The notes below the pieces were generated by a model. The model made no database searches, had not been told where the DNA came from, and was given only the letters and a program-made list of their open reading frames with translations. Of a stretch of 48,453 nt of DNA, positions 1 to 48,453 are shown in pieces. The DNA is from a virus: the IMG/VR virus record IMGVR_UViG_3300025168_000139, positions 1 through 48,453 of that record; one strand, written 5' to 3'. Numbering within the stretch: the first letter of the stretch is position 1; each line of letters begins with the position of its first letter. The position numbers were made by a program, and so were the translations under genes.

Positions 1-1
1 T

Positions 2-1006
2 ACCAACACATATGGAACCACGGTCCAAGATCCATTAATGATACGATGGTCCAATCAAGAATCTGTCACGAACTGGACAATTAGTTCAGACACAACTGCT
101 GGTAGCTTGAGACTTGGATCTGGGTCGAAGTTTGTACAAGCCATAGAAACAAAACGTGAGATACTCGTATATACAGATACATCATTACACTCGTTACGTT
201 TTATTGGGGGCGATTTTGTTTTTGGTATACAACAGATTGCATCAAACATTACAATTATGGGTCCAAAAGCTGCTGTTGCTACAGAGGATATAGTGTTCTG
301 GATGGGACGAGATAATTTTTATATATATGCCGGTGGGACACAAACCTTACCATGTACTGTTAAAGACAAAGTGTTTCTTGATTTTAACAATGCGCAACGT
401 GATAAAGTTGTGGCCGGAGTAAATTCAGAGTTTGGTGAGGTTATATGGTTTTATCCGTCTGAGTCTAATTCATTAAATAACGGTGGCACGGGTGGTATAG
501 ATAAGTATGTTGTCTATAACTATAATGAAAAAGTCTGGTACTTTGGTAATTTAGCTAGAACAGCATGGATTGACAGGGGTATACGGAACTTTCCTATTGC
601 TGCTTCGTCTTCTTATTTATACAATCATGAAAATGGTTATGATGACGATGGTTCTGCAATGACATCATTTATTGAGTCAGCACCAATGGATATAGGTGAC
701 GGTGATAGATTTAGTCTTATACAAAAAGTTATACCCGATTTAACTTTTGAGGGCTCTGTTAACCAAAGCACACCTGCAGCAAACTTTACTTTAAAAGCAA
801 GGAATGAACCCGGAGAAGATTACGGTAATACGTCTGCTGGCACGGCAACGCGAACAGCAACTTCTCCTGTAGAATTATTTACAAATCAAATTGATCTACG
901 GGTAAGAGGACGATCTTTTGCTTTACGGGTTGATTCCGATGCAACAGGTATGAAATGGAAGTTAGGATCCCCAAGGGTTAATCTTAGACCAGATGGGAGA
1001 CGTTAA
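2..1006 (+). CDS. Packaged-DNA stabilisation / tail completion protein (P22 gp10-like), 5'-truncated
   Basis: The reading frame is open to the left edge (first codon at 2), so the N-terminus is missing; the Met at 38 is probably internal. The visible ~334 residues are a beta-rich virion protein with alternating short strands, for example FVFGIQQIASNI, DIVFWMGRDNFYIYAGG and VWYFGNLARTAWIDRG. This pattern is familiar from phage stabilisation proteins of the P22 gp10 type, which plug the portal and join the tail needle or hub. It is followed without a gap by small virion genes and the ejection proteins. The family call rests on recognition of pattern and position; a generic tail tubular protein is the alternative. 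Confidence 0.7.
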   Translation, partial: TNTYGTTVQDPLMIRWSNQESVTNWTISSDTTAGSLRLGSGSKFVQAIETKREILVYTDTSLHSLRFIGGDFVFGIQQIASNITIMGPKAAVATEDIVFWMGRDNFYIYAGGTQTLPCTVKDKVFLDFNNAQRDKVVAGVNSEFGEVIWFYPSESNSLNNGGTGGIDKYVVYNYNEKVWYFGNLARTAWIDRGIRNFPIAASSSYLYNHENGYDDDGSAMTSFIESAPMDIGDGDRFSLIQKVIPDLTFEGSVNQSTPAANFTLKARNEPGEDYGNTSAGTATRTATSPVELFTNQIDLRVRGRSFALRVDSDATGMKWKLGSPRVNLRPDGRR

Positions 1007-1197
1007 TGGTATATGGTAATTTAGGTGTAACACCACCAAGACTTCCCGAACCACCCATTGAATTTGGTAGAGATCCTTTGGTAACATCTAGCTATGTTAT
1101 GGATTTAGTTCGTTCTTTAGAAGTTTTTATTAATCAACAACAAAGTTCAGAAACAGAAGAAAAATTAGAAACAATTAGTTGGTTTATGGGACAATGA
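1006..1197 (+). CDS. Small hypothetical protein in tail module
   Basis: A 63-residue protein whose ATG overlaps the upstream stop (TAATG), indicating translational coupling. The N-terminus is Pro-rich (TPPRLPEPPIEFG), followed by a likely amphipathic helix (SYVMDLVRSLEVFINQQQ) and an acidic tail. No enzymatic motif is visible. Its place between the stabilisation protein and a small beta-rich protein suggests a minor virion component or assembly factor. Function unknown. Confidence 0.65.
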   Translation: MVYGNLGVTPPRLPEPPIEFGRDPLVTSSYVMDLVRSLEVFINQQQSSETEEKLETISWFMGQ

Positions 1198-1514
1198 CAG
1201 TACGGTATAAAAATGCTAAAGCAGATTTGACTACAACTAATGCAACGGCTGTGTTAACACCTGCAAATGCTACTACCGCTATAATAAAATCAATATTAGT
1301 GTCAGAAGATAGTGGAAATGCAGATACAATTACGCTAACTATTACAGCAGGTAGTGATGTGTTTAGTTTGTTTAAAGTAAAAGCCGTTAGTGCAAATACA
1401 ACAGTTGAGCTTTTAACAGCACCTTTGGTACTAGCAGAGTCAGAGATATTAAAAGCAACTGCAGCTACAGCAAATCGTTTACATGTGGTTGTAAGTTATA
1501 TGGAAATAAGTTAA
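1194..1514 (+). CDS. Small beta-rich structural protein
   Basis: The chosen start is the ATG at 1194, which overlaps the previous stop as ATGA; an upstream TTG at 1179 would extend the gene by five residues but has weaker context. The 106-residue product starts MTVRYKNAKADLTTTNA and is rich in Thr, Ala and Val with alternating beta pattern and no charged coil. Similar Thr-rich small proteins are frequent in marine phage tail modules. Likely a virion or tail-fibre-associated protein; the role is not known. Confidence 0.65.
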   Translation: MTVRYKNAKADLTTTNATAVLTPANATTAIIKSILVSEDSGNADTITLTITAGSDVFSLFKVKAVSANTTVELLTAPLVLAESEILKATAATANRLHVVVSYMEIS

Positions 1515-1523
1515 GGTAGGTTT

Positions 1524-2927
1524 ATGCAACAGGGTATATCATCATTTGTAAATAGCAAACCAGATTATGAGCTTGATCCGATAGGCATAGCGTCTTTCCA
1601 AGATCATGCAGAAAAGCTTGCTAACATGGGTCGTAATGGCGACACCTATATTGTTCATGCGGCCGAAGGCGAAACTGTTTTGCCTATGGAAGTATTAGAT
1701 GCAAACCCACAGCTAAAGAACATGTTGTTTACACAAATGCGGGACATGGGCATCGAACCAGAACGCTACATTGTAGGTAGTGATCTTAACTCTATTAATC
1801 CTATTACAGGACAACCAGAGTTTTTTCTTAAAAAGATATTTAAAGGTTTAAAGAATGTAGGTAAGGCCCTAAAGAAAAATGCATCAGTTGTTTTACCTAT
1901 TGCTTTAAATTATTTAGTTCCCGGAATGGGTAGCACCCTTGCAGGCACGGTGGGCGCGGGTATTGGAAGTTTGATAGAAGGCGATGACCCAAGAGAAGCT
2001 TTTAGAAGTGCAGCCCTTGGTGGTTTGTCTGGCGCAGCCTTGGCTCGTTTAACAGGTGGACCGGGTGCTATTGATAGTGACATACAAAGGAGTTTAAATT
2101 TCGGTAAAGATTTAGTGGGTGGTTCTGGTTTTGATCCGGGAACTTTTAGAAACCCTTTTACAGAAGCGCAACAATACTTTGCTTCTGGCACAACAGAAGC
2201 TGAGAAATTTGCTGACCCTACAAATTTTAAGTTTCCGGAAGGGCAAAATTTAGGTGCAAGTATTCCTGAAACAAACACTAGTTATTTTAAAAGTCCTTTT
2301 GCCAAACCACCAACAATAGATGAAATTATTAAATCAGATAGTTTTAAAGAAAAAATAACAGGTATTCAATCTTTAACTGATGGTAAAATTACACCAGATG
2401 CTCTCCTATTACAGGATTTTTATTTAAAACTAGCTCAAGCTGAACAAAAAAAATTAGCACCTAGCTTCTTACAAAAATATGGCGTACCGCTTGCAGGTAT
2501 AACGGGTGCTGCTGCGTTAGGCGGGTTCTTTAGTGCACCTGAAGAAGAACCCGAAGAGGAGATATTGACAGGACAAGATTTGATTGATGAGGATCCTGAC
2601 AAGTATTATATTGATGTAGCAGCACAACCCTTTGTAGATCAAAGTCAAGTGGCCAGTGCTTATGGCATACCGTCTTTGCCTGAAATGTCGCCATACCCAA
2701 TGCCTACTTTTAATGCAAACAAAGGTGGGGCGGCTTATCCAAGACGAACAGGTGGTATAGGACCGGGTTTAGGTTCTGGTACAAAAGATGATGTTCCTGC
2801 AATGCTTACAGATGGTGAGTTTGTAATGACAAGAAAAGCTGTTAAGAACGCAGGCAACGGTAGTTTAAATAAAGGCATAAAGAATATGTACTCTTTGATG
2901 CGTAATCTTGAAACAAGGAGAGCGTAA
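1524..2927 (+). CDS. Internal virion protein with GEFVM motif
   Basis: A 467-residue protein preceded by an AAGGTAGG ribosome site. Residues about 110-180 are Gly/Ala-rich and hydrophobic (LVPGMGSTLAGTVGAGIG), like membrane-active segments of phage ejection proteins. The C-terminus carries GSGTKDDVPAMLTDGEFVMT at about nt 2770-2830, a variant of the GTDxVPAMLTPGEFV motif seen at C-termini of many tape-measure and internal virion proteins. It is the first of four consecutive genes that look like ejected internal proteins. Inference: it leaves the capsid with the DNA and helps form the trans-envelope channel. Confidence 0.7.
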   Translation: MQQGISSFVNSKPDYELDPIGIASFQDHAEKLANMGRNGDTYIVHAAEGETVLPMEVLDANPQLKNMLFTQMRDMGIEPERYIVGSDLNSINPITGQPEFFLKKIFKGLKNVGKALKKNASVVLPIALNYLVPGMGSTLAGTVGAGIGSLIEGDDPREAFRSAALGGLSGAALARLTGGPGAIDSDIQRSLNFGKDLVGGSGFDPGTFRNPFTEAQQYFASGTTEAEKFADPTNFKFPEGQNLGASIPETNTSYFKSPFAKPPTIDEIIKSDSFKEKITGIQSLTDGKITPDALLLQDFYLKLAQAEQKKLAPSFLQKYGVPLAGITGAAALGGFFSAPEEEPEEEILTGQDLIDEDPDKYYIDVAAQPFVDQSQVASAYGIPSLPEMSPYPMPTFNANKGGAAYPRRTGGIGPGLGSGTKDDVPAMLTDGEFVMTRKAVKNAGNGSLNKGIKNMYSLMRNLETRRA

Positions 2928-3868
2928 TGGCTGAGACAGTAATATCAAGAGAAGCTCCTGACATAGAAGCCATGAAGCTTGCCTTGATGCAGGCGGGTAT
3001 TGATTTAACAAAAGAGGGTATGACACTACCGCAACAACAGATAGCCGATATGTCTGGGTTGCAGAAACTTGCTACACAGTACGCGGGTCAGGGTATTGGT
3101 TCATACATGCCTTATTTACAAGGTGCTAGTGACTTATATGGTCAGGGCGGAAATATGTATGGCAGTGCCGCAGACATGTATAAACAATCAACCGGTAAAT
3201 TTGATCCTACTTCTTACCAGCAATTTATGGATCCTTACACGGAAGAAGTTATTAAACAGCAATATGCTGACATAAATCGTTTAGGCGGTCAGCAGCAACA
3301 AGGTTTATCTGATGCGGCTGTACAGGCAGGTGCTTTTGGTGGTGGCAGGCAAGCTATTGGGTCAGCGGAGATTGGTAGAAATGTTCTTGACCAACAATCA
3401 CGGACCGGAAGCCAGTTAAGATCGCAAGGTTTTCAACAGGCAATGGGTAGTGCTATGTCTGATTTTCAAAACAGAATGGGTAGATTAGGTTCTGCGGCAG
3501 GTGGTTTAGGTAACGTAGCTGGTGGATTAGGCAGTACAGCAGGCGGTTTAGCCACGTTAGGTGCGTCTATTCCCGGATTAAAACAACAGGAACTTGGTTT
3601 TCTTTTTGATATGGGCGGTAGGCAACAGGCACAACAACAAGCAGGTCTTGATGCTCTTTACCAAAATCAACTTAAACAACAAATGGAGCCTTATCAAAGA
3701 TTAGGTTTCTTGTCTGACATATTTCAAGGAGCTCCTTCTTCACAAATGCAATTTACAACAGGCACAGCACCAGGGTCTGGTGTTTCTCCTTTCCAACAAT
3801 ACCTTGGTTATGGTATAGGTGGATTAAGTGCCGTATCTGGTGCTAATAAATTAGGATTGTTTGGATGA
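2927..3868 (+). CDS. Internal virion protein, Gln/Gly-rich
   Basis: A 313-residue protein, start overlapping the upstream stop (TAATG). It is very rich in Gln and Gly, with segments such as YGQGGNMYGSAADMY, RLGGQQQQGLSDAAVQAGAF and a run GLGNVAGGLGSTAGGLATLG near residues 190-210 that looks like a flexible glycine helix or membrane-inserting stretch. No catalytic motif is seen. Neighbours on both sides are similar ejection-type proteins, and the next gene overlaps it by 4 bp. Marine podovirus internal virion proteins often have this composition; the exact role is unknown. Confidence 0.7.
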   Translation: MAETVISREAPDIEAMKLALMQAGIDLTKEGMTLPQQQIADMSGLQKLATQYAGQGIGSYMPYLQGASDLYGQGGNMYGSAADMYKQSTGKFDPTSYQQFMDPYTEEVIKQQYADINRLGGQQQQGLSDAAVQAGAFGGGRQAIGSAEIGRNVLDQQSRTGSQLRSQGFQQAMGSAMSDFQNRMGRLGSAAGGLGNVAGGLGSTAGGLATLGASIPGLKQQELGFLFDMGGRQQAQQQAGLDALYQNQLKQQMEPYQRLGFLSDIFQGAPSSQMQFTTGTAPGSGVSPFQQYLGYGIGGLSAVSGANKLGLFG

Positions 3869-6843
3869 GCGTTTTAAGAAGACAAATGTTCCAACAAGGC
3901 GGACCGGTCACGGCTCCCGAAGCAGCTGCTGTTCAGCAAGGTGCCCAACAAGTTATGGGACAAATCAATCAAGAGATAGACACCTCCCAAAACTTTGAAC
4001 AGATGATTAACGCAACACGCGGTGAGGCGGCTCCAATAGAAGATCGTTACCGTGAACTAGCTACTATTGTAGGTCCGGAAGATGCTATGCAGACACCTGA
4101 ATCTGTTTTAGCTTTGGCACAGCCTGTTATTGAAAACGCATTGGTTGATGAAGGCATTGGTGGTTTGGCGCAAGAACAAATGTCGGGACCTGTCGGTCCT
4201 GAAATGTCAGGCGGTATTATGGAAATGACACAGCCTGTGCAACAATTTCAAAAAGGTGGGGCTGCATTAAGTGATTACTATCAAGCAAACTTACCACTTA
4301 TTCAAGAAATTTTAGGTTCAGAAGATGTAAAAAAACAGGCACAAGGACAAGCCTTATTGGACATAGCTCAAAGAGCTTTCTTATTTGGTAGCGGTGTAAA
4401 TCCTGCAACAGGTAAACCTTATGGTGAAGATGAAACGGAAGCACAAAAACTTGCTGGCTTTTTAGCATCAGCGACCACGCCTATTGGTGAACAGCTATCC
4501 GTATACAATCAAGCTAAAGCCGCAGAAAGATCAAAAGCTCTTGACATGGCTATTACACAAAAAGCAGCTGCAGGTAAAGAAAAGAAAGTGGAGCTTTTGA
4601 ATGTTATGTCAGCAGAAGGTACAGTTTTAGCTTCTTTAAATAAAAATGATGCAAAATTTGAAGAGAACTTTAATAAATTAAAAGAATTAAATTCTGGTGC
4701 ATATCTTGCTAAATTACCTACAGGGGCTTTGACAAAAGCCAGTGTTGCACAAGAAATGGACCAAGTTTTTGTTGATGGTGCGTTTCAAGGTTTTATAAAT
4801 ATAAAAGATCCAAATGTAAATAAGCTTATTACAAAATTAAAAACAGAAAACCCTACTAAAACTATACAAGTACTTGACAAACCACCACCACCTTTTACGC
4901 CTGTTGTTACTTTTAATGATGATGGAAAAGCTGCTGTTTCCATTTCAAACAGCCAATTAAGCTCAAATTTATCTTTAGGTTTTACTGAAGAAAATAACCC
5001 AAAACCAAGCAAGTTTTTATCTGAAAAAGTTATAATGTACAATAATAAGGGTCAAGCTGGAATTGCTACAACAGACGCTGAATTACAAAGATTAATAAAA
5101 ACACATCCTAATCAAAATAAGCCAACAGCCTTTACATCAAAAAGATTGTGGAAAATTTCTGAAGACGGTATAATTCAATCTGAAAGTAAGGTTGCAACTA
5201 ACATTGGAGAACAAGCTACTTTAATTCAATCTGGTTTTAGTTCAGAAACACCGCCAGAATTTTATGAAGAAAAAGTTGTTTGGAAAAATGATAAAGATTT
5301 TAAAGTTGTTAAATCACAAGGAGAATACTCAACAGCTTTAGATGACGGTTATGTTTTTGAAAACAAACAAGAACCTTACGAAGCAAAGATATACTTTAAT
5401 CAAAAGGGTAAACATGTAGTATCTAAATCTAATGAAGAGTTAGAAGCTAATTTTAATGAAGGATTTATATATCTAACGAAACCAACTCCTTTTAAGCCAA
5501 TTGTATTGTTTAATGAAGATGGTAAAAAAGCAGTTGTTGAAAATTTTGAAAACGTAGCAAAAGTTATGAAAAAAGGTTTTGTTCTTGAGAATAAACCAGA
5601 TCCTTACCCAATGACGGTATTGTTTAATAACGATGGTGAAGTTAAAATTGCTACTTCTAAAAAAGTGCATGAACAAGCTTTAAAAGATGGATTCTTGCAT
5701 GACAGTATTCAGAAACCTGGAGCTCCTGCTATTCACGATGTTTTTAATGACCAAGACACTTTTGTGGGATCCTATGATTTAAATAATGTGGAAGACTTAA
5801 AACGATTTAACACATTGAAAGAATTACCAAATTACAGGGTTTATAAAACAGGTGTAAGACCTAAGACACCAGATGTTACTCCAAACCTTAAAGTAGTTAG
5901 ATACATAGGAGATCATCCATTAAAAGGAACAAGTGGTAATTTTGATGCTAATAGTGAAGACGGAAAACAAATTATAGAATTTGCTACAGCTAATCCAGAT
6001 CAAGCACAACTTTTTAATTTAAAAACAGAAGATCAACCTAAAGAAACACAAACTGCTTATTATGTTGAAATGGACGGCGCTGGACAAATTGTTGTTTCTA
6101 ATGATGCCGGTAAAACATTTACTAAAAACGGTCAAGTTTATCAACTAAGCGATTATAAAAATGAAGTTTCTGGTTTTCCATTAAACAGTAGAAATACTTT
6201 TGAAGTATTTCAAAAACTAAAAATTAGTAAACAAGCAAAACAACAATTAGAAGAACTTGATTTTGAGATTATGTCTCAAATAGGAATGTCTGCAGCAGAT
6301 GCAGCTGCTTTAACAAATGCATTAGATCAAGTAAGACAAGGTACAGGTTTTTATGCACAGGTACAAAGACTTATAAATTCTGGTAGTTCGATAATCCCTC
6401 AAACTATAAGAGGAAAACCTTGGTTTGAAGATAAACAACAAGCTAATAATTATGTAAAATCAGTTAATTTATTAGTTCGTTCTGCTCTTACTTTAAGTCC
6501 TAGATACGCAGTATATGATTTAAAATTAGTTCAAGAAGTATTACCCGATACTAACTCTTTTTTAACGACCCCCACTACCGAAGCTAATAAGTTAATTAAT
6601 GTAAAACAACTTTTATTTGAACAAAAAACTAAAAATTTAAAATTTTTACAAGAAGGTGGTTTAACTACCTCAGATACTAATTTATTAAGATCTAAAAATT
6701 TAGAAATTAGTAGAGCCTTAGAATTGTTGAGCGGTGTTCCATTATATGGTAATAAAATTAAACAACATTATAGCTCTGATTTTATGAAAGAATTAAAAGA
6801 AAAATCTAAAAAAATTCTCGATAAAACAAAAGGAAAGATTTAA
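3865..6843 (+). CDS. Large internal virion protein with tandem repeat region
   Basis: A 992-residue protein whose ATGA start overlaps the preceding gene. The N-terminus MSVLRRQMFQQGGPVT, with a second QxFQKGG motif near residue 130, is of the QxFxxGG type common at N-termini of marine phage internal virion proteins. Residues about 341-619 form seven to eight degenerate copies of a 38-43-residue unit (see the repeat entry). The C-terminal ~370 residues are helical and Lys-rich with no recognisable enzyme. No lytic transglycosylase motif was found. Probably packaged and ejected with the DNA; the repeat region may bind a surface or a polymer. Confidence 0.7.
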   Translation: MSVLRRQMFQQGGPVTAPEAAAVQQGAQQVMGQINQEIDTSQNFEQMINATRGEAAPIEDRYRELATIVGPEDAMQTPESVLALAQPVIENALVDEGIGGLAQEQMSGPVGPEMSGGIMEMTQPVQQFQKGGAALSDYYQANLPLIQEILGSEDVKKQAQGQALLDIAQRAFLFGSGVNPATGKPYGEDETEAQKLAGFLASATTPIGEQLSVYNQAKAAERSKALDMAITQKAAAGKEKKVELLNVMSAEGTVLASLNKNDAKFEENFNKLKELNSGAYLAKLPTGALTKASVAQEMDQVFVDGAFQGFINIKDPNVNKLITKLKTENPTKTIQVLDKPPPPFTPVVTFNDDGKAAVSISNSQLSSNLSLGFTEENNPKPSKFLSEKVIMYNNKGQAGIATTDAELQRLIKTHPNQNKPTAFTSKRLWKISEDGIIQSESKVATNIGEQATLIQSGFSSETPPEFYEEKVVWKNDKDFKVVKSQGEYSTALDDGYVFENKQEPYEAKIYFNQKGKHVVSKSNEELEANFNEGFIYLTKPTPFKPIVLFNEDGKKAVVENFENVAKVMKKGFVLENKPDPYPMTVLFNNDGEVKIATSKKVHEQALKDGFLHDSIQKPGAPAIHDVFNDQDTFVGSYDLNNVEDLKRFNTLKELPNYRVYKTGVRPKTPDVTPNLKVVRYIGDHPLKGTSGNFDANSEDGKQIIEFATANPDQAQLFNLKTEDQPKETQTAYYVEMDGAGQIVVSNDAGKTFTKNGQVYQLSDYKNEVSGFPLNSRNTFEVFQKLKISKQAKQQLEELDFEIMSQIGMSAADAAALTNALDQVRQGTGFYAQVQRLINSGSSIIPQTIRGKPWFEDKQQANNYVKSVNLLVRSALTLSPRYAVYDLKLVQEVLPDTNSFLTTPTTEANKLINVKQLLFEQKTKNLKFLQEGGLTTSDTNLLRSKNLEISRALELLSGVPLYGNKIKQHYSSDFMKELKEKSKKILDKTKGKI
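4885..5720 (+). repeat. Degenerate tandem protein repeat (~38-43 aa units) inside the 992-aa virion protein
   Basis: Successive units share the frame P-[FY]-x(3-4)-[VI]-x-[FWY]-N-x-[DK]-G-K, then a variable stretch, then L-x(2-3)-G-[FY]-[VIT]-x-E-N-K. Clear copies start PFTPVVTFNDDGK, KFLSEKVIMYNNKG, FYEEKVVWKNDKD, PYEAKIYFNQKGK, PFKPIVLFNEDGK and PYPMTVLFNNDGE. Each ends with a GF/GY about 30 residues on (SLGF, QSGF, DDGY, NEGF, KKGF, KDGF). DNA identity between units is low, so this is an old protein-level repeat. It predicts a series of small beta-hairpin plus helix modules. Confidence 0.75.
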
Positions 6844-9800
6844 ATGGCTGATCCCGGTGGCCCCTACGTTATACCTGAAGAAACGCTTGCCGAAGCTCAA
6901 TATGAGTTTACGCAAGGAGAAATGGATAATTTTAGAAAAATTTTTAAAGAAGATTCGTCCGCTATTTTAGCACAATCTTTAACTAGCATAGCTCAAAATA
7001 TCTCTCCAGAGTTTAGTTATCGTAAATTAAAAAATGGCAGCTCTCTTTATTTTGATCAAGATTATCATGGAGATGCTTTTAAGGGCAGCCCAACAGAAAG
7101 ACGTTTTTCTGACGATGATATTATTTCGTTACTAAGTAACGCGGAAAAAGTAGGTTTTTTTGAAGCAGCTGCAAAAAAAGCTCCTACTGCGGTAGCAACC
7201 ACCGGAGCTTTTGGTTACGGTTTTGGAACAGGCGTAAAAGTACAGCAGTATATTCCGCCGGTAAACTTACCAGCTATGGTTTTAAAGAGTGCTATTCCCC
7301 CTATTTTTGGTGCAGCTGCTTCTGTAGCTACAAATATATTTGGTGAAAAAGTTGCAGAACCTGCTTTAGGTTTAGATACAATCGCAACCCCTGACAGCGT
7401 TACAAGAAAACTTATGGGTGAGGTTTTCGCTTATGGTGCTTCTGGTCCGATACTTAACTTTATGGCTAAAGGAAAAGAAATTAATTTAGACGCGGCTAGT
7501 TACGTTTCTTCATTGTTACCATATGCTGCAAAAACTAAACTTGGAGAAATGGTTACAGGCGCAACAGGTTTTATTGAACCAAGTGGACGATACACGCTTC
7601 TTGGAGCAAAATATTTAGGAGCATCCGCTGACGAATTGTCAAGGCTTAAAAAAAATAGAAAGATACCAACAACAGTAAAATTACTTTCTGCTATTGAAAA
7701 ATTTTATAATGGTGTTGGAAAAGATTTAACTAACAAAAGTGTTTCTGGTCAAGTAGCTAATATTTTAGGTGAGGTAGCTTTATCTGGATCAGCTGCTTTA
7801 GGAGCGGGAAGTGCACAAACGGTTATACCTGATTCAAACGCTGCTCAATTTGGAGGAGAGTTTGCAGGTGCAGCCGTACCTGCTGTGTTTGCAAAAAGGT
7901 TTGCGGATCTTGGTCCTAAATTAGCAAACGTAGTAAAAAATTCGTACACAGCGATTAAAGAACAAGGTATTCTTGCTGCCACAGGAAGAGGTGCAAAAGT
8001 TGTTTTTGGAGAAGCCCAAGAAAAAAGAAAGTTATCGTCTGCTAAGTTTATTTTAAATAAACTTAAAAAAGCAGGATATGACGATGAGCAGATTAATTTA
8101 ATTATTGAGGAACTTGATCAAGTCCTCACTCCAGAGGACATGAAAAAATTTGTTGATTTAGAGGGTAATATAATTCAACCTACTGCTGGTTTAATTTCGT
8201 CAAACCCTATAATTAAATCTCTTGAAAATTCTATTGCAACTCGATTGGGTGGTGAATTTGGACAAGATCAATTACAAATGTTTAATAAACTAAATTCTTC
8301 TTTAAAAGCACAAGTAGAATCTTTGGTTTTGTTAGGTGATAGAGAGGCCTTAGATTTAGCAGGTGAATTACAAAAAACACGATTTGAGTTATTGCTGTCA
8401 AATGATCAAATTGGAGCTATTAACAATATGATGGTAGCTTTAGACCAAGTTAAAAAAACAGACTCTATGTTTGCAGGTGATAACATAGAGTTATCAACAA
8501 GATTAAATGACGTTATACAAGGTTCTATAGATAAAGCTCGTGAGCTAGAAAGAGAGTTTTGGAATGCAATACCTAACTTTGATTTAGATGTAGATGATTT
8601 AAACAGTTTAGAGTTTATACAATTCTTTAACAGCGGTGCACCTAATACAAAAGAATTTAAAGCAGAGTTTTTAAATAAAAATCCTGTAATAGGTTCTTTT
8701 ATAAAAAGAAAATTAAAAGAATTTGGTGTTGTAGATCCTTTAGAAGAAATTGTTACACCCTCTGATACTTTTAAAGTAGATCCTCAAATTAAAAGAGTTG
8801 AGGACGATATAGAAACACAATTTGGTGAAAAAATAAAAAGTGACTACGATTTAATTTTAAATGCAATAGGTCTTAGAAATGAAAGCGCAGGAGAGTTATT
8901 TACAGGCGTAGGAGGTGTTTTCCCTTCTGGATCAGTACCTCAAAATATTTTAGATATAGCTGATCCTGCCGAAAGAGTTCTTGAAGCTATAAAACTTCAA
9001 GAAAAAAAATTAAAAGGTAGAGCAGGCGATAAGGTAAGATTAAATGAGCTTTTAGAAGTTAAAAAATATGCTTCTAAGTTATCTCAATTAGAGAGAATTA
9101 AAAAACTAGACAAAACTAAAAAAGAAACTTTTGAAACCGAATTATTAGAAGAAACTCCTGAAGAACCACCTAAAATAACATTTCAAGAATTAAGAGAAGC
9201 TAGAACTTCTTTATTAAAAAAAGCTAGAACTCTTTTAGCGCAAGGTGACAGAGCTGAAGCAGCTTTTAATTTTAAACTGGCAAGTAAAATATTAAATGAT
9301 TTAGATAATGTAGCTCCGGACGATACTATAGAATATAATAATGCACGAGCTTTTAGTGCCGCTTTTAATGATTTTTTTACAAGAACTTTTGTTGGGGATA
9401 TTAAACAAAAAAGTAAAAACGGCGGGTTTGTTATGATCCCTGAGTTACTAGCTAAAAATTTACAAATGGGCGGAACGGACCCAACCTACATGAGAGTAAA
9501 ACAAATTACGGATGTAGGTAATTTTTTAAGAGATCAAGATATAGAGGGTGCCGAAAACATAAGTAGTACTATTTCGGGCACATTAGAAATGATTTTAAGG
9601 AATGCAAGAAGCAGTGCTTTTGATAAGTCAAAAGTTACAAAATTGCCAAATGGCGAAGAAATAGTAGTTGAAGGTGCTTTTAATCCTCAAAAATTACAAA
9701 AATGGTTAGAAGATAATAAAAAACTGTTAACGCCTGATAATGAAAATAATTATGCTGGTTTTCCTTCTATACAACAAGACATACAAGCAGTAATTGATGG

Positions 9801-11010
9801 AAACATTTCATACGAAAAAGTTTTAGGAAAAAATAAAAACCGCCTTAAAAAAGCTTTTGAGGCTATGAGCTTTATGCGACTAACAGATGACAGAGAAAGT
9901 GCTACAAGTTTGGTTACTCAAGCCTTGGCCAGTGGAAACAAACATCCGATTAAGTCGTTAAAACAGTTACGAAACATAGCTAGAGGTGCTAGGGGTCCAA
10001 ATGGAGAAAGGTCCGAAGCAGCTGTATCAGAAGCTATGTCCGGTCTTCGTTCATCTATTTTAGAATATGCAATGGAAAAAGCATCAGCGGGAGCGGGACG
10101 GGGTAAGTTTGACGCAAGTAAAATGAAAGCTATTTTGTTTGAAAGTTTACCTAATGCGGTATTACCTCCTAAATCTGGAACCTTTAAAACGGCAGGTGAG
10201 TTTATCACAGGACCAAAAATTGGTGCAAAAACTACTTTATCTGAGCAAATGGTTCAGTTGGGAATTTCCACCTCTGACGAGATAAATAACGTAAGAAATG
10301 CTTTAAATGAAATAGAAAAATTACAAATAACGGCAGCTTCTCCCGGTGGTTTAGCGGATCTTACAAATGACCCAAATGCTTTATTTGATTTTTATTTAAG
10401 AATAGCTGGTTCAGCGGTGGGTACAAGATTACAAAAATTAGTTGTTCCCGGAGGCACAGGAGCGGGTTCTTTGGTCGCAGCAGGAGCCGGTTCAAAATTT
10501 TTTAGAGAGTTTTGGAACGCTAATATGCCAAGCAATCTTGAAATGGATGTTATGGCTCAGCTGATGAAAGATCCTCAAATGTTAGCTTTAATGTTAAAAA
10601 AAGCAAAAGATCCTGCAAAAGCTAAACCAATTATTACTGCAATAAAACAGCTTATGGTAGAGGTTGGTCTTATTCCAGCCAAAGTATCTACAAGGTTTGC
10701 TCCGGCTGAAATAAGCGATACTTTACAAAAAGAAGATTTAGATAAATCTTTAGAAGAGTCTGAAATATTACCAAAGGAATTTTATAAAAGAATTACAGGA
10801 GAGGGAGCTTTGGATGTTTCTTCTTTAAACAAACCACCACCACCTGAAATGATTAGTCCGTCTTTAGCATCTGCTTCACCTATACAACCAATAACGGGTC
10901 TAGGCGCAAACCAAAACCAAAGGTCCAAGCTCGCCGCAGCTTTTCCTTTTGATATTACATCCGATATTGACCGCATGAAAAAAGCGGGTATCGGATCACT
11001 TATGGGATAA
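6844..11010 (+). CDS. Very large internal virion (ejection) protein
   Basis: A 1388-residue protein starting directly after the previous stop (TAA then ATG). Residues about 115-200 contain hydrophobic Gly/Ala-rich stretches (VATTGAFGYGFGTG, SAIPPIFGAAASVATNIFG). A second such stretch lies near 310-350 and a third near 1200-1220. The rest is strongly helical and Lys/Glu-rich with coiled-coil character. Its size and place before the lysozyme match the largest ejection protein of marine podoviruses, comparable in role to T7 gp16 or P22 gp16. No transglycosylase or protease signature is evident. Confidence 0.7.
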   Translation: MADPGGPYVIPEETLAEAQYEFTQGEMDNFRKIFKEDSSAILAQSLTSIAQNISPEFSYRKLKNGSSLYFDQDYHGDAFKGSPTERRFSDDDIISLLSNAEKVGFFEAAAKKAPTAVATTGAFGYGFGTGVKVQQYIPPVNLPAMVLKSAIPPIFGAAASVATNIFGEKVAEPALGLDTIATPDSVTRKLMGEVFAYGASGPILNFMAKGKEINLDAASYVSSLLPYAAKTKLGEMVTGATGFIEPSGRYTLLGAKYLGASADELSRLKKNRKIPTTVKLLSAIEKFYNGVGKDLTNKSVSGQVANILGEVALSGSAALGAGSAQTVIPDSNAAQFGGEFAGAAVPAVFAKRFADLGPKLANVVKNSYTAIKEQGILAATGRGAKVVFGEAQEKRKLSSAKFILNKLKKAGYDDEQINLIIEELDQVLTPEDMKKFVDLEGNIIQPTAGLISSNPIIKSLENSIATRLGGEFGQDQLQMFNKLNSSLKAQVESLVLLGDREALDLAGELQKTRFELLLSNDQIGAINNMMVALDQVKKTDSMFAGDNIELSTRLNDVIQGSIDKARELEREFWNAIPNFDLDVDDLNSLEFIQFFNSGAPNTKEFKAEFLNKNPVIGSFIKRKLKEFGVVDPLEEIVTPSDTFKVDPQIKRVEDDIETQFGEKIKSDYDLILNAIGLRNESAGELFTGVGGVFPSGSVPQNILDIADPAERVLEAIKLQEKKLKGRAGDKVRLNELLEVKKYASKLSQLERIKKLDKTKKETFETELLEETPEEPPKITFQELREARTSLLKKARTLLAQGDRAEAAFNFKLASKILNDLDNVAPDDTIEYNNARAFSAAFNDFFTRTFVGDIKQKSKNGGFVMIPELLAKNLQMGGTDPTYMRVKQITDVGNFLRDQDIEGAENISSTISGTLEMILRNARSSAFDKSKVTKLPNGEEIVVEGAFNPQKLQKWLEDNKKLLTPDNENNYAGFPSIQQDIQAVIDGNISYEKVLGKNKNRLKKAFEAMSFMRLTDDRESATSLVTQALASGNKHPIKSLKQLRNIARGARGPNGERSEAAVSEAMSGLRSSILEYAMEKASAGAGRGKFDASKMKAILFESLPNAVLPPKSGTFKTAGEFITGPKIGAKTTLSEQMVQLGISTSDEINNVRNALNEIEKLQITAASPGGLADLTNDPNALFDFYLRIAGSAVGTRLQKLVVPGGTGAGSLVAAGAGSKFFREFWNANMPSNLEMDVMAQLMKDPQMLALMLKKAKDPAKAKPIITAIKQLMVEVGLIPAKVSTRFAPAEISDTLQKEDLDKSLEESEILPKEFYKRITGEGALDVSSLNKPPPPEMISPSLASASPIQPITGLGANQNQRSKLAAAFPFDITSDIDRMKKAGIGSLMG

Positions 11011-11012
11011 TT

Positions 11013-11543
11013 ATGAAAGAAAACTTTGATGAATCTTTAAAAATGTTACTTGTGCACGAAGGAGGTTGGAGCTCACATCCAAAAGATCCTGGCGGCAGCA
11101 CAATGAAAGGAGTGACCAAGAAAGTATATGAAGAATACTTGGGTCGAGCCTGTACTGACGAAGACCTTAGAAACATAGAAGATGAAGAGATTGCAGATAT
11201 ATACAAGAAGCGTTATTGGGACAAAATAAAAGGTGATGATTTACCAGACGGCGTTGATTGGGCTGTGTTTGATTGGGCTGTAAACAGCGGACCTTCAAGA
11301 GCAGCCAAAGCTTTACAACGCTGTGTAGGCGCAACAGTTGACGGGGTCATCGGGCCAAAGACCGTGGGTCACGTAACAGATATACCGGCAGAGAAGACAG
11401 TTGAATTTCTTGCATCTGAGCGAGAAAAGTTTTATCGTTCCCTTAATACCTTTGATACTTTTGGCAAAGGTTGGTTAAGACGTAACGAAGAAACCAGAGA
11501 AAAGGCAGTTGAAATGGCTATAAAGGAAAAAGACAATGGCTGA
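11013..11543 (+). CDS. Endolysin, GH108-type N-acetylmuramidase
   Basis: A 176-residue lysozyme. The GH108 signature is clear: HEGGW at residues 15-19 with the presumed catalytic Glu16, then DPGGSTMKGVT, YWDKIKGDDLP and the conserved VDWAVFDWAVNSG segment. The C-terminal half (VDGVIGPKT and following) matches the peptidoglycan-binding PG_binding_3-type domain usually fused to it. Length is normal for the family. No signal peptide or membrane segment is seen, so release to the periplasm would need a holin. It lies just after the ejection proteins, so it could also be a virion lysin; host lysis is the usual role. Confidence 0.93.
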   Translation: MKENFDESLKMLLVHEGGWSSHPKDPGGSTMKGVTKKVYEEYLGRACTDEDLRNIEDEEIADIYKKRYWDKIKGDDLPDGVDWAVFDWAVNSGPSRAAKALQRCVGATVDGVIGPKTVGHVTDIPAEKTVEFLASEREKFYRSLNTFDTFGKGWLRRNEETREKAVEMAIKEKDNG

Positions 11544-12087
11544 ATTTGATGGAGTAAATGTTCCCGAAGGTATTGCCTCTCTTTTGCGTGAAGATAAAGA
11601 AAGAGAGAAGAGATTTAACACAGATCCAGATTTTCCGGTAGAAACCAATCGTGCAATGATTTTGTATAACGACAAAGGCGAAGGAACTTTTGTAAAGGGT
11701 GAAAGTCAAATATTAGAAGCTATAAAAAATGGTTATTTTTACACCGCGTCTACCGTTCCAGATGTAACTCCAACAAAAGATTTTGGAGAAAAAATTTACG
11801 AAAGTGGTTTTTTTGAACGCCCTATAAAAAATATGGCAGAAGCCATGGAACAAACTAAAAATGAAGAAAGAAGCAGGGCTATGAATTTTGAAAACTATGA
11901 TCCTGTTGTTGGCAGTGCAAGCGGTTATGAATTTTTTAATGCTCCACGATATTTAACCCGACCTTCAAATATCTTTGAAACAATTGGTCCCATGGATACA
12001 GTTAGACGATATAACCCTGAAAAAGATGAAATGCTACCAAAATCAAGACCTACCATGGCTGAAATATTAATGGAACAAGGAGAATAA
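11536..12087 (+). CDS. Hypothetical virion-associated protein with C-terminal RPTMAE motif
   Basis: A 183-residue soluble, acidic protein overlapping the lysozyme gene by 8 bp, so probably translationally coupled. No known domain is recognised. The C-terminus SRPTMAEILMEQGE closely resembles the C-terminus of the next gene product (GRPTMSERLL). Placed between the lysozyme and other late genes, it is probably a minor virion protein; that is positional inference only. Confidence 0.6.
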   Translation: MAEFDGVNVPEGIASLLREDKEREKRFNTDPDFPVETNRAMILYNDKGEGTFVKGESQILEAIKNGYFYTASTVPDVTPTKDFGEKIYESGFFERPIKNMAEAMEQTKNEERSRAMNFENYDPVVGSASGYEFFNAPRYLTRPSNIFETIGPMDTVRRYNPEKDEMLPKSRPTMAEILMEQGE

Positions 12088-12088
12088 A

Positions 12089-12538
12089 ATGGCTGAAGGA
12101 ATTATGGAATTAATAGACTCAATGCCGGATGAAGGACCACCAGCAGATGCGGGTGATACAAGCAGTCCTAATTTTGGTCAAGGCATGTCCATACCGCAAA
12201 TGTATGAAATACTTGAACCTTTAGCAAGAATGATTGCTGAACAAACGGGTGAGGATGTACAATCTATATTACAGGAAATGATTACGGACCCTACCGCTAT
12301 TGGCAGAGCTAAAAGTATGTTAGGAATGGATGAAACAACACCTTTTCCAAATAACATTAGAGAGCCTATGCAAACACCACAAACACAAGGCATACCCTCA
12401 ACTGTTTTTGAAAATATGAGCCCTGCTCAACAAAGTAAAATTTTAGGAATGGGTGATACTATTACTAATATAGATTTACCTCAAGGAAGACCCACCATGT
12501 CTGAAAGGTTGCTTTCACAAATGTCTTTGAAGGATTAG
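12089..12538 (+). CDS. Hypothetical virion-associated protein with C-terminal RPTMSE motif
   Basis: A 149-residue acidic, Met/Pro-rich protein starting 1 nt after the previous stop. It begins MAEGIMELIDSMPDEGPP, has a central helical part (MYEILEPLARMIAEQTG) and ends QGRPTMSERLLSQMS. The tail motif is shared with the upstream protein, suggesting duplication or a common docking tail. No enzyme motif. Function unknown. Confidence 0.6.
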   Translation: MAEGIMELIDSMPDEGPPADAGDTSSPNFGQGMSIPQMYEILEPLARMIAEQTGEDVQSILQEMITDPTAIGRAKSMLGMDETTPFPNNIREPMQTPQTQGIPSTVFENMSPAQQSKILGMGDTITNIDLPQGRPTMSERLLSQMSLKD

Positions 12539-12541
12539 TAA

Positions 12542-13327
12542 ATGCCCGTAACAATTAGTGGTGGTAAATTTGGTTCTACATTAAGCTCAGATCCCGATGC
12601 ACAGAAGACACAAGTAAATCAAGCTAAAAAAGATTTAGATGATTTACAAAGACAAATAGCCGCCGGAGAACTTAGAAAAGGTTCTAAAGATGTTATGAAA
12701 GAGCTTAACCGTCTTGAAAAGATGGGCATTGCTACTTTTGGAACAGGCCTACGCGGTTTAGACACAGCGGGTAGCGGTGATAAACCCTACACAAGACAGC
12801 AGTACCAACGTCTTATTAATGCTTTGTACGATCCATCACAAAGAGATTTTGATCAAGATACTATCTATCCTAATGAATTTGCCGCAACTCAACAAAAATT
12901 AACCGCAGCGGATTATGAAGACTATGTTCAAGGACGCGAAGAACGCTTAAAAGATAGTTTGTTGGGTAAAGGTATTGGAGCGTTACAAGGAATGTTTAAT
13001 CCTATTGGTTCGGGTATTAAAGCTGCACAAGACTATTTAGGTGGCATCATGCCTTTTCTTCAAAGACAAAATCCCGCCTACTATAGTTATTTGCAAAAAG
13101 GTTTAGCTCCACAAAATGACCAACAAATACCACTTATGCTTGCCGGTATAGGATCACTGCCTGTTAATCAAACAGAACCTGTAGACAGTTCTACTGTCAT
13201 GTCAGACTTTGCATTAACACCCAATGAGGTTGCCTTTAACAACCCAACTGTAGCCGGCTCCGATATAATTAATTCTAATCAGTTATATCCAATGTTAAAC
13301 TATCCAACTTTCAATACTCTCTCCTAA
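12542..13327 (+). CDS. Hypothetical protein, end of late left module
   Basis: A 261-residue protein two bases after the previous stop. The N-terminus is a predicted helix (AQKTQVNQAKKDLDDLQRQIA), the middle contains LLGKGIGALQGMFNPIGSGI, a Gly-rich hydrophobic stretch like those of the ejection proteins, and the tail is Asn/Pro-rich. Its 3' end overlaps the convergent SNF2-like gene by 33 bp and no terminator is visible between them. Probably a virion component, by position and composition. Confidence 0.6.
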   Translation: MPVTISGGKFGSTLSSDPDAQKTQVNQAKKDLDDLQRQIAAGELRKGSKDVMKELNRLEKMGIATFGTGLRGLDTAGSGDKPYTRQQYQRLINALYDPSQRDFDQDTIYPNEFAATQQKLTAADYEDYVQGREERLKDSLLGKGIGALQGMFNPIGSGIKAAQDYLGGIMPFLQRQNPAYYSYLQKGLAPQNDQQIPLMLAGIGSLPVNQTEPVDSSTVMSDFALTPNEVAFNNPTVAGSDIINSNQLYPMLNYPTFNTLS

Positions 13328-14731
13328 CACCTGACCTGCAATATCAATCTTGTCGCGTAAAGCATTGATTATCTTCTCATCTATAGTGCCAGGTGATATC
13401 AGATCAATATATGTTACTTTCTTTTTCTGTCCGATACGATGCGCCCTGTCTTCGCTTTGCAATCGTATTTCTAGATCATAACTGTTAGAATAGTAAATCA
13501 CGGTGCTCGCGGCTGTGAGCGTTAAGCCAAAACCACCTGTACGCGGTTGACCAATAAAAAACCGTGTTGTTTCGTCTTCCTGAAAGTTCTTAACAATTTG
13601 CTGTCGTTCTTCCTGTGGCGTCTGACCATAATAGGTAATCACACTTTCTTCTCCAAACTCTTTGGCTAACGCATCACGGATCGCGGTTATGTCATGTACA
13701 AAAGAAGCCCATATAATAACTTTGCCACTTGTTTCATTTAGTATGTCAACCAGTTCTGTTATACGATTAGAACTTATACTGCGGATTGTTTCATCATCAT
13801 CCTTGATAAACCCGCAACATATCTGCTGTAGACGCATAATCTGTGTAAGCACACTAGATGTAGTAGACAGCATGCCATCCTGAAATAACGTCAGGGCAAG
13901 TTTTTTCATCTCGCCATAATGTTTTTTCTGATCATCTGTCAAAGGTACATTACGTCTTACAAATATTTTATCTGGTAAATCAAGACAATCCTTCTTCAGT
14001 ACACGACTACTAAATGCTTCTATCTTTTCATTGAGCTCATCTAATCTCTGGTAACCGGCTATCTCCTGAAAAGATCGATGCCCCATTGTTCTACGTTTGA
14101 CCACGGCATACCGGCCTTGAAAGGCATAGTAACTAGCAAAACCAAGTAACTTGTCTGACAGAAAAGCAACTTGAGAAAACAAATCCATAGGTGACTTTGT
14201 AACAGGAGATCCTGTCAGGATACGTTTATAGCTACAAAGCTGACCCAAACTAACAACATTCCTTGTACGCAGGGCCTTTCTATTCTTAATTGTTGTCGAT
14301 TCGTCTACCACCATCATGCTATTCGGAAATTTACGAAACAGCCATTTAGCCGTCTCAGAGCCCTTTATTGTAGATAAAGCTTCTATGTTCATTACAAACA
14401 GTTTTAGGTGCCCTGTAGCCTCCACAAAGTCCAAGAACTCTTTCTTGTAAGTCTGTGTAATGTTAGATTGCCAACGCAACACGATGTTTTTTATATGGTC
14501 TGGTAAATGCTGTGGTATTTCTTTATACACCCAGTTATCGTAAACACCTTTAGGTGCTATAATAAAAGCAGCTTCTATCTTTTCAGTTTGATACAGGTGA
14601 CCAATGGTATCGATTGCAACCTTTGTTTTGCCTGTTCCCATCTCCATAAACAGTGCAAAGTTTTGTTTGTCTTTTGACTGGTTAAAAACTTTTAATTGGT
14701 GGTCGTATGGTTTTGTTTTAAATTTATACAT
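13295..14731 (-). CDS. SNF2-family DEAD/DEAH-like helicase
   Basis: A 478-residue superfamily 2 ATPase, almost the minimal two-lobe helicase core. Motif I is EMGTGKTK (residues 30-37), motif II VVDES (141-145), motif III LTGSP (172-176). The second lobe carries the SNF2-like GFGLTLTAAS and motif VI RLQSEDRAHRIGQ. Such enzymes translocate on double-stranded DNA; in phages they accompany replication, recombination or protein removal. It is the only large minus-strand gene and is transcribed away from the replication operon from its own divergent promoter. Confidence 0.93.
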   Translation of the reverse strand: MYKFKTKPYDHQLKVFNQSKDKQNFALFMEMGTGKTKVAIDTIGHLYQTEKIEAAFIIAPKGVYDNWVYKEIPQHLPDHIKNIVLRWQSNITQTYKKEFLDFVEATGHLKLFVMNIEALSTIKGSETAKWLFRKFPNSMMVVDESTTIKNRKALRTRNVVSLGQLCSYKRILTGSPVTKSPMDLFSQVAFLSDKLLGFASYYAFQGRYAVVKRRTMGHRSFQEIAGYQRLDELNEKIEAFSSRVLKKDCLDLPDKIFVRRNVPLTDDQKKHYGEMKKLALTLFQDGMLSTTSSVLTQIMRLQQICCGFIKDDDETIRSISSNRITELVDILNETSGKVIIWASFVHDITAIRDALAKEFGEESVITYYGQTPQEERQQIVKNFQEDETTRFFIGQPRTGGFGLTLTAASTVIYYSNSYDLEIRLQSEDRAHRIGQKKKVTYIDLISPGTIDEKIINALRDKIDIAGQVLGESIESWIV

Positions 14732-14749
14732 TTTTTTTCTCTTTAGTTC

Positions 14750-14778
14750 TTGACAATGCGATTGTATAGGATTAAATA
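14750..14778 (+). promoter_or_regulatory. Sigma70-like promoter for the replication operon
   Basis: Perfect -35 TTGACA (14750-14755), 17-nt spacer, -10 TAAATA (14773-14778). The downstream gene at 14828 has a strong GGAGG ribosome site. Interlocked with the divergent helicase promoter. Confidence 0.55.
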
Positions 14779-14789
14779 AGAAAAATCAA
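14761..14789 (-). promoter_or_regulatory. Sigma70-like promoter for the SNF2-like helicase
   Basis: On the minus strand TTGATT (plus 14784-14789) is separated by 17 nt from TACAAT (plus 14761-14766), followed about 30 nt later by the helicase ATG. It overlaps the forward promoter, so polymerase binding on one side should exclude the other. Confidence 0.6.
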
Positions 14790-14827
14790 GAGTAGAAATA
14801 CTTTTTAACAACGGACGGAGGACCACG

Positions 14828-15406
14828 ATGCAAGATGATATAGCATCCCTTATGGAAAGCGATGTTGCTGAAAAAGCTTCCTCATCTCTAATTGTTGGAG
14901 ATGTGCAACTCAAACAGGCCGCAAATCTTGCGGCTTTGATTAAAACTGAATCAGAACATGTAAAGGTTTTAGAAGAAAACTTAAAAGAGTGTAAGAAGAA
15001 CCTTATGAAGTTAACCGATGAGGACTTACCTCAACTTCTAACCGAACTTGGTATGTCCAGTTTTAAGATGGCTGATGGTTCATCAGTCGAGATCAAGAAA
15101 ACGTATGGAGCTTCCATTCCTGTAGATAATCGGATACAGGCTTTTCAATGGTTACGCGATAATGGCTTTGGCGATATTGTCAAAAATGTTGTTGCCTGTA
15201 ACTTTGGCATGGGTGAAGACAACCAAGCAGATAGTTTTTTTGAGATGGCAAAAGACAAAGGTTTTGTGCCAGATAAGAAGACTGAGGTTCATTCCTCAAC
15301 ACTTCGGGCTTTTGTAAAAGAGCGTGTAGAAAATGGAGACGAGTTCCCAATGGATTTATTTGGGGCTTTTATCGGTCAACGAGCTGTAATTAAAGGAGGA
15401 AAATAA
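14828..15406 (+). CDS. Hypothetical replication-module protein with coiled coil
   Basis: A 192-residue protein with a good ribosome site (GGAGGACCACG). Residues ~25-70 form a likely coiled coil (ALIKTESEHVKVLEENLKEC), followed by a compact domain (LGMSSFKMADGSSVEIKKTY) and a tail ending FIGQRAVIKGGK. It is the first gene of the replication operon and its stop overlaps the start of the SSB-like gene, so both are coupled. The leading coiled coil recalls Gam/host-nuclease-inhibitor-like proteins, but I cannot assign it. Confidence 0.65.
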   Translation: MQDDIASLMESDVAEKASSSLIVGDVQLKQAANLAALIKTESEHVKVLEENLKECKKNLMKLTDEDLPQLLTELGMSSFKMADGSSVEIKKTYGASIPVDNRIQAFQWLRDNGFGDIVKNVVACNFGMGEDNQADSFFEMAKDKGFVPDKKTEVHSSTLRAFVKERVENGDEFPMDLFGAFIGQRAVIKGGK

Positions 15407-16173
15407 TGTCAAATGCAGTAAAGACTAAGGGCGACACTAAAGTTGCTACACTAGATATGGATATGTTTGAGCAAGATGCGGGTGCGGGATTAAATAATCT
15501 TGGTACTGAGGATTTAGCTCTACCTTTCCTAAAGGTATTGTCAAAGCAAAGTGATGAGCTTGATGATATAGATGGCGCAAAAGCCGGTGACATTTTAAAT
15601 ACTGTTACCAATACTTTGTACAAGGGTAAAATTAATGTTGTGCCCTGTGCGTACCAAAGGCGTTTTATTCAATGGCAACCAAGAGGTACCGGATCAGGTG
15701 CACCTGTCGGTATCTTTAATCCTACGGATGATATGCCTGAGACAAGCCGTTCTTCTGAAGATAATAAAGAATATCTTACAGATGGTAGCGGAGACTATAT
15801 GGAACAAACCTGTCAATGGTATGTTAAAGTAGTTGAAGATGATGGTACTTCGTCTAATGCATTGATTGCCATGAAGTCAACACAACTTAAAAAATCCCGT
15901 AAGTGGATGTCTATGATTATGTCTAGACAAATGACTGGTAAGAACGGACCTTTCACGCCACCTATGTATTCACACGTTTACTCTCTTACAACGCATGCTG
16001 AAGAAAACAGCAAGGGTAAATGGCATGGATGGGAAATGTCTTTAGAAAAACAAGTTGGGGATATTAATCTTTATAACTCAGCAAAAACATTTGCTGAGTC
16101 GGTTGATAAAGGTGATGTCAACGTCAAGCACACCCAAGAGGGCGAAGGTCAAAACGAAAATATTCCTTTTTAA
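15406..16173 (+). CDS. Probable single-stranded DNA-binding protein
   Basis: A 255-residue protein, start overlapping the previous stop (TAATG), with aromatic and basic segments (KINVVPCAYQRRFIQWQPRG, STQLKKSRKWMSM) suited to nucleic-acid binding. Its last residues, GQNENIPF, resemble the acidic DDDIPF tip with which bacterial SSB recruits partner proteins. Similar ~250-residue proteins precede primase/helicase genes in marine podoviruses. It ends just before a strong terminator, so it can be made in excess over the enzymes downstream, as expected for SSB. The SSB call is inference; a recombination mediator is the alternative. Confidence 0.55.
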   Translation: MSNAVKTKGDTKVATLDMDMFEQDAGAGLNNLGTEDLALPFLKVLSKQSDELDDIDGAKAGDILNTVTNTLYKGKINVVPCAYQRRFIQWQPRGTGSGAPVGIFNPTDDMPETSRSSEDNKEYLTDGSGDYMEQTCQWYVKVVEDDGTSSNALIAMKSTQLKKSRKWMSMIMSRQMTGKNGPFTPPMYSHVYSLTTHAEENSKGKWHGWEMSLEKQVGDINLYNSAKTFAESVDKGDVNVKHTQEGEGQNENIPF

Positions 16174-16185
16174 CTTTGCTTAACT

Positions 16186-16212
16186 GTGGCGGGGCAACCC
16201 GCCACTTTTTTT
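16186..16212 (+). terminator. Intrinsic terminator after SSB-like gene
   Basis: Eight-bp stem GTGGCGGG/CCCGCCAC closed by a GCAA tetraloop and followed by seven T. The next gene starts only 11 nt later, so this is probably a partial terminator that sets SSB-like protein above the replication enzymes. Confidence 0.88.
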
Positions 16213-16222
16213 GGGTGTATAA

Positions 16223-17755
16223 ATGTCAATAAAAAAGTTTGCCACAATCTTTGACGGCTTGGAAGAAGCCTTTGGTACGTTTGAAATACAAAAGCAAAAT
16301 GCCAGTGGAAAGAGCATGGGTCAGGCAAGGATTGTTAGAGAAGAAAGAACCAGTGATAATTGGAAGGGGCACCTAAGTGGTAAAGGTGATTCTGTTGGTA
16401 TTATTCCTATTAATGCTGAGAATAAATGTAAATGGGGTTGCATCGATATAGATCAATATAATCTAGATCATAAGAACCTTATTTCAAAGATTAGAGATTT
16501 AAAGCTACCCTTGGTAGTTTGTCGCTCCAAGTCAGGCGGTGGCCATGTGTTTTTATTCTGCAAAGAATGGATGCCGGCTAAAGAGTTACAGCAAGTTTTA
16601 AAACATCTTGCTTCTGCACTTGGCTACAGCGATTGCGAAATATTTCCAAAACAGGTCAAGTTGCAGTTAGATCGTGGGGATGTAGGTAATTTTTTAAACA
16701 TGCCCTACTACAACGCTGAGAGTGGCTTACGCTACGCTATCAAAGATGATGGATCTGCGGCTACGCTCAAAGAGTTTTTTGCCCTGTATGATAAATATGT
16801 TCAGACAAAAGAACAGATACTTGCTTTAGAAGTTGATAAAACCAAGACGATGCCGGCACCGGATGGTCCACCATGTATACAGCATCTTTGCACACAGGGC
16901 TTTCCGGAAGGGACACGGAACAACGGTCTTTTTAACTGTGGTGTTTACCTTCGTAAAGCTTTTCCGGATACCTATGAGACAGAACTACTTAGCTACAACA
17001 TGAAATACATGAGCCCACCGCTTCCCTTGAGTGAGGTTAACATCATAGCAAAACAGCTTAACCGCAAAGACTACGCTTACAAGTGCACCGATGCACCAAT
17101 AAAAGATTTTTGTAATAAAGAAGTTTGTAAGACAAGAAAGTTTGGGGTAGGCAACTCTGCCAACCAAGCGACACTTGCCAATCTTCGTAAATACGCTTCT
17201 ATACCGCCTATATGGTTTATGGATGTAAATGGAGAGCCTTTGGAGCTTGACACAGATAGTCTGCTTAACCAGAATGCTTTCCAAAAGTGTTGTGTAGAAC
17301 AGCTAAACTTTCTACCGCCCACGGGCTCCAAGCCTATGTGGGAGAACCGCATGAATGCTTTGTTGCAGAATATGACAGAGACAGAAGGTAGTGTTATAGA
17401 AACATCTACCGATAGTTCTATTGATGGAGCCTTCTACGAATACTTGGAGGACTTCTGTCGTAACATGCAGACAGCACAGGACAAGGAAGAGATACTACTA
17501 CGCCGTCCATGGACAGATGAAGAGCAGAACCTGACTTACTTTCGCCTTCGTGACTTTGAAAACTTTCTCAAGCGTAATCGTTTCTTTGATTTTAAGACAC
17601 ATAAGATAGCCCAACGCCTACGGGACATAAACGGCGAAGCACAAGTATTAAGAATAAAAGGACGTTTGGTGCGTGTATGGGTCATACCCGCATTTGACAA
17701 AACTGTAACCGATTTAGATCCACCTGATTTTAGTGATGGGGAGGCCCCGTTTTAA
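16223..17755 (+). CDS. Archaeo-eukaryotic-type primase / primase-polymerase
   Basis: A 510-residue protein. The AEP catalytic core is at residues ~65-200: GCIDID with Asp75 and Asp77 as metal ligands, SKSGGGHVFLF with His108, and VGNFLNMPYYN as the third motif, like the primases found in TOTE-type systems. A helical PriCT-like region follows, then a probable metal site Cys288, Cys297, Cys302 (YKC, DFC, EVC). It should make primers for the DNA polymerase encoded downstream. It has no fused helicase; helicase activity would come from the next gene or the SNF2 protein. Its stop overlaps the helicase start. Confidence 0.88.
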   Translation: MSIKKFATIFDGLEEAFGTFEIQKQNASGKSMGQARIVREERTSDNWKGHLSGKGDSVGIIPINAENKCKWGCIDIDQYNLDHKNLISKIRDLKLPLVVCRSKSGGGHVFLFCKEWMPAKELQQVLKHLASALGYSDCEIFPKQVKLQLDRGDVGNFLNMPYYNAESGLRYAIKDDGSAATLKEFFALYDKYVQTKEQILALEVDKTKTMPAPDGPPCIQHLCTQGFPEGTRNNGLFNCGVYLRKAFPDTYETELLSYNMKYMSPPLPLSEVNIIAKQLNRKDYAYKCTDAPIKDFCNKEVCKTRKFGVGNSANQATLANLRKYASIPPIWFMDVNGEPLELDTDSLLNQNAFQKCCVEQLNFLPPTGSKPMWENRMNALLQNMTETEGSVIETSTDSSIDGAFYEYLEDFCRNMQTAQDKEEILLRRPWTDEEQNLTYFRLRDFENFLKRNRFFDFKTHKIAQRLRDINGEAQVLRIKGRLVRVWVIPAFDKTVTDLDPPDFSDGEAPF

Positions 17756-19296
17756 TGTTTAGAATATTCGGACCACCAGGGACTGGTAAGACTACAACGC
17801 TATTGAATATGGTAGAGAAGCAGATGGAAGACGGCATACTACCCAGTCAGATTGCTTTCTTGGCCTTTACACGAAAAGCTGCGAAAGAAGCAAGGGAACG
17901 TGCATCGAAACGATTTAAGCTTAACATGGATAAAGACCTGTTTTATTTTAAAACTCTTCATAGCTTTGCTTTTGCCATGTCCGACATACAATCGACACAG
18001 CTTATGAAAAACGATCACATGGACGAGCTTAGTACTATTATAAAGTTTAATCTTAGAGGTTCCCAAAATGGAAGCTTTGGGGATACACCGACTGTCAGCG
18101 AAAATCCTATTATGCGTATCATACAGTTAAGCCGTTTACTGAGAGAGCCTTTGGAAAATACTTACCGGCGTGTGTCTTTCTCAGCTGACTTTACACCTTT
18201 TATAGAGGTAGACTATATAGCCAAGTGCTATCGAAAGTATAAGAAACAGCGATATCTTTTTGACTATACCGATATACTGGAGCGGTTTGTCGAGAAGGAA
18301 GGCTCTTTCTGTCCTAACTTTAAAGTATGTTACATAGACGAAGCACAGGACTTGTCGCCTCTGCAATGGGAAATGATAGAATTTATTAATAAACGCTCTG
18401 ATAAAATGTATCTTGCCGGAGATGATGACCAAGCTATTTATCGATGGGCGGGTGCTTCTGTTGAATCGTTTATATCGATGCAAGGTGTATCCGATCATTT
18501 ACTACGTTCCTATCGTGTTCCTAAATCAGTACACCGCGTAGCTGACAGGATAGTCCGGCGTATAAAAAACAGACGCTCCAAGCTCTATACACCAAAGGAA
18601 GGTTCTGCGGGTTTGGTTAAACGTGTCTCAGCCCCAAGCTCTGTCGATATGAGTGAAGGCGAATGGCTTGTACTGGCACAATGTAATTATATGCTCATAT
18701 CAATAGCAGACATGTTGAGAAGTCAGGGTCTGCTTTTTGAGCTACATGGCAAACGGAGCATAAGCGATAAGATTACAACAGCTGTCCGTGCGTGGGAAAC
18801 ATTACGAAACGGCAAACAGATTGATCTACAATCTGTGAAAACGATGTATACCTACATGCGAACCAATACACGCGTAAAACGTGGGTTTAAAAAAATTACA
18901 GCGACCACGGAGAACCCGTTGTACAGTATTGAAGACTTACAACAAAACCACGGCCTTCTTGCCAATGTCGGTATGATATGGCATGTGGCCTTAGACGGGT
19001 TGCCTGAAACTGAGTCTGCGTATCTTACGGCCATGCTTCGTAGGAAAGAAAAGATTACAAGCGAACCACGGATCAAGGTTTCTACCATACATGGTGCCAA
19101 GGGCGGAGAAGCTGACAATATTCTGCTTCTGACTGATATCTCACCAACAGCGGACAATTCTCGTCTTGCGGGAGACGAACATGCCCAACAGCTAGACGAT
19201 GATCTACACCGGTTATTCTATGTAGCCGTAACACGAACCAAAGAAAACCTTTATCTGGTAGACCCAGATGACCAACTAAGGAGTTATTCAATATGA
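17755..19296 (+). CDS. UvrD/Rep-like superfamily 1 DNA helicase
   Basis: A 513-residue SF1A helicase, short but with all motifs: I GPPGTGKTT (6-14), Ia AFTRKAAKEA, II IDEAQD (Asp195), III AGDDDQAIYRWAGA, IV SYRVPKSV, V STIHGAKGGEADN, VI YVAVTRTKENLYLV. It lies between primase and polymerase and overlaps the primase stop, so it is probably the replicative 3'-5' helicase of this phage, since no DnaB-like gene is seen. UvrD2-like length suggests reduced 2B insertions. Confidence 0.93.
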   Translation: MFRIFGPPGTGKTTTLLNMVEKQMEDGILPSQIAFLAFTRKAAKEARERASKRFKLNMDKDLFYFKTLHSFAFAMSDIQSTQLMKNDHMDELSTIIKFNLRGSQNGSFGDTPTVSENPIMRIIQLSRLLREPLENTYRRVSFSADFTPFIEVDYIAKCYRKYKKQRYLFDYTDILERFVEKEGSFCPNFKVCYIDEAQDLSPLQWEMIEFINKRSDKMYLAGDDDQAIYRWAGASVESFISMQGVSDHLLRSYRVPKSVHRVADRIVRRIKNRRSKLYTPKEGSAGLVKRVSAPSSVDMSEGEWLVLAQCNYMLISIADMLRSQGLLFELHGKRSISDKITTAVRAWETLRNGKQIDLQSVKTMYTYMRTNTRVKRGFKKITATTENPLYSIEDLQQNHGLLANVGMIWHVALDGLPETESAYLTAMLRRKEKITSEPRIKVSTIHGAKGGEADNILLLTDISPTADNSRLAGDEHAQQLDDDLHRLFYVAVTRTKENLYLVDPDDQLRSYSI

Positions 19297-19568
19297 AGAA
19301 ACCATTAATTTATGTAACTTGTGCCACGGCTACCGAACCAATCAATATAAATATACTACACAATGATGGTAGTGGTAATTTTGTCCGTTATGATTTAGAT
19401 CCTTATAAAGCTCTAACCATAGCCGCAGATTTAATTCAATTCTATAAATGGAAAGCAAAAGAAGGACTAACTGATGACTTTACAAATGGCAATGTTCACT
19501 CCAAAGACGGAATGGATACCTCCAAGCGAATTACCCGACCTATCAAAAGCAAAAGAAATAGCGATTGA
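19293..19568 (+). CDS. Small hypothetical protein between helicase and polymerase
   Basis: A 91-residue ORF starting as ATGA over the helicase stop. The first ~55 residues (PLIYVTCATATEPININILH and following) look like a folded alpha/beta domain. The last ~31 residues lie in the 95-bp overlap with DNA polymerase and are basic and low in complexity, so they are probably constrained by the polymerase frame. Function unknown. Confidence 0.55.
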   Translation: MKKPLIYVTCATATEPININILHNDGSGNFVRYDLDPYKALTIAADLIQFYKWKAKEGLTDDFTNGNVHSKDGMDTSKRITRPIKSKRNSD

Positions 19569-21369
19569 TGTAGAAACACGCGATCCTAACATAAAAACCT
19601 TAGGCCCCGGATGGGCTCGTAAAGATGGTGAGATAGTCGGGTATGCTGTTGCAACCTCCGAATGGAAAGGGTATCTTCCCGTATCACATTATGGCGGGGG
19701 TAACCTTGATAAACGCATTATCGAAAACTGGTTACGGCCCATGTTGGGTTCACCCGCCACCAAAATCATGCACAATGCACAGTATGACCTTGGTTGGCTA
19801 CGGGCGACCGGCTTTGAAGTCAAGGGACGTATCATTGATACAATGCTTACAGCTTCCTTACTGGACGAAAACAGGTTTAGCTACAGCCTGAACGCTCTAT
19901 CTTACGACTATCTCAACAAAACCAAGTCAGAGAAAGCTTTGCAAGAAGCTGCGAAATCTTTTGGTGTAGACCCGAAAGCAGAAATGTGGAAGCTACCGGC
20001 CATGTATGTTGGTCCTTACGCAGAGACAGATGCAGAGTTAACACTAGAGTTATGGAACATCTTTAAGAATAAGTTATCCGAAGAAGAGCTATGGACAGTC
20101 CACGGCTTGGAGACAGATTTACTTCCCTGTCTTGTTGACATGACCTTACGCGGAGTGCGTATAGATTTAGATGGCGTAGAGAGAACCAAGCAACATCTTC
20201 TCAAGGAAGAAAAGAAAACCTTGTCACAGATAAAACATGTTGTTGGCTTTGACGTAGAGATATGGGCGGCTCAGTCGCTTGCCAAAGCCTTTGATGAAGT
20301 GGGCCTTGCCTATCCCAAGACAGAAAAAAATGCTCCTTCGTTTACAAAAGCCTTCCTGTCAGAGAGCAAACATGACCTACCACAACTGGTTGTCCGTGCA
20401 AGAGAGCTTAATAAAACCAATGGTACGTTTATTACAACGATACAAAAGCATGTTGCCCATGACGGACGTATTCACAGTCATATCAATCAGATACGATCTG
20501 ATGATGGCGGGACAGTCAGCGGACGTATTTCAATGAACCATCCTAACCTACAGCAGATACCGGCCCGTAATCAGGAGATAGGTCCTATGATCCGTAAATT
20601 GTTTTTACCCGAAGAAGGAGAGCAATGGGCTTCGATAGATTACTCGCAACAGGAACCACGAATCTTGGTACATTACGCTTCTGTCTATGGTAAATCTCGC
20701 AAGGCGGGTTCTTTACCGCGTGTCGAAGAGTTTGTAGAAAAATACACCAACGATCCTGATATGGATTTTCATACGATGGTGGCAGAGATGGCAGACATAC
20801 CACGAAAGCAAGCGAAAACAATTAATCTTGCCATGATGTATGGCATGGGTGTCGCGAAACTCTCTGCACAGCTCGACATTACAGAAGATGAAGCTAAAAA
20901 ATTAACCAAGCAGTACCATGAACGGGTGCCTTTTGTTAAAAAACTGATGCAAGGCGTGGCAGAACGGCTGTCACATAACACGGCCAACGGGTCTATTCGC
21001 TCTCTCAAAGGCAGAAAGTGCCGGTTTGATCTGTGGGAGCCAGATACTTTTGGTATGAGCAAGGCTATGCGTTACGAAGAAGCAATCGTACAGTATGGAA
21101 ACACTACACGATTGAAAAGAGCCTTTACATATAAAGCCCTAAACCGGCTTATTCAGGCTTCTGCGGCTGATATGACCAAGCAAGCCATGGTTAACATATA
21201 CAAGGAGGGACTTTTACCGCTGATACAGATACATGATGAGATTGCTATCAGCGTTAAAACAAAAGAAGATGCTTTTGCTATTGCAAAAATTATGGAAGAT
21301 GCTATAGCTTTAGACGTACCTATGAAAACTGATGTAGAAATTGGTGATTCCTGGGGTACAGCGAAGTAA
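19474..21369 (+). CDS. Family A DNA polymerase with 3'-5' exonuclease
   Basis: A 631-residue PolA-type replicase. Exonuclease: AIDVET (Asp32, Glu34), IMHNAQYDLGWL, and YAETDAELTLEL. Polymerase: motif A SIDYSQQEPR (Asp389), motif B KQAKTINLAMMYG, motif C QIHDEIA (His587, Asp588, Glu589). The residue equivalent to E. coli Phe762 is Leu452 (codon 20827-20829). No 5'-3' nuclease domain is present. The start at 19474 has AAGGA 7-8 nt upstream and leaves the exonuclease domain intact; it overlaps the previous ORF by 95 bp. It works with the primase and helicases of the operon. Confidence 0.96.
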   Translation: MTLQMAMFTPKTEWIPPSELPDLSKAKEIAIDVETRDPNIKTLGPGWARKDGEIVGYAVATSEWKGYLPVSHYGGGNLDKRIIENWLRPMLGSPATKIMHNAQYDLGWLRATGFEVKGRIIDTMLTASLLDENRFSYSLNALSYDYLNKTKSEKALQEAAKSFGVDPKAEMWKLPAMYVGPYAETDAELTLELWNIFKNKLSEEELWTVHGLETDLLPCLVDMTLRGVRIDLDGVERTKQHLLKEEKKTLSQIKHVVGFDVEIWAAQSLAKAFDEVGLAYPKTEKNAPSFTKAFLSESKHDLPQLVVRARELNKTNGTFITTIQKHVAHDGRIHSHINQIRSDDGGTVSGRISMNHPNLQQIPARNQEIGPMIRKLFLPEEGEQWASIDYSQQEPRILVHYASVYGKSRKAGSLPRVEEFVEKYTNDPDMDFHTMVAEMADIPRKQAKTINLAMMYGMGVAKLSAQLDITEDEAKKLTKQYHERVPFVKKLMQGVAERLSHNTANGSIRSLKGRKCRFDLWEPDTFGMSKAMRYEEAIVQYGNTTRLKRAFTYKALNRLIQASAADMTKQAMVNIYKEGLLPLIQIHDEIAISVKTKEDAFAIAKIMEDAIALDVPMKTDVEIGDSWGTAK

Positions 21370-21406
21370 ATATTTATTTTTCCTCCCAAAAATATAAATA
21401 TAGACT

Positions 21407-21433
21407 GGAGCCCTTTTTTAGGGCTCCTTTTTT
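21407..21433 (+). terminator. Intrinsic terminator of the replication operon
   Basis: Stem GGAGCCC/GGGCTCC with a TTTTTTA loop followed by six T, 38 nt after the DNA polymerase stop. Confidence 0.88.
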
Positions 21434-21434
21434 C

Positions 21435-21463
21435 TTGCTTTCTTTTATAAAATCCCATATAAT
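21435..21463 (+). promoter_or_regulatory. Sigma70-like promoter for RHH-methyltransferase pair
   Basis: TTGCTT (21435-21440), 17-nt spacer, consensus TATAAT (21458-21463), directly after the terminator and 25 nt before the ATG with an AGGAG ribosome site. The CCCATATAATCT core recurs at 27338-27349. Confidence 0.65.
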
Positions 21464-21487
21464 CTTAAAAAAATACAGGAGTAACAG

Positions 21488-21673
21488 ATGGACATTGAGA
21501 AATGGAAGTCAGTATTGGTTCCAATAGAGGTATACCAATCGATTAAAGCACTTGCCAAGCATGAAAAGAGAACAATCTCAGGCCAACTGAGAGTTGTCTT
21601 TGAAAAGTTTTGCGAATCAGAAAAAATAAAGATAAATTTGGACGCAGATGGGACTAAATCGCCAAAAAGATGA
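21488..21673 (+). CDS. Small ribbon-helix-helix (CopG/Arc-like) DNA-binding protein
   Basis: A 61-residue protein with the RHH layout: a short strand (KSVLVPI), helix EVYQSIKALAKHEKRT, turn, helix SGQLRVVFEKFCES. RHH dimers insert the ribbon in the DNA major groove and commonly repress their own operon. Good AGGAG site 8 nt before the ATG. It overlaps the methyltransferase start by 26 bp. Likely a transcription regulator, possibly of its own promoter. Confidence 0.65.
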   Translation: MDIEKWKSVLVPIEVYQSIKALAKHEKRTISGQLRVVFEKFCESEKIKINLDADGTKSPKR

Positions 21674-22178
21674 TTTTTATCCCACGCCTCCCGAAGCAAC
21701 ACTTGCTTTACTAAACTCTGAAAGCTTTGGTGACGGGACAATTTGGGAATGTGCGTGTGGAAATGGAGCGATGAGCTCTGTTTTAAAGGATAAAGGTTAC
21801 AAAGTGTACAGTTCTGACCTGAATGACTATGGGTTTGGGCTTTCTTACGTTGATTACCTGATGACAGTCAAGCCGGATGACAATATACAATCGGTTGTCA
21901 CCAACCCGCCGTACAAACTGGCCAAAGAATTTATATTAAGAACGCTTGAATACGATATACCCAAGTCAGCTTTCCTTTTACGTCTGTCTTTTCTGGAAAG
22001 TATGCATAGATATACTGAGTTATTTAAAGATAAACCACCGATTCGCGTTCATGTGTTCAAGAAACGACTGACAATATGGAGAGGTGACGAAACACGGGCC
22101 GGAAATGGTACAGTTGCCTACGCTTGGTTTGTGTGGGAGAAAGGTTTTTCCGGCAATCCTGAGATTTTTTGGGTATAG
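21648..22178 (+). CDS. DNA N6-adenine methyltransferase, solo
   Basis: A 176-residue class I SAM-dependent methyltransferase. FYPTPPEAT (10-18) leads to SAM motif I ECACGNG (34-40), an acidic end of strand 2 (SSDLNDYG), and catalytic motif IV TNPPY (85-89), typical of adenine-N6 enzymes. The target recognition part is short. No restriction partner is nearby, so it more likely protects phage DNA from host nucleases or marks it for packaging or expression. Coupled to the RHH gene by overlap. Confidence 0.85.
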   Translation: MGLNRQKDDFYPTPPEATLALLNSESFGDGTIWECACGNGAMSSVLKDKGYKVYSSDLNDYGFGLSYVDYLMTVKPDDNIQSVVTNPPYKLAKEFILRTLEYDIPKSAFLLRLSFLESMHRYTELFKDKPPIRVHVFKKRLTIWRGDETRAGNGTVAYAWFVWEKGFSGNPEIFWV

Positions 22179-22181
22179 CTA

Positions 22182-22210
22182 TTGACCCATATGCGACAAT
22201 ATGATACAAT
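22182..22210 (+). promoter_or_regulatory. Sigma70-like promoter for an intergenic RNA
   Basis: TTGACC (22182-22187), 17-nt spacer, TACAAT (22205-22210). It points into a gap with no plus-strand ORF before the convergent minus-strand gene at 22334. Confidence 0.55.
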
Positions 22211-22214
22211 TAGG

Positions 22215-22337
22215 CTCTAATAAGGTTTACCTCAATTTTCTTTATTAGAGTTTTTTGGCTCCAACAGAGTTCCCCTCCAGAGGAGCCTTATATTAATCCC
22301 GCAGTTCTTTGATCCTTTCTAACTGCGGGATTTTTAT
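22215..22337 (+). ncRNA. Candidate structured intergenic RNA with three hairpins
   Basis: Downstream of a promoter and with no ORF, the sequence folds into hairpin 1 CTCTAATAA/TTATTAGAG (22215-22223/22242-22250, then six T), a pairing GGCTCC/GGAGCC around 22257-22287, and hairpin 3 AATCCCGCAGTT/AACTGCGGGATT (22295-22306/22321-22332, 12 bp) followed by a T-rich tail. Hairpin 1 may instead terminate the methyltransferase transcript, and hairpin 3 can serve as terminator for both strands because a minus-strand gene ends at 22334. A stand-alone RNA is the interesting alternative. Confidence 0.45.
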
Positions 22338-22633
22338 TTAAAGCTATCCTTCACACTTTTTATAACATTCTTGAGCGTAAAAGGTTTTTCATTGGGCCGG
22401 TATTGACACGTTATTTCCCTTGGGCATTCTCCCGCACCAATCGGGACATACTCATTCCATTGTGTATTGTTAGCTCCGACAAAAATGCAAACCCTTGTTT
22501 TGTTTTCTATTAGCTGTTTTGCCAACCGGCACGTTGTTATTTCTTTATCCCTAGCAAAAGTTACAATGGCTAGAAACGATAGGATGCAGAAGAATATCAG
22601 GAAGTAATATATAAAATTATAAAACATGATCAT
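22334..22633 (-). CDS. Small membrane-anchored protein with conserved cysteines
   Basis: The start is taken at 22633, where TGATG couples it to the upstream gene; a longer form from 22669 is possible. The 99-residue product has an N-terminal membrane segment (FYNFIYYFLIFFCILSFLAI) and an exported-looking domain with several Cys (TCRLAKQ, RVCIFVGANNTQW, AGECPREITCQY). Probably an inner-membrane protein with a periplasmic, disulfide-bonded domain. Its role (superinfection exclusion, spanin-like or other) is not known. Confidence 0.65.
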   Translation of the reverse strand: MIMFYNFIYYFLIFFCILSFLAIVTFARDKEITTCRLAKQLIENKTRVCIFVGANNTQWNEYVPIGAGECPREITCQYRPNEKPFTLKNVIKSVKDSFK

Positions 22634-23115
22634 CACGCTACACTCATGGAGACAATCCAAAGCATCCATCCTATTCCGGCAAGCCCGACCAATAGGGCAA
22701 GACCTATGATGCTGTAGTCACGGATCATGCGTTTCTGTTCTTCGCGTTGATAAATAGCTTCATTTCTCTGCCGGCGTATACGACCTTCTTCTTTGAGTAA
22801 GTTTTCCCAGCCCTGGAGCCCGTAATGTCCTACGATCCAGTTCTTCAGTTCCTCTCGCTGCTTTTGTATTTTGAGTTTGGCACTATAGCTTTGCATAGCC
22901 ACTTCTTCAACAGAACCATTAAACAGTTTGTCAAACGTGCTTGGACTGTTTGACTGTTTGTTTATGTTGTCAATATCCGATACGGCACCCATCCACTTTC
23001 CAATCGTATCCGACATTTCTTCTATATCCTTGCCGTGTTGGATCAGTTTTTTTATTTGTCCGTATGTCTGACTGGCAATAGTGACAGCCGTACCTAATGT
23101 AATTGGGTCTATCAT
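22633..23115 (-). CDS. Coiled-coil protein with C-terminal membrane anchor
   Basis: A 160-residue protein. The N-terminus (PITLGTAVTIASQTYGQI) is mildly hydrophobic, the middle is helical and charged (LKIQKQREELKNWIVGHYG, RRQRNEAIYQREEQKRM), and the C-terminus is a membrane segment (IIGLALLVGLAGIGWMLWIV). It is the first gene of a two-gene unit with the Cys-rich membrane protein. Similar proteins occur in marine phages without known function; a lysis accessory role is possible but unproven. Confidence 0.65.
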   Translation of the reverse strand: MIDPITLGTAVTIASQTYGQIKKLIQHGKDIEEMSDTIGKWMGAVSDIDNINKQSNSPSTFDKLFNGSVEEVAMQSYSAKLKIQKQREELKNWIVGHYGLQGWENLLKEEGRIRRQRNEAIYQREEQKRMIRDYSIIGLALLVGLAGIGWMLWIVSMSVA

Positions 23116-23131
23116 TTACATACTTTAAAAA

Positions 23132-23151
23132 GTTATTTTTTACAAAATAAC
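23132..23151. repeat. Perfect inverted repeat in divergent promoter region
   Basis: GTTATTTT (23132-23139), TTAC spacer, AAAATAAC (23144-23151), between the minus-strand membrane gene unit and the plus-strand gene at 23210. A second palindrome TTTCG-TTA-CGAAA follows at 23160-23172 and the recurring promoter-like element at 23172-23190. Probably an operator pair controlling divergent transcription. Confidence 0.5.
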
Positions 23152-23209
23152 ATATACCCTTTCGTTACGAAATGAGATAAAGTCTTATAAACAATTAACG
23201 GAGGAAAGA

Positions 23210-23452
23210 ATGCAAAAAAAAGACATACCAAACCGCAGACCATGTGTCACAACAGATGTTGGAGAAGGACTGGCTGTTACTGTCAGTTTTCATCCTAAAA
23301 CCGGCGATGCTGTTGAAGTTTTTATGACGGGAAGAGGGAAAGCGTCCGACAATCCTATGCAAGACGCTCTCTATAATATGGGTGTTAAAGCGTCCGAACT
23401 GATGCAGATGGACGATTCTCCTGAAGAGCCTTCTCAAGTTCAAGCGGAGTAG
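23210..23452 (+). CDS. Small protein, weak TSCPD-like similarity
   Basis: An 80-residue protein with a strong site (ACGGAGGAAAGA). It runs RRPCVTTDVGEGLAVTVSFH then DAVEVFMTGRGKASDNPMQD with a helical end, reminiscent of the small TSCPD domain found at the C-terminus of some ribonucleotide reductases and as free phage proteins. The resemblance is by eye only. Its last 68 bp overlap the convergent zinc-ribbon gene. Confidence 0.65.
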   Translation: MQKKDIPNRRPCVTTDVGEGLAVTVSFHPKTGDAVEVFMTGRGKASDNPMQDALYNMGVKASELMQMDDSPEEPSQVQAE

Positions 23453-23570
23453 CTTCTTTCAAAGGTAGGTTACACCGGCCACAATGTATTGTGCCGGTTT
23501 CCTTGTTGATCAGCCCACGAGTCTCGGCTCGGCACCAATCACATTCTATATAGCGGTTTACTTTATCCAT
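23385..23570 (-). CDS. Small zinc-ribbon protein
   Basis: A 61-residue protein with CDWC (residues 10-13) and CGRC (30-33) pairs flanking a beta turn, a classic zinc ribbon. A TGAGGTAA ribosome site lies before its ATG, inside the preceding small membrane-peptide gene. Such peptides often act as transcription modulators in phages, but no partner is visible. The 3' part overlaps the convergent gene at 23210-23452. Confidence 0.6.
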   Translation of the reverse strand: MDKVNRYIECDWCRAETRGLINKETGTIHCGRCNLPLKEATPLELEKALQENRPSASVRTL

Positions 23571-23662
23571 GATAAGATTACCTCATTGGTTAGATACTTT
23601 TCCGCTATATGAAACATCACACAGAAAAATATAAAAGATGGTCCGATTAATTTAATTGTCAT
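23558..23662 (-). CDS. 34-residue membrane peptide, not found by length-limited ORF calling
   Basis: Minus-strand ATG at 23662 with an excellent AGGAGGAC site, reading MTIKLIGPSFIFFCVMFHIA and then a charged end EKYLTNEVILSWIK. It would be a single-pass membrane peptide. Its 3' end overlaps the zinc-ribbon start by 13 bp, consistent with a coupled pair. It could also be just a leader that delivers ribosomes to the zinc-ribbon gene. Confidence 0.5.
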   Translation of the reverse strand: MTIKLIGPSFIFFCVMFHIAEKYLTNEVILSWIK

Positions 23663-23688
23663 AATATGTCCTCCTATCTTAAATAAAA

Positions 23689-23892
23689 TCACTTTTTTCC
23701 CTTTATGTACACAATTCTTCTCGCCTGACCGGCCGTGAGACTAAAATGTTCTGCCAGATCATCCATAGTAAACTTTCTATTAATCGTTACTTTTCTATGA
23801 ACACCGCCCTCTTTTCTGTATTTGATATCGTTCTTATGCTCATGCCAGTATTGCTGAACTTCTTCTATAAAATCATCGTTAAATTTTGTCAT
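23689..23892 (-). CDS. Small helix-turn-helix protein
   Basis: A 67-residue basic protein. Residues ~41-63 (FTMDDLAEHFSLTAGQARRI) fit an HTH where LAEHFSL is the first helix and the TAGQARRIVYI part the recognition helix. Ribosome site GAAAGGAAAG precedes the ATG. Divergent from the gene at 24160 with a motif-rich region between, so it is a candidate regulator of that region. Confidence 0.6.
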   Translation of the reverse strand: MTKFNDDFIEEVQQYWHEHKNDIKYRKEGGVHRKVTINRKFTMDDLAEHFSLTAGQARRIVYIKGKK

Positions 23893-23962
23893 GCGTCTTT
23901 CCTTTCTATTTTATCTGTAAGAGTTTATAGGAAAAGATAAGAGATGTAAATAAAATACTAAT

Positions 23963-24028
23963 ATGCATTTAGTGCATAGGTCGTATGCATTAATTAGTTA
24001 CACAAGTATAAGATTTTATGGTATTATA
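23963..24028 (+). promoter_or_regulatory. Operator-promoter region upstream of the C39-like gene
   Basis: TTACAC (23998-24003), 18-nt spacer, TATTAT (24022-24027). The -35 is part of GTTACACAAGTATA, a near copy of the 15-bp inverted-repeat arm at 26190-26204. Upstream are three TGCAT motifs (from about 23963), two of them forming the palindrome ATGCA-TTTAG-TGCAT. The arrangement suggests a regulated promoter. Confidence 0.55.
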
Positions 24029-24033
24029 TAAGA

Positions 24034-24159
24034 GTAAGAAGAGAACTTTATCAAGGTTCCGGCTATTTGACAACGTAAGTGACTAAAGTAACGGGTTTTT
24101 CCAAAAGGGAGAACACTCGAAGCTTTTCTTTTATTTTAACATAACATGGAGAAAAGAAC
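24034..24159 (+). ncRNA. Long, possibly structured 5' leader of the C39-like gene
   Basis: About 125 nt lie between the predicted start site and the ATG. GTTTTTCC (24095-24102), AAAA loop, GGGAGAAC (24107-24114) pairs over 8 bp with two G-U pairs; a weaker GAAC/GTTC hairpin is at 24043-24059. The leader ends with ATGGAGAAAAGAA (24146-24158), a ribosome-site box shared with other accessory genes. No known riboswitch consensus was recognised. Confidence 0.35.
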
Positions 24160-24906
24160 ATGACTATTTTAAAAATGAGGGCCATTAATCATGGCACTAG
24201 AAAAGCAGACAAGAATCGATATTGCGGACCGGCTGTTATCAGTTCCTTAACAGGGATCACGACTGCCGGAGCTTCAAGATTGATCCGGCATATCAATTCC
24301 CGCCGAACAAGAGTTATGGGCACCCATTCTTGGGAAGTCTGTAAATCTTTAAGATTATGCGGAGTTACAGTTAAAAGGATTGATCATCCAACAAGGCACA
24401 AGATAACCTTGGCAAGATGGTTAAACCAAAACATTAAAGAGAGAACTCCAGGACGCATTTTCTTAATTGTTGCGGGCAATCATTGGCAACTAGTTTCAGG
24501 AAGAAGATATGTTTGTGGTAGGATTGGAGATGTTGTTTCAATAAAACATCCCAAGGTCAAACGAAGAGCAAGGGTTACAGAAGTTTATGAGATCACGGCT
24601 CACGGGACACTGACCATACCCACAGACATTACAGACAATCCTTCTATCAGCGACCATAAGAAAGAACAAAACCGGTGGCGATATAAAGCTAAGAAATTAG
24701 CTAAAGAATGGAACCTCGATATAGATAATGATTGGACTGTTCACGAAGGTGAATACACAGTTTTTGGTAATTCTGAAACAGAAGATCACAAAGATTACCC
24801 TTACTACGATGATCATACATCCGTAACATCGAATGATTGGAAAGATATCTACGAATGTTGTAAAAGCATAATTGATTTTATGAAAGAACATAAGATCAAA
24901 CCATAA
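24160..24906 (+). CDS. C39/papain-like cysteine protease candidate
   Basis: A 248-residue protein. RYCGPAVISSLTG (Cys22) matches the active-site style of C39-like and related papain-fold proteins, and GNHWQLVSG (His108) followed by an Asp about 15 residues later (RIGDVVSI) fits the His and acidic members. Residues 180-248 form an acidic, aromatic-rich extension of unknown role. The family holds proteases, transglutaminase-like and deamidase-like enzymes, and the substrate cannot be inferred. It is a single-gene unit with its own promoter, long leader and terminator, like a host-takeover or defence-related accessory gene. Confidence 0.5.
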   Translation: MTILKMRAINHGTRKADKNRYCGPAVISSLTGITTAGASRLIRHINSRRTRVMGTHSWEVCKSLRLCGVTVKRIDHPTRHKITLARWLNQNIKERTPGRIFLIVAGNHWQLVSGRRYVCGRIGDVVSIKHPKVKRRARVTEVYEITAHGTLTIPTDITDNPSISDHKKEQNRWRYKAKKLAKEWNLDIDNDWTVHEGEYTVFGNSETEDHKDYPYYDDHTSVTSNDWKDIYECCKSIIDFMKEHKIKP

Positions 24907-24914
24907 ACATCAGG

Positions 24915-24936
24915 CCCCGCTTCGGCGGGGTTTTTT
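24915..24936 (+). terminator. Intrinsic terminator with UUCG loop
   Basis: CCCCGC, TTCG tetraloop, GCGGGG, then six T; 9 nt after the C39-like gene stop. Confidence 0.93.
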
Positions 24937-24943
24937 ATTTGTG

Positions 24944-24972
24944 TTGACTTTGTATGGGATAAGTCTTATACT
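24944..24972 (+). promoter_or_regulatory. Strong sigma70-like promoter for five-gene small-protein operon
   Basis: TTGACT (24944-24949), 17-nt spacer, TATACT (24967-24972). The spacer contains TATGGGATAAGTCTTAT, one of the recurring elements of the accessory region; its ATAAG-T-CTTAT core is palindromic and overlaps the -10, so it may be an operator. Confidence 0.75.
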
Positions 24973-25002
24973 TATAGCATCTTAAATTAGAAAGGGAAGT
25001 TT

Positions 25003-25188
25003 ATGAGTAAATGTTTATGCGATTACCACGATAATTGGTATGAAATGAAAAGTTGTCCGTTTCACGAACCACATAAAGATGCTAACACCGGCAGACGATG
25101 CGAGTTCTGGAATATGGAAACCGGCGAATGCTATAGCGATGATAAATTTGATATAATGGATTGGGAGCCTAGCGATGAAAGAGCTTAG
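25003..25188 (+). CDS. Small Cys-rich protein
   Basis: A 61-residue protein with Cys in CLC, SCPFH, RRC and GEC contexts plus several His, likely a small metal-binding fold. The ATG has an AAAGGGAAG site. First gene of a tightly overlapping operon (25003-26109). Function unknown. Confidence 0.65.
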   Translation: MSKCLCDYHDNWYEMKSCPFHEPHKDANTGRRCEFWNMETGECYSDDKFDIMDWEPSDERA

Positions 25189-25456
25189 AGACTTTTGTGA
25201 CTGGTACCAGTTGACTTATCCCACGACCCAAGATCAGGCCGACAAAGTATTTTCAGAACTCGATTCTGCCATGGCCACCGAGAATGTCATGGAAGATGGT
25301 GAAATATCCGTAGAGGAAGGTGAAGAGAAGTATGAATACTACTCACGGGTCGCGGGTCAGGTTTTAACTAAATTTAAGTTACGTCCTATCAAAGATCACT
25401 ATCGTGGGACGTTTGAGAATTTTGATATTGAGAAACAGAAAGTGAGGGAGTGGTAA
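25175..25456 (+). CDS. Hypothetical acidic helical protein
   Basis: A 93-residue acidic protein overlapping the preceding gene by 14 bp; it reads as helix-rich (LRDFCDWYQLTYPTTQDQAD) with an acidic centre (EDGEISVEEGEEKYEYYS). No motif recognised. Its stop overlaps the next start (TAATG). Confidence 0.6.
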   Translation: MKELRDFCDWYQLTYPTTQDQADKVFSELDSAMATENVMEDGEISVEEGEEKYEYYSRVAGQVLTKFKLRPIKDHYRGTFENFDIEKQKVREW

Positions 25457-25659
25457 TGAGTGAAGTATTTGATAAACTTACAGCGGGTGAAACTGAAACA
25501 ATATCCTATAAAATAAAAAAGATATCTAACGGGTATGTTCTTAAAAGATATTACTATAAAAAAACTAGTTCTATGTCTTTAAGTAAATTAAAAGAAAAGG
25601 TGTTTTATAATGATATTATTGATTTAACTAGTGATATGGCATTGGAGGAACAGCGATGA
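25456..25659 (+). CDS. Hypothetical small protein
   Basis: Start chosen at ATG 25456, overlapping the previous stop; a GTG at 25450 is less likely. The 67-residue product is basic and Tyr-rich in the middle (YVLKRYYYKKTSS) with an acidic end. Overlaps the next gene by 4 bp. Confidence 0.55.
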   Translation: MSEVFDKLTAGETETISYKIKKISNGYVLKRYYYKKTSSMSLSKLKEKVFYNDIIDLTSDMALEEQR

Positions 25660-25889
25660 GTAAAGTATTTAAAGTAACAGCGACTATGGATTTTGGTTTT
25701 CACATTTTTATTAGAGCCAAGAATGAAGAAGAAGCTATGGAAAAAGCCGGAGAAATTGATGGTATGGGGGATTGGTGGGTAAAATCCGATGATGGCCATG
25801 ATTGGACCATGGAACAGGCGTGGGAGGTTAATAAAAATGAATACAAAGAAGAAGATGTTTTTATTGAAGAGGAAGATAAACATGAGTGA
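25656..25889 (+). CDS. Small acidic protein
   Basis: A 77-residue protein, ATGA overlap with the preceding stop. FKVTATMDFGFHIFIRAKN followed by a helix (EEEAMEKAGEI) and WWVKSDDGHDW gives a beta-beta-alpha pattern common in small phage proteins of the type xFxVxAxNxEEA. Very acidic C-terminus. Function unknown. Confidence 0.6.
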   Translation: MSKVFKVTATMDFGFHIFIRAKNEEEAMEKAGEIDGMGDWWVKSDDGHDWTMEQAWEVNKNEYKEEDVFIEEEDKHE

Positions 25890-26109
25890 AATTAATATTA
25901 GAAAAATTCAGGAAGTAATGTTTGATTTGTATGACGTGGCCAATGGTAAAATATCAAAGTTTTCCAAAGGTTATGCCAAAGAGCTTGCAGAAAAGCTAGA
26001 AGATGTTGAGCAAGATTTGAAAGCAAGAAACGAAGACCCTGACGAACAATTGGGCAAACAAATTTACTCTGGTGCTTTTTTAAATAAAGAAGTTGACACC
26101 AAGAAATAA
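25882..26109 (+). CDS. Small helical protein, last gene of operon
   Basis: The ATG at 25882 overlaps the previous gene by 8 bp; longer versions starting upstream would lie within that gene. The 75-residue product is helical (YAKELAEKLEDVEQDLKARN). The final codons contain the -35 box TTGACA of the next promoter, so the gene end doubles as a promoter. Confidence 0.55.
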   Translation: MSEINIRKIQEVMFDLYDVANGKISKFSKGYAKELAEKLEDVEQDLKARNEDPDEQLGKQIYSGAFLNKEVDTKK

Positions 26110-26122
26110 AAAATGCTATAAT
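26093..26122 (+). promoter_or_regulatory. Consensus sigma70 promoter driving a short RNA
   Basis: Perfect TTGACA (26093-26098) and perfect TATAAT (26117-26122) with an 18-nt spacer, the best promoter match I found in the window. The predicted start is near 26129. Confidence 0.8.
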
Positions 26123-26128
26123 ATAGAA

Positions 26129-26189
26129 GATTCTTTTCTCTGTGGTCAGACACAACTTAAAACCCCCGTCCTATAAGCGGGGGTTTTTT
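26129..26189 (+). ncRNA. Candidate ~60-nt small RNA
   Basis: A terminator begins about 38 nt after the start of the -10 box: AACCCCCG (26161-26168), 9-nt loop, CGGGGGTT (26178-26185), then T tract to 26189. No ORF with a ribosome site fits in between. The 5' part contains a small hairpin TGTG-GTCAGA-CACA around 26140-26154 and a pyrimidine-rich start (TTCTTTTCTCTG) that could pair with purine-rich ribosome sites. The hairpin also terminates the upstream operon, so readthrough control is an alternative. Confidence 0.55.
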
Positions 26190-26439
26190 GTTACATAAGT
26201 ATACAGTATACACTATGTTCTGAAATCAAAAAAAATATTTTTATTTTTTGGGAAAACAGCGTATACTTATGTAACATTTTAGTTATCTAATTGAATCTAA
26301 AAGGTTAATCAGGAAAATATTGTTACATATTTGATTTTCAATGGTGTATACGTGTAACACTTCTTGACTTCTTTTTTGTTTTGTGGAAGTAATGTAACAT
26401 AGACACAGTAACAGTTACAGCAAGTGAGACAGTAAAAAC
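26190..26439. repeat. Inverted and iterated motif cluster upstream of TerS
   Basis: A 250-bp gene-free region. GTTACATAAGTATAC (26190-26204) is matched by its exact reverse complement at 26261-26275. GTATAC occurs at 26199, 26206, 26261 and 26346. GTTAC/GTAAC occurs repeatedly to about 26415, including GTAACAGTTAC. A third degenerate pair is GTTACATATTTG (26322) with GTATACGTGTAAC (26346-26358). Between the first arms is an A/T tract. This could be a replication origin, a TerS recognition (pac) site or a multi-operator. Confidence 0.7.
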
Positions 26440-27018
26440 ATGGCTAGACCAAGAAAGAACGAAAACACACCTTTAACACGAAAAATGGAGCGTTTTGTCA
26501 AAGAATTTGTCACAAATGATGGTTTTTTGACCAAAAGAGAGTGTGCAATCAAGGCCGGATACTCAAAAGGTAGTGCTCATGTGAAAGCTTATGAGCTTAC
26601 AAACCCTGATTTGAACCCTCATGTTGTTGCTTACATGAATAAATATAAAGCAGAAGTAGATGAAAAATATGGTGTTTCTTATGGAAGACATATAAGAGAC
26701 TTACAAAGGATTCGCGATGAAGCTTTGGAAGCCGGTGCTTATTCGGCGGCGGTTCAGGCTGAGAAGGCTAGAGGTTTGGCACAAGGAAACATTTATGTCA
26801 GTAAATCTGAGATTAGACACGGGTCTATTGATTCTATGAGCAGAGAAGAAGTTGAAAAAGAATTACAAAATATAAGAGATACTTATGGAACTTCCCTCAT
26901 CGATGTTACCCCAAAAAAAGAAGAGCCCAAGCAAGTCGCCAAAAAATCTAGAAAGTCAGTTCTTTCAGGCATTAAAATCAAACCTGAAAAAGTTAAACAG
27001 AAAGTTACTCTTAACTAG
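26440..27018 (+). CDS. Terminase small subunit
   Basis: A 192-residue DNA-binding protein. The N-terminal half has the TerS pattern KMERFVKEFVTNDG, KRECAIKAGYSKGSA (helix-turn-helix) and then a long helical region for oligomerisation. The C-terminus is Lys-rich. TerS rings recognise the phage packaging site and feed TerL. Unusually, TerL is 6.3 kb downstream. The last 134 bp overlap the nuclease gene in another frame. The ATG has no strong GGAG box; GTGAGACAG precedes it. Confidence 0.82.
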   Translation: MARPRKNENTPLTRKMERFVKEFVTNDGFLTKRECAIKAGYSKGSAHVKAYELTNPDLNPHVVAYMNKYKAEVDEKYGVSYGRHIRDLQRIRDEALEAGAYSAAVQAEKARGLAQGNIYVSKSEIRHGSIDSMSREEVEKELQNIRDTYGTSLIDVTPKKEEPKQVAKKSRKSVLSGIKIKPEKVKQKVTLN

Positions 27019-27346
27019 AGTAGAAACTTGGGTATCTCCAGGTGTTCCTGACTTACTAATTTGTGACGAAAAAGGGCTGTTTCATTTTTTAGAATTAAAA
27101 GTTACGGGTTCTTCCGTTGTCCGTTTATCTCCACATCAAGTATCTTGGCTGACTGCACATAAATTATCCAGTTCTTGGGTACTAATCCGCCAACAAAAAC
27201 CAAAACAATTAAATCCTATTATATATTTGTACCATGCCAAAGATGTAATGGACTTACAGAAACATGGTCTGAAAACAAATCCCGCATTATCTTTTGAGCA
27301 TAAACTAAACTGGGTCAAACTTTTTGACTTGATATGTCCCATATAA
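26885..27346 (+). CDS. VRR-NUC-type / Holliday-junction-resolvase-like nuclease
   Basis: A 153-residue protein with the restriction-endonuclease fold signature: an early Glu (NLESQFFQAL), GVPDLLIC (Asp of PD), FLELKV (ExK) and LSPHQVSWL (Gln). This PD-(D/E)XK order matches VRR-NUC and phage junction nucleases. The Glu region begins only ~22 residues in, so the 134-bp overlap with TerS (or slightly less, using the ATG at 26906) is needed. Could resolve branched DNA before packaging, which fits its coupling to TerS. Confidence 0.8.
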   Translation: MELPSSMLPQKKKSPSKSPKNLESQFFQALKSNLKKLNRKLLLTRVETWVSPGVPDLLICDEKGLFHFLELKVTGSSVVRLSPHQVSWLTAHKLSSSWVLIRQQKPKQLNPIIYLYHAKDVMDLQKHGLKTNPALSFEHKLNWVKLFDLICPI

Positions 27347-27389
27347 TCTGATATCTTTATAGGACACTTGTTAACTAAAAAGGAGACTT

Positions 27390-27476
27390 ATGTTTTTATT
27401 TATTAAATTATGGAATTTAATTTATTGGGGATCAACAGACCCTCAACCTCAGTATAAATCTAAAAGGAGAAAATAA
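27390..27476 (+). CDS. 28-residue hydrophobic leader peptide
   Basis: ATG at 27390 with AAAGGAGA site, product MFLFIKLWNLIYWGSTDPQP then a basic tail ending KSKRRK. The tail codons include the AAAGGAGA ribosome site of the next gene, and TAATG couples the two. Either a membrane micropeptide or a translational leader. Confidence 0.45.
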   Translation: MFLFIKLWNLIYWGSTDPQPQYKSKRRK

Positions 27477-27874
27477 TGTTAGCTACAGAGAAAGAATCAG
27501 TATTTTTAAAAACACTACCAATGTGGGTTATGGGCTTTGCACAAATCAGGCTTTCTAAAACCATGTTAAATAAATCAATAATAGATGCCAATAAATCTGT
27601 CAGGGATTTAGCTTTAAATTTTGGCATTGACTTTGATAAAATGAAAAACGGCGACAAGTATGAAGTATTAGCTCGCTTTGATGATCCAGATAGTAACCAA
27701 CATTCTATAGTCCGGTTTTATAAAACTATTAATCGTGGTGATAGGCGTGTTTCTATAAAAGGTATAAATCAATATGCTAATATTGGTGATCTAATAGCTT
27801 TGTCAGCTTGCCTTCCAAAAGATGACAATAAAGATATCATTATAATCAATGTAACTAGGAGGGCTAATCAATGA
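27476..27874 (+). CDS. Hypothetical accessory protein
   Basis: A 132-residue protein, start overlapping the leader peptide stop. It reads as an alpha/beta protein (YEVLARFDDPDSNQHSIVRF, RRVSIKGINQYANIGDLIAL). No motif recognised. Overlaps the next gene by 4 bp, so 27390-29021 is one operon. Base composition is very AT-rich. Confidence 0.6.
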   Translation: MLATEKESVFLKTLPMWVMGFAQIRLSKTMLNKSIIDANKSVRDLALNFGIDFDKMKNGDKYEVLARFDDPDSNQHSIVRFYKTINRGDRRVSIKGINQYANIGDLIALSACLPKDDNKDIIIINVTRRANQ

Positions 27875-28212
27875 GTAAATGGTACTTAATAACTGCTTTT
27901 TGTAGGAATGGTTTTTATGAAACATACTCAGAAACGCTTACCAAAGCGGAACGTGATGATGTTAAAACCTCAGAATGGGAAAAAGAGTTTTTAGATTGGG
28001 AATTTGGTGGTGTTGAATATAATCCTGATGATGAACATTATTGGTCAGATGCAAGAATAGTAAGTGTTTATTCTGTATTGGAAGTACCGGAAGAAGATAT
28101 TGAAGTGTTAAAAAAATATAAATATGTTCATTCTTTTGACGAAATAGTTAAAGAAAGAGATGCACCTTTAAATCCATTACCACAGCAACTTATAGGCGGA
28201 GAAAGTAAATGA
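27871..28212 (+). CDS. Hypothetical acidic accessory protein
   Basis: A 113-residue protein with a TAGGAGGG site 8 nt before the ATG. Acidic and aromatic (FLDWEFGGVEYNPDDEHYW), beginning MSKWYLITAFCRNGFYETY. Overlaps the next gene by 4 bp (ATGA). Function unknown. Confidence 0.6.
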   Translation: MSKWYLITAFCRNGFYETYSETLTKAERDDVKTSEWEKEFLDWEFGGVEYNPDDEHYWSDARIVSVYSVLEVPEEDIEVLKKYKYVHSFDEIVKERDAPLNPLPQQLIGGESK

Positions 28213-29021
28213 GTCGTTCATATGAAGAATATTTAAAATTAGCGCAAGAGCAGGCTGAAGGTGGCTTTTATACTAAGGCATCTTATAAAGAGGCTACAAG
28301 GTGTTTAGGCGATGCTTTTAATTTATTTAAAATGAGAGATTTACCTACTGGTGAATTTTATGGTGAAACTATTGATAATTTTGGTCAATCTTTTCCTACA
28401 AGACCAGAGTTAATTGGTAAAGAAATTATGGAATGGCAAAGAGTTGATATCTGGAATTTTAAGCCAGAAAAACATCTTTCTGAATATGGTGAATCTGCGC
28501 AACCAAAAGTTATGAAGTTGTATGAACTATGGCATCAATACAAAAGCATGGGCATTACAGCTAAACCTAAAGTAAAGAAAGAAATTAAATTTACTGACAG
28601 GCAGGCAACTCATTGGGGTACTTGCCAAGTTTGCGGTAAGCACCATAAAGTTGACAAAAAATATAATGTAATTGCAGAACATGGTTATACGCTTATGTAT
28701 GGCGGTCAAAGCGGTAGTTGTTTTGGTAGCAAGCATAAGCCATTAGAATTGTCTTGCTCAATAAGTAAAAGTTGGGTTGAGCAATTACAAAGAATTAAAG
28801 CCAATAATCATAAAAACGCTTTTGTTAAAGATGATCGTCTTGGCAATGCAAGAAAGTACGTCAAATTATGGTTGCAAGAAGAAGGCTATAAAACATCAGT
28901 TCAAAGAACTGTTACATTAGAATGGGCAGATAATTATATTAATAAACAAATTAATCAAACTAACAAAGTAATTGAAGGTTGGAAAGAAAAGCCTTTAATG
29001 CCAATTGAGATATGGGAATAG
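28209..29021 (+). CDS. Protein with phage-type zinc-binding CxxC...HGY...C domain
   Basis: A 270-residue protein. The centre has CQVCGKHHKV, then IAEHGYTL and SGSCFGSKHKP, matching the pattern CxVCG...xxHGY...xxSCxGxxxxP found in many phage proteins of unknown function and probably binding zinc. The N-terminal ~110 residues are helical. It closes the operon starting at 27390. Confidence 0.65.
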   Translation: MSRSYEEYLKLAQEQAEGGFYTKASYKEATRCLGDAFNLFKMRDLPTGEFYGETIDNFGQSFPTRPELIGKEIMEWQRVDIWNFKPEKHLSEYGESAQPKVMKLYELWHQYKSMGITAKPKVKKEIKFTDRQATHWGTCQVCGKHHKVDKKYNVIAEHGYTLMYGGQSGSCFGSKHKPLELSCSISKSWVEQLQRIKANNHKNAFVKDDRLGNARKYVKLWLQEEGYKTSVQRTVTLEWADNYINKQINQTNKVIEGWKEKPLMPIEIWE

Positions 29022-29043
29022 GAGAAAGTAAATGAGTATTTAA
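29021..29043 (+). pseudogene. Aborted three-codon start, copy of upstream gene start
   Basis: GGAGAAAGTAAATGAGT at 29021-29037 is identical to 28198-28214, the ribosome site and first codons of the preceding gene. Here the ORF stops after MSI (TAA 29041-29043). It looks like the residue of a gene lost by deletion between repeated starts. Confidence 0.5.
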
Positions 29044-29057
29044 AACCAAAGTTATTA

Positions 29058-29087
29058 AAGGCCGTCCAGATTGACGGCCTTTTTTAT
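29058..29087 (+). terminator. Intrinsic terminator
   Basis: AAGGCCGTC, CAGATT loop, GACGGCCTT, then T tract; 9-bp perfect stem ending the 27390-29021 operon. Confidence 0.93.
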
Positions 29088-29099
29088 TTGTGATATCAT

Positions 29100-29117
29100 A
29101 TGGGATAAATCTTATAG
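29100..29117 (+). promoter_or_regulatory. Recurring promoter-like element
   Basis: ATGGGATAAATCTTATAG, directly after the terminator and 9 nt before the ATG of the next gene. Related to 23172-23190, 24954-24970 and 31059-31077. If the TTATAG is a -10 box, the mRNA would be almost leaderless. Confidence 0.4.
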
Positions 29118-29126
29118 GAGAAAAGA

Positions 29127-29750
29127 ATGTTTATTAAAAAATCTAAAATGTCAGGAAAACTATTAGGACTGGACGCTATCAATTCAAATACTTTATCCAA
29201 TGAATTTTGCCAGAAAGAACATAAATCACCTGTTCAAAATAAAATATGTAAAATATGTTTTTCTTTTGCAATGTTAGAAAGTTATAGAGGAAATTGTATT
29301 CCTAATTTTGAAAACAACAGCGTAGCCTTATCAACTATAATACATGAAGATTTTAGTTATTTACGTTTTAGAAATGATATTGCCAGACTGCATGGACATG
29401 GTGAGCTAATTAACCAAACCCATCTACATAATTTTGTACATATGGTTAAATTTTTCCCCGATATTACTTTTGCTTTATGGTCTAAGCGTACTGATATTAT
29501 CCGCAAGTATTTTAAAAATAATGAAATACCTGATAACCTAATTTTGGTTTATTCTAATCCAGTTATTGATAAAGTAATGACTAAAATTCCCAGACCTTTT
29601 AATAAAGTCTTTAACAATGTATCTGAGAGATATAACGGCGGAGATGAAAACTGCACTGGACAAAAATGCAACGATTGTAGGCTATGCTATCAGTTTGATA
29701 CGGAGAACATAATTATTGAACAACAAAAGTTTTATGGAAAGAAACAATAA
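29127..29750 (+). CDS. Cys-rich protein, GP88-like
   Basis: A 207-residue protein. Two cysteine clusters are visible: FCQKEHKSPVQNKICKICFS (residues ~28-46) and CTGQKCNDCRLCYQ near 180-195. Between them is FPDITFALWSKRTDII and LILVYSNPVID. This layout, SGKMxG at the start and CxxC-type clusters at both ends, recalls the phage/actinophage GP88-type family and may bind a metal cluster. Enzymatic activity is unknown. Single-gene unit. Confidence 0.55.
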   Translation: MFIKKSKMSGKLLGLDAINSNTLSNEFCQKEHKSPVQNKICKICFSFAMLESYRGNCIPNFENNSVALSTIIHEDFSYLRFRNDIARLHGHGELINQTHLHNFVHMVKFFPDITFALWSKRTDIIRKYFKNNEIPDNLILVYSNPVIDKVMTKIPRPFNKVFNNVSERYNGGDENCTGQKCNDCRLCYQFDTENIIIEQQKFYGKKQ

Positions 29751-29759
29751 TTCTACAAA

Positions 29760-29823
29760 TAGAAATTTCTATTGCAACCTATTTTGCTATGAGATAATAT
29801 AGGATATCAGGATTTTCCTGATT
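29760..29823 (+). promoter_or_regulatory. Promoter flanked by two palindromes
   Basis: Perfect palindrome TAGAAATTTCTA (29760-29771) abuts -35 TTGCAA (29772-29777); 17-nt spacer; -10 TAATAT (29795-29800). A second inverted repeat ATCAGGA-TTT-TCCTGAT (29806-29822) covers the start site. The 14 nt ATTTTCCTGATTAA (29812-29825) recur inverted at 26305-26318. Typical of a repressor-controlled promoter. Confidence 0.6.
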
Positions 29824-29852
29824 AATTTTAATGTCAATATGGAGAAAAGAAT

Positions 29853-31007
29853 ATGACACATACTATTGAAAATTCTAATAATGAATTACTAAACTTAATG
29901 CAAAAAGTAAAAGATCAGGCGGAGCGTAGCAAAGATTTTATAGCTCCAACTAATGCTTTACAAATACAAACTTTAAATAAAGACGGAAGCCCCGCAGACG
30001 ATAGCGAGCAGTCAAAATTTAGTCGCATAGTCGTAGAGCGTGAAGATGGCGAGCCTACTTATATGTACAATGCTAACGATGTAGCATTGTCACAAATAGG
30101 GCAAAGAGCGGGCATTGATTCCAGAACTATGCAACGCTTGCAACAAGGATACCCAACCCAGTTTGATAGTGTAATAAATGCTATTTGGCAAAAAGAACCA
30201 AAAAATACTATGATCCGAACTTTTATGGATTCTGATACGCATGGAATTGCTAGAGCTGTTTTATCAGATAAGTTTAAAACTTTTGATAATACCAATTTAC
30301 TTAACTCAGCTATTCCACAGCTGATGGAATCCGAAGCCCAATGGAAAGTAGTGAATGCGGACGTTACTGATAAAAGATTATACTTGCGTTTAAAATCGGA
30401 AGTCATAACTGGTGAAGGTGCTAACAAAGGTGATTTAATGGCTTCCGGAATAGGACTTTCTAATAGTGAAGTAGGTGCGGGAAGCGTCCAAGTTTACCAG
30501 ATGTACTGGACGTTAGCTTGCCTTAATGGAATGCAAACCGAAAACCGCCATAGACAGTCGCATATTACTAGCTCGCAAGCAGATGGCGAAACGTGGAAAA
30601 TGTTAACTAACGAAGCTAAAGACGCTGACAATAAAGCATTAGAATTAAAAGTCAGGGACTTAGTAGCGGGTTATACTTCCCGCGATTCTTTTGATGAAGT
30701 CGTTGATAAAATGAAAACAGCGGGGCAAGACATTATTGAAGGAAGCGTAAATAATGCAGTCGATAATTTAGGAAAAGTTATTAACCTAACTAAAAAAGAA
30801 ACTAGCTCAGTACTGGACGGCTTGATGGCAACCATAGGTCAAGAAGGATACGCCGGAAATGCAATTAGTAGGGCAACCATGGTTAATGCGGTCACAAATG
30901 TAGCTAACCGCGTTGACGCTGATGAAATGGACGACTGGCAAAGGCGGGGCGGTCAAATACTTAACATGAATAAGACCGACTGGAATCGGGTAGCTGTAGC
31001 GGTTTAA
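29853..31007 (+). CDS. DUF932-like phage/plasmid protein
   Basis: A 384-residue protein. The core HGIARAVLSDKFKTFDNTNL, a beta segment (DKRLYLRLKSEV) and GIGLSNSEVGAGSVQVYQMY with LACLNGM match, loosely, the DUF932 pattern (aflSdrY, vNSxdGs, CxNgm) of proteins common in phages and plasmids. The C-terminal half is helical and charged. Function unknown; DUF932 proteins are often highly expressed early genes. Own promoter and terminator. Confidence 0.55.
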   Translation: MTHTIENSNNELLNLMQKVKDQAERSKDFIAPTNALQIQTLNKDGSPADDSEQSKFSRIVVEREDGEPTYMYNANDVALSQIGQRAGIDSRTMQRLQQGYPTQFDSVINAIWQKEPKNTMIRTFMDSDTHGIARAVLSDKFKTFDNTNLLNSAIPQLMESEAQWKVVNADVTDKRLYLRLKSEVITGEGANKGDLMASGIGLSNSEVGAGSVQVYQMYWTLACLNGMQTENRHRQSHITSSQADGETWKMLTNEAKDADNKALELKVRDLVAGYTSRDSFDEVVDKMKTAGQDIIEGSVNNAVDNLGKVINLTKKETSSVLDGLMATIGQEGYAGNAISRATMVNAVTNVANRVDADEMDDWQRRGGQILNMNKTDWNRVAVAV

Positions 31008-31030
31008 ACAGTTAAATATTACTAAATTTA

Positions 31031-31058
31031 AAGGCGGGCTTTACACCCGCCTTTTTTT
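31031..31058 (+). terminator. Intrinsic terminator
   Basis: AAGGCGGG, CTTTACA loop, CCCGCCTT, then T tract, 24 nt after the DUF932-like gene. Confidence 0.93.
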
Positions 31059-31077
31059 ATGAGATTAATCTTATATC
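31059..31077 (+). promoter_or_regulatory. Recurring promoter-like element
   Basis: ATGAGATTAATCTTATATC immediately follows the T tract of the preceding terminator and precedes the ATGGAGAAAA ribosome-site box of the gene at 31106. Confidence 0.45.
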
Positions 31078-31105
31078 TTTTAACCTTAATTATGGAGAAA
31101 ATCAC

Positions 31106-31513
31106 ATGGAAAAGAATCAACCATTAGTAGGAAGACTAGTAGACCCAATGGCAGTATCAGAAGAAAACCCGCCAGTAGATAAAGTTATGAATCAGCAATC
31201 AGAATTATTAGATATGATAGCGGGAGGAATAGCGGGGCTAGCTTCTTTATCAGCTGAGAGAAACTTCCCAACTGAAAAGATAAATAAAATTGTTGAAGAA
31301 GAAGTTAAAAAACAATTTGATCGAAAAGATTATATTGAAGCTGATGAACTTCCTTCAGCACTTGAAAATAGTGATGTAGTTTTTAAAGATACTTTTGATG
31401 ATCAATTATCAGATCACAGCGTTTTAACTGTAGATTCTGAGCTTTCTGAATATTTTGACGTTGACGATATTGTAGACAAAGTTATTGATCAGATAGAAAT
31501 AACAAGAAAATAA
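31106..31513 (+). CDS. Hypothetical acidic protein
   Basis: A 135-residue acidic protein. Residues ~25-60 contain helical Ala/Gly-rich MIAGGIAGLASLSAE, followed by a charged region ending in VDDIVDKVIDQIEITRK, a probable coiled coil. Single-gene unit with its own terminator. Function unknown. Confidence 0.6.
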   Translation: MEKNQPLVGRLVDPMAVSEENPPVDKVMNQQSELLDMIAGGIAGLASLSAERNFPTEKINKIVEEEVKKQFDRKDYIEADELPSALENSDVVFKDTFDDQLSDHSVLTVDSELSEYFDVDDIVDKVIDQIEITRK

Positions 31514-31539
31514 ACACCGCGTTTAAACCGCGTTTAAAG

Positions 31540-31567
31540 CCCGCTAGATTGACTGGCGGGTTTTTTT
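31540..31567 (+). terminator. Intrinsic terminator
   Basis: CCCGCTAG, ATTGA loop, CTGGCGGG with one G-T pair, then seven T. Preceded by a tandem 11-bp repeat CCGCGTTTAAA (31517-31527 and 31528-31538). Confidence 0.92.
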
Positions 31568-31588
31568 ATGCATATTATCGCATATAAC
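31568..31588 (+). promoter_or_regulatory. Promoter-like element, second type
   Basis: ATGCATATTATCGCATATAAC directly after the terminator; nearly repeated as ATGCCTATAATATCGCATAT from 32248, also directly after a terminator. Both copies precede a ribosome site by about 10 nt. Confidence 0.45.
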
Positions 31589-31605
31589 TAACAATGGAGA
31601 AGAGA

Positions 31606-31968
31606 ATGCCTTTAAATTGGAATATAGCGGAAACAACCGCTTATAAAAATAAAAACCAATATGAAAACTTTAATTTTATATTGGACGCTATAGTATTTTC
31701 AACTATGGCTGTTGATATAGGTCAGATAAAAAACGAAGATCTTGCCGACCAATTTGTAGATAGAATTATTTTGATCGAATCTAATTTTGGAAAACTATAT
31801 GCTTTATCGGGAACGCCTAGAAAATCATTACTAGCTGATAGAGATTTATTAAAAAATTTTATCGGATTAAGAACTAATGTTTTAACCTTGCCATTTAATA
31901 AATGGTATAAAACAAAAATTTTAGATAGAAGATTCAAACTTTATGAGGAACTTAAAAATGTCAGTTAA
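31606..31968 (+). CDS. Hypothetical accessory protein
   Basis: Start taken at ATG 31606 with GGAGAAGAG just upstream; an in-frame ATG at 31594 would translate this ribosome-site box as MEKR. The 120-residue product is helical (NFILDAIVFSTMAVDIGQIK, DLADQFVDRIILIESNF) with a basic end. No motif recognised. Overlaps the next gene by 11 bp. Confidence 0.6.
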   Translation: MPLNWNIAETTAYKNKNQYENFNFILDAIVFSTMAVDIGQIKNEDLADQFVDRIILIESNFGKLYALSGTPRKSLLADRDLLKNFIGLRTNVLTLPFNKWYKTKILDRRFKLYEELKNVS

Positions 31969-32197
31969 AAAATTATCTTCAGTATTTAAAACCGGTTGTG
32001 AGCTGAAAATAACCCGCCCGCAAGCGGAAGCATTAAAACACCTTTATAATTGGCACGATATAAAAAACCGCCTTGGATTAACTTATTTAAATTTTAGGAG
32101 ATCTTTAAAACCGGTTATAGGCTGTGATGACTTTGTTATTGTTGATTGTGGAGGAATCTGGATAGGAATTACACCAGAAGGACACCGGCATAGCTGA
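31958..32197 (+). CDS. Small hypothetical protein
   Basis: Start at ATG 31958, with GAGG 8-9 nt upstream; 31943 is an alternative. The 79-residue product has a helical basic N-terminus (ELKITRPQAEALKHLYNWHD) and a beta-rich end (DDFVIVDCGGIWIGITPEG). Its N-terminus may bind nucleic acid. Function unknown. Confidence 0.55.
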   Translation: MSVKKLSSVFKTGCELKITRPQAEALKHLYNWHDIKNRLGLTYLNFRRSLKPVIGCDDFVIVDCGGIWIGITPEGHRHS

Positions 32198-32216
32198 CAG
32201 GCAAACACCCCGCAAT

Positions 32217-32247
32217 AACCCCGCCAAATTGACGGCGGGGTTTTTTT
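32217..32247 (+). terminator. Intrinsic terminator
   Basis: AACCCCGCC, AAATTGAC loop, GGCGGGGTT, then T tract. Confidence 0.93.
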
Positions 32248-32292
32248 ATGCCTATAATATCGCATATAAACAACGAAAGGAAAAAAACCAAA

Positions 32293-32592
32293 ATGAGACA
32301 ATATCCAATCTGGAATATTATAACCGCTTGCATTTATAAAAGCGGGAAATCATACGGAGTAAAAAACACCGGTGAAGTAGAAATAAGAGTCGGCACTAGC
32401 TCGAGTAATTCGCACACTTTTTTGAAACACCGCGTAACCCACCGCGAAGATGAACAAGGAAACAAAACTTTTTATTTTTACGTTGATAATGTTTGCTTCA
32501 AAAAAGGCTATTTAAAAAAAGGCGGGGAATTGCAAACAATAGATAATTACAGCGTTAATTTTGAACACTTCCCGCAATGTTTTAACCATTAG
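32293..32592 (+). CDS. Hypothetical accessory protein
   Basis: Start at ATG 32293 with GAAAGGA upstream, rather than 32248, which lies in the promoter-like element. The 99-residue product is beta-rich and basic (EVEIRVGTSSSNSHTFLKH, NKTFYFYVDNVCFKKGYL). Last gene before the non-coding region; followed by a hairpin CAGCTC-AAATG-GAGCTG and a terminator. Confidence 0.6.
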   Translation: MRQYPIWNIITACIYKSGKSYGVKNTGEVEIRVGTSSSNSHTFLKHRVTHREDEQGNKTFYFYVDNVCFKKGYLKKGGELQTIDNYSVNFEHFPQCFNH

Positions 32593-32638
32593 AAGGTAGT
32601 AACCCGCTCAGCTCAAATGGAGCTGTAGAACAAACCGA

Positions 32639-32672
32639 AAGCCCGCCCGATCTATTCCGGCGGGCTTTTTTA
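32639..32672 (+). terminator. Intrinsic terminator
   Basis: AAGCCCGCC, 11-nt loop, GGCGGGCTT, then T tract. Ends the accessory region. Confidence 0.93.
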
Positions 32673-33293
32673 TTAAAACGGCTTGTTTTAAAGACCACCA
32701 GACAGGCAAAAGAAAACCATTTAATATAATATACCCCGCCTTTTTCCTGCTTTTTAGCGTTCCTGCTTTATGTTATCCTGCCCCCCGCCCTGATGTTTTT
32801 ATGTATTTGACCAGCTCCCGCAGTAATTACTATATGTTGCGGGCCAGGTGGCAAGCTGCCACACAAGATATAGTGTTTTAAGGTTAAACAAGCGGACGCC
32901 GGACGCCCGCCCCTGATCCAAACGTACAGGAACCGATTCGCGTGGTTTAAAGACCGCCGACCGCATCCAATCGATGAAGTAAAACGCAACGGCGGGGAAA
33001 AAGTGATAGCACTTCCCGTGGTTTCTACAGCCCCACAGCCTACCCACTGACCGCGGTTTTTAAAACTGGATTCAATCGCACGGCGGGCGGTTTCCGGTTA
33101 CCGGTTACTGGTTTTTGGCGTGGTTCCGCGGTTTTTTAAGATTTTTTAAGATTCGGCGGGCACACAGCTCTGGGTACAGCAGCAAGGTCCATGTTTCTCA
33201 CAAATAATGTATAGTATTTTTGTATTAGATACGTTAGTATAGGATAAAGCCCACAGGTACCCTACAGGTACCCTAAGGGTCCCCGGAGCGCGA
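32673..33293. other. Non-coding, repeat-rich region before TerL (packaging or origin candidate)
   Basis: About 620 bp without a credible gene, clearly richer in G and C than its flanks. It contains the hairpin GTGGCA-AGC-TGCCAC (32848-32862), tandem CCGGTTA (33094-33107), tandem TTTTTTAAGA (33132-33151) and tandem ACAGGTACCCT (33253-33274), the last directly before the GGAG ribosome site of TerL. A possible promoter TTGTAT (33220-33225) with GATAAA 17 nt later precedes TerL. Position and repeats fit a pac/cos or replication origin. Confidence 0.55.
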
Positions 33294-34751
33294 ATGGAAG
33301 CACAAGAAGTAACCTCGAAACGATTAAAGCTTGAATTAAGGCTAGAGCAGTTAAAAAAAATAGATTATTCACAAAATAATTTTTTACATTTTGTGAAGTC
33401 TATGTGGCCTGAATTTATTGCAGGGGCCCATCATAAAATTATATCTGACAAGCTTGAAGACATTGCAAGCGGTAAACTAAAAAGATTGATTGTTAACATG
33501 CCCCCGCGACACACGAAGTCTGAGTTTGCCAGCTATCTCTTTCCAGCGTGGATGATCGGCCGTAAGCCGACAATGAAAATTATACAGGCGACACACACAA
33601 CAGAACTTGCTGTCAGTTTTGGTCGTAAAGTAAAAAACCTTCTGGAACGTGACGAGTACAAGGAAATATTTCCAGACGCACATCTATCTGTTGACAGTAA
33701 GGCATCTGGTCGTTGGGATACAAAAGCCGGCGGCATGTATTACGCCGTGGGTGTCGGATCAAACCTAGCGGGTCGTGGTGGAGATCTTATTGTTATTGAT
33801 GACCCACACTCGGAACAGACAGCTATGTCAAACTCCGGTTTTGAAGATGCGTGGGAATGGTATACGGGGGGACCCCGACAGAGACTACAGCCCGGAGGAG
33901 CAATAGTTCTTGTACAGACAAGATGGTCGCTGAAAGATATGACAGGACAGTTGATAAAATCCATGGCCAAGGATCCCCTAGCTGACCAGTGGGAGGTTAT
34001 TGAGCTGCCAGCCATTATGCCCAGCGGCTCTGCCTGCTGGCCGGAATACTGGTCAAAAAAAGATTTAGACTCTGTAAAAGCTTCTATACCGCCGTCCAAA
34101 TGGAATGCACAGTACCAGCAAAACCCTACCGGTGAGGACAATGCGATTATTCCCCGTGGCTGGTGGAAACGATGGAAGAAGAAAAACGTGCCTGACCTAA
34201 AATATGTTATACAAAGTTATGATACGGCGTTCACGAAACGCGAAACGTCAGACTATTCTGCCATAACTACATGGGGTGTGTTTTCTCCTGAAGAAGGCGG
34301 ACCACCAGGATTAATACTACTGGACAGTAAAAAGGGACGTTGGGACTTTCCAGATTTAAAAGCCAAAGCTTTAGATGAATATGAGTACTGGGACCCCGAC
34401 ACGGTAATCGTGGAAGCAAAAGCAAGTGGGCTACCTTTGACCCACGAACTACGGAACACGGGTATTCCTGTTGTAAACTTTACGCCTTCTAAAGGTAATG
34501 ACAAGGTATCAAGGGTCCACTCGGTATCACCTTTGTTTGAAGCAGGGATGGTCTGGGCCCCCGAAGAGACGTTTGCAGACGAGATGATAGAAGAAGTTGC
34601 AGCTTTTCCAAATGGAGAGTATGATGACCTTGTAGATAGTATGACGCAGGCTTTAATGCGTTACCGGCAGGGTAACTTTGTAAACCTGCCTTCGGACGAT
34701 TGGGGCGATGACGAATTGAAAGAGACAAGGATAAGGGCTTATTATGGATGA
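33294..34751 (+). CDS. Terminase large subunit
   Basis: A 485-residue packaging motor. ATPase: adenine/Walker A region MPPRHTKSEFAS, Walker B LIVIDDPHSE, coupling motif VQTRWS. Nuclease domain (RNase H fold): SYDTAFTKRETSDYSA (Asp), VIVEAKASG (Glu), DDLVDSMTQAL (Asp). Full length for the family. It cuts concatemers and pumps DNA through the portal encoded 0.5 kb downstream. Starts the late operon; the stop overlaps the next gene by 8 bp. Confidence 0.97.
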   Translation: MEAQEVTSKRLKLELRLEQLKKIDYSQNNFLHFVKSMWPEFIAGAHHKIISDKLEDIASGKLKRLIVNMPPRHTKSEFASYLFPAWMIGRKPTMKIIQATHTTELAVSFGRKVKNLLERDEYKEIFPDAHLSVDSKASGRWDTKAGGMYYAVGVGSNLAGRGGDLIVIDDPHSEQTAMSNSGFEDAWEWYTGGPRQRLQPGGAIVLVQTRWSLKDMTGQLIKSMAKDPLADQWEVIELPAIMPSGSACWPEYWSKKDLDSVKASIPPSKWNAQYQQNPTGEDNAIIPRGWWKRWKKKNVPDLKYVIQSYDTAFTKRETSDYSAITTWGVFSPEEGGPPGLILLDSKKGRWDFPDLKAKALDEYEYWDPDTVIVEAKASGLPLTHELRNTGIPVVNFTPSKGNDKVSRVHSVSPLFEAGMVWAPEETFADEMIEEVAAFPNGEYDDLVDSMTQALMRYRQGNFVNLPSDDWGDDELKETRIRAYYG

Positions 34752-35007
34752 CTTCATGGATCTTATTCAGTGGATTGGCGGCGAACCGTTTGCCGTGGGA
34801 CTCCACCGAAAAAAAATTTTAGTAGGCGGTTTTGAAAAACTTTCGGATCTTGAAAGAGAAGCTTTGCAATACGAAGCTGACTGGCATGACAGGTATAATG
34901 TCAAAGGCGACCAGTACGGCATGAACTTTCAGAATGGTGGGGTAGTATCTTTACCCGCCGCACAAAAAATAAATAATTATTTTAATAAACTAAACAATGG
35001 GAGATAA
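34744..35007 (+). CDS. Hypothetical protein after TerL
   Basis: An 87-residue protein overlapping the TerL stop. MDDFMDLIQWIGGEPFAVGL then a helical, charged part (DLEREALQYEADWHDRYN). No motif recognised. Its place between TerL and portal suggests an assembly role. Confidence 0.6.
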   Translation: MDDFMDLIQWIGGEPFAVGLHRKKILVGGFEKLSDLEREALQYEADWHDRYNVKGDQYGMNFQNGGVVSLPAAQKINNYFNKLNNGR

Positions 35008-35009
35008 GA

Positions 35010-35303
35010 ATGAGTGACGAAGAACAACTTTTAAAAGCAGACGGGTTTGATAAGGCAGTTTTAGGCGTTGGCCGAAGATGCGGCCAACCGGACCTTTTAG
35101 TGTACGATTATCACAAGTGTTGCGAAATACTTGTGAAACGTGATAAGATGACGTATGAAGATGCAATGGAGTTTATGGAATATAATGTCGTAGGTGCATG
35201 GGTAGGAGAATTAACACCTGTTTTTGTAAATACAGACAAAGAAGAAATAAGTGAACTTTATGATTTATCAGAGGTACAGTTAGATGGCAAAACCACCCAT
35301 TAG
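35010..35303 (+). CDS. Conserved phage protein preceding portal
   Basis: A 97-residue protein of a type widespread before or within packaging modules: GFDKAVLGVG, VYDYHKCCEIL, MTYEDAMEFMEYNVVGAWVG, TPVFV. Function is not known to me. Its end overlaps the portal start by 20 bp. Confidence 0.7.
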   Translation: MSDEEQLLKADGFDKAVLGVGRRCGQPDLLVYDYHKCCEILVKRDKMTYEDAMEFMEYNVVGAWVGELTPVFVNTDKEEISELYDLSEVQLDGKTTH

Positions 35304-37719
35304 TTTAATGGACAGAAATGTTCCGGCACAGCTTGATCCGCAAGATCTGGAAGCTGAGATAGAGTTAGAGCTTCCCGGAAGTTTGGAGCCCAGAGAAATT
35401 GGTGAAATAGAAGTTGAGATGGAAGAAGACGGCGGTGCTGTCATTGATTTCGACCCGACAGCCACGGCTGCCGAATCAGCTCCACAGGATTTTTTTGGTA
35501 ATCTAGCAGAAAACATTGATGACCAGCAGCTAAGTACGTTAGCTGGTGAACTGGTAGCGGAGTATGAAGCAAACAAGAGCGGCCGTCAGGAATGGGAAGA
35601 TGCTTTTGCAAACGGTCTGGAACTTCTTGGTTTTAATTACAGTGAACGCTCGGAACCTTTCAATGGAGCCACAGGCGTTACACATCCGCTGTTAGCCGAA
35701 GCTGCTGTGCAGTTTCAGGCACAGGCATTTAACGAGCTGTTGCCAGCAGGTGGTCCGGTAAGAACAAGTATTATTGGAGCGACAACAAGGGAAACGGAAG
35801 ATCAGTCACAGCGTGTAAAAGATTTTATGAACCATTACATTACAAACGTAATGGAAGAGTATACACCTGAGTTTGACCAGATGTTGTTTTATTTGCCGCT
35901 GGCAGGATCTACCTTTAAGAAAGTATATTATGACGGGGCCCTCGACAGGGCTGTCAGTAAGTTTGTACCGGCAGAAAACCTTATTGTGCCTTACGAAGCA
36001 AACGATTTAGAAACCTGCCCTAATATAACACATACTGTAAAAATAAATTTAAACGAACTACGAAAGCAGCAGATATCAGGGTTCTATCTTGATATACCTG
36101 TATTACCGCAACAGGGTAACAGCAGTTCGTTGACACAGGAGATAAACGAATTAAGCGGTATGGAACCGTCACAGATAGATTATGACTGTACATTATTGGA
36201 ATGTCATGCTGACCTAGACTTAGAGGGTTACGAAGATATGGGTAAGGACGGTGAGCCTACCGGTATAAAGATACCCTATATTGTGACAATCAGTCAGGAT
36301 AATGGACAGGTATTGTCTATTCGTAGAAATTATGCAGAAGCAGACCCACAGAAGAAAAAGATACAATATTTTGTACATTATAAATTTTTACCCGGTTTTG
36401 GGTTTTACGGACTAGGTTTGATACATACTATCGGTGGTCTGTCACGGACCGCGACTGCTGCATTGAGACAGTTGATTGATGCAGGTACGTTATCTAATTT
36501 ACCAGCAGGCTTCAAGGCCCGTGGCTTACGGATCAGGGACGATGAGGAACCGCTCCAGCCCGGAGAGTTTAGGGACGTAGATGCCCCAGGTGGTGCAATA
36601 AGAGATTCTTTGATGCCGCTACCTTTCAAGGGTCCCGACCAGACATTATTTCAGTTATTAGGTTTTGTTGTTCAAGCAGGACAACGATTCGCAACTATTA
36701 CCGACTTAAAGGTTGGTGATGGAAACCAGCAGGCAGCCGTAGGTACTACCATAGCAATGATGGAACAGGGCTCACGGGTCATGTCTGCTGTACATAAACG
36801 CTTGCATTATGCAATGCGTGTAGAATTTAAACTACTTTCTAAAGTTATGGCCGATAGCTTGCCGCCTGAATATCCTTATGCGATAGAAGGCGCGGAAGCT
36901 ACGATCAAAGCACAGGATTTTGATGATCGTGTAGACATCATCCCTGTGTCCAATCCAAACGTCTTTAGTCAGTCTCAGCGTATCGCGCTTGCTCAGACAC
37001 AAATGCAGCTAGCAGCACAAGCTCCTGAAATGCATAATATGTATGAGGTGTACCGTGATATGTATGAAGCATTGGGTGTAAGAAATATTGATAAATATCT
37101 TAACCCACCTGTTTCTCAGGAGCCTGCACCAAAAGACCCAGCACAGGAGAATATGGATGTATTGGATCAAGCCCCCCTTGTGGCCTTTCAAGGACAAAAC
37201 CATCAAGCGCATATCATGGCCCATTTGGTTTTTGGCGGTTCGCCTACAGTTAGTGGAACGCCTCCGGTTGCTGTTGCATTACAAAAACACGTTATGGAAC
37301 ATGTTAAAATCCAAGCTCAAGAACGGGCTATGGCTGAAGTCACTCAAAAAAGAGGACCCCAAACGCAAGAGGGGCCGTCCCAAGAAGAAATCCTGACTAT
37401 GGAATCTTTAACAGCACAATATGTGGCTGAAGGGTTGCAGCAGGTTCAGCAACTTAGCCAGCAATTAAGCGGTGCAGGAGCCCCTGACCCTGTTGTTGAA
37501 TTAAAACAACAAGAATTACAGCTAAGAGCACAGAAAGATCAGGCCGATATAGAGCGTGAACAAGCTAAATTGCAACTAAAAAGTAAACAGATCAATCAAT
37601 CGGGCGATATTTCACGGGAAAGAATACAAAGTCAGGAAAACATGACGGGTGATCGTATCGATGCTGCGAGAGAACGAGAAATTTTGAAACAACAGGCAAA
37701 ACAAAGGAGTGGACAATGA
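35284..37719 (+). CDS. Portal protein
   Basis: An 811-residue portal, large as in P22-like and marine podoviruses. Acidic N-terminus (~90 residues), then WEDAFANGLELLGFNYSER and GATGVTHPLLAEAAVQFQAQ, the usual start of the clip/wing core, FYLPLAGSTFKKVYYD, PAENLIVPYEA and PGFGFYGLGLIHTIGGL. The C-terminal ~150 residues form a Gln/Lys/Arg-rich coiled coil (barrel-like). The dodecamer sits at the capsid vertex, docking TerL and later the adaptors. Confidence 0.92.
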   Translation: MAKPPISLMDRNVPAQLDPQDLEAEIELELPGSLEPREIGEIEVEMEEDGGAVIDFDPTATAAESAPQDFFGNLAENIDDQQLSTLAGELVAEYEANKSGRQEWEDAFANGLELLGFNYSERSEPFNGATGVTHPLLAEAAVQFQAQAFNELLPAGGPVRTSIIGATTRETEDQSQRVKDFMNHYITNVMEEYTPEFDQMLFYLPLAGSTFKKVYYDGALDRAVSKFVPAENLIVPYEANDLETCPNITHTVKINLNELRKQQISGFYLDIPVLPQQGNSSSLTQEINELSGMEPSQIDYDCTLLECHADLDLEGYEDMGKDGEPTGIKIPYIVTISQDNGQVLSIRRNYAEADPQKKKIQYFVHYKFLPGFGFYGLGLIHTIGGLSRTATAALRQLIDAGTLSNLPAGFKARGLRIRDDEEPLQPGEFRDVDAPGGAIRDSLMPLPFKGPDQTLFQLLGFVVQAGQRFATITDLKVGDGNQQAAVGTTIAMMEQGSRVMSAVHKRLHYAMRVEFKLLSKVMADSLPPEYPYAIEGAEATIKAQDFDDRVDIIPVSNPNVFSQSQRIALAQTQMQLAAQAPEMHNMYEVYRDMYEALGVRNIDKYLNPPVSQEPAPKDPAQENMDVLDQAPLVAFQGQNHQAHIMAHLVFGGSPTVSGTPPVAVALQKHVMEHVKIQAQERAMAEVTQKRGPQTQEGPSQEEILTMESLTAQYVAEGLQQVQQLSQQLSGAGAPDPVVELKQQELQLRAQKDQADIEREQAKLQLKSKQINQSGDISRERIQSQENMTGDRIDAAREREILKQQAKQRSGQ

Positions 37720-37880
37720 GCAAAGTTCGTATTGTTACCGGAAAAGCAAAGGTAAAAATGATAAATGACGACCAAAGCTATAAGTTAAAGCAGGTTTCTG
37801 TACCAAAAGGGCCTTTAAAGAAGAAAAAAGCCCTTGGAATGGGTGCAGCGAAGCGTGGCGGTGACTATTTAGGCGTGTAA
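37716..37880 (+). CDS. Small basic protein with GMGAAKRGGDY tail
   Basis: A 54-residue Lys-rich protein starting as ATGA over the portal stop and ending TAATG into the next gene. The C-terminus KKKKALGMGAAKRGGDYLGV follows the GxGxAxRG pattern of small proteins encoded after portal genes in marine phages. Possibly DNA-binding or assembly-related. Confidence 0.65.
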   Translation: MSKVRIVTGKAKVKMINDDQSYKLKQVSVPKGPLKKKKALGMGAAKRGGDYLGV

Positions 37881-38212
37881 TGTCTGAAAAAAAGCTACAA
37901 GAAGGCAGTAGATACTTAAAACATGACCTTGATGGTGATGGAATTGTAACGGACGAAGAAATAGCCCGTGAAGAACGAATTATTCGTTTGGAAAACAATG
38001 ATAAGATGCAGGACCAGCAGCGTATGCTTTGCTGGGTGTCTTCCATATCTTCCATAGTGTTAATTGTAGTAGTAATGTCACCTCTTATTCCAAATGCAAG
38101 GGTAGAAATGGTCACAGCTTTACTTTCTACCTATGTTGTAGCAAATTTAGGTATTGTAGCAACATTTATGGGTACGACTGCTTTTACAAGGTCAAAAGAA
38201 AATGGTAAATGA
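37880..38212 (+). CDS. Membrane protein with EF-hand-like loop, holin candidate
   Basis: A 110-residue protein. Residues 16-27 are DLDGDGIVTDEE, a complete EF-hand calcium loop (Asp 1,3,5; Gly 6; Glu 12). Two hydrophobic segments follow (WVSSISSIVLIVVVMSPLI and the VANLGIVATFMGTTAF part). Size and topology fit a small holin, with a cytoplasmic calcium-binding head. Couples to both neighbours by overlap. Confidence 0.6.
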   Translation: MSEKKLQEGSRYLKHDLDGDGIVTDEEIAREERIIRLENNDKMQDQQRMLCWVSSISSIVLIVVVMSPLIPNARVEMVTALLSTYVVANLGIVATFMGTTAFTRSKENGK

Positions 38213-38391
38213 TATGGGTATTGATAGTAATTTTACATGGAACGGATATACAAGAACGTGTTTTTTTCTCAGATCTTAACACATGTCTCTCCTTTGCCGA
38301 AAAAATACGGGCACAGAACACGCACCAGCAAACTGCGTTTTCCCAAGTTTATGTCACGACTTACTGCGTTCCTCAAAAGGAAGGACAATGA
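38209..38391 (+). CDS. Small exported-looking protein
   Basis: A 60-residue protein with a short hydrophobic start (MIWVLIVILHG) and two Cys (NTCLSFAEKI, TTYCVPQ). This layout recurs in marine phages near holin genes. Probably membrane-attached; may assist lysis. ATGA overlap with the upstream stop. Confidence 0.6.
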   Translation: MIWVLIVILHGTDIQERVFFSDLNTCLSFAEKIRAQNTHQQTAFSQVYVTTYCVPQKEGQ

Positions 38392-38421
38392 AGATCCTAA
38401 ATACTTAAAAGGAAAAAGTAA

Positions 38422-38622
38422 ATGATGGAACAAACAATAAGTGACGTAGAAAACTTAACTAAAACCGTTAATTTTAATGAGGGTGGTGGTAGTGATGTTG
38501 AAGCTGGTATACAGTTTATTTACCACATGCGAGAGCACTTGGTTGATATTGGAATTGCGACAGTATATGGTTTAGCTGTATACGCACTGTTTTTATGGAT
38601 TACTAAAACAATAAAGGGGTAA
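38422..38622 (+). CDS. Small protein with C-terminal membrane segment
   Basis: A 66-residue protein; ATG at 38422 or 38425, with AAGGAAAAAG upstream. Soluble N-terminus, Gly-rich middle, then IGIATVYGLAVYALFLWITK as a tail anchor. Function unknown; sits in a cluster of small membrane and basic proteins. Confidence 0.6.
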   Translation: MMEQTISDVENLTKTVNFNEGGGSDVEAGIQFIYHMREHLVDIGIATVYGLAVYALFLWITKTIKG

Positions 38623-38625
38623 CAA

Positions 38626-38802
38626 ATGGCTGTAAAGGGATTTAGAAAACCAAAATCAAGTGGAGGAAAATCAACTCCAAAAAACAAAGCATTATACTCA
38701 AGAGTTAAATCCGAAGCAAAACGTAAGTTTGATGTATATCCTAGTGCTTATGCAAATGCTTGGCTTGTTAAGACATACAAGAAAAGAGGCGGAACTTACT
38801 AA
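38626..38802 (+). CDS. Small basic protein (YPSAYANAWLVKTYKKRGG type)
   Basis: A 58-residue Lys/Arg-rich protein, ATG at 38626 with AGGGGT upstream. The C-terminal ~38 residues match a motif seen in marine phages and algal viruses (KSEAKRKFDVYPSAYANAWL then YKKRGG). First of three consecutive small basic proteins. Likely nucleic-acid binding; unproven. Confidence 0.65.
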   Translation: MAVKGFRKPKSSGGKSTPKNKALYSRVKSEAKRKFDVYPSAYANAWLVKTYKKRGGTY

Positions 38803-39053
38803 TGGCTAAACCACAGGGCGGCCTGACTAAATGGTTTAAAGAAGATTGGCGCGATGTAAAGACAGGAAAAAAATGTGGTCGATCTGGTAAAGAAAAAAAG
38901 AAAAGACCATATCCTGCTTGCAGACCTGCCGCCGTTGCTGGTAGAATATCAAAATCAGAAGCTCGTAAGAAAACAGGATCGGGTAAAGTCAAATGGTCTG
39001 TAACAGCTTCGGGGCGTAAACGTAAGCCAATGAGAAAAACAAAGAAAGCATAA
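38802..39053 (+). CDS. Small basic protein, DUF5872-like
   Basis: An 83-residue basic protein beginning with GGLTKWFKEDWRDVKTG, then CGR and YPACRP, a pattern I associate with DUF5872 proteins in marine phages and giant algal viruses. The C-terminus is almost all Lys/Arg/Ser. Start overlaps the previous stop. May condense or cover DNA. Confidence 0.65.
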   Translation: MAKPQGGLTKWFKEDWRDVKTGKKCGRSGKEKKKRPYPACRPAAVAGRISKSEARKKTGSGKVKWSVTASGRKRKPMRKTKKA

Positions 39054-39340
39054 TGGCACGAAAACCAGACAAACAACCACCTAAGACTAAAAAGTATTAT
39101 CGCTCTACCAAATCTGGTGCGGGTATGACAAAGGAAGGTGTTGCCAGATACAGGCGTGAAAACCCTGGCAGTAAATTAAAAACAGCGGTCACGGGTAAGG
39201 TTAAAAAAGGCAGTAAGGCTGCAAATAGACGTAAATCATATTGTGCAAGATCATTAGGTCAGTTGAAAAGAAGTTCAGCAAAGACAAGAAATGATCCTAA
39301 TTCAAGAATTAGACAAGCAAGAAGAAGATGGAAATGTTAA
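39053..39340 (+). CDS. Small basic protein, DUF6321-like
   Basis: A 95-residue basic protein: GAGMTKEGVARYRRENPGSK, LKTAVTGKVKKGSKAANRRK, YCARS and a tail DPNSRIRQARRRWKC. The order matches the DUF6321-type proteins shared by marine phages and algal viruses. Overlaps the preceding stop. Followed by the structured intergenic region. Confidence 0.7.
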   Translation: MARKPDKQPPKTKKYYRSTKSGAGMTKEGVARYRRENPGSKLKTAVTGKVKKGSKAANRRKSYCARSLGQLKRSSAKTRNDPNSRIRQARRRWKC

Positions 39341-39344
39341 TATA

Positions 39345-39464
39345 TGAGGAAGGTTCGCAGGGGTGCCTGCCTTCCTCACCAGTTATGAGGGGTGTTTGTG
39401 TATTTTAACTTTAACTTTATTTAGAGTAGATATTTTATACAAATGGTAAGGCAGATACCCCTCA
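39345..39464 (+). ncRNA. Structured intergenic element before holin
   Basis: Hairpin A: TGAGGAAG (39345-39352), GTTC bulge, GCAGG, GGTG loop, CCTGC, CTTCCTCA (39371-39378), 13 bp in total. Pairing B: TGAGGGGT (39386-39393) with ACCCCTCA (39457-39464), enclosing a T/A-rich stretch. No T tract follows either hairpin, so it is not a plain terminator. Could be an RNase-processing site, a leader element or an operator pair. Confidence 0.5.
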
Positions 39465-39481
39465 CCAAATAAGGAGTTAAT

Positions 39482-39889
39482 ATGTTAGGACTAGGAAGTA
39501 TAATAGGGCCAATAGGTTCATTAGCCAGTACGTGGTTACAAGGACGTGTTGATAAAGCTAAAGCAGAAACAGATGTTAAGGTAGCTAAAGCCAAAGCCGA
39601 AGCAAAGGTTTACGAGACGGAAGCAACATCTAGTTTTCTTAATGAGCAAGCTCTTACAAATCAAATGGGTGAAAGTTGGAAGGACGAATTTTGGAGCCTG
39701 ATTTTTGGGGCAATCCTTGTGGCCTCCTTCCTGCCTTGGACCCAACCATTTGTTAAGGAAGGTTTTGTTTTCTTAGAACAATCCACGCCAAATTGGTTCG
39801 CCAACATGTTATATATAATAATAGGAAGTTCATTTGGATACCGCTTTGGTAAGCAAGGCTTACAGATGATAAACAAGAAAGGTAAGTAA
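39482..39889 (+). CDS. Holin, GTA_holin_3TM-like
   Basis: A 135-residue membrane protein. The N-terminus has a weakly hydrophobic GLGSIIGPIGSLASTWLQG and a helical Ala/Lys/Glu stretch; then SWKDEFWSLIFGAILVASFL and NMLYIIIGSSFGYRFGKQG, the layout of the three-TM holins found next to phage and gene-transfer-agent lysins (xSWKDEF, GxRxG). It would release the GH108 lysozyme. AAGGAG site before ATG. Confidence 0.72.
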   Translation: MLGLGSIIGPIGSLASTWLQGRVDKAKAETDVKVAKAKAEAKVYETEATSSFLNEQALTNQMGESWKDEFWSLIFGAILVASFLPWTQPFVKEGFVFLEQSTPNWFANMLYIIIGSSFGYRFGKQGLQMINKKGK

Positions 39890-40017
39890 TGGCTGTTAGA
39901 AAAATAAAAAAAGTAATCAAAGGTTTAAAAAAAGCATCTAAGTTACATGCAGCACAGGCTAAAACGCTTGGGTCAATAGTAAAAAACAAAAAATCAAAAG
40001 GTTATAAAAATAAATAA
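39889..40017 (+). CDS. 42-residue Lys-rich protein
   Basis: Starts as TAATG over the holin stop and ends TAATG into the next gene, so the three are coupled. The product runs MAVRKIKKVIKGLKKASKLH then AAQAKTLGSIV and a Lys-rich tail. An amphipathic basic helix; DNA- or membrane-binding peptide. Confidence 0.6.
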   Translation: MAVRKIKKVIKGLKKASKLHAAQAKTLGSIVKNKKSKGYKNK

Positions 40018-40217
40018 TGAGCGAAACTTATCACTTTCTAGAACATGTTAAAAAAATAATTGCAAGTAAGCGTTCTCAGGTGCTTGACATCTTATCTTCG
40101 GATGGTGTAAAGAATATGGAACACTACAAGGAACTTATGGGAAACCTAAGTGCCTTAGAATATATTGAACAGGAACTCAAGAGCCTGCTAAATAAACAGG
40201 AGCAAATGGATGAATAA
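40017..40217 (+). CDS. Small coiled-coil protein
   Basis: A 66-residue all-helical protein (HFLEHVKKIIASKRSQVLDI, LSALEYIEQELKSLLNKQE). Overlaps both neighbours (1 bp and 8 bp). Similar short helical proteins occur before scaffold genes in marine phages. Function unknown. Confidence 0.6.
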   Translation: MSETYHFLEHVKKIIASKRSQVLDILSSDGVKNMEHYKELMGNLSALEYIEQELKSLLNKQEQMDE

Positions 40218-40629
40218 ATCTTCAGCGGTAGATATAAAACCCGCATATGTAAACTCAAATGATCTAGTTTTAGATCCAAAACTTATAGCAAAACCTTTAT
40301 TAGAGAGAATGCCTACACCGACAGGGTGGCGATTATTAGTATTGCCATACAAAGGTAAGGGTAAAACAGAAGGTGGCATAATACTTCCCGACAAGGTTGT
40401 GGAAGAAAACCAAATATCTACCCAAGTAGGATATGTTTTAAAGATGGGCCCTCTTGCCTATAAAGATAAAACAAAATTTGAAACCGGACCGTGGTGTCAG
40501 GAAAAAGACTGGGTAATATTTGCACGTTATGCTGGATCACGTTTTAGAATAGATGGTGGCGAAGTAAAAATTTTAAATGATGACGAGATATTGGCAACAA
40601 TAGCAAACCCTGAAGATATATTACATTGA
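40210..40629 (+). CDS. GroES-like co-chaperonin
   Basis: A 139-residue Cpn10-fold protein with a ~35-residue N-terminal extension. The core reads PTGWRLLVLPYKGKGKTEGG, IILPDKVVEENQ (mobile-loop area), VGYVLKMGPLAY, WVIFARYAGSRFRIDGG and LNDDEILATI. Like T4 gp31, it probably replaces host GroES on GroEL to fold the capsid proteins encoded next. It lies immediately before scaffold and capsid genes. Confidence 0.85.
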   Translation: MNKSSAVDIKPAYVNSNDLVLDPKLIAKPLLERMPTPTGWRLLVLPYKGKGKTEGGIILPDKVVEENQISTQVGYVLKMGPLAYKDKTKFETGPWCQEKDWVIFARYAGSRFRIDGGEVKILNDDEILATIANPEDILH

Positions 40630-40636
40630 GGATAAA

Positions 40637-41530
40637 ATGGCAGAACAACAAGCTGAATTAGATTTAGAAGTAGAACCAAGACAAGAAAGCGTAGAGATTG
40701 AAGTTGACGAAAAAGGCGACAAACAGGAAACTTCCTCTAATGTCGAGGTTGAGCAAGATAATGAACAAGAGCAAGCGGTATCCGAATCGAAGAAACGTAT
40801 TGATCGCCTTACTAAAAAAATGCGTGAAGCAGAAAGGCGTGAACAAGCTGCTATCGATTATGCTAAAAAGGTAAAGCAGGAAGCAGATAGCCTTAAAGGG
40901 CGTTTAAAAACGCTAGACCAAGGATATGTTACAGAGTATTCCCAAAGAGTAGATAGTGAGTTAGCTTCTGCTGAAGCGTCTTTAAGACAGGCAATGCAGT
41001 CAGGAGACACAGACGCTACTATTGAAGCTCAAAAGAAGTTATCTGAATTATCGGTAGCTAAAGAACGTGTTAGGCTTGCAAAAGCGCAACAACCTTCAGA
41101 AGAGACAGTGCAGGAAGCGCCTGCAGTGCAACCACAGCAGCCAGCACCTCAGTATCAACAACCGCCACAACAAAAACCTGACCCAAAAGCTGAAGGCTGG
41201 GCTCAGAAAAATAATTGGTTTGGTCAAGACGAGGCCATGACTTATGCTGCTTTTGGTATACATAAAAAATTAATTGAAGAAGAAGGGTTTGACCCGAAGA
41301 CAGATGAGTACTATAGTGAATTAGACGAGCGATTGAAGACAGAGTTTCCTCATAAGCTTGGCAATAACGGAGATGGAAGCCGAAGACCCGCCCAAAATGT
41401 AGCTTCCGTTACAAGAACCGCTAAAGGAACAGGGCGCAAAAGAAGAGTCAAGTTAAACGCCAATCAGGTTGCAATAGCAAACAAGTTGGGTGTACCACTT
41501 GAAGAATATGCAAAATACGTTAAGGAGTAA
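40637..41530 (+). CDS. Scaffolding protein
   Basis: A 297-residue, strongly charged helical protein with GAGG site. Acidic N-terminus, a long coiled coil (SKKRIDRLTKKMREAERREQ onward), a Pro/Gln-rich hinge (PQQPAPQYQQPPQQKP) and a C-terminal domain ending in a basic segment (GTGRKRRVKLNANQ). Composition and position between portal and capsid are typical of scaffolds that shape the procapsid. Confidence 0.8.
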   Translation: MAEQQAELDLEVEPRQESVEIEVDEKGDKQETSSNVEVEQDNEQEQAVSESKKRIDRLTKKMREAERREQAAIDYAKKVKQEADSLKGRLKTLDQGYVTEYSQRVDSELASAEASLRQAMQSGDTDATIEAQKKLSELSVAKERVRLAKAQQPSEETVQEAPAVQPQQPAPQYQQPPQQKPDPKAEGWAQKNNWFGQDEAMTYAAFGIHKKLIEEEGFDPKTDEYYSELDERLKTEFPHKLGNNGDGSRRPAQNVASVTRTAKGTGRKRRVKLNANQVAIANKLGVPLEEYAKYVKE

Positions 41531-41534
41531 ATAA

Positions 41535-42023
41535 ATGTCAGAAACAATTACAGAAATAGATGTGAACGGCGTAGATCGCACTCCTCGCGCTAATAAGACT
41601 AGAGACAAGCAAACGCGGCGTAAGCCTTGGGCACCGCCGTCAATACTAGAAGCACCGCCTGCGCCCGATGGTTATCGGCATAGATGGATACGAGCAGAAG
41701 TTCGAGGCTTTGACGACACGAAGAATATTTCTTCTAGATTGCGTGAAGGTTATGAATTAGTTCGTAAAGATCAATACCCGGATTTTGAAGCTCCGGTTGT
41801 AGACTCAGGTAAATATGCAGGTGTTTTTGGACAAGGAGGTCTAGTCCTTGCAAGAATACCAGAAGAAACGATCCAAGAGAGAAATGAGTATTTTAAGGAA
41901 AAAACTCAAGATCAAATGGATGCAGTAGATTCTGATATGATGCGAGAAAATTCTCATTCAACCATGACGATTAGCAAACCTGATCGTCAATCAAGAGTAA
42001 CTTTTGGTGGTCCTAAGAAATGA
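41535..42023 (+). CDS. Conserved head-assembly associated protein
   Basis: A 162-residue protein with the pattern KPWAPPSILEAPPAPDGYRH then WIRAEVRGFDD, SRLREGYELVRKDQYPDF and GLVLARIPEE, common between scaffold and capsid genes of marine phages. No enzymatic motif. Likely a minor head protein or assembly factor. Confidence 0.65.
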   Translation: MSETITEIDVNGVDRTPRANKTRDKQTRRKPWAPPSILEAPPAPDGYRHRWIRAEVRGFDDTKNISSRLREGYELVRKDQYPDFEAPVVDSGKYAGVFGQGGLVLARIPEETIQERNEYFKEKTQDQMDAVDSDMMRENSHSTMTISKPDRQSRVTFGGPKK

Positions 42024-42055
42024 TCACCTGCTATTTAAAAAGGAGACAATAAAAA

Positions 42056-42688
42056 ATGGCAAACACTTTAACTGGTGGCTATGGTCTTCAACCAATTGGT
42101 TTAGTGGGTAGTGCTATATATAATAACGGCACAACTCAGTATGAGATTGCAAGTAATTACACAACAGCTATATACAACGGCGGGATCGTATGTCCAGCTT
42201 CTACAGGAACAATCATAATATCAGATCAAGCGATTGCTCCTCTAGGTGTATTAGGTGGTGTAAACTATGTGGACTCAACAACAAAAAAACCAACTTGGCT
42301 GAATTACTGGCCCGGATCAAACAGCGTTAGCGTTGACACAAATCATCCTGTCAAAGCTTATGTTTACGATAATCCTATGCAATTGTTTAAAGTTGTTGCA
42401 GATGGAACTAATACTAACAGAGCTACTGCTTTAGCTGACATTTTTGTTAATTGCGATATGGCAGCTGTAAATGGTGGTAGTACAAATACCGGTAAATCTT
42501 CCGATATGTTAGATATTAGTACAGCAGCTACAACAAATACACTTGATGTTAGAATTGTAGGTCTTGTAGACGACCCTGCAAATGCAGATTATTCTGCTGT
42601 TGGACATCAATACATTGTTAGGCTTAACGGTCACTTTAACAGCGGTACTACCATTGCAGTTGGTACTTACGCAACAACTGGTATATAG
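42056..42688 (+). CDS. Capsid-associated structural protein
   Basis: A 210-residue beta-rich, Thr/Asn/Gly-rich protein starting MANTLTGGYGLQPIG with a strong AAGGAGAC site, indicating high expression. The segment WPGSNSVSVDTNHPVKAYVY followed by PMQLFKVVAD recurs in marine phage head proteins. It stands directly before the major capsid gene; probably a decoration or minor capsid protein. Confidence 0.65.
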   Translation: MANTLTGGYGLQPIGLVGSAIYNNGTTQYEIASNYTTAIYNGGIVCPASTGTIIISDQAIAPLGVLGGVNYVDSTTKKPTWLNYWPGSNSVSVDTNHPVKAYVYDNPMQLFKVVADGTNTNRATALADIFVNCDMAAVNGGSTNTGKSSDMLDISTAATTNTLDVRIVGLVDDPANADYSAVGHQYIVRLNGHFNSGTTIAVGTYATTGI

Positions 42689-42698
42689 GAGAGCATAA

Positions 42699-43604
42699 AT
42701 GGCAATATCTAGAGCACAACTAGCAAAAGAGCTAGAACCTGGTTTAAATGCACTCTTCGGAATGGAATATGACCGTTATGAGAATGAGCATTCAGAAGTT
42801 TTTGATGAAGAAACTTCCGATAGAGCATTTGAAGAAGAAGTGATGTTGGCTGGTTTTACTACAGCACCTGTGAAAGAAGAAGGTTCAGCAATAACTTTTG
42901 ACTCTGCACAGGAGACATATACAGCTCGTTATACAATGGAAACTATCGCATTAGCTTTCTCTATTACAGAAGAAGCTATCGAAGATAATTTGTATGATAG
43001 GTTAGCGTCTCGCTATACTAAAGCTTTGGCAAGATCAATGGCACAAACTAAGCAAATTAAGGCTGCGTCTATTTTAAACAACGCATTTAGCACAGCATTT
43101 CCAATTGGAGATGGAGCTGCTTTATGTTCATCAGCGCACCCATCTTTAAGCGGAAATCAAAGAAATCAGTTAAGTACCCCTGCGGATCTTAACGAAACTT
43201 CTCTTGAGCAGATGCTAATTGATATTTCGGGTATCACTGACGAGCGTGGTTTAAAAGTTGCAATCAGAGGCACAAAACTGATTATTCCAAAAGAACTTCA
43301 GTTTATTGCTGAAAGATTGATGGCAACTAATTTGCGTGTTGGTACAGCAGATAATGATCTTAATGCAGTAAAGAGCATGGGTATGCTCCCACAAGGCGCT
43401 GCTATTAATCATTTCTTAACTGACACTGATGCGTATTTTATTAAAACTGATGCACCTAACGGCTTTAAATTATTTAACAGAAGCCCAATTAAGACAGCTA
43501 TGGAAGGCGACTTCGATACAGGAAACATGAGATTTAAGGCAAGAGAAAGATATTCTTTTGGCGTATCTGACTGGCGTTCTGTGTTTGGCACAGCTGGTGC
43601 TTAA
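42699..43604 (+). CDS. Major capsid protein
   Basis: A 301-residue protein with AGGAG site. LEPGLNALFGMEYDRYENEH and ITFDSAQETYTARYTMETIA followed by ITEEAIEDNLYDRLASRYTK, LLIDxxSG-like region, and the end RYSFGVSDWRSVFG are typical of HK97-fold major capsid proteins in this phage group, distantly like Mu gpT. Followed by a strong terminator, which would favour abundant transcript of scaffold-capsid genes. Confidence 0.85.
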   Translation: MAISRAQLAKELEPGLNALFGMEYDRYENEHSEVFDEETSDRAFEEEVMLAGFTTAPVKEEGSAITFDSAQETYTARYTMETIALAFSITEEAIEDNLYDRLASRYTKALARSMAQTKQIKAASILNNAFSTAFPIGDGAALCSSAHPSLSGNQRNQLSTPADLNETSLEQMLIDISGITDERGLKVAIRGTKLIIPKELQFIAERLMATNLRVGTADNDLNAVKSMGMLPQGAAINHFLTDTDAYFIKTDAPNGFKLFNRSPIKTAMEGDFDTGNMRFKARERYSFGVSDWRSVFGTAGA

Positions 43605-43624
43605 ATAAATTTTTTAACAAGTGT

Positions 43625-43656
43625 AAAAGGGCGGCTTGCTAGTCGCCCTTTTTTAT
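43625..43656 (+). terminator. Intrinsic terminator after major capsid gene
   Basis: AAGGGCGGC, TTGCTA loop, GTCGCCCTT with one G-T pair, then T tract. Confidence 0.93.
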
Positions 43657-43719
43657 TATATAGTTTAGAAAACCTTGACTACAATAATGTAGACATTTGC
43701 CACGACAAGGAGAAATAAC

Positions 43720-44346
43720 ATGGCTAACACAACTTTTTCAGGACCAGTTCGTTCAGAGGGCGGCTTTACTTCCGTAAGTAAAAGCTCAACAACTGGTGCT
43801 TTTACAACGCTCTCAAGCATTAGTTCAACTGGTGTAACTTCATTTGACGCAAACACTTTATCCACAGAAGCTGGAACAGGTATTACTACAGGTTCGGGTA
43901 CTATTTACAGAAGTGCTGTGCAAAGAATAGGCGGTATCATTACAACAAAAATTTTAATTGACTTAACTGGTTTAAGATCAACCGGATCTGGTGACATCAT
44001 TGGTGTTAACGGAACAGCATTAGTTTGTCATATTGGACAGATTACTGCTGCACAAAATGGAACTATCTTAACGGGTAGCATGGAATGTTTTGAGGCTCCA
44101 GCAGGTGGCGATCCAGACATCAATATTCACTCAGCTACAGAAAGCACTGGTGTTGAAGATGGAGCAATCTCTGGTCTTTCTGAAACACTTCTTGTTAATT
44201 CTGGTGACGCAACACTGGGTAGTAAAGTTTTCTTTGCAGCTGTTCCAGCAGCGGATGAGTTTTTATATCTTACAACTGGTGCGGCAACTGATGCAGACTA
44301 TACAGCAGGTAAACTTTTCATTGAATTGATGGGTTACGCAGCTTAA
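43720..44346 (+). CDS. Beta-rich structural protein
   Basis: A 208-residue Thr/Gly/Ser-rich protein beginning MANTTFSGPVRSEGGF with GGAG site. The pattern is common among marine phage head-decoration or fibre-like proteins. The C-terminal half (ALVCHIGQITAAQNGTILTG, FFAAVPAADEFLYLTTGAA) is regular beta. Own unit between a terminator and a hairpin; probably abundant in the virion. Confidence 0.65.
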   Translation: MANTTFSGPVRSEGGFTSVSKSSTTGAFTTLSSISSTGVTSFDANTLSTEAGTGITTGSGTIYRSAVQRIGGIITTKILIDLTGLRSTGSGDIIGVNGTALVCHIGQITAAQNGTILTGSMECFEAPAGGDPDINIHSATESTGVEDGAISGLSETLLVNSGDATLGSKVFFAAVPAADEFLYLTTGAATDADYTAGKLFIELMGYAA

Positions 44347-44356
44347 TTATAATTGA

Positions 44357-44378
44357 GTGGGGAGTTTATTCTCCCCAC
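44357..44378 (+). other. Stable hairpin without T tract
   Basis: GTGGGGAG, TTTATT loop, CTCCCCAC, between two structural genes and 18 nt before the next ATG. Lacking a T run, it more likely stabilises or processes mRNA than terminates it. Confidence 0.6.
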
Positions 44379-44395
44379 ATATTTAGGAGAATTAT

Positions 44396-44998
44396 ATGGG
44401 AAGTTCAGACGTAAAAGCCTTGACAGTTAGTGATGAGAACGCTTCTGATGACGATAGATTGGTTACCGCAGCTAGACCAAACACTTCTGCTACAATGGCC
44501 AACACTACTTTTGCAGGAGGGGCTGCTAGAAATGTTATAGTAACAACTACTGGCACAGGTGACAATGCTAAGACCTGTACAATTACAGGAACTGATGTAT
44601 TTGGGACAGCTATGACAGAAGTTATTACTTCAACAGGATCAGCAGAAGCTGTTGCAGGAGAAAAATTATTTTTAACAGTGTCTGCGGTAGAGTGTTCCGC
44701 ACAATACGCAGCTAATATAAAAGTAGGTTCTGGCACACTTTGTTCTCAAGCCATAGGAGGCGGGGGCCGGGTTAGATTAAAAGGTTTTTCTATTGTTTCC
44801 GGTGGAACTGCTGGAACGATAGAGTATATAAACGGAACGCCCGAAAGCGGGACTACTTTGTTTAAATCAAGAACAATAGGCACTGCTAACACTGTTATTG
44901 ATAGAACAATACCAGAGCAAGGGGTCTTATTTGATAGCGGTTTATCCGTTAAATATACTTTAGACACCTCTGACATGATGACTTTTTTCTTTGCGTAA
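44396..44998 (+). CDS. Beta-rich structural protein
   Basis: A 200-residue Thr/Gly-rich protein with AGGAG site. Segments RNVIVTTTGTGDNAKTCTIT, VECSAQYAANIKVGSGTL and TGTIEYINGTPESGTTLFK indicate an all-beta virion protein, perhaps a decoration or head-fibre protein. Overlaps the next gene by 1 bp. Confidence 0.62.
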   Translation: MGSSDVKALTVSDENASDDDRLVTAARPNTSATMANTTFAGGAARNVIVTTTGTGDNAKTCTITGTDVFGTAMTEVITSTGSAEAVAGEKLFLTVSAVECSAQYAANIKVGSGTLCSQAIGGGGRVRLKGFSIVSGGTAGTIEYINGTPESGTTLFKSRTIGTANTVIDRTIPEQGVLFDSGLSVKYTLDTSDMMTFFFA

Positions 44999-45222
44999 TG
45001 GCAGTTAAAAGAAAAATGACACAAGAAGTTAAGTTAGAGGTTACTTTAGCTCGTTTGGAAGAACGTGTTGAAGCTCTTCAAGAAGATATGAAAGAAATGC
45101 GTTCAGACATGGTTCAACTTAGAGAAACCGCCAGTCGTTGGCGAGGTGCTTTTTGGGTTATGATGGGTGTAGCAGGGGGTATTGGAGTCCTTGCAAATTT
45201 AACAGTAAATTGGTTTAAATAG
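44998..45222 (+). CDS. Coiled-coil membrane-anchored protein, XhlA-like
   Basis: A 74-residue protein with a heptad-rich coil (LARLEERVEALQEDMKEMRS) and a C-terminal membrane segment (GAFWVMMGVAGGIGVLANLT). This layout resembles XhlA-type lysis proteins that cooperate with holins. Start overlaps the previous stop. Confidence 0.6.
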   Translation: MAVKRKMTQEVKLEVTLARLEERVEALQEDMKEMRSDMVQLRETASRWRGAFWVMMGVAGGIGVLANLTVNWFK

Positions 45223-45231
45223 GAGAATAAA

Positions 45232-45513
45232 ATGGCAATGAAGAAAGTACCTGCAAAAAGTAAAGGTTTAAAAAAATTACCTACAGCGGTTCGTAATAAA
45301 ATGGGTTTTATGAAGAAAGGTGGACCTGTTAAAAAGAAAAAAGGATATGCTAAAGGTGGACCTGTTAAACCTAAAAAAATGATGGCCGGTGGTGCTATGA
45401 GAAAAAAAGGTTACGCTAAAGGCGGTAAGGTAACACCTAAAAAAATGATGGGTGGGGGCGCTATGCGAAAGAAAATGATGAAAAAAGGCGGAGCCGTTAA
45501 AAGCAAAAAATAA
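45232..45513 (+). CDS. Lys/Gly/Met repeat protein
   Basis: A 93-residue, extremely basic protein built from a repeated unit KKGYAKGGxVxPKKMMxGGAM (two full copies, with partial ones KKGGPVKKKKGYAKGG and MMKKGGAVKSKK). The DNA encoding it is also repetitive (45328-45500). Such GYAKGG peptides are common in marine phage structural modules. Likely binds packaged DNA or capsid interior. Confidence 0.65.
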   Translation: MAMKKVPAKSKGLKKLPTAVRNKMGFMKKGGPVKKKKGYAKGGPVKPKKMMAGGAMRKKGYAKGGKVTPKKMMGGGAMRKKMMKKGGAVKSKK

Positions 45514-46187
45514 TGCCGTACCTTCAAAGTAATATCCCTCATTTTAAATGTTGGGTTAGAAGGGAATATACCTGTAATCATCAAAAGTATCATGGAGAGT
45601 TTTTACACGCCATGGCTATAGCGGTTACTACTATTCCTAATCGTTGTTTAAGTTTTCAACTTGTTTTTACAGGTTGTGAAACAGATGGAACAAAAAATCC
45701 AAATGTTCACGGTGGAGCAATGTGGGCAAGAATGCCCATAACCGCTTTAATGGCAGACATAACCGTTGAAGAATGGCCAATACCTATGGCAACACATGAT
45801 GCTCAACCTTGGGATTGTGCTTCTCACACGCATGCTGTTTATACCATGGACAGAGCTACTCCTTGCCCCTGGTTAGCTAAAATAGGTGGAGAGATGTACC
45901 CTGCAAAATATTTATTTACAGTTGATTATACCGACAGTGAGATAGCGGATGATCCTGCCCAACACAAGCAAAGTCATGTAATGTATTTATTGGACGCGGG
46001 TGAGTGGACAGGTAATCTTGTAGCATTGCCAAATAATCGAGTTCGTGTTACACATCCAGCATGGTTTGAAACAGGACAAGGGGCACCAGATTTTTTACCT
46101 TCGCAGTATATACATTACTCCAAATCTGATTTAGACTATACACTAGACGTAAATAAAATTTTTGATAACTTGTACAGCGAGGAATAA
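45513..46187 (+). CDS. Conserved marine-phage structural-module protein
   Basis: A 224-residue protein: PYLQSNIPHFKCWVRREYTC, YHGEFLHAMAIAVTTIPNRC, FQLVFTG, GGAMWARMPITALM, then HPAWFETGQGAPDFLPSQYI. The same series is familiar from marine phages in this position, without known function. Rich in Trp, Cys and His, so it might bind metal. Overlaps the basic repeat gene by 1 bp. Confidence 0.65.
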   Translation: MPYLQSNIPHFKCWVRREYTCNHQKYHGEFLHAMAIAVTTIPNRCLSFQLVFTGCETDGTKNPNVHGGAMWARMPITALMADITVEEWPIPMATHDAQPWDCASHTHAVYTMDRATPCPWLAKIGGEMYPAKYLFTVDYTDSEIADDPAQHKQSHVMYLLDAGEWTGNLVALPNNRVRVTHPAWFETGQGAPDFLPSQYIHYSKSDLDYTLDVNKIFDNLYSEE

Positions 46188-46856
46188 ATGGCTTTATCAG
46201 CATCAACTAATTTTGAACCTGCGGTTGACGAGTATATAGAAGAAGCTTTTGAACGATGTGGCTTAGAGGTAAGAACAGGCTATGACCTTAAAAGTGCTAG
46301 AAGGTCTTTAAATTTAATGTTGGCTGAGTGGGCTAACCGCGGTTTAAATCAATGGACAATTGAACAAAGAACACAAACGGTAACAGCAGACGACACCGAA
46401 TACTCTTTGGGAACGGATGTCATTGATATACTATCTATTGTAGTTAGAAGAGGTAGCACAGATTTTAATATGGCTCGTATTAGCCGGGACGTTTACTCAT
46501 CTATACCTACTAAAACAACTACGGGTAGACCTACTCAATTTTTTCTTGATCGGCAGATAACTCCTAATCTTAAAATTTGGCCAGCTCCTGAAAACAGCAC
46601 AGATGTTATACGTTACGATGCTTTAACTAGAATGAATGATGCGGACGCAGCTCAAAACACCTTAGAGATACCTTTTCGATTTTATCCTTGTTTAACAGCA
46701 GGTTTAGCCTATTACATTTCACTAAAAAGAGCACCCGAAAGAATACAACTTTTAAAAAACGTGTACGAAGAGGAATTTGACAGAGCTATGGCTGAAGACA
46801 GAGATAGATCTTCTTTTAATATTACTCCGAGTATGGATTATTATAAGGTGGGATAA
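46188..46856 (+). CDS. Head-tail adaptor (P22 gp4-like)
   Basis: A 222-residue helical protein: EYIEEAFERCGLEVRTGYDL, RRSLNLMLAEWANRGLNQWT, YSLGTDVIDILS, RPTQFFLDRQITPNLKIWPA, ALTRMNDADAAQNTLEIP. This is the profile of P22 gp4-type adaptors that bind below the portal. Start adjoins the preceding stop. Confidence 0.75.
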   Translation: MALSASTNFEPAVDEYIEEAFERCGLEVRTGYDLKSARRSLNLMLAEWANRGLNQWTIEQRTQTVTADDTEYSLGTDVIDILSIVVRRGSTDFNMARISRDVYSSIPTKTTTGRPTQFFLDRQITPNLKIWPAPENSTDVIRYDALTRMNDADAAQNTLEIPFRFYPCLTAGLAYYISLKRAPERIQLLKNVYEEEFDRAMAEDRDRSSFNITPSMDYYKVG

Positions 46857-47362
46857 TGGGTTTCTCTTCAGGAAAAAATGCTTATTTTATTTCCGATAGA
46901 AGCGGCTTAAAGTTTTCGTATAAACAAAAAGTAAAAGAGTGGAATGGTTCTGTTGTAGCTAAATCTGAATATGAGTCAAAACACCCACAATTAAACCCAA
47001 GACCAAAAAAAGCTGACGCACAAGCTTTAAGAGATGCTAGACCATCTAGAACAGAACCTGCCATTTTAGTTTTATTAAGACTTAATCCTTTTACAACCGG
47101 TACAGCGGGTCAGGCAACAACTACAATAACAGTTCAAGAACATGCTCACGGGCGTTCTGTTTCTAGCTCAATTCGTTTTAGAAGCGTAGCCCCTTTTGAT
47201 GGAATAACGTCTGCTATTATGGAAAATTCTTCTGGATATTCTATAGCGAGCGTGGTAGATGAAAACAATTACACTGTTTCTGTATCCGGAACGGCTGTTA
47301 CAGGTTCTACAAAAGGTGGTGGTAGTATAGCTTCTGCTGGACCTGTTACTTTGGAGAACTAA
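46856..47362 (+). CDS. Tail/neck structural protein with C-terminal beta domain
   Basis: A 168-residue protein. The N-terminal part AYFISDRSGLKFSYKQKVKE, WNGSVVAKSEYESKHPQLNP then RPSRTEP is a conserved marine-phage virion motif. After residue ~75 it changes to a beta domain (HAHGRSVSSSIRFRS, ENNYTVSVSGTAVTG, GGGS) of a type found in several tail proteins. Two-domain build suggests modular exchange. Confidence 0.68.
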   Translation: MGFSSGKNAYFISDRSGLKFSYKQKVKEWNGSVVAKSEYESKHPQLNPRPKKADAQALRDARPSRTEPAILVLLRLNPFTTGTAGQATTTITVQEHAHGRSVSSSIRFRSVAPFDGITSAIMENSSGYSIASVVDENNYTVSVSGTAVTGSTKGGGSIASAGPVTLEN

Positions 47363-48217
47363 ATGAGTTATACATTAACAACATTAAAAACAACTATACA
47401 GGATTATACAGAAAACACAGAAACTACTTTTGTTTCCCATTTAAGAGATTTTATTAGATCTACAGAAAATCGTATATTTAAAATGATTGATTTTGATGTA
47501 TTTCGTAAAAATGTTACCAGTGCCGTTTCTTCTTCTGACAGGTTCTTATCTGTTCCAGATGATTACTTAGCATCATTTAGTTTGTCTATAACTAACTCTA
47601 GTAATATTGAATTTTTGTTAGAGAAAGATGTAAACTTTATACAAGAGTACAATCCAAATGCATCAACAACAGGTGTGCCTAAATATTATGCAAAGTTTGA
47701 TGTAAGTAATTTTATATTAGCTCCAACACCAAACAGTAATTATTCTGTTGAACTTCATTATTATTATAAACCAACCAGTTTAGCGGACAGTACAATAGTC
47801 TTGACCGTAGGTGCCGCGAGCAGTTTTGCGGTAAACGAAGTAATCACAGGGACCTCTAGTGGTGCTACCGCTACAATTAGTTCTAAGAATGATGGCACAA
47901 ATCAGTTAACAATAGTGGTTCCAACAACCGCTTTTACAAATGGTGAAACAGTAACAGGTGGCACAACCGCTCATAGTTCTGCCATATCTGCCATATCAAG
48001 CGACACTACAACAACATGGTTAAGTAAGAATGCCTTAAACGCAATGCTTTACGGATCGCTCGTAGAAGCGTATATTTTTATGAAAGGTGAACCGGATATG
48101 ATGCAGTTGTATGAGAAAAGGTTTATGGAAGAAATAAGTAGATTAAAAGATTTAGGTGAGGCTAGGGAGAATGCTGATGCTTATAGGCAAGGATTACCTA
48201 GAAGACCAAGGACATAG
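47363..48217 (+). CDS. Phage adaptor / tail tubular-like protein with inserted beta domain
   Basis: A 284-residue protein. Residues 1-143 (TTFVSHLRDFIRSTENRIFK, VPDDYLASFSLSI, LHYYYKPTSL) and 213-284 (TTTTWLSKNALNAMLYGSLV, EAYIFMKGE) form the usual adaptor fold. Between them residues ~144-212 are a beta-rich insertion with NEVITGTSSGATATI and TNGETVTGG, a tail-type repeat motif. Forms part of the portal-tail connection. Confidence 0.75.
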   Translation: MSYTLTTLKTTIQDYTENTETTFVSHLRDFIRSTENRIFKMIDFDVFRKNVTSAVSSSDRFLSVPDDYLASFSLSITNSSNIEFLLEKDVNFIQEYNPNASTTGVPKYYAKFDVSNFILAPTPNSNYSVELHYYYKPTSLADSTIVLTVGAASSFAVNEVITGTSSGATATISSKNDGTNQLTIVVPTTAFTNGETVTGGTTAHSSAISAISSDTTTTWLSKNALNAMLYGSLVEAYIFMKGEPDMMQLYEKRFMEEISRLKDLGEARENADAYRQGLPRRPRT

Positions 48218-48227
48218 GAGATAAAAC

Positions 48228-48453
48228 ATGGCAACCTCAAATGCAGCAACCAACTATTTAGAAAGAAGATTATTACATTATATCTTCAAGAATAACTCGT
48301 TAAGTTTTGCAAGTCCTGGTGACAGCATTTATGTAGGACTAGCAACAGCCGTATCTGCCGCTGAAACAGGTTCAGTAACAGAAGCTAGTTTTGGTGGATA
48401 TGCTAGACAACAAGTAGCAGCAGCAAGTTGGACAACAATAGGTGCTGACTCAA
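48228..48453 (+). CDS. Tail-fibre-type structural protein, 3'-truncated
   Basis: ATG at 48228 with TAGGAGATA upstream; the gene runs off the right edge after 75 codons. The start MATSNAATNYLERRLLHYIF followed by GDSIYVGLATA and FGGYARQQVAAASW is typical of small tail-fibre-associated proteins of podoviruses (NYLE...VYVGL...GYARV). In this phage type it would be followed by the stabilisation protein whose 3' part opens this window. Confidence 0.75.
   Translation, partial: MATSNAATNYLERRLLHYIFKNNSLSFASPGDSIYVGLATAVSAAETGSVTEASFGGYARQQVAAASWTTIGADS

Follow-up and report, generated by a model that had tools for sequence, protein, structure and literature searches.

The question raised by this locus is what a strong promoter and a strong terminator are for when no gene lies between them. 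The window, i.e. the whole stretch of DNA analysed, is a 48,453-base virus record (IMG/VR IMGVR_UViG_3300025168_000139) encoding PolA, a primase, a helicase, a terminase, a portal and a capsid protein. Its large terminase is closest to those of the phages 023Pt_psg01, HTVC027P, DSL-LC04 and HTVC023P (55–64% identity), so the phage is related to HTVC023P-type pelagiphages; its host is not known. The proteins scanned include no recognised lysogeny gene, and the large ORFs no recognised RNA polymerase gene. We consider it likely that the unit encodes a trans-acting antisense sRNA by which the phage represses the translation of several genes of its own, the expression, repressive effect and timing of the RNA being inferred.

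Promoter, terminator and predicted RNA

A sigma70 promoter of the form TTGACA-N18-TATAAT lies at 26093–26122 on the + strand, with the −35 box at 26093–26098, the −10 box at 26117–26122, a spacer of 18 nt and an extended −10 TG two bases 5′ of the −10 box. It is the only 12/12 match to the sigma70 consensus on either strand of the window, where about 0.05 would be expected from the dinucleotide make-up, in line with the preliminary description of it as exact and rare; the −35 box does lie, as was also stated there, within the final codons of the preceding gene. The GC-rich terminator that had been placed about 38 nt past the −10 box was confirmed as a strong intrinsic terminator at 26159–26189 (+ strand), with the structure AAAACCCCCG-TCCTATAA-GCGGGGGTTTTTT, a GC-rich stem followed by T6. 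It was not picked up by the automated terminator scan, apparently because its loop is above the size limit of the scan.

Promoter and terminator are separated by about 38–40 nt without a conserved ORF. The sole start codon inside the unit, GTG at 26142, has no Shine–Dalgarno sequence and its frame differs in content, with indels, in the relatives, so the earlier statement that no ORF fits between the two elements holds. A conserved peptide encoded by the RNA was ruled out, as neither the start nor the frame is conserved, and a role of the unit as the ribosome site of an opposite-strand gene was ruled out as well, as no conserved minus-strand ORF comes after it.

The predicted RNA is 59–62 nt long, from about 26127/26129 to 26187 (about 72 nt in most relatives), and no transcript has been observed. 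It is predicted to fold with a mostly open 5′ segment, followed by a small hairpin (UGUG...CACA; 26141–26155, + strand) and then the terminator. Rfam gave no match to the RNA at the gathering score, and the best sub-threshold match falls well short of the cut-off and is on the opposite strand. The only Hfq-related feature is the U-rich terminator tail, and there are no Hfq-binding data. A promoter and an intrinsic terminator of its own, together with the absence of an ORF, constitute one criterion for a trans-encoded base-pairing sRNA, and this criterion is met.

The same elements could mark an ordinary cassette boundary, in which the terminator closes the upstream operon, the promoter is a leftover or provides weak read-through for TerS, and the RNA is functionless. 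We compared this with the promoter/stem–loop shuffling cassettes (PeSL) of T4-type phages, reportedly described by Arbiol et al. in 2010. The region is indeed a mosaic in which several terminator/promoter boundary elements are conserved. At those, however, the promoter overlaps or follows the terminator, whereas here it precedes it by ~40 nt, and a boundary leaves the conserved seed and the target matches described below unexplained; this explanation seems quite improbable.

Conservation of the unit and its seed

A TerS search yielded 11 close relatives among IMG/VR contigs, with TerS 88–100% identical, one of which (L001) is identical to the window. L163 is a more diverged relative (TerS 81%), and L166, L168 and L171 form a sister clade (TerS 60–62%). 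Loss of the promoter and the hairpin in close relatives would have refuted the proposal of an RNA; all 11 keep the promoter–terminator unit, with TATAAT as the −10 box in every case. The terminator stem is kept with a C-G to U-G change and with differing loops. The small hairpin is likewise kept without covariation, and no compensatory hairpin changes were seen in the RNA among relatives, so the covariation check proposed at the outset lent no support, the sequences being too alike.

The 5′ end of the RNA, AAGATTCTTTTCTCTGTG (26127–26144, + strand; the seed), is invariant at 18/18 positions across eight distinct lineages. It is flanked on the 5′ side by a stretch of variable sequence and length and on the 3′ side by an indel-rich middle. 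In the same comparison, 28/48 of the fourfold-degenerate sites of TerS were invariant, and simple arithmetic gives about 6e-5 for 18 invariant sites in a row at that rate. A conserved and mostly unpaired seed is a second sRNA criterion that the unit meets. No other copy of the seed 17-mer behind a promoter was found in IMG/VR or among 84,980 genomes. The 40 matches to the seed elsewhere in bacterial genomes are about the number expected by chance, none having the promoter in front, and among the other viral matches to the seed plus terminator only those in the clade and L163 resemble the unit.

The last ~25 codons of the preceding gene (EDPDEQLGKQIYSGAF..., 26036–26106) are common to upstream proteins with differing N-terminal parts in the window and its relatives. 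This C-terminal peptide tail is confined to the 11 close contigs, and it was rejected as the cause of conservation because the gene preceding the unit in L163 is a different one that lacks it; the unit is thus independent of the tail.

Strict conservation of the early transcribed region, in a promoter–terminator pair directly 5′ of TerS, also fits a late leader like that of lambda pR′, which is the main rival explanation. A constitutive promoter would then give a terminated short transcript comparable to lambda 6S, and polymerase would read into TerS and beyond once a phage antiterminator had loaded at the promoter or the early transcribed region. However, the scans of early, accessory and hypothetical proteins recognised no antiterminator family and matched no Q-type protein, although remote or unscanned ones are not excluded. 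Furthermore, many genes 3′ of TerS are small and non-structural, and a late leader predicts neither antisense matches to other genes nor co-variation of seed and target. We therefore regard it as unlikely.

Complementarity to the phage's own ribosome sites

In eight phage genes, all at 23–32 kb, the seed is antisense to the first codons or to the extended ribosome site (GGAGAAAAGAAUG). Its reverse complement CACAGAGAAAAGAATCTT includes the extended ribosome site GAGAAAAGAAT, and the 10-mer GAGAAAAGAA has three copies on the coding strand of the window, all of them directly 5′ of a start codon (24160, 29127 and 29853).

The best predicted target is gene 27476 (27476–27874; 132 aa, unknown function), where 17 bp are formed with mRNA codons 4–8 (27487–27504) at −18.2 to −23.4 kcal/mol; CACAGAGAAAGAATC is present in these codons in 9/9 relatives compared, and the site is retained also where the sequence upstream of it is replaced. 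In gene 29127 (GP88, PF17338), the ribosome site and start (29114–29130) contain an 11-nt exact complement, GAGAAAAGAAU, and are kept in all eight relatives compared. The ribosome site of gene 29853 (phrog_1362, 384 aa; site 29837–29853) also has an 11-nt exact complement, kept in 7/7 relatives compared despite replaced sequence further upstream. The start and first codons of gene 31106 (31100–31117; −18.1 kcal/mol) are kept in five of the six relatives compared, and the ribosome site of gene 31606 (ATG 31606; site 31593–31608; −15.9 to −16.6 kcal/mol) in 3/3. The other three ribosome sites are not kept across the clade: that of gene 23210 (23197–23212; −18.5 in the window and −18.6 in L040) is lost (−11.0) in 4/5 relatives, all but L040; that of gene 24160 (24144–24159; −16.8 in the window and L040) was found in no relative other than L040; and that of gene 28209 (28195–28216), the weakest listed (−15.2 with a bulge), has no homologous site in the relatives. 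All eight sites are on the + strand. In full-length cofolding, which charges for unfolding, gene 27476 came first (−17.8), followed by 31106, 31606 and 29853, and the values for 29127 (−9.2) and 24160 (−7.0) were modest. Outside the clade, the complementary site was absent from the orthologues checked of 27476 (13; 43–52%) and of 29853 (eight; 57–58%).

For the pairing statistics, initiation regions were scored from −30 to +29 with a threshold of −15 kcal/mol, the gene starts being our own calls. Eight genes, all at 23.2–31.6 kb, reached the threshold, a count matched by 1/2445 natural composition-matched 18-mers and by none within the 23–32 kb region. With a narrower initiation region, six genes did so, a result equalled by 1/2487 natural and 0/3000 shuffled controls, and the exact-match lengths (11, 11, 10 and 10) were equalled by 0/3000 controls. 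Some complementarity of the seed comes free because ribosome sites are purine-rich, which the controls address; the pairing hypothesis took its sharper form only once the match had been seen, although the seed itself was delimited by conservation. The suggestion that the RNA could pair with GGAG-type ribosome sites is thereby upheld well beyond the controls, and complementarity to initiation regions in excess of chance is another sRNA criterion fulfilled here.

Co-variation of seed and target in L163

In L163, the promoter is weaker (−35 TTGACA kept, −10 TATATT at 15 nt), and a 14-nt core of the seed, TTCTTTTCTCTGTG, and the terminator are kept. The L163 seed begins AUACUUUC, compared with AAGAUUC in the window, so AGAUUC has become ACUUUC; the target in gene 27476 has changed from GAAUCA to GAAAGU. 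The L163 homologue of this gene retains TEKES with its serine codon switched from TCA to AGT, indicating that two base pairs were swapped to match the altered seed. The window and L163 seeds pair with their own targets at −23.4 and −25.1 kcal/mol respectively, compared with −16.6 and −18.0 crosswise. Compensatory seed–target change is a further sRNA criterion, met in one lineage, with two swapped pairs, for gene 27476, whose L163 homologue is just 52% identical. Although the transcript is unobserved, the 5′-end conservation, the eight-site pairing and this co-variation support the preliminary description of a phage-encoded regulatory RNA.

The RNA might be real and yet act mainly on host mRNAs, the phage ribosome-site matches being a by-product of an anti-Shine–Dalgarno-like seed. 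Phage RNAs with host targets are known, namely PreS and VpdS (PMC12197685), and the host here is not. However, the phage matches exceed those of composition-matched controls and cluster at 23–32 kb, and the seed co-varies with a phage gene, which leaves this explanation with almost no weight.

A possible analogous unit in the sister clade

In L166, L168 and L171, TerS is preceded by a leader that lies between a promoter-like TTGACG element and a terminator; the promoter-like TTGACGGTRCRCGGYCCACGGACTAGGGT, short leader and terminator lie at about 1770–1850 in L168 and about 1640–1720 in L171. The leaders contain AATCTCCATT or AGTCTCCATT, and their seed, AAUCUCCAUU or AGUCUCCAUU, differs from that of the window and matches AAUGGAGAUU/C ribosome sites in at least two genes of the same phages. 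The sites to which they are antisense are AATGGAGATT (29853 orthologue) and AATGGAGATTC (a second gene). The exact-match result was equalled by 0/3000 controls for L168 and by 29–60/2871 for L171 (a partial contig), the latter being weak support, and the duplex-energy test was not significant for either seed because C-rich controls bind well. The sister clade may carry an analogous sRNA unit whose different seed fits its own ribosome sites, which we regard as a lead. It is conceivable, but remains tentative, that this marine phage lineage generally uses self-directed sRNAs against ribosome sites, the seed in each clade being kept complementary to the extended ribosome site of that clade.

Repeats and boundary elements around the unit

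The repeat cluster reported ahead of TerS is real (26188–26435). It has a 16-nt perfect inverted repeat, TGTTACATAAGTATAC (26189–26204 and 26261–26276), around an AT-rich stretch, and extra copies of TGTTACAT. Clusters made of other words occur in the same place in relatives: GTTACC in L012–L015, CATTCTCTC in L020–L025 and CTAGGAAAA in HTVC023P. The cluster may be a site of packaging or replication that evolves together with the protein binding it. A CCACGG-centred word (GGCCCACGG, GAACCACGG) is present upstream of TerS in the outgroup phages L012, L014, L166, L168, L171, L028 and HTVC023P.

The unit adjoins the inverted repeat and its AT-rich stretch, and the L163 unit is in the same neighbourhood, as would fit a replication or packaging transcript, like lambda OOP beside the origin, whose synthesis opens or marks the cluster. 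However, transcription ends before the repeats, and both the conservation of the seed and its pairing with targets would be unexplained. We consider such a function very unlikely as the explanation of the unit; it could coexist with an sRNA role.

Elsewhere in the window, at 29057–29099, 31539–31578 and 32217–32258, are terminator hairpins within which lies the −35 box (TTGAC) of the promoter that follows; they are kept in relatives with the flanking genes swapped and resemble shuffling cassettes. A motif, TATGGGATAA(A/G)TCTTATA, lies near promoters at 24941–25011, 29089–29110 and 21440–21465 (reversed at 21440), and 24941–25011 is a conserved island between swapped genes.

Proposed mechanism and comparison with known systems

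Translational repression by an antisense sRNA could proceed as follows. An RNA of ~60 nt would start from the consensus promoter of host type and stop at a terminator of its own, and its single-stranded 5′ segment would pair with the Shine–Dalgarno/start region or first codons of several phage mRNAs, chiefly those of genes 27476, 29127, 29853, 31106 and 31606. Pairing would probably block ribosome binding, perhaps with mRNA decay. The RNA may accumulate as promoter and genome copies increase, so that the small-gene cassette region around TerS would be turned down as it builds up, and the replication and structural genes, which have no site, would remain on. The phage thus probably uses the RNA to turn down its own early genes. 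The promoter, the terminator, the conserved seed, the excess complementarity and one co-varying seed–target pair are computed, whereas it is inferred that the unit is transcribed and that its effect is repressive, as are the timing and any need for Hfq. The model is concrete and testable: a phage whose large ORFs include no recognised RNA polymerase gene could switch off a gene block post-transcriptionally. The naturally co-varied seed–target pair is a ready-made test.

Phage sRNAs described so far are mostly from temperate phages of enterobacteria and vibrios. Repression was inferred from pairing over the Shine–Dalgarno sequence and start codon, as in c4 RNA (P1/P7) and sar RNA (P22), phage antisense RNAs acting on ant mRNA (PMC12197685). 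In those, as predicted here, a phage RNA blocks translation of a phage mRNA by pairing at its ribosome site or close by (PMC12197685). However, c4 and sar belong to temperate phages and have one target each, whereas the present unit is a gene in its own right with several predicted targets, and the scanned proteins of this phage include no recognised lysogeny gene. VpdS of phage VP882, which affects phage and host mRNAs (PMC12197685), and PreS of lambda are likewise trans-acting phage sRNAs, but they differ in sequence and phage and are both Hfq-linked, whereas here the predicted targets form a group of ribosome sites in the phage itself. Lambda 6S, from pR′-tR′, shares a strong promoter and a short terminated RNA near terminase genes; here, however, no Q-type protein was found, and the seed–target co-variation points to pairing. 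As in the PeSL cassettes of T4-type phages, regulatory elements are retained while neighbouring genes shuffle, but the order of the elements and the antisense seed set the present unit apart. The mechanism is known in kind, and the family and its self-targeting design are new.
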